Below are positions 1 through 21,776 of a stretch of 21,776 nt of DNA, one piece after another. A program made the translations under genes and the position numbers. The stretch's first letter is position 1, and every line of letters starts with the position of its first letter. The notes under the pieces were generated by a model. The model was not told where the DNA came from and did no database searches. It saw only the letters and a program-made list of their open reading frames with translations. Source of the stretch: Parvularia atlantis (lineage: Eukaryota > Opisthokonta > Rotosphaerida); contig CALSCO010001746.1 in the NCBI GenBank assembly GCA_943704415.1, positions 1 to 21,776 of the forward strand. Reading direction: 5' to 3'.

Positions 1-2
1 AA

Positions 3-143
3 GGACATCGCGTCTGGTTTGAACTGGAACAGGCCTGGTTATCTCAAGAACCACGAGCACTGCTCGTGATGCGGGGGGAAACCCCTGAGGCTGCCTCGGG
101 CCCGGAGAAAGGTGCCACCAAGGACGACTCGGCTCCACAGTGA
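3..143 (+). CDS. Possible 3' end of a partial ORF, unknown
   Basis: A frame open from the window edge runs 46 codons to TGA at 141-143 and ends ...KDDSAPQ. No domain is recognisable. Its codons (gaa, tta, tct, caa, cca, cga) are much less GC-biased than those of the neighbouring genes. It may be the last exon of a gene lying mostly outside the window, or chance. The 87 bases between it and the PH-domain gene show nothing recognisable. Confidence 0.25.
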   Translation, partial: GHRVWFELEQAWLSQEPRALLVMRGETPEAASGPEKGATKDDSAPQ

Positions 144-230
144 CACAAGGAGTTCAGTTTAGGTTTGAAAAGGCACTTTTCAAGTTGTAAGAGGCGATCG
201 GTGTCACTGTGGCTTCAGTCGTGTTGCGGG

Positions 231-1435
231 ATGGACCGGCCGCGCGCAGTCAGCGCTCTGGTGCGCCCTCGCCACGCGGTGTGCCACGCTGAACACGCAC
301 ACCAGGATGCGGGCGCGGACGCGGTGACGCTCGAGGCGCTGGGCGCGGACGTGCACCACGGGTGGCTCACAAAGCAGGTCGCGTGTGAACAAACTCGCAC
401 GCGCGACCGACCGACCGCGGCGCGTGTCGCAGGGCGGGCACATCAAGACGTGGCGCCGGCGCTTCTTCGTGCTGACCGCGGGCCGCACGCTTCACTACTT
501 TCGCCGCGCCGAGCCCCGCGAGAAGGCGCGCACACCGCAGTGCATCGGTGCCGACTGACGGCACGCACAACACCAGGCTCTGGGCATGGTCACGCTCGCG
601 GGCTACACGCTCGCGCCGGCCGACGACGAGACGCGCCGGCCGTTCTCGCTCAAGCTCGTGGGCAGCGGCTCGGCGCGGTGCGTCAACGAGAACGAGACGC
701 GGTCAACGGCTCACGCTCTCGGCGCAGGACGTACTACATCGCAGCCGACACGCTCGCCGACCTCACGGCGTGGACCGGGGCGCTGCGCCTGGCCGTGCAG
801 CCTGCGCTAGCCGCTGCGCCGTCGACGCCGATCGAGATGCCGGCCGGCACACGCACGCTCTCGCCGCACGCGCAGGACTTCTCGTACGACAGCGATGACG
901 ACGGCGCGGCGGCCGGGCGCAAGGCGAGCGCGGCCGCGTTCTTCACGTGGCGCCGGCCGGGCAAGACTGCTGCTGTGCCGCCGATCCGCACGGCCGCGTC
1001 CGCGCCGTCGGCCAAGTCGCTGCCGACCTCGCCGATCACGAGCGCGACGTCGCCGCCGCTGCCCGCCGCCCAGACGCTGCGCACGCCGCTGCACGAGCAC
1101 TCGGGTGCGCGCCACCGACCCATGCGCTCGGCCACAGCGCTGACGGCCTGTGTGCGAGCGCAGAGACGCTGCCCCAGGTCGAGCACACGGCGCCGGAGGT
1201 CTTCTCGATCTCCGAGTCGTCGCTGGTCGTGGGCGACGAATACGTCGAGAGGCCGCTCGGCCCGCCGCCGGCCGGCGCGCTGCGCAAGAGCCCGTCCGCG
1301 CCGATCTTCCTGTCGGCGTTCTCGGCGGCGCTCGCGCAGGCGCTGAGCGGCGAGTCGGTGCGCGCGCGCGCCCCGCCCGCGCTGCTCGTCGCGTCACGCC
1401 TGACGTGCTCTATGCGCGCACAGTCGCCGACGTGA
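231..1435 (+). CDS. PH-domain protein
   Basis: Probable exons: 231-260, 306-377, 433-525, 577-677, 728-1103, 1178-1357 and 1424-1435. Joined, they give a pleckstrin-homology domain near the N-terminus. It begins HHGWLTKQ, continues GGHIKTWRRRFFVL, LHYFRR and GMVTLAGYTL, and closes with RTYYIAADTLADLTAWTGAL, which carries the near-invariant Trp of the last helix. PH domains bind phosphoinositides or protein partners and bring proteins to membranes. The rest (about residues 110-260) is a Ser/Pro/Ala-rich low-complexity tail with a short acidic patch (SYDSDDDG) and no second domain. Exons 3 and 4 join in frame only if the intron at 526-576 uses a GC donor. The acceptor of exon 6 could also be nearer 1165, and the tiny last exon is the least certain. 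The stop lies 35 bp from the stop of the opposing gene at 1471. Confidence 0.8.
526..576 (+). other. Probable GC-AG intron in the PH-domain gene
   Basis: The reading frame hits a TGA at 556. The only GT donors nearby (540, 548) give the wrong phase with the single acceptor at 575-576. A GC donor at 526 (GCGCGC, one base from the local GTGCGC consensus) is phase 0 and joins EPREK to ALGMVTLAGYT, a normal strand-to-strand join for a PH domain. Confidence 0.5.
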
Positions 1436-1470
1436 TGACCCTCTCTGTTGTACACGCGCTCAAAAACCGA

Positions 1471-1989
1471 TCAGTCGCCCTTGTCGCGCCGCGGCCGCTT
1501 GCCCGCCGTCGCCACACCCTGCGCTGACGATGCACGCAGCCGCAGCGACACGCGCCGCACGGGCTGCGCGACGCAGACGGCGCGGGCGGGGCGCGGGACG
1601 TCGGCGGGCGGGTCGCCGTCGTCGCCGTCGGCCGCGGGGCGCGTCGGGCGGGGCGGGCGGGGCGGGCGCGTTGACGGCTCGAGGCGGAAGACGAGCTCGC
1701 TCAGCACGCCCTCAGCCGCCACACCGACGAGCTCGTGCGCGTGCGGCACGTCGGGCAGGACGATGGTCGGCGTCGGCCCGGTCGCGTCCTGCGATCTCTC
1801 CGCATCAGCGACGCTACAAGGGGGGGAGAGCGCACGCACGTGCACGGCCAGCCGCCGCCCGCTGTGCCGCAGCAGCATCGGCAGCACGGCCGCGTCGTCG
1901 CTCTCGGCCAGGACGAAGAACTGCGGCGCGGCGCGGCGGCGGTGTGAGAGGGAGAGGCGGCAGAGGCTCCGGATGCGCACCGTCTCCAT
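1471..1989 (-). CDS. Small protein of unknown function
   Basis: On the minus strand the probable exons are 1989-1981, 1920-1840 and 1788-1471, all phase 0, with donors GTGCGC and GTGCGT. The product is about 135 aa. It starts METFFVLAESDDAAVLPMLL, has a compact hydrophobic and acidic first half, then a Pro/Arg/Asp-rich linker and a basic end (GKRPRRDKGD) that could serve as a nuclear localisation signal. I do not recognise the family. An unspliced 172-codon reading of the same frame is also open, so the intron calls rest on splice-site resemblance and on removal of an Arg-rich stretch. It lies tail to tail with the PH-domain gene (35 bp) and head to head with the receptor gene (62 bp between start codons). 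Confidence 0.55.
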   Translation of the reverse strand: METVRIRSLCRLSLSHRRRAAPQFFVLAESDDAAVLPMLLRHSGRRLAVHVRALSPPCSVADAERSQDATGPTPTIVLPDVPHAHELVGVAAEGVLSELVFRLEPSTRPPRPPRPTRPAADGDDGDPPADVPRPARAVCVAQPVRRVSLRLRASSAQGVATAGKRPRRDKGD

Positions 1990-2051
1990 GCCGACCGATC
2001 GCGACCGACTGTTTCACCCTGCCCCGCTGTCACGAATCTGCGCGCCGGCCG

Positions 2052-3343
2052 ATGGCGCAGCCGCCGGGGCCCGTTCGCCTGCCGCCGGATGAGCTGCAGC
2101 TCGTGCGCGACGTCGTGCTGGGCCTGTCGGTGCCGTCGGTGCTGGGTGGCGTGTTTGTGTGGGCCACGTTCGCGCTCTTCCCCGAGAAGCGGCAGGTGCG
2201 CAGCAGCCGCTGCTGTTGTTGCTTGTCTGCTCACACCGCGCGCCGCGCATCGGTAGACGCCGCTCATGCGCCTCATCTTCCTCTACACGACCGCGTCCGT
2301 CCTGCTCAACGGCTTCTTCATGACCGTCGGCGCGGACCGCACGGGCGCGCTCGGCACGGACACGGCGCTGTGCCGCTTCCAGGCGACGATCGTGCTGCTC
2401 ATGAGCAACCTGCTGGTGCGCCGTCGCCCGCCCGCCATCCCGACATCCTTGCTGAGTGTGCGCGCGCGCAGGTGACGCTGTGGCTGGGCGTGTTCTGGCA
2501 CATGTTTGTGCGCATCTGCTGGGACGATGAGGGCGACGGTAAGGCGCGCTTCGGCCTCACCGTGGCGCTCGCGCTCGGGTACAGCGTCGTGCTGAGCGTG
2601 TGCCCGCTGCTGGTGGACGACGGCATCGAGTACGACGGCGTATGGTGCTTCATTGGCCTGCAGAACTGGGGCCTACTCGTCCTATGCTACTACGCCGGGA
2701 TGGCCGTCGCGTGCTGCTCTAGCGTCGGCCTGTGGTGCGCGCCGGCCGTGCGCCACACCAATCGCTTCACACGGTGTACGCGCGTACACGCGCAGGGTTC
2801 TCACGATTCAGAAGCTGCGCAGCGCGCGGCAGTCGTCCTCGGCCAGCGGCGAGACGGCGCGCCTCGTCCCGTACCGTGCGCCGCCTGCTTGTGCGTGCCC
2901 TACTCACCTTCCACATGCCCCATCATGATCACAGCCGCATCCGAGCGCCCGACGGCGTCGCTGCTCGTGTCGGAGCGGTCGACGCGCGTGCTGCTGCGCC
3001 AGTTCGTCTTTGTGTCGCTGTTCCTCATCGCGTTCGTGTTCCTCTTCATCAACTGTGCGCTGCTGGTGCCAGTGGGCTGTGCGCGCCTTCTGCTCACGCG
3101 CTCGCAGACCTGGTCGCCCTGCCGACAGGGTACCTGACGCTGCTGGGCTGGATCACGCAGGCGACGATCATCTGCGCGAGCTCGATCATGGTGCGGCTCG
3201 TGCCAAGGCGCGCAGACGAGCCTGACGGGGGGTCGGCGCAGGTGTTCTGCGTCTTTGGCGTGACGTCGCGCAACGTCAAGCTGTGGCGCGACCTGTTGAC
3301 GGGGGTGCGTGTGCGCGGTGGGACACCGACGATCAACAAGTGA
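2052..3343 (+). CDS. Seven-transmembrane receptor, cAMP-receptor-like (class E) GPCR
   Basis: Exons 2052-2195, 2257-2415, 2472-2734, 2796-2875, 2935-3054 and 3108-3343 close in phase and give 333 aa. Seven hydrophobic segments can be read: VVLGLSVPSVLGGVFVW, LIFLYTTASVLLNGFFM, a third starting CRFQATIVLLMSNLL, FGLTVALALGYSVVLSV, a fifth starting WCFIGLQNWGLLVLCYY, FVSLFLIAFVFLFIN and TLLGWITQATIICASSI. The Cys at the top of helix 3 and the WC before helix 5 would form the usual extracellular disulfide. These traits and the short loops resemble Dictyostelium cAMP-receptor-like proteins, which signal through heterotrimeric G proteins at the plasma membrane. The third cytoplasmic loop is Ser-rich (RSARQSSSASGETARL). 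The donor of intron 4 could be 2876 or 2891, changing the loop by five residues. The ligand cannot be predicted. Confidence 0.8.
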
Positions 3344-3752
3344 GCCTTGCCTGTGTTGCGCCTGCGTTGCACTCTCGTCTCGCGTGAGTTCCACTCGCGT
3401 TTCGCTCGCACGGCGACGCCGCCGCCGACTTGCTCATGCTGCACAAGGGCGTCGCCGGCGAGACAGAGGTCCGGCGATGGCGCGAGGCCGGCCTGCTCGT
3501 GGTCGTCTGTTGACCGTGACGGTAAACAGTGCCGAGCACAAGAAGCGCTTCCTCCGCGCGCACCTCCGCGTGCCCGTTATCACCGACCACCCGCGCCACG
3601 CCCCGCTCACGCCCGTGCCCAGCGTCGACTGAGACGGCCGTGTCTGTGTGCTGAGGATGGGAACAGTGTGCAGGGGAGCGCATTGCCAGTGCCTACGCGC
3701 GTCGTTATCTTGAGCGGGGCGTTGAGCTAGCCTGAGGGCGTCAGGCGCGGCG
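3344..3752. other. Spacer between receptor and zinc-finger genes, with one weak ORF
   Basis: This 409-bp stretch lies between two convergent stop codons. On the plus strand a 51-codon ORF (3478-3632) starts MARGRPARGRLLTV and ends HAPLTPVPSVD. Its middle (SAEHKKRFLRAHLRVPVITD) looks protein-like but matches no family I know. An alternative upstream start at 3436 would need a very short intron whose phases do not close. It could equally be 3' untranslated sequence or an unrecognised small gene. Confidence 0.2.
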
Positions 3753-5391
3753 TCATTGCGCATTGCTACGGAGAAACTTGAGCCGGAGCTTGTCGAAGTA
3801 GCACATGTCGACCGACGACGGCGGCGACGACGTGCGTGACGGCAGCACGGGCGCGGGGCCGGCGGCGGCGGCGGCAGGGACCAGGGCTTGCTGCGCGGGC
3901 ATCGGCAGGTAGAAGCGGCCTTGCTGGTGCATCATCGCGGCCGGGTGCATCGCCGCCTGCATCGACTGCTGCTGCGCGTACAAGACGTACGGCGCCGCCG
4001 CGTACATGCCGTCCATGCCGTCCATGCTGTGCATCGCCGGGAGCCGTGCGCCGCCGCCGGAGCCCTGGTACGGCGGCATGAACGCGTACGCGTTCGCGGG
4101 CACGTACTGCGGCGCAAGCACAAACTGGTGGTGCGGCTGCTGCTGGGCCTGCGCGTGCGGCTGCGGCGCCTGGCCGGGCGACGACAACATCGACGGCAGC
4201 GGGCTGACCGAGCTGGCCACGCTCGAGGTCGATGACGCCGGCGACTGCGAGCCCGCGCGCACGACGAGGTTCGCGCCCTTGCCTCCCGACGCGCTCAGGC
4301 GGCGCGGGCGCTTGGTCATTGTCCCGCGCAGCTGCGGGGCCGGCGCCTCCTGGCTCTGCTGGTCCTGCGATGGCGCGGCCTCGGCGCCGCCCTTGCTCGA
4401 CGTGACCGTGATCGTCCTCGCCTTGATCGGCGTCTCGCCATCATCGCTCGGGCGCTTGCGCGTGCGCGACGAGCGAGACGTGTGGCAACGCGCGTGCTGC
4501 GTGCCGAGTGGTCAGCGGTCGTGTGCGTGCGGCGCGCCCCCCAAAACCCCTAACCTGCAGCATGTTGTCGTAGCGCGAGAACCGCTTGAGGCAGCCCGGA
4601 AAGACGCACGCAAACGGCCGCTCGCCCGTGTGCGCGCGGATGTGCCGCTTGAGGTGCTCCAGGCGCCCGAACGACCGCGAGCAGTTCTGAGGGCGCAGTC
4701 AGCCGCCGTGCAGGGGGGTAGGCCTGGGCCGCACCTCAAAGTGGCAGAGGTGCGTGTGCTTCTCGTTGCGCGTGTCGGCCTGCCGGTCGTAGTGGTATTG
4801 GCGCGGCAGGGGCGGCTGCGTCGCGGCCTGCTGCTTCGGCCGCTGGGCGGGCTGACGCTGCTGCTTACCGCGCTGCGTCTGGCGTCGCCCGTACTCGCCG
4901 TCGTCGCGGTCGTCCAGGCCCTGGACCGCACCGTCGTCGTCCTCGCCCGGCCCGTCGTCCTCGTCGTCGTCGTCATCGCCCGCCCCGTCGTCGTCATCGC
5001 TGCTCCGTTGCCCCTCGCTCTCCAGCTCCTCGTTGGCGTCATCGGCGTCGGCATGCACTCGGCCCTGCAAGCACGTGCAAAGGGGGTGTCAGCCATCGCC
5101 GTCAGCGTCCGACCAGCAGAGTCCCCGAGCACATGCGCGCGCCCTCGCGAAAGCCACAGCCAGCCAGCGGAAACGCGGCCGGAACACGACCGCGACAGGC
5201 GTGAAACCGCGCCCGGCGCACGTCCAGCACGTAACCATCAAAAAGTAACAGCTTGGCGACGATGCAATACACACCTGGTCGCCGCGCGCCGGCGTCACCA
5301 GGGCCACCGTCTGCAGCTCGGACGCGCGCAGCAGCTGCGTCACGGCGTGGTCGAAGGACTTGGCGGCGTAGGCATCGACGCCGGCGACCAT
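3753..5391 (-). CDS. C2H2 zinc-finger transcription factor (two tandem fingers)
   Basis: Exons on the minus strand are 5391-5275, 5064-4735, 4686-4555 and 4496-3753, all phase 0, giving about 440 aa. Order: a short N-terminal segment ([17 protein letters not shown]); a very acidic run (about residues 60-80) and a Gln/Arg-rich stretch; then two consecutive C2H2 fingers at about residues 144-200. Finger 1 is C-x4-C-x12-H-x3-H, spanning [20 protein letters not shown], followed by the classic linker HTGERPF. Finger 2 is C-x4-C-x12-H-x3-H ending [18 protein letters not shown] and SRYDNMLQH match the Msn2/Com2-like two-finger class, which binds short GC-rich DNA sites. The last 240 residues are disordered, rich in Ser, Gln, Met and Tyr, with a basic TMTKRPRRL that may be nuclear targeting. 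Introns cut both fingers: one between the Cys pair of finger 1, one just before the His pair of finger 2. Intron 1 (210 bp) is the longest in the window. Confidence 0.85.
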
Positions 5392-6222
5392 CCTGTGCGC
5401 GCGTGAGTGCGGGCTGAGGCGCCCTGCGCGGCCGAAGCGGGAAAAACTGCGTGCGCTGCCGTCGCCCCGCGCCAGGCGCGCAAGGGGGGGAGGCTGCTGC
5501 TGAGCGGGCTGTCCCGCAAACAAAAGCGCAGTCGCGCGAGGAGGGGGGCGAAAAGAGGGCCCGCAACGGCTTGATAAGGAAGCGCCACGACCCTTATCGC
5601 GCACGTCACCGCCGCCGTCGCGCGCCCCGCCCCGCCCCGACCTGCACCCGCGCGCCATGCACCCGCCGCCATCTCCACGATGCGCAACGACGCGCCTTCG
5701 CAGCGAACGACCGCGACGCAGGAGAGAGAAAAACAGCGAAAACAAAAAAAAAAAGAGGACGGTCGCTGTTTCGCCGCGCGACGAGGCGGCGCGGGCGCCC
5801 GTCCGCAGCAGGCGCCGGGGCGCGGGCGGTGCGCGGGGCGGCGGCGGGCGGCGGGCGGCGGGCGCCGGCGGCGGTCGCGGGACGCGCAGCGAGACGGAAG
5901 AGGGAAGGGGCAAAGAGGCAATTTGTTGATCACATGAGACCGGTTTCAGACAATCTCGTATATAGCAACGGCTGTACGCGATCGGGCCAATCAGACGCCA
6001 TCTCAGACACAGATGACCGATTGTGCCATAGCAACCGCGGCGGACCTGCAGCGCGCCGCCGCCACACGCCCCACCGATGCTGCCGACGACGACGACGACG
6101 ACACGATGGCTCGCAAGTGCGCAACGGCTCCTCGCCACGGCGGCCAGTGCAGCGGCTCGCGCGTTGCCGCGGCCCCGCACGGCACAATCAACCGACTGCC
6201 CACGACTCACGACTCTGCACAT
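5392..6222. other. Intergenic 5' region of the zinc-finger gene
   Basis: This 831-bp stretch separates the start of the zinc-finger gene from the stop of the GOLD-domain gene, the largest spacer here. It holds an A-rich tract around 5739-5754 (T-rich on the sense strand of the downstream gene), GC-skewed low complexity at 5820-5885, a short GAC repeat around 6084-6102 and AT-richer DNA near 5930-6000. On the minus strand the frame of zinc-finger exon 1 stays open through the whole stretch, but its composition (Arg/Pro/Ala runs, a Phe run from the T tract) does not look coding. No other gene is supported. Confidence 0.5.
5959..5991 (-). promoter_or_regulatory. Candidate core promoter of the zinc-finger gene
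   Basis: Read on the minus strand, ATTGG (inverted CCAAT, 5991-5987) is followed 22 bp later by TATATA (5964-5959), inside one of the few AT-richer patches of the window. Position and order suit transcription of the minus-strand zinc-finger gene, which would then have a 5' leader of about 540 nt. This is inference from motif resemblance only. Confidence 0.3.
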
Positions 6223-8217
6223 TCATTTTTGCTTCGCGATCATGACGGCCAGCGTTGGCGAGCCCGGCGGCGGCGGGCGCAGGCGGATATCGTACGAGAG
6301 CATCTTGCTCGTGAGCAGGCTGAACGTGTTGTCCCAGCAGAGAAAGTACGTCCCGCTCTTGAGCGCCTTCATCTCGCCGCGGATCACGTTGGTGTCGGCG
6401 CGGTGCCGCCGCGCGCTCACGATCACCTGCCACCCCCGGCCGTCAGCGCACAACTCAACCAAGGGCACGACGGCGCACCTCGCGCTCGACTTGGTAGCTC
6501 TGCTCTAGCGCTGTCATGCTCAGCCGGTCCAGGTCATCCTCCAGCGGCAGCATCGGCGGCGGCAGCGAGCCCACGCTCGACCCGTCGCTCGAGTTGGCGC
6601 TCATGGGCGCGTCGGGCGACCGCGGCGGCACGCTCGCTGCGCGCTTGGGCGTGCTGGCGCGGCTCGCGCTCGGGGGCGGGCTCGCGTACTCGACGCGGAA
6701 CCCGATGTCCTGCGCGCGGCGGCGGCGAGGCTTAGCACGCGCTCGTGCAAACAGGCCGTGCGCCGCACGTTGTTCTGCGTCAGAAACTCCCACAGGATCG
6801 TGCTGCCGACCTGGTCATCGGTGATCTGCCGCGCGGCGCATGAGCGGGACGCCACAGGCTGTGTGTCATGCGCGTGCCTCGAGCGTGTACTCAAACGAGC
6901 TGCGCGCGGCCACCGCCACCGTGGCCTTCATCGGCTGCCGGCTCGTCTTCTCGGCCGTGGTGATCATGGGCGAGTTGAGGAAGAGCGTCATGAGCAGCGC
7001 GAGGCTCCGGTCGAGCTCGCGGTGGTAAAGCTCGGCGGCGTACGCGAGCTCGGCCAGCATCTCGCGCTCGCTGCCGGCGGCGGGTTCAGCATGGGGGCCG
7101 TGCACGGGCGCATGCGCATGCGCACCGCTCGGCCTCGAGGTCTTTGCTGTGATGCACGAGCGCGAGCAGCACAAACAGGCGGTTGATGAACTCGGTCAGC
7201 TCGTACTGCGACGGCCCGTACGTCGCGCGGATCTCCTCGAGCGGCCTGCGTGCGCGGTGTCAACGAGCCGTGTTGGATGGCGGGGGCAAGTGCGCACCCC
7301 TCCTCGTCGTTGATCGTCTTGACAAAGTCCAGCAGCACCTGCGGCACGCCGCCGATGTACTTCAGCACGAGCTTGAAGACGCCGCTCGCGCTCCCGAGGC
7401 TCGCGAGGGTCTGCCGCCTGTGCGCAGCGACCTGTGAGCACGGCACGGCATGGTGCCGCGCGCGGCAGCGCACCGCTTGAGCTGCATCTGCCAGAGCATG
7501 TTGTACTTGCCCTCGATGGACCCGCCGGTCTCCTCGAAGCGGCGCACCTCTACGCGCCAGGCAGTGAGCGCACACGGCGACCAAGCATACCCTCGCACCG
7601 TCCGCGGCCTGCTGCTCCGAGCGCTTCGAGTATGCGATCACCAGGTTGCCGCGCCAGTCCTTGGGCAGGAAGCGCTGGACGAGCTCGCGCGCGTGGTTGA
7701 GGTTCTTGTCCTGCAGGTCGGCGATGGCCGCGACGGCCTCGCGCGCGTGGTCGGCGATGGCCTCGACAAAGCTGCCGCCGCGTCCCTGCCCGCGCCGCCG
7801 CCCGCCCTAGATCAGCCCGCGCGACGAGCCATCCGCGCCGCGCCGCGCACCCGCAGCTGCTCGTCGGCGGCCAGCGCCAGCACCTGCTCGCCGTACTCGC
7901 GCCCGCGCCACAGGTTCTCGTCGATCTTGTGCGGGTGCGGGCGCAGGTGCCGCTTGGCCCTGCCGGCGTCTGCGGGCGCCGTCAGCACCGCGCCACGGCC
8001 CGCCCTCGGGGCGCCCGCCTCCGGACCGGCCATCTCGCCGATGCGGCGGTCCATCCACGCGCGGCTCGTGCGGAACGCCTCGGGCAGCTCAATCGGCGCA
8101 TACTGCTGGCACCACTGCGCCCGCCCACCTCAGACGGGCCGCCGCGAGCAGCACGGCGCAGCGGCAGCGGCGCACCTGGCGCAGCGATTCGCGCGAGATG
8201 GGCGACAGGCCTTCCAT
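6223..8217 (-). CDS. GOLD-domain protein
   Basis: Ten exons on the minus strand close in phase: 8217-8176, 8105-7851, 7785-7599, 7549-7474, 7417-7298, 7245-7126, 7070-6878, 6825-6769, 6709-6479 and 6426-6223. The product is about 494 aa. The C-terminal part is a GOLD beta-sandwich: STILWEFLTQNN joined to DIGFRVEY, a Ser/Pro insert, then KSGTYFLCWDNTFSLLTSKM and LSYDIRL. GOLD domains occur in p24 cargo receptors, Sec14-like/patellin proteins and FYCO1, where they bind proteins or membranes. The N-terminal 330 residues are mostly helical (examples: LVQRFLPKDWRGNLVIAYSK, SQYELTEFINRLFVLLALVH) and match no domain I can name. No signal peptide or transmembrane helix is seen, so it is not a p24 protein. 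A cytosolic membrane-traffic role is inference. Exon 2 has a tandem acceptor (8106 or 8103), so Gln15 may be optional. Exon 7 ends at a GC donor. Confidence 0.75.
6826..6877 (-). other. Probable GC-AG intron in the GOLD-domain gene
   Basis: Exon 7 (7070-6878) must end in phase 0 before an in-frame TGA. The only site giving the right phase is a GC donor (GCACGC) at 6877 paired with the acceptor GGCAG at 6826. The join gives FEYTLE then ITDDQVGSTILW. The GT at 6885 gives the wrong phase. Confidence 0.5.
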
Positions 8218-8452
8218 CACTAGTTCCGTCACGCCGGTGCCAGTGCCGAATGACTGAGAGAAACGACAAACATCACTTGAACCGTCACCGGAGCGCAACT
8301 GAAAAGGACGACGACGGGCCGGCGACTACGAGACCAAGCACTCGACCGTCGTGACGTTCTGCGTGAGTGCGCCCTGCTCGGGCTGGCGTTGAATGAACGT
8401 GAATTTGTCGTTCCGAGGCTCAATTGTGTAGTACTCAGGGGTAACTGGCAGG
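8218..8452. promoter_or_regulatory. Shared divergent promoter region, GOLD gene and CHERP gene
   Basis: The start codons of two divergent genes are 235 bp apart, so both promoters must lie here or inside the genes. The stretch is less GC-rich than its surroundings, with AT-richer runs around 8255-8310 and 8390-8440. No unambiguous TATA box is seen. Confidence 0.4.
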
Positions 8453-10247
8453 ATGGACCCGTGGCAGGTGATCGAGCAGACGGCGCGCTTCGTGGCGCGC
8501 AGCGGGCCGAGCCTCGCGGAGACGATCCTGGCGCGGCACGAGGCGCGTGGCGAGGCGGATGCGGACGGTGCGGATGGTGCAGGGCTGATGCGCAATGCGG
8601 TGCCGCAGGGCGACCCGCGCTACGCGTTCCTGATCGACGGCGCGCCGCTCAACGACGTCTACCGCGCAGCGCTCGAGCGCGAGATGCGCGCGGCCGACGC
8701 GCCGAACGAGCAGCAGCAGCAGCCGATGCCGACGCAGCAGCAGCACGTGTCGCCCGCAGCGCTGTACCGCGTCTCGCTCGTCGGCGGGCAGGCCGCGCTG
8801 GACGAGTTTGCGGCGCAGCTGGGCGCGCTCATGGCCCTGTGCACGCGCGACAACATCCACGTGCGCTGCGTGCTGTCGTGCTACGTGTCGTGCACCGCTC
8901 ATGCGCGCGCCCAGGCTGCACGCACGTGGTTCCTCGACCGCTGCAGCGCGTCGCAGGACACAGCGCAAGTGCTCGTCGACTATGTCGCGCACGTCGCCAC
9001 GCAGCCGCAGCGGCCGTTCTCCGAGCGGTGCCTGTGCCCTGTGCGGCGGCGTGTGCACTCACCGCGTGGGCCAGGCTGCACCTGCTGTACCTCATCAACG
9101 ACATCTTGTTCCACGCATCGCGCCGCGGCAACACGGCCCTGGTACGCACACACGTTGCTCACACGCTCGCTGACCTGCTGCGCGCGACCGCAAGCTCGCC
9201 ATGTTTAGCCAACTCATGGTGCCACTCGTCGGCTACGCCCTGCAGCGCTCTGACAGCGACGCCGGGAAGCTGTTCGACGTGCGTCCGACGTGCTGCGCCC
9301 GCTCGCACTCACGCGCACACTTGCCGCAGGTGCTCGAGGTCTGGCGCACGAAGGAGATCTACGACGGACCGACGATCGACCAGCTGCGCGCCGCCGTGAC
9401 TGCGCCCGCGCCCGTGCATGCGCCGCTGCCGAGCCCGTTTGAGGTGTGCGGTTGCTTGTTGCGGGTCGGGACGTCCCTGACCGAGCACCGCACACACAGG
9501 CCGCCGCGCTGGGCACGTCGCTGGCCAAGATCCCGACCGCGATGCTGCCGCCGCCGTGGGCCGCGGACGACAACGCACCGCCGACGATCACGCGTCCCGT
9601 CGTAGTGCCGACGGTGCCGCGCGCCGCCGTTCTGCCACCGCCACCCGCAACAAGAGCGCGCTCGCCGACGCCACCACCACCGCCGCCGCCGCCACCGCCG
9701 CCACCAGCGCCGCCAACACTGGCCGTGACGCCGTACCACGAGCTGCCGGCGTCGCTGATCCTCGAACACCTGCGGGTGCGTCGTCTGTGCGCGGCTGTTC
9801 GCGCACTCAGCAGTGTGCGGCACAGGCAACGGAAAAGTACCAGCCGATTGACCCGGCGCGCATCAAGCCCGGGCTGCGCAGCGGACGGACGCCGTCGAAG
9901 CGCATCGAGTACGCGCTGGACGAGTTTGCCGACGGGCTGGCGCACCCGCGCGAGCACGACGTCGACGACGAGGGGTGGGAGGCCGGCGCGCTGCGCGACC
10001 ACTACCGCCGGCTGCACGAGATCCGCAGCGGGCGGCGCACGGATAGCGTAGACGACAGCTTCTACGGCTCCGAGGGCAACTGGCGCGGGCGCGACCGCGA
10101 GCGCAGCCGCACGCCCGAGCGCGACCGGCGGCGCAGCCGGAGCCGCAGCCGCGAGCGCCGTCGGTACGTGTGTGTGAGTGCACGGTGGCCTTGCGCAGCT
10201 CACGACGCACGGAGCACAGGTCTGTGTCGCCGCGCTCACGCTGGTAG
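8453..10247 (+). CDS. CHERP: CHERP-like splicing factor (SURP + CID + RS tail)
   Basis: Exons 8453-8860, 8915-9027, 9075-9141, 9195-9278, 9330-9443, 9500-9775, 9826-10163 and 10199-10247 close in phase (482 aa). An N-terminal SURP module (VIEQTARFVARSGPSLAETI ... DPRYAFL) is followed by a short Gln-rich linker, then a CID domain (ALMALCTRDNIHAARTWFLD ... LHLLYLINDILFHASRRGN ... VLEVWRTKEIYDGPTIDQLR). After a Pro-rich run come the CHERP signatures PYHELPA, KYQPIDPARIK and DDEGWEAGALRDHYRRL, and an RS-type end (ERSRTPERDRRRSRSRSRER). Animal CHERP is a nuclear U2 snRNP-associated factor that affects splice-site choice; SURP binds SF1/SF3-type partners and CID-type domains are related to RNA polymerase II CTD readers. 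Unlike animal CHERP, no G-patch follows the RS region. Tail-to-tail with snurportin, with a 12-bp coding overlap. Confidence 0.9.
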
Positions 10248-11310
10248 CTGCTGCTGCTGTGCAGAGGCCGATAGAAGCGTGCTCGCGAGGGGCGCGTCCG
10301 GCCGCAGCCACAGCGCTAGCGGCGTCGGCCCGGGCGTGTAGAACGCCTCGCGGTGCAGGAAGAGCAGCCCGGCGAGGTCGGCGGCGGCCTGCGCGCGCTG
10401 CAGCAGCTCGGCCAGGCGGTCGCACGTCGCCGAGAGCGCGGGCACAAATGCAACGACGTTCGCGGCGCTGTGCTGCGCGGCGCCGGGCACCTCGGCCAGC
10501 TTTGTCTGCAGCCAGAACAGGCGGAAGTCGGTCGGGCAGTCGTAGACGGGGTGCCCGCGCCAGCACATGACGTCAAGCACGACGGCCGCGTCGCCCGCAA
10601 GCACGCAGTCGAGGATGCAGTAGTCGCTGTGCGGGTTGCCCCTGCGCGCGCCATCCGCCGTCAAGCCGCCCGTCCGCGCACACGGCGCACGGGCCCCAAC
10701 GCACTCGGCCCGCCGCGACCCGCCCGGCAGCAGCGACGCGAACGTGCGCAGCGTCCTGCCGTGCCGTGTGCGCGCCACCGTCCGTCCTTGGCGCGGCGAT
10801 CGCGCGCTCAGCCGTCGTTTCCGAGACGCGCCGCACGCACCGCCCGCCGCCACGACCAGGACGCGCACGCCGCGCGGGCACACGACGCACGTCCACGCCG
10901 CCGCGAGGTCGTCGGGCACGGCGTCCATCGCCTCGGACAGCATCAGCTGCTGCTCCTCCTCCTTCATCGCGCGATCATCTGGCGCCGTCTCGACGACGTC
11001 CATCGGCGCCTCGCGCGCCACCGGCTCGTCCACCGCCACCGTCGTGTCGATCGCCTCGGCCGCCGCCTGCGCCAGGCGCCGCGCGCGCTGCTGCGCGTCC
11101 TGCCGCCGCTGCGCGCCCGTTTTGTGATCAGCACCGACGTTGCCATCGCGGGCACGGCGACACCTGCGCCTGCAGCTGCAGCGCGAGCTGTCGGCGGTCG
11201 GCCGGCGTGCGCCCGTGCAGATCGCCTGCCAGTGCGGCGCCGTGAGCGCGCGCTGGAAGGGCGGCATTGGCGTGCGCACGGTGCATGTACAGCGCCGTGT
11301 GGGTCGTCAT
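10236..11310 (-). CDS. SNUPN: Snurportin-1, snRNP nuclear import adaptor
   Basis: Minus-strand exons 11310-11164, 11108-10837, 10755-10705 and 10641-10236 close in phase and give 291 aa. The N-terminal region (about residues 37-65) reads DRRQLALQLQAQ then RRQDAQQRARRLAQAAAEA, matching the importin-beta-binding segment of snurportin. An acidic helix rich in Glu and Gln follows. The m3G-cap-binding domain shows AAWTCVVCPRGVRVLVVAAGG, TLRTFASLLPGGSRR, DYCILDCVL, LDVMCWRGHPVYDCPTDFR, LFLHREAFYTPGPTPLALWL and a Gln-run C-terminus. These are the most conserved blocks of the family. Snurportin binds the trimethylguanosine cap of spliceosomal snRNAs and links them to importin beta for entry into the nucleus. 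Length is a little below the human protein (360 aa), mainly at the N-terminus. An optional 27-bp intron may exist in exon 1 without changing frame. Confidence 0.93.
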
Positions 11311-11518
11311 TTCGACTTGGAACTGAACTGAACGACCAGCGGCAAGCAGGCGAGCGGCACACAGCAAGAAGGACGTGTAAGCTACTGCAGAGGGTGGCAT
11401 CCGCCTTCGTAACGCGGCCTCGTGCGCCGCCGCAGGCTCGCGCTACATACAGGTGAATGGGGCACACTTAGCCATCGCAGCACAGCAAGTGCCTCTACAC
11501 GATCTCCCGCCGTTGCCG
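11311..11518. promoter_or_regulatory. Shared divergent promoter region, snurportin and elongase genes
   Basis: The start codons of snurportin (minus) and the elongase (plus) are 208 bp apart. The elongase frame is open upstream of ATG 11519 back to GTG 11453, but ATG 11519 is the first ATG of that frame and fits the usual elongase N-terminus length. No clear TATA box is seen. Confidence 0.4.
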
Positions 11519-12766
11519 ATGGACGCCGTTCTCTCGGAGCTGCGCGCGGCGCTCGCGCCGGTGCTGGCGACGCCGCCGTGGCACCCGCTGCGCAACGTGC
11601 TCGCGACGCCGCTGGACGTGGGCCGCTGGGACTGGTCGCAGCTGGACCCGCGCAACGCGCAGTGTGTGCCGCTGCCAATGCGCGCACATTCCGACAATCG
11701 CGCGCGCGCGCGCGCGCACAGCGAGTTCAAGTGGCAGTACGGCGTCACGCCCTTCTCGAACTGGGAGGTCATCGTCGCCGCGTGGATCGCCTACTTTGGC
11801 AGGTGCGACCGGCCGGCGCATCGCTCTCGCGGCTGAGGCGCGATCGGCCGACAGCATCCTGCTCATCCGCACCGGCATTGGCCTCGCGCGCCAGCCGTTC
11901 GAGCTGCGTGGCGTCGCGGCCGTGCACAACATGATCCTCGTGCTGTGGTCGCTCGCGATGTTTGTCTTTGTCGTCGTCGACGCCGCCAAGATCGCCTCGG
12001 ACCGCGGCGTCGACGCGCTCTTCTGCACGCGCAGCACGCGCGAGATGACCGGCCGCCTCTTCTTCGGCGTGTACGTCTACTACCTCTCCAAGTTCTATGA
12101 GCTGCTCGACACGGTCATCCTCGCGCTCAAGAATGTGCGTGCGCGTGAGAGCACGCACGCTGCTGCTGCTGCTGCTGCTGCCGCTGCTGCTGCTCATGCG
12201 CTCTCGCTCCCGAGCAGAAGCCGATCATCTTCCTGCACTGGTTCCACCACGCGATCGTCATTACCATGGTCTGGTCGTGGCTGCACTACGGCCTCGTGTT
12301 CTCGAGGTTTGCCGCGCACGCTGGTGGCGCACGGCGGCGCGACTCACGCGCGCACAGCTTTGGCATGGCCGCCAACACGCTCGTGCACGTGTTCATGTAC
12401 TACTTTTACTACAAGGCGGCGCTGCAGCAGGAGGTCTGGTTTAAGGTGCGCACGCGCCCGTCCGCTGTGCGCGGCTGAGCGGGGGCGCGGCGGCAGCGCT
12501 TCATCACGAGCGGCCAAATCGTGCAGTTCACCGTCTCGTTCCTGCTGCTCGTGCCCTTCTTCTACTACCACAACACGATCGGCGGTGCGCTGCGCCGCGC
12601 TGCGTGCCTGTGTGCTTACGCAAAGGGAGGCGCAGACTGCGTCGGCTTTGAGGCGCTTGTCTTCACAATGGCCTGCAACGGCCTTTTTCTGCTGCTCTTT
12701 GTGCAATTCTACGCGCGCACGTACGGCGGCGAGGGCAAGGGCAAAAAGGCCAAGAAGGACCAGTGA
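11519..12766 (+). CDS. ELO-family very-long-chain fatty acid elongase (3-ketoacyl-CoA synthase)
   Basis: Exons 11519-11661, 11722-11802, 11855-12134, 12218-12306, 12358-12445, 12497-12584 and 12636-12766 close in phase (299 aa, typical for the family). Family blocks in order: NWEVIVAAWIAYFGS, a membrane segment NMILVLWSLAMFVFVVV, then YYLSKFYELLDTVILALKNK, FLHWFHHA (the HxxHH histidine box), NTLVHVFMYYFYY, and NGLFLLLFVQFY. ELO enzymes condense malonyl-CoA with acyl-CoA, the first step of fatty-acid elongation at the ER membrane. The C-terminus ends GKKAKKDQ, with lysines at -3 and -4, a KKxx ER-retrieval signal. HWFHH with a Trp-Phe core is more like the saturated/monounsaturated class than the PUFA class (HVYHH), a weak hint. 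Intron 3 carries a TGC repeat. Confidence 0.93.
12161..12193 (+). repeat. TGC/GCT trinucleotide repeat in elongase intron 3
   Basis: About eleven TGC units with one CCG interruption fill the centre of the intron at 12135-12217. They are removed by splicing, so they do not code for a homopolymer. They sit next to a CATG-containing polypyrimidine-poor acceptor. Confidence 0.85.
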
Positions 12767-12825
12767 AGCAGTGTGTGGACGGGCTTTGTGCGGCAAAAGT
12801 CGTGAAGACTACACATGCACAACGC

Positions 12826-14241
12826 TCACAGTTCTACGACGAGGCCTTGCAGCAGCAGCTCGCCCTCAATCCAGCCGCGCAGCGGATGCTGATACACCGC
12901 GAGGGTGTCTTGCCGCGAGCCGGCGAGGCGCTCGTGAAGTTTGGCGATCGAACGCGCTGGCAGCGCACACAGTCCCACAGCATCGCTCAACGCCGCAACA
13001 GCGCGAAGCATGTCGACCGCACCGGCTAGCTGCTTGGGCTTCACGAGCGCCAGGCGCCGCGCCAAAAGCACGCCGAGATGGCTGTAGTACGAGCTGAACG
13101 GCTTGCAGGGAACACCGAGCGCCTCAATGGCGTGAGCCAGATCCGTGACGAATGCGTCGTCCGACACGAGCAGCATCTCCACTGGCGCAGGCTCCTTGTC
13201 GTCTACCGTGGGTGCCGCCAAGTCGCTCAGGTCTGCAGCCAGCGACGACGCCATCGCCGTCATCTGCACATCGGCCGCGTTCTTGTGATCCGACGACGCA
13301 AGCACGAGTCGCGCGTTGCCGTTCAGCACGCCCTTGACAAGGTCCACGCGCGCCCGCACTCGCCCCGCGTTGACCGGTGCGCAGAAGACGACGACGTGCA
13401 CGAGCTCCGGTGCGACGCCAGGCAGGCCCTTGATCTCGGCCAGCGTGCTGTCACACGAGAGCGTGTTGAGTGCGTCAAGACTGTTGTCGCCGTCGATCAG
13501 CACCAGCCGCGGCGAGCATCTCGACGCGTCTTCCGTGCCGCGCCACGCCAGCGCGTGCTCGGCCCACTCGAGCACCGCCCGCCTTGCTTGGCGAAAGTAC
13601 TTGCTGACGGCGTCCTTGGCCGAAGGTGAGACAGCCGCCACCGGCCCCGCGTGCTGCGCCGCGTCCGCTGTCGCCGCGCTCAGGACGACGCTGCGCGGGT
13701 TGGCGCGGCGCTTGAGCGTGCCGGCCCACTCGCCACGGTCCTGCCGGAAGAAGTCGTTCATAGCCGTCTCGACCATGTAGTCTCGCAGTGAAATGTTGTC
13801 CAACCACGCCAACAGTCGGCCCTTGTCGACGCTGAAGCAACGAGCAAACTCCGCTAAGGAGAAACCGTCGCGGGCTTGCGCACGACGGAACCTCGTCCGA
13901 AGGTCGTCATCCGTGTCCTCGTCGCTGGTCCTCGCGCCACTCGCACTGCCCTTCGTGCTGCCACCGCTCTCGTACGTGCTGTCGTTGTCGCCGGTGCCTG
14001 CCCCGCCGCGCTGTCGTCGCTTGGCGAACGCGTCGATCGAGCCGGCCTTGAGCAGCTCAGCGACGGCGCTCTCGCACCGCGGCGAGCGCAACGAGGCGCG
14101 GCGACGCCACGTGCAGAACGTCGACTCGGCCAGGCCCGCGTGCTGGCAGAAGTAGCGGTGCGTGAAGCCCTCGCGCGCCTGCAGCGCCACGTAGCCCGCA
14201 AGCAGCACGTTGGCGTCTGGGGCGTCCTTGACGGTAGCCAT
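12826..14241 (-). CDS. Intronless protein: tandem HTH repeats plus NYN/PIN-like nuclease domain
   Basis: A single ORF of 471 codons, with no introns, starting ATG at 14241 (context GGCC-ATG-GC). Two N-terminal helix-turn-helix units look like copies of each other: QAREGFTHRYFCQHAGLAES (from residue 21) and QARDGFSLAEFARCFSVDKG (from residue 122), each followed by a Trp-containing recognition-helix-like segment (CTWRRR; LAWLDN). A charged, Gly/Ser-rich linker separates them. Residues 245-400 look like a NYN/LabA PIN-fold ribonuclease: LVLIDGDNSLDA (Asp250, Asp252), VHVVVFCAPVN, SDHKNAADVQM (Asp324) and MLLVSDDAFVTDLAHAIEAL (Asp361/362) supply the acidic residues expected of that metal site. 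The last 70 residues are helical. Family assignment is by motif reading, so nuclease activity is inference. The 5' end faces the gene at 14496. Confidence 0.7.
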   Translation of the reverse strand: MATVKDAPDANVLLAGYVALQAREGFTHRYFCQHAGLAESTFCTWRRRASLRSPRCESAVAELLKAGSIDAFAKRRQRGGAGTGDNDSTYESGGSTKGSASGARTSDEDTDDDLRTRFRRAQARDGFSLAEFARCFSVDKGRLLAWLDNISLRDYMVETAMNDFFRQDRGEWAGTLKRRANPRSVVLSAATADAAQHAGPVAAVSPSAKDAVSKYFRQARRAVLEWAEHALAWRGTEDASRCSPRLVLIDGDNSLDALNTLSCDSTLAEIKGLPGVAPELVHVVVFCAPVNAGRVRARVDLVKGVLNGNARLVLASSDHKNAADVQMTAMASSLAADLSDLAAPTVDDKEPAPVEMLLVSDDAFVTDLAHAIEALGVPCKPFSSYYSHLGVLLARRLALVKPKQLAGAVDMLRAVAALSDAVGLCALPARSIAKLHERLAGSRQDTLAVYQHPLRGWIEGELLLQGLVVEL

Positions 14242-14313
14242 GGCCGAGTGTCACACAAACATGGCCGTGGCTGACGTGCCACGCGCGGATTGGTTGGGAA
14301 GCGCGGTTGCAAC

Positions 14314-14429
14314 ACCGTCTGCACGCGCACGGTTGCATCCGACCGTCTGCACGCGCGCGGCTACGTCACCGCACGTGCGGTGACCGTCACCGTCTGCACG
14401 CGCGCGGCTACGTCACCGTCTGCACGCGC
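14314..14429 (+). repeat. Four direct copies of a 15-bp unit
   Basis: ACCGTCTGCACGCGC occurs exactly at 14314-14328, 14342-14356, 14389-14403 and 14415-14429. Start-to-start spacings are 28, 47 and 26 bp. Copies 2 and 3 are identical over about 30 bp. Confidence 0.9.
14365..14384. repeat. Perfect 20-bp palindrome
   Basis: GTCACCGCACGTGCGGTGAC is identical to its reverse complement and has a CACGTG core. It lies between repeat copies 2 and 3, in the middle of the divergent region. Confidence 0.9.
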
Positions 14430-14495
14430 GGGGCTCCACGGTACTTAAGAACACCCGGGACGACGCTCACAACACCGCACTACTCACCCACTGGC

Positions 14496-14963
14496 ATGGC
14501 TACGCTCCGCGCCAACGCCGTCGAGGCCGCCGAGGCCGCACGCCTCTCCGCTGTCGCCGCTGCCGTGGCCGCCGAGGCCGCACGCCGCGCCGCTGTCGCC
14601 GCTGCCGCGGCCGCCGAGGCCGCACGCCGCGCCGCTGTCGCCGCTGCCGCGGCCAATCGTCTTCTCGCCGACGCCCGCGAGCGTCTGCCCGACGGCCTTC
14701 AGGCTGCAGCCGATGTGTTGCAGCGTGACATCCAGGCCCGCGAGCTGCTCGCGCGCGCACGCCACACGCAGACCCCTAAGGACGTTGCTGCTGCGGTCAA
14801 GTTCATCCGCCGCGCGTGCGCCTGGACGCAGAACGCCTACGGCGCCCGGTGCGAGGTTACCGGCTCCGCCGTCTGCAAGTTTGAGAAGGGCAAGGTCGGC
14901 GTACGCTCGGCCGTTTACGTCTGCGGCCTTCGCGACGTGAACGCGCTGCTCGCCTTCCTCTAG
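14496..14963 (+). CDS. Intronless Ala-rich protein with XRE/Cro-like helix-turn-helix
   Basis: A single 155-codon ORF with no introns, stop TAG. Residues 10-55 are an Ala-rich helix made of three tandem units (EAARRAAVAAAAAA type) encoded by 42-bp repeats; residues 55-90 continue as a charged helix, suggesting a coiled coil for oligomerisation. Residues about 99-137 read like the first helices of a lambda-repressor/XRE domain: VKFIRRACAWTQNAYGARCE, then VTGSAVCKFEKGKVGVR, with the family hallmarks R-x5-TQ, a turn, S-x-x-CKFE and KGK. This fold binds operator-like DNA. Its start codon is 254 bp from that of the divergent nuclease-like gene, and both proteins begin Met-Ala-Thr. A role as regulator of the pair is inference; the HTH call is by eye. 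Confidence 0.65.
   Translation: MATLRANAVEAAEAARLSAVAAAVAAEAARRAAVAAAAAAEAARRAAVAAAAANRLLADARERLPDGLQAAADVLQRDIQARELLARARHTQTPKDVAAAVKFIRRACAWTQNAYGARCEVTGSAVCKFEKGKVGVRSAVYVCGLRDVNALLAFL
14532..14657 (+). repeat. Three tandem 42-bp repeats in coding sequence
   Basis: Units begin GAGGCCGCACGCC at 14532, 14574 and 14616. The second and third differ only at their very end, and the first has a few substitutions. Each encodes a 14-residue Ala-rich helical turn unit, keeping the frame. Confidence 0.9.
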
Positions 14964-15120
14964 GGCGACTGGCAGCCCTGCCGACAGGCAATGCTGCTTT
15001 GCGAAGTGGCGACAGCCTGTGGTGTTGTGTCTGTGTGCAGTGTCGAAGCGGGTGTGTCCAACGCATTGTGCACAGCCACGGCCGTGCTTGCGCAGATCAC
15101 TACCATCAGCATACCGAGTG

Positions 15121-17242
15121 ATGCATCCGGCCTTCCTGCTGGCCGACCGCGCGGCCGTGCGCGCGTGGAAGGTGCCGCCGCCGATGCGCGCCGCGTGCCG
15201 CCGCTTTGCCGATGTGTCCCGCAGGAGCTCGACAACGGCTTTGACGAGTCGGTACGCCCAGGCGACGCCTGCCGCAAGTACGGCGTCGAGTTCCGCTGGA
15301 CGGTGCGCCCGCCGCCGCGCCCTCGTCCGCCGCGTGCTGAACGCGCTGCGCGGACGCGATGCACCAGGAGCTGCACAAGCGCCCGCGCGAGCTCGAGGCG
15401 ATGCGCAAGGTCGGCGACGCGCTGGCCGACGCTGCGCTCAACGAGGTCCTGCTGCTCGCTCATCCCGCATTGACGCTGGCTGACGGCGAGACGTGCGCGC
15501 GCAGCTCGAGGCGCGGCCGCAAGACGACTGCTACGAGCTGCTGACGCAGCGCGCGGGCGAGGGCAACGCCGCGATCGACGCGCTGCTGCACAGCGTCCGC
15601 ACCGTGCCGGCCTGGGTCGATTGGGAGCGCATCGCGCGCGGGCAGCGCGTGTTCCTGCGCTACATGGCCCCGGCCCAGCAGATCCTGCTCCACCTCAGCC
15701 TCGCCGGCGGCTTTGGCGCGCCCAAGATCAACAAGGTGCTCACGTCGACCGGGTACCTCGCCCAAAACCTCAACACGACCTTCCGGCGCCTGATCGAGAC
15801 CTCGCAGATGATCTGCGACTGCCTCGTGCGTGCTGCGTGCATTGTGCGCGCACACACGCGGCTCATGCGGCGCGGTCGGCGTGCGGCAGGGCGAGGGCAG
15901 CCTCACGCCCGAGACCGGCCGCGGCTGGCTCTCGTGCGTGCGCGTGCGCTTCCTGCACGCCAAAGTGCGCCAGCGCCTCGTGCGTTCGTGCCGCTGGGAT
16001 TTCGACACGTACGGCACGCCGATCAACCAGGAGGACATGGCCGCGACGCAGGTCTCGTTCCAGTACAACATAATCTTTGGCTGCGAGATCTTTGGCACGC
16101 CGATGACCGAGCAGGTGCGCCGCGTGGGGCTGTTGTGGCGGCGGCTCACGCTCGGGCGTACGCGCACACGCACAGGAGAAGGAGGACTACACGCACCTGT
16201 GGCGGTACATCGGGTACCTGATTGGCGTGGAGGACGCGTACAACGTGTGCGCGTCGTGCGAGCTCTCAAAGGCGTACCTTGAGTCGTGCGTGATGTGCAT
16301 GTTTGCCTGTGCTATAGCTGACACCCCTGCTTCACAGCATCCTCGTGCATCTGATCCACCCCGGTGCGCACGACTCGCGCACTGCGTCACTGGTCTGACG
16401 ACGTACGCGCGCGCCGGCAGACGAGGGCAGCCAGTACCTGTCGCAGCACGTGCTCAAGGCCGTCGCGCTGCGCCACCCGATGTTCTGGACGTACGAGACG
16501 CACGCGCAGCTCACGCGCATTCTTGTCGGTACGTGCGCGACGGTGCGCCGAAGTGACGCTCATCAGATGCACAAGGCGACGTCATGGCTGTCAAGCTCAA
16601 CCTGCCGCCGTCGTCGCTGCCGCTGGACGTGTTCCACCGCTTCTGCTTCCAGATCGTGCGTGTCTGCGCGCGCGGGCGCGCGCGCCATGGCCGCGTGCTG
16701 ACCGCGGCCCCGGGGGGCAGATGCGCGCATACATCGCGCTCTCGCGCGCGCCCGTCGTTGGTGAGGTCATCCTGCAGAAGAACCTCGATATCCTCAAGGC
16801 GCTCCTCGCCAAGCTGCTCGCCGACGACCCCGCGCGCTTCACGCTGCTGCGTGCGTGCGCCTGCGCCTGCGCGGGCGGGCCTGCGAGCGCTGACGGTCAA
16901 CGTACAGACACGCCCTCGAACGAGAACCTCGCGATCAAGTACACGCCCGACATGGCCGCCGCGCAGCGCCCGCACAGCGAGCTCCCGCTCATCTTTGCCA
17001 CGGTGCGCCATCGCCTGCGCCACCGCCTGCGCCACCGCGTGAGATGTGGCCTCACCGCGTGCGCGTGCGAGCAGATCCAGTGGTTCATGAGCAAGCTCGG
17101 CGTGCTCCTCGCGATGCTGCTCGGCCTCTTCACCGCGCCCGTCGACAAGGCCAGCCGCCAGCGCAGCGCCTACGCCGCCCGCGTCGGCAGTGACAAGGCC
17201 CGCAGCGAGCTCGGCGACAAGGTCAGCGCCAAGGCGGCGTGA
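15121..17242 (+). CDS. MpaB/latex-clearing-protein-type oxygenase (PF09995-like)
   Basis: Twelve exons close in phase (488 aa): 15121-15171, 15225-15302, 15368-15445, 15505-15825, 15890-16114, 16176-16282, 16338-16363, 16421-16528, 16576-16655, 16721-16850, 16908-17002 and 17075-17242. The domain fills the protein: WVDWERIARGQRVFLRYMAP, LSLAGGFGAPKINKVLTSTG, TTFRRLIETSQM, VRVRFLHAKVRQRL, DTYGTPINQEDMAATQVSF, and HLWRYIGYLIGVEDAYNV. The family includes bacterial rubber oxygenase Lcp, a b-type haem enzyme whose iron ligand is the His of the RxxHxxxR segment (His199 here) near conserved Arg and Thr (Arg164, Thr168), and the fungal ER-bound MpaB' that cleaves an isoprenoid side chain. It probably binds haem and attacks a polyprenyl or other hydrophobic substrate; the true substrate is unknown. 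Late hydrophobic segments (GVLLAMLLGLF) may anchor it. Exon 7 is only 26 nt, and the donor before it (16283) is the least certain. Confidence 0.85.
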
Positions 17243-17568
17243 TGTGTAGCGGGTGACAGGAAGTTTCTAGTGCGGAAAGTCTTAGCCAAGGTGCCTGTTC
17301 CTGCCGCTCGGCCTGATGTGCAAGGCGCATTCGGCCACCTCTGCCACCTCTGCCACCGCGTCGGCGTCCGCGCGCTGCTCGCCCAGCGGCTGCAGTGGAA
17401 GTGGACGATGGCCGCGTCGGCGCTGGATCTTGCGCTGCTGCGGCTCGAGCGCGCTGCCGAGCGTGACGCGTGAGGCGCAGACGTGCAGTCAACACAGGCG
17501 AGCTGGTCGCATCGGTCGCAGTGGCGTCACGCCCCAGTGAAACCTTCCAGCCTTAGCCCAAACCTCGA
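17243..17568. other. Convergent spacer between oxygenase and potassium-transporter genes
   Basis: 326 bp between two facing stop codons. A 68-codon open frame (17270-17473, plus, GTG-initiated) and short minus frames exist but show no domain, no splice logic and no conserved look. A short tandem GCCACCTCT-like repeat lies at 17334-17356. The stretch most likely holds the two 3' untranslated regions. Confidence 0.4.
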
Positions 17569-20279
17569 TCAAATGGGCACATGCAGCCCGACCTCGACCG
17601 TGCGCGTCAGCGGCACGGCAAAGATCGACGCGATCGGGCGCGAGACGAGCAGCTCGAGGTTGAACACGAGCACGACGAGCCACTTGAGCGCGCTCGCGAG
17701 CCCGTGCACGCGCTCGGCGGCCACGGCCGTGTCGCGCCCCAGCACAAACGTCGCGTCGGCCGCCGTGACTACGGCCTCATCGCTGGCGTCGGCGAGCTCG
17801 GGCGGGACGAGGCCGAGCTGGCGTAGCACGCCGGCGGCGATCCACGTCGCCTTGGGCGGGTGCTGTGTCGCCAGCGTGGTGAGCGAAACGCTTGGCCCGC
17901 AGCGAGTACGCGCACACCTCAATGTAGCCGTAATTGACCGTCACGCGAAACACGCCCGCGCACAGCGGCACGGGGCGGACGCGCAGCGGCCAGGCGACGC
18001 GCGGGACGTTGACCGAGAGCACGGTCACGAGCACGAGCAGCTCGGGCCGCACAGGAAAGCGCCGCAGCAGGTGCGCGTAGGCAGCAGGCACGGCCTCGGA
18101 CGCCGACGCCAAGCAGAAGACGATCGAGCCGACGACGATGCTGAGCGGGCGCTCGAGCTCGACGGGCGTGCACGTGCTGAGCGCGGCTGTGTCGGCGGGC
18201 GACATGGCCGCCTGCTGCCGGAGCATGCGCAGCCGGCACCAGCGCCAGATGAGCATGAGCGCGGCGAGCACCGCGGCCAGCGCGAGGGAGAACCACGCGC
18301 CGCTGAGGAACTGCGCAGGCGAGCGGCTCAACGATGAGCAGCACGCAGCAGTCGCGGCACACCTTGACGGCCGTAGCCGAGAGGAACGCGAGGTCGACGA
18401 CGAGGTAAAAGACCAGGAACAGCAGCGCGAGCAGCACGCTCCGGTTGAACACGACGACGATCGCGAGGGCGTAGAACAGCGTCGTGATGACAAAGACCGA
18501 CGTCACGGCGATGCCGTACGCGGCCGTGAGGCTCTCGCTGTGCACGCTACGTGAGCGGGGCCATGCACACGGGTACGGCCACGCACGAGTTTTGCGCGAC
18601 GGCGACGACGGCGATGGAGCCGATCATGAGCGCGTAGTTGACCTCGGGGATGTAGACCTGTTGCCAGCACACGCGCGCGCGTCAGCCCTCGCGACAGCAG
18701 TGCGCCAACGCACCTGGCCAAAGTGCGTCTTGTCCGTGTGGCGCAGCGTGAAGCGTGGCAGAAAATGCAGCTTCATGGCCTGCGACGCGTGCAGCGGTGA
18801 GCCGCGGCGCCTCGCGACCGGGGCTGGCGCACGGCGTTGACGAGCGAGAAGCTGGCCGAGATGAGCGCCTGCGACGCGATGATCGAGGCGAGCGTGGCGA
18901 GGACGAGCATCGGGTAGAACGACCACCACGGGAGCGAGCGGAAGAACGTGTTGCTGATGACGGTCGTGCCGTACGCGTCGGCCGGCACGGAGCCCGCGGG
19001 GTCCCAGCCGGCGCGCTCGAGGTCGGCGCGGTTGACGATCAGCGCCGCGGCCTGGCCGAGATATGTGAACAGGAGCGCGGGCGTGACGAGGACGAGCGCG
19101 CTGAGCCGGATTGCAGCGGCCGAGAAGTGCCCGAGGTCGGCGTAGAGCGCCTCGCTGCCGGTGACGACGAGGACGATTGAGCCGAGCGCCTCCCAGCCTT
19201 TTGCGCGACGCGCATGAGCACAGCACGCACGCAATGAGCACACACACACACACACACCTTGCACGCCGTTGCGCAGGAAGAAGGCAAACATGTAGTGCGG
19301 CGAGAACGCGCGGAAGACCTGCGGCGCGCGCGCGACGTTGCCTGCGCCGATGGCGAGGAGGGCGAGGAACCAGAGGAGGATGACGGGCGAGAACAGGAAG
19401 GCGACGCGCGCCGTGCCAAACTGCTGCGCCACGAACAGCACGACGAGGATCGCGATGGCGATGGCCACGACCGCGCCCTGCGGCAGGCCCGGCGCCGCGA
19501 CCTGCACGCCGCCGACGGCCGACAGCACCGAGATGGCCGGCGTGAGCACGCCGTCGCTCAGCACCATCGCCGTGCCCAGCGCCGACAGCACCGCGAGCGC
19601 GCCGTTGAGCCGGGCAAAGAGCGCGGGCGGGCGGCGACGCAGCCGGTGGTGCAGCCCGCGCGAGACGAGCGCGTAGATCGCGAAGGTGCCGCCCTCGCCG
19701 TGGTCATCGGCCATCAGCACGAGCACCTGCGGCCGTGCGGCACGTTTGGCCCTTCGTGAAGGCGCAGCAGCAGCAGCAGCACCCGCGACGCACCACGTAC
19801 TTGAGCACGAAGACCAACAGCAGCGTCCAGATCATCACCGACAGGCTCCCGATCACGTCGGCCTCGTCCGGCGGCGCGCTGCCCGAGCCAAACAGCGCCG
19901 TGAACGCGTACAGCGGCGACGTCCCGATGTCACCGTCTGCACGCCGCGCGTCACGTCCACGTCAGGCCGTCCGCACTCAGCACGACCACGACCGCGACGC
20001 ACAGATGATCCCGATCGACGCGTACGCGAGCAGCACCGTCCCCGTCCACGTCTGCGCGCGCCCGCGGCTCTCGTCCGCGCCGTCCTCGCCCGCGGCAGGC
20101 GCCGGCGCGACGGCCGCCGGGGCCATCGACGCGCGACGCGCGACGCGGATGGGAACCACGTCGACCGGCGCGCTCAGCTCGTCCTGCGCCGCCACGCGCG
20201 CCCGCCGCCCGCCCGCCGGCGCATCGTTGAGGCGGAGGACGTGCGCCGGCCAGGCGACGGCCGGGGCCACGGCTCCCAT
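17569..20279 (-). CDS. KUP/HAK-family potassium transporter
   Basis: Nine minus-strand exons close in phase (750 aa): 20279-20003, 19936-19794, 19726-19258, 19197-18833, 18779-18714, 18657-18587, 18537-18363, 18310-17918 and 17862-17569. After an N-terminal cytosolic region of about 80 residues come the family hallmarks: YGDIGTSPLYAFTALFGSGS (the K+ filter region), VLMADDHGEGGTFAIYALVS, VLSDGVLTPAISVLSAVGGV, VVTGSEALYADLGHFSAAAI, ASQALISASFSLVNAAMKL, FGQVYIPEVNYALMIGS, and ESLTAAYGIAVTSVFVITT. About 12 transmembrane helices are expected. The C-terminal cytosolic part ends RTVEVGLHVPI, as in other KUPs. These proteins import K+ at the plasma membrane, usually as H+ symporters, at low external K+. 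Length is between bacterial Kup (about 620) and fungal/plant HAK (about 780). The gene sits 66 bp downstream of the LRR gene stop, on the same strand. Confidence 0.95.
19239..19257. repeat. CA/GT microsatellite at an intron donor of the KUP gene
   Basis: Nineteen bases of alternating CA on the plus strand lie inside the intron at 19198-19257. Read on the transcribed strand they form GTGTGT..., so several in-register GT donors follow the exon end directly. Confidence 0.9.
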
Positions 20280-20345
20280 CGGCAGCGTGCGGAGTGCGCG
20301 CTGTGCGCCGCGGACTGTCGAACTGGTACCATCGAGAGACTGCAG

Positions 20346-21494
20346 TCACTCCACGGGAAGTGCCGCACACGGGTTGCCGCGCAGCTGCAGAGCGCACGAC
20401 CCCGCCGCCGCCACCAGCGCCGTCGCGTCGGCGATGCGGTTGTCTGTGCGCCCGCGGCGTGAGCGGGACAAGCAGTGCGGCCAGGCGGCGGCGCGCACCG
20501 CTCAGATCGAGCGTGTGCAGGTTGGCGTGCTCGCGCAGGCCGGCCGCGAGGGCTGCGGCGCCGGCGTCGCCGATCTGCGCAGAGTCGACGTACAGCTCCA
20601 GCAGCGACGTGTTGACCGCGAGCGCCTCCGACAGCGCCTGCGCGCCGAGGTCGCTGATCGCGTTCTCTGGCGACACGCGCACGCGTCAGCCGCGTCGCCA
20701 CAGTGCAGCCAAGGACGCGCACGCACCACCCAGCGCCAGCCGCTGCAGCGTCGTGTGGTGCCGCAGCGCGTCGCCGAGGGCGCGCGCGCCGGCTGGGCCG
20801 AGCTCATTGCCTGGCGTACGCGCAGTCGTTCGGTGTCCTCGCGGACGCATGCGCGGGCAGCACGCACGGCCGAGTAGCAGCGCCTTCAGCCCGCGGTTGC
20901 TGCGCAGGCCGTCCGCGAGCGCCGCGGCGCCGTCGTTGCCGAGCCGGTTGTCTGCGTTCGCGCCGTGAGTCGCGCACGCGACATCGCGACGAGGGCCGAC
21001 GCACTGCACACGCTCAGCGTCGTCAGCGTCGTGTTGACGGCAAGTGCGCGCGCCAGGGCGACGGCGCCGGGGCGCTTGATCATGCACGCTGCAAGCGCGC
21101 GATCAGCAGCACGCGCGCCGCAAGCACACGGCGCACCGAACAGCTGCAGCGTCCGCAGCGTCTTGTTGTCGCGCAGCGCATCGGCCAGCTCGTCCAGCCG
21201 CGGCGGCGTGTTGCGCACGGCGCCGCTCACGCCGAGCCAGTGCAGCGTCCCGTTGCCGCGCAGCGCCGCCGCCAGGGCCGTCGCGCCGGGCCCGCGCAGC
21301 GCGCACATCCGCCCAAGTTCGACGCGGCCGAGCGTTGTGCAGGTCGCGAGGGCGTCGGCGAGGCGCGCCAGCTGCTCGGGCGACACCGCGCACACGATCT
21401 GCAGCGTGCGGTCGGCCACGGGGGCCGCGGAACCCTCGGCCGCGCCGCCCGCCGCGCGCAGCGCCTCGTCCACGGTCGTCGCAAACACCTCCAT
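20346..21494 (-). CDS. Leucine-rich-repeat protein (ribonuclease-inhibitor type)
   Basis: Minus-strand exons 21494-21137, 21088-21005, 20951-20868, 20810-20727, 20666-20499 and 20443-20346 close in phase (291 aa). From about residue 90 the protein consists of 28-residue LRRs of the RI class: LTTLSVCNNRLGNDGAAALA, then LKALLLGRNELGPAGARALG, LQRLALGENAISDLGAQALS, LLELYVDSAQIGDAGAAALA and LHTLDLSDNRIADATALVAA, ending LQLRGNPCAALPVE. Such repeats form a horseshoe for protein binding. There is no signal peptide, kinase, NACHT or other effector domain, so the partner is unknown. The N-terminal 90 residues contain more degenerate repeats (LADALATCTTLGRVELG). Exons 2-4 are each exactly 84 bp and exon 5 is 168 bp; all introns are phase 1, so each exon equals one or two LRRs. 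No upstream exon was found. Confidence 0.88.
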
Positions 21495-21597
21495 ACGGCT
21501 CTCTTGCACTGCGAAACAGATCGAACGCACATCTCCACGCACACAGTTTTCCGCGTCTCATTCGCCCCCTTTTTCGCACGCCGCGCGTCGTTCTCCC

Positions 21598-21776
21598 TCA
21601 CGTCGCCGCCAGCTGCTGCTGCTGGTGCTGCTGCTGGTGCTGCTGCTGCTGCTGCTGCTCGCCGTGCGCCTCGTGTCGCTCTGCGCCCTTCCTTCCCCAC
21701 GGCTCGCGCGCCGCAGATCGCGCGCGTGACACGTCCAAGCACAGGCAGATCTCGCGCCCCCGTTCCTCGTGCCCCC
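21598..21776 (-). CDS. Possible C-terminal end of a Gln-rich protein, partial
   Basis: On the minus strand a frame is open from the window edge to TGA (21600-21598). It reads HEERGREICLCLDVSRA, a charged stretch, then runs of Gln broken by His, and ends QLAAT. The stop lies 103 bp upstream of the LRR start, matching the spacing of same-strand genes here. Other frames of the CAG tract give Ala or Ser/Arg, so the call rests on spacing and continuity only. The part 5' of about 21730 could contain an intron. Confidence 0.3.
   Translation of the reverse strand, partial: GHEERGREICLCLDVSRARSAAREPWGRKGAERHEAHGEQQQQQQHQQQHQQQQLAAT
21612..21659. repeat. CTG/CAG trinucleotide repeat
   Basis: About sixteen CTG units with two GTG interruptions on the plus strand (CAG with CAC on the minus strand). 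It lies upstream of the LRR gene and may be coding on the minus strand. Confidence 0.9.

What the first reader, a model, noticed from the sequence alone, without database searches (positions are those of the whole stretch)
12826..14963. Intronless divergent pair: HTH-NYN nuclease-like gene and XRE-like HTH gene
Seen: two single-exon genes lie head to head, 254 bp apart, while every confidently assigned neighbour averages about one intron per 150-300 coding bases. Both begin Met-Ala-Thr and both carry helix-turn-helix segments. One has a PIN/NYN-like domain with acidic motifs at Asp250/Asp252, Asp324 and Asp361/362. Known: XRE regulators paired with PIN/NYN-type RNases are typical of prokaryotic self-regulated modules, and NYN ribonucleases degrade RNA. 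Inference: the pair could be a horizontally gained module, kept by selection or self-maintaining, with the HTH proteins binding the shared repeats. I know of no described eukaryotic system of this layout.
Basis: partly seen in the sequence, partly recalled or inferred. Interest (0 to 1): 0.85.

Follow-up and report, generated by a model that had tools for sequence, protein, structure and literature searches.

The report
Intronless divergent HTH–PIN and XRE genes
Two intron-free genes sit back to back in an intron-rich protist-like genome, one apparently joining two DNA-binding segments to a PIN/NYN nuclease-like region and the other a bacterial-style DNA-binding protein, with what looks like a shared switch between them; they may be borrowed, but no relatives were found and no function has been shown.

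Summary
P1 (12826-14241, minus, 471 aa) and P2 (14496-14963, plus, 155 aa) are single open frames, head to head, 254 bp apart, among intron-rich eukaryotic genes. P1 has an N-terminal helix-turn-helix (best E 1.4e-4), a diverged copy of it, then a region that fits a bacterial PIN7 profile better than 600 of 600 controls, though with an HHalign probability of only 28%. P2 has an XRE-type HTH (best E 8e-5). All family scores are below curated cut-offs. GC3 is 0.82 and 0.81, below 12 of 12 Pfam-matched host stretches (0.855-1.0), a modest gap. The spacer holds four of the genome's six copies of a 15-mer and an exact 20-bp palindrome found once. No relatives were found. Structure predictions were unusable. 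Long single-exon frames also occur elsewhere in the host. Best reading: a small, possibly foreign regulator plus nuclease-like locus with an operator-like control region; the mechanism is inferred. A toxin-antitoxin reading is not supported.

The parts
12826..14241 (-). P1: single-exon gene, 471 aa: HTH - HTH copy - PIN/NYN-like region - helical tail
   Evidence: open frame, coding codon pattern
14044..14211 (-). P1 first HTH (about residues 11-66)
   Evidence: IS66 TnpA model E 1.4e-4; HTH_Tnp_1 E 0.0079 whole protein, 0.0016 fragment; all below curated cut-off
13741..13920 (-). P1 second HTH-like segment (about residues 108-167), diverged copy of the first
   Evidence: local score 50 against shuffle mean 23.7; 2 of 5000 shuffles as good; no Pfam match of its own
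13090..13506 (-). P1 PIN/NYN-like region (residues 246-384; D250, D252, D324, D361/D362)
   Evidence: hhalign to a 34-sequence PIN7 profile over residues 271-384: score 28.0, P 6e-4, probability 28%; best of 300 shuffles 23.9, best of 300 other frames 19.7; motif order in 7 of 100000 shuffles; residue letters
14496..14963 (+). P2: single-exon gene, 155 aa: Ala-rich repeats, then XRE-type HTH
   Evidence: open frame; repeat family D1
14769..14912 (+). P2 XRE-type HTH (about residues 92-139)
   Evidence: TIGR03830 E 8.2e-5 and two HipB models E 0.0075-0.0076; HTH_31 E 0.0016 on the fragment; all below cut-off; whole-length P2 gave no HTH in Pfam; sole TIGR03830 match reported in the genome, E 0.0033
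14314..14444 (.). four direct repeats (starts 14314, 14342, 14389, 14415) in the shared spacer
   Evidence: 15-mer ACCGTCTGCACGCGC: 6 places in 16.25 Mb, 4 here; reversed control 2
14365..14384 (.). exact 20-bp palindrome between the two identical repeats; candidate operator
   Evidence: one of 4 exact palindromes of 20 bp or more in 206,679 sampled bases, the other 3 repetitive and CG-rich; one exact place in the genome

Best explanation
The two genes form one small locus, probably gained from a foreign source (bacterium, plasmid-like element or virus) and now part of a eukaryotic chromosome. P1 is a DNA-binding protein with a PIN/NYN nuclease-like domain; P2 is an XRE-type DNA-binding protein. 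P2, perhaps with the paired HTHs of P1, binds the palindrome and repeats in the 254-bp spacer and so controls both genes, which are read in opposite directions. P1 would cut RNA when expressed. Shown: layout, HTH matches, the PIN7-like profile match, spacer repeats and palindrome, lower GC3. Inferred: foreign origin, binding, shared regulation, nuclease activity.
For: PIN7-like region above 600 of 600 controls with the acidic motif in order; duplicated HTH in P1; XRE match in P2; both genes have GC3 0.82/0.81, below 12 of 12 Pfam-matched host stretches (0.855-1.0, pooled 0.90); the host's MBF1-like XRE protein appears to carry an intron, inferred from a frame change, while P2 does not; repeats and palindrome are concentrated in the spacer.
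Against: No donor: no relative of P1 or P2 found (P2 not searched in genome contigs). Pfam, PHROGs and PDB searches show no PIN/NYN in P1, and the NYN model finds nothing in the genome, P1 included. hhalign probability is only 28% and its alignment omits the first strand with D250. An HMM from the 84 closer PIN7 sequences gave P1 1.6 bits, with 6 of 1000 shuffles above it. HTH_3 does not pick up P2. GC3 falls from 0.90 to 0.72 along P1, and some domain-bearing host frames are at 0.84-0.85 over their full length, so the codon signal is modest. AlphaFold2 without alignment gave mean pLDDT 37.9 and 39.7 and no fold match at E <= 0.001. 60 of 1422 sampled 254-bp windows also hold a 13-mer four or more times. 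The palindrome core CACGTG and the nearby TACGTCA resemble ordinary eukaryotic bHLH/bZIP sites (recalled).
Confidence: 0.35

Rival explanations
1. Two fast-evolving, lineage-specific host genes that happen to be intronless and adjacent, with an ordinary bidirectional promoter bound by host factors; P1 may be a regulatory RNase-like protein.
For: 5 of 10 tested long single-exon frames of the host carry Pfam domains; GC3 gap to host genes is modest; no flanking repeats clearly beyond chance; no foreign relatives.
Against: GC3 of both genes lies below all 12 Pfam-matched host stretches; the nearest models for P2 are prokaryotic HipB/MqsA.
Confidence: 0.35
2. Remnant of an integrated virus or mobile element that carried its own HTH regulators and nuclease-like protein.
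For: Intronless; transposase-type HTH in P1; lower GC3; divergent regulator layout with an operator-like spacer; one imperfect 18-nt inverted pair (89%) lies around P2, at 14256-14273 and 15073-15090.
Against: No relatives in viral contigs or phages; exact flanking matches are 8 direct and 11 inverted bases, reached by 183 and 14 of 200 shuffles; no second copy found in the genome; no other viral gene noticed in the window by eye.
Confidence: 0.18
3. A toxin-antitoxin-like addiction pair in a eukaryotic nucleus: P1 as PIN toxin, P2 as XRE antitoxin.
For: PIN-like plus XRE combination; P2 matches antitoxin models weakly.
Against: Divergent, not an operon; P1 is much larger than usual PIN toxins (recalled) and has its own HTHs; scores below cut-offs; no PADLOC match.
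Confidence: 0.07
4. P2 is a chance open frame in GC-rich DNA; only P1 is a gene.
For: P2 is absent from the coding-like list and other frames over it are nearly open.
Against: XRE match; GC2/GC3 contrast of 0.49/0.82 in its C-terminal two thirds.
Confidence: 0.05

Closest known systems
PIN7 family (Pfam PF18475), bacterial PIN/NYN-type proteins, also on conjugative plasmids
   Same: collinear profile match over 100 columns including the KNxxD and SxD motifs
   Different: P1 has two HTH segments in front; in 4 of 4 plasmid members looked at the annotated gene starts within 13 codons of the PIN match (the other 85 loci were not checked for this); P1 does not reach any Pfam PIN model
HipB / MqsA-type XRE antitoxins
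   Same: HTH segment of P2
   Different: Ala-rich repeats in front; divergent from the nuclease-like gene; scores far below cut-offs; PDB matches to HipB not significant (E 1.4-2.2)
Bacteria-derived restriction-modification pair in a katablepharid mitochondrion (PMC8099122; abstract and section list seen)
   Same: a two-gene prokaryote-type system in a protist, proposed to act as a selfish element
   Different: mitochondrial, with known bacterial relatives and shown activity; ours lies among intron-bearing genes, is orphan and untested
MARF1/limkain-type eukaryotic NYN proteins (recalled, not compared here)
   Same: NYN domain combined with HTH-type domains
   Different: theirs are LOTUS/OST-HTH domains; the P1 HTH resembles transposase HTHs

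Membership tests
PIN7 (PF18475) / NYN | profile match at the family's curated cut-off | tested here: not met
   no PIN or NYN family listed for P1; NYN model finds nothing in the genome
PIN7 (PF18475) / NYN | remote homology by profile comparison | tested here: inconclusive
   above 600 of 600 controls, P 6e-4, but probability 28%; weak with a tighter HMM
PIN7 (PF18475) / NYN | acidic active-site residues in order | tested here: met
   D250, D252, D324, D361, D362; order found in 7 of 100000 shuffles; pattern written after seeing the sequence
PIN7 (PF18475) / NYN | PIN fold | tested here: inconclusive
   mean pLDDT 37.9 and 39.7; no fold match at E <= 0.001
PIN/NYN | metal-dependent RNase activity | not testable with these tools
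   needs purified protein
XRE HTH | HTH profile match at cut-off | tested here: not met
   E 8.2e-5 to 0.0076 but below cut-offs; not found by HTH_3
type II toxin-antitoxin | both genes in one operon | tested here: not met
   divergent
type II toxin-antitoxin | toxicity and its neutralisation | not testable with these tools
   needs expression
DNA transposon | terminal inverted repeats, target duplication, several copies | tested here: not met
   exact flanking matches of 8 direct and 11 inverted bases, reached by 183 and 14 of 200 shuffles; no second copy found; an imperfect 18-nt inverted pair around P2 remains

The most novel reading that the evidence does not exclude
A eukaryotic chromosomal locus in which a prokaryote-type XRE regulator and a two-HTH PIN/NYN nuclease-like protein are read divergently from a shared operator and regulate each other: a bacterial-style switch working in a eukaryotic nucleus.
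Probability: 0.14. Interest if true: 0.8.

Novelty: new variant of a known kind. Interest (0 to 1): 0.4.

Why it matters
If the pair is a working borrowed switch, it would show that an operator-controlled regulator and nuclease module of prokaryotic style can persist in a eukaryotic nucleus, in a form small enough to test directly. If it is only a pair of orphan host genes, the arrangement HTH-HTH-PIN would still be one that I did not meet in the searches made here.

Tried and rejected
Chance open frames: rejected for P1 on codon pattern and domain evidence; kept as a low rival for P2. Pogo-type transposase (two HTHs, then a DDE domain): considered from memory only; set aside because the low-confidence secondary structure alternates strands and helices and the motifs fit PIN; not tested by a search for DDE models beyond the Pfam scans. 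One family for all three HTHs: dropped, since P2 against the two P1 segments is not significant (1041 and 1782 of 5000 shuffles as good), and the alignment misaligned P2. Dispersed targets of the palindrome: with up to 3 mismatches 4 places per strand, itself included, against 5 for the reversed control. Own-genome PIN7 search: nothing, but no control rang either. Host identification by 18S: no answer from the tool; a literature search on ancyromonads led nowhere. PHROGs gave no convincing match; P2 has two weak, unconvincing matches elsewhere in the genome (E 0.22 and 0.35). Consensus bacterial promoters: 0 found in 12700-15150.

Full report
What is there. P1 (12826-14241, minus) and P2 (14496-14963, plus) lie head to head with 254 bp between them. 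The neighbours carry introns by eye: an elongase-like gene (about 11520-12766) and an MpaB-like oxygenase (about 15121-17242), both named from memory on their translations, and a potassium transporter (a frame at 17777-18256 matches K_trans_C, E 7.8e-12).

Are they genes. In 70% GC DNA long frames arise by chance; four frames of 371 to 535 aa in this window lack the coding pattern over their length. P1 has it throughout and is the third longest of 61 coding-like frames among 302. P2 is not among the 61; it is supported by its HTH and by the codon pattern of its C-terminal two thirds.

Domains of P1. The first HTH matches an IS66 TnpA model at E 1.4e-4 and HTH_Tnp_1 at 0.0079, or 0.0016 for the fragment, all below cut-off. 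The second segment looks like its diverged copy (score 50 against a shuffle mean of 23.7; 2 of 5000 shuffles as good). For the C-terminal region, Pfam, PHROGs, NCBIfam and PDB searches gave no PIN or NYN match. I took 80 bacterial and 5 viral loci and 4 plasmid loci, of which 84 of the first 85 passed a length filter, and thinned the set to 34. hhalign of P1 residues 233-432 gave score 28.0, P 6e-4, probability 28.1%, 100 aligned columns (residues 271-384, so without the first strand). The best of 300 shuffles scored 23.9, and the best of 300 other stop-to-stop frames, many of them not real genes, 19.7. An earlier HMM of the 84 closer sequences gave P1 1.6 bits, with 6 of 1000 shuffles above it. 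The acidic motif order occurs in 7 of 100000 shuffles; of 1218 frames from fetched loci 4 had it, all in loci that hold P1; the pattern was written after seeing the sequence. Two structure predictions without alignment were of very low confidence, and the fold search on one had no match at E <= 0.001.

Domains of P2. Ala-rich repeats of 42 bp, then an XRE-type HTH: TIGR03830 E 8.2e-5, two HipB models 0.0075-0.0076, HTH_31 0.0016 on the fragment, all below cut-off; Pfam on the whole protein shows no HTH. TIGR03830 has one reported match in the genome, P2 (E 0.0033). HTH_3 has one, not P2 but an MBF1-like gene (name recalled), whose frame changes inside the domain, which suggests an intron.

The spacer. 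Four repeats start at 14314, 14342, 14389 and 14415; two are identical over 30 nt. Their 15-mer occurs at 6 places in the genome, 4 of them here; the reversed control at 2. Between the identical pair lies an exact 20-bp palindrome, one of 4 of that length or more in 206,679 sampled bases, the other three repetitive and CG-rich; it has one exact place in the genome. Against this, 60 of 1422 sampled windows of 254 bp also hold some 13-mer four times or more.

Origin. GC3 is 0.824 for P1 and 0.813 for P2. Twelve host stretches matched by Pfam range from 0.855 to 1.0, pooled 0.90 over 1276 codons; over their full frames three of the twelve lie at 0.84-0.85. Those frames came from the coding-like list, which itself asks for high GC3: 30 of its frames were given to Pfam, of which 12 matched (5 of 10, 4 of 10, 3 of 10). 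The signal is therefore real but modest. No relative was found in the own genome, viral contigs, genome contigs (P1 only), plasmids or phages; the contig scans use short peptide patterns and reach close relatives only. Flanking repeats are not clearly beyond chance, apart from one imperfect 18-nt inverted pair around P2. Long single-exon frames with Pfam domains exist elsewhere (AAA 682 aa, zf-C3Hc3H 420, B-box 412, NHL 298, CitMHS 250); whether they are whole genes was not tested.

Literature. Searches of the held library for PF18475 (0 papers), NYN domain with protist (7), toxin-antitoxin with eukaryotic nuclear genome (6), PIN domain with divergently transcribed, helix-turn-helix and protist (0), and related terms (3, 2, 10 of 17 listed) showed no title or abstract start describing such a locus. 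Only listings were seen, and for PMC8099122 the abstract and section list.

Judgement. Foreign origin and shared control are plausible; an addiction function is not supported.

Noticed in passing
L025 (G000:C530:1-10000): AT-rich (30% GC) contig with frames that look like mitochondrial rps3, nad6 and ccmC (names recalled from the translations); a mitochondrial ccmC would narrow down the host.
   Followed up: no
L011 (G000:C110:1-5000): The first half of this sampled stretch reads N; left as it is.
   Followed up: no
L015 (G000:C216 about 20190-20309): MBF1-like XRE protein of the host whose frame changes inside the domain, suggesting an intron; a contrast to intronless P2.
   Followed up: partly
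14242-14495: The spacer also holds CACGTG and TACGTCA, which resemble common eukaryotic bHLH/bZIP sites (recalled); host factors might be what binds there.
   Followed up: no
14256-14273 and 15073-15090: Imperfect 18-nt inverted pair (89%) around P2, which may be chance.
   Followed up: partly
14516-14654: 42-bp repeats in P2 encode Ala-rich, probably helical repeats of 14 residues.
   Followed up: no
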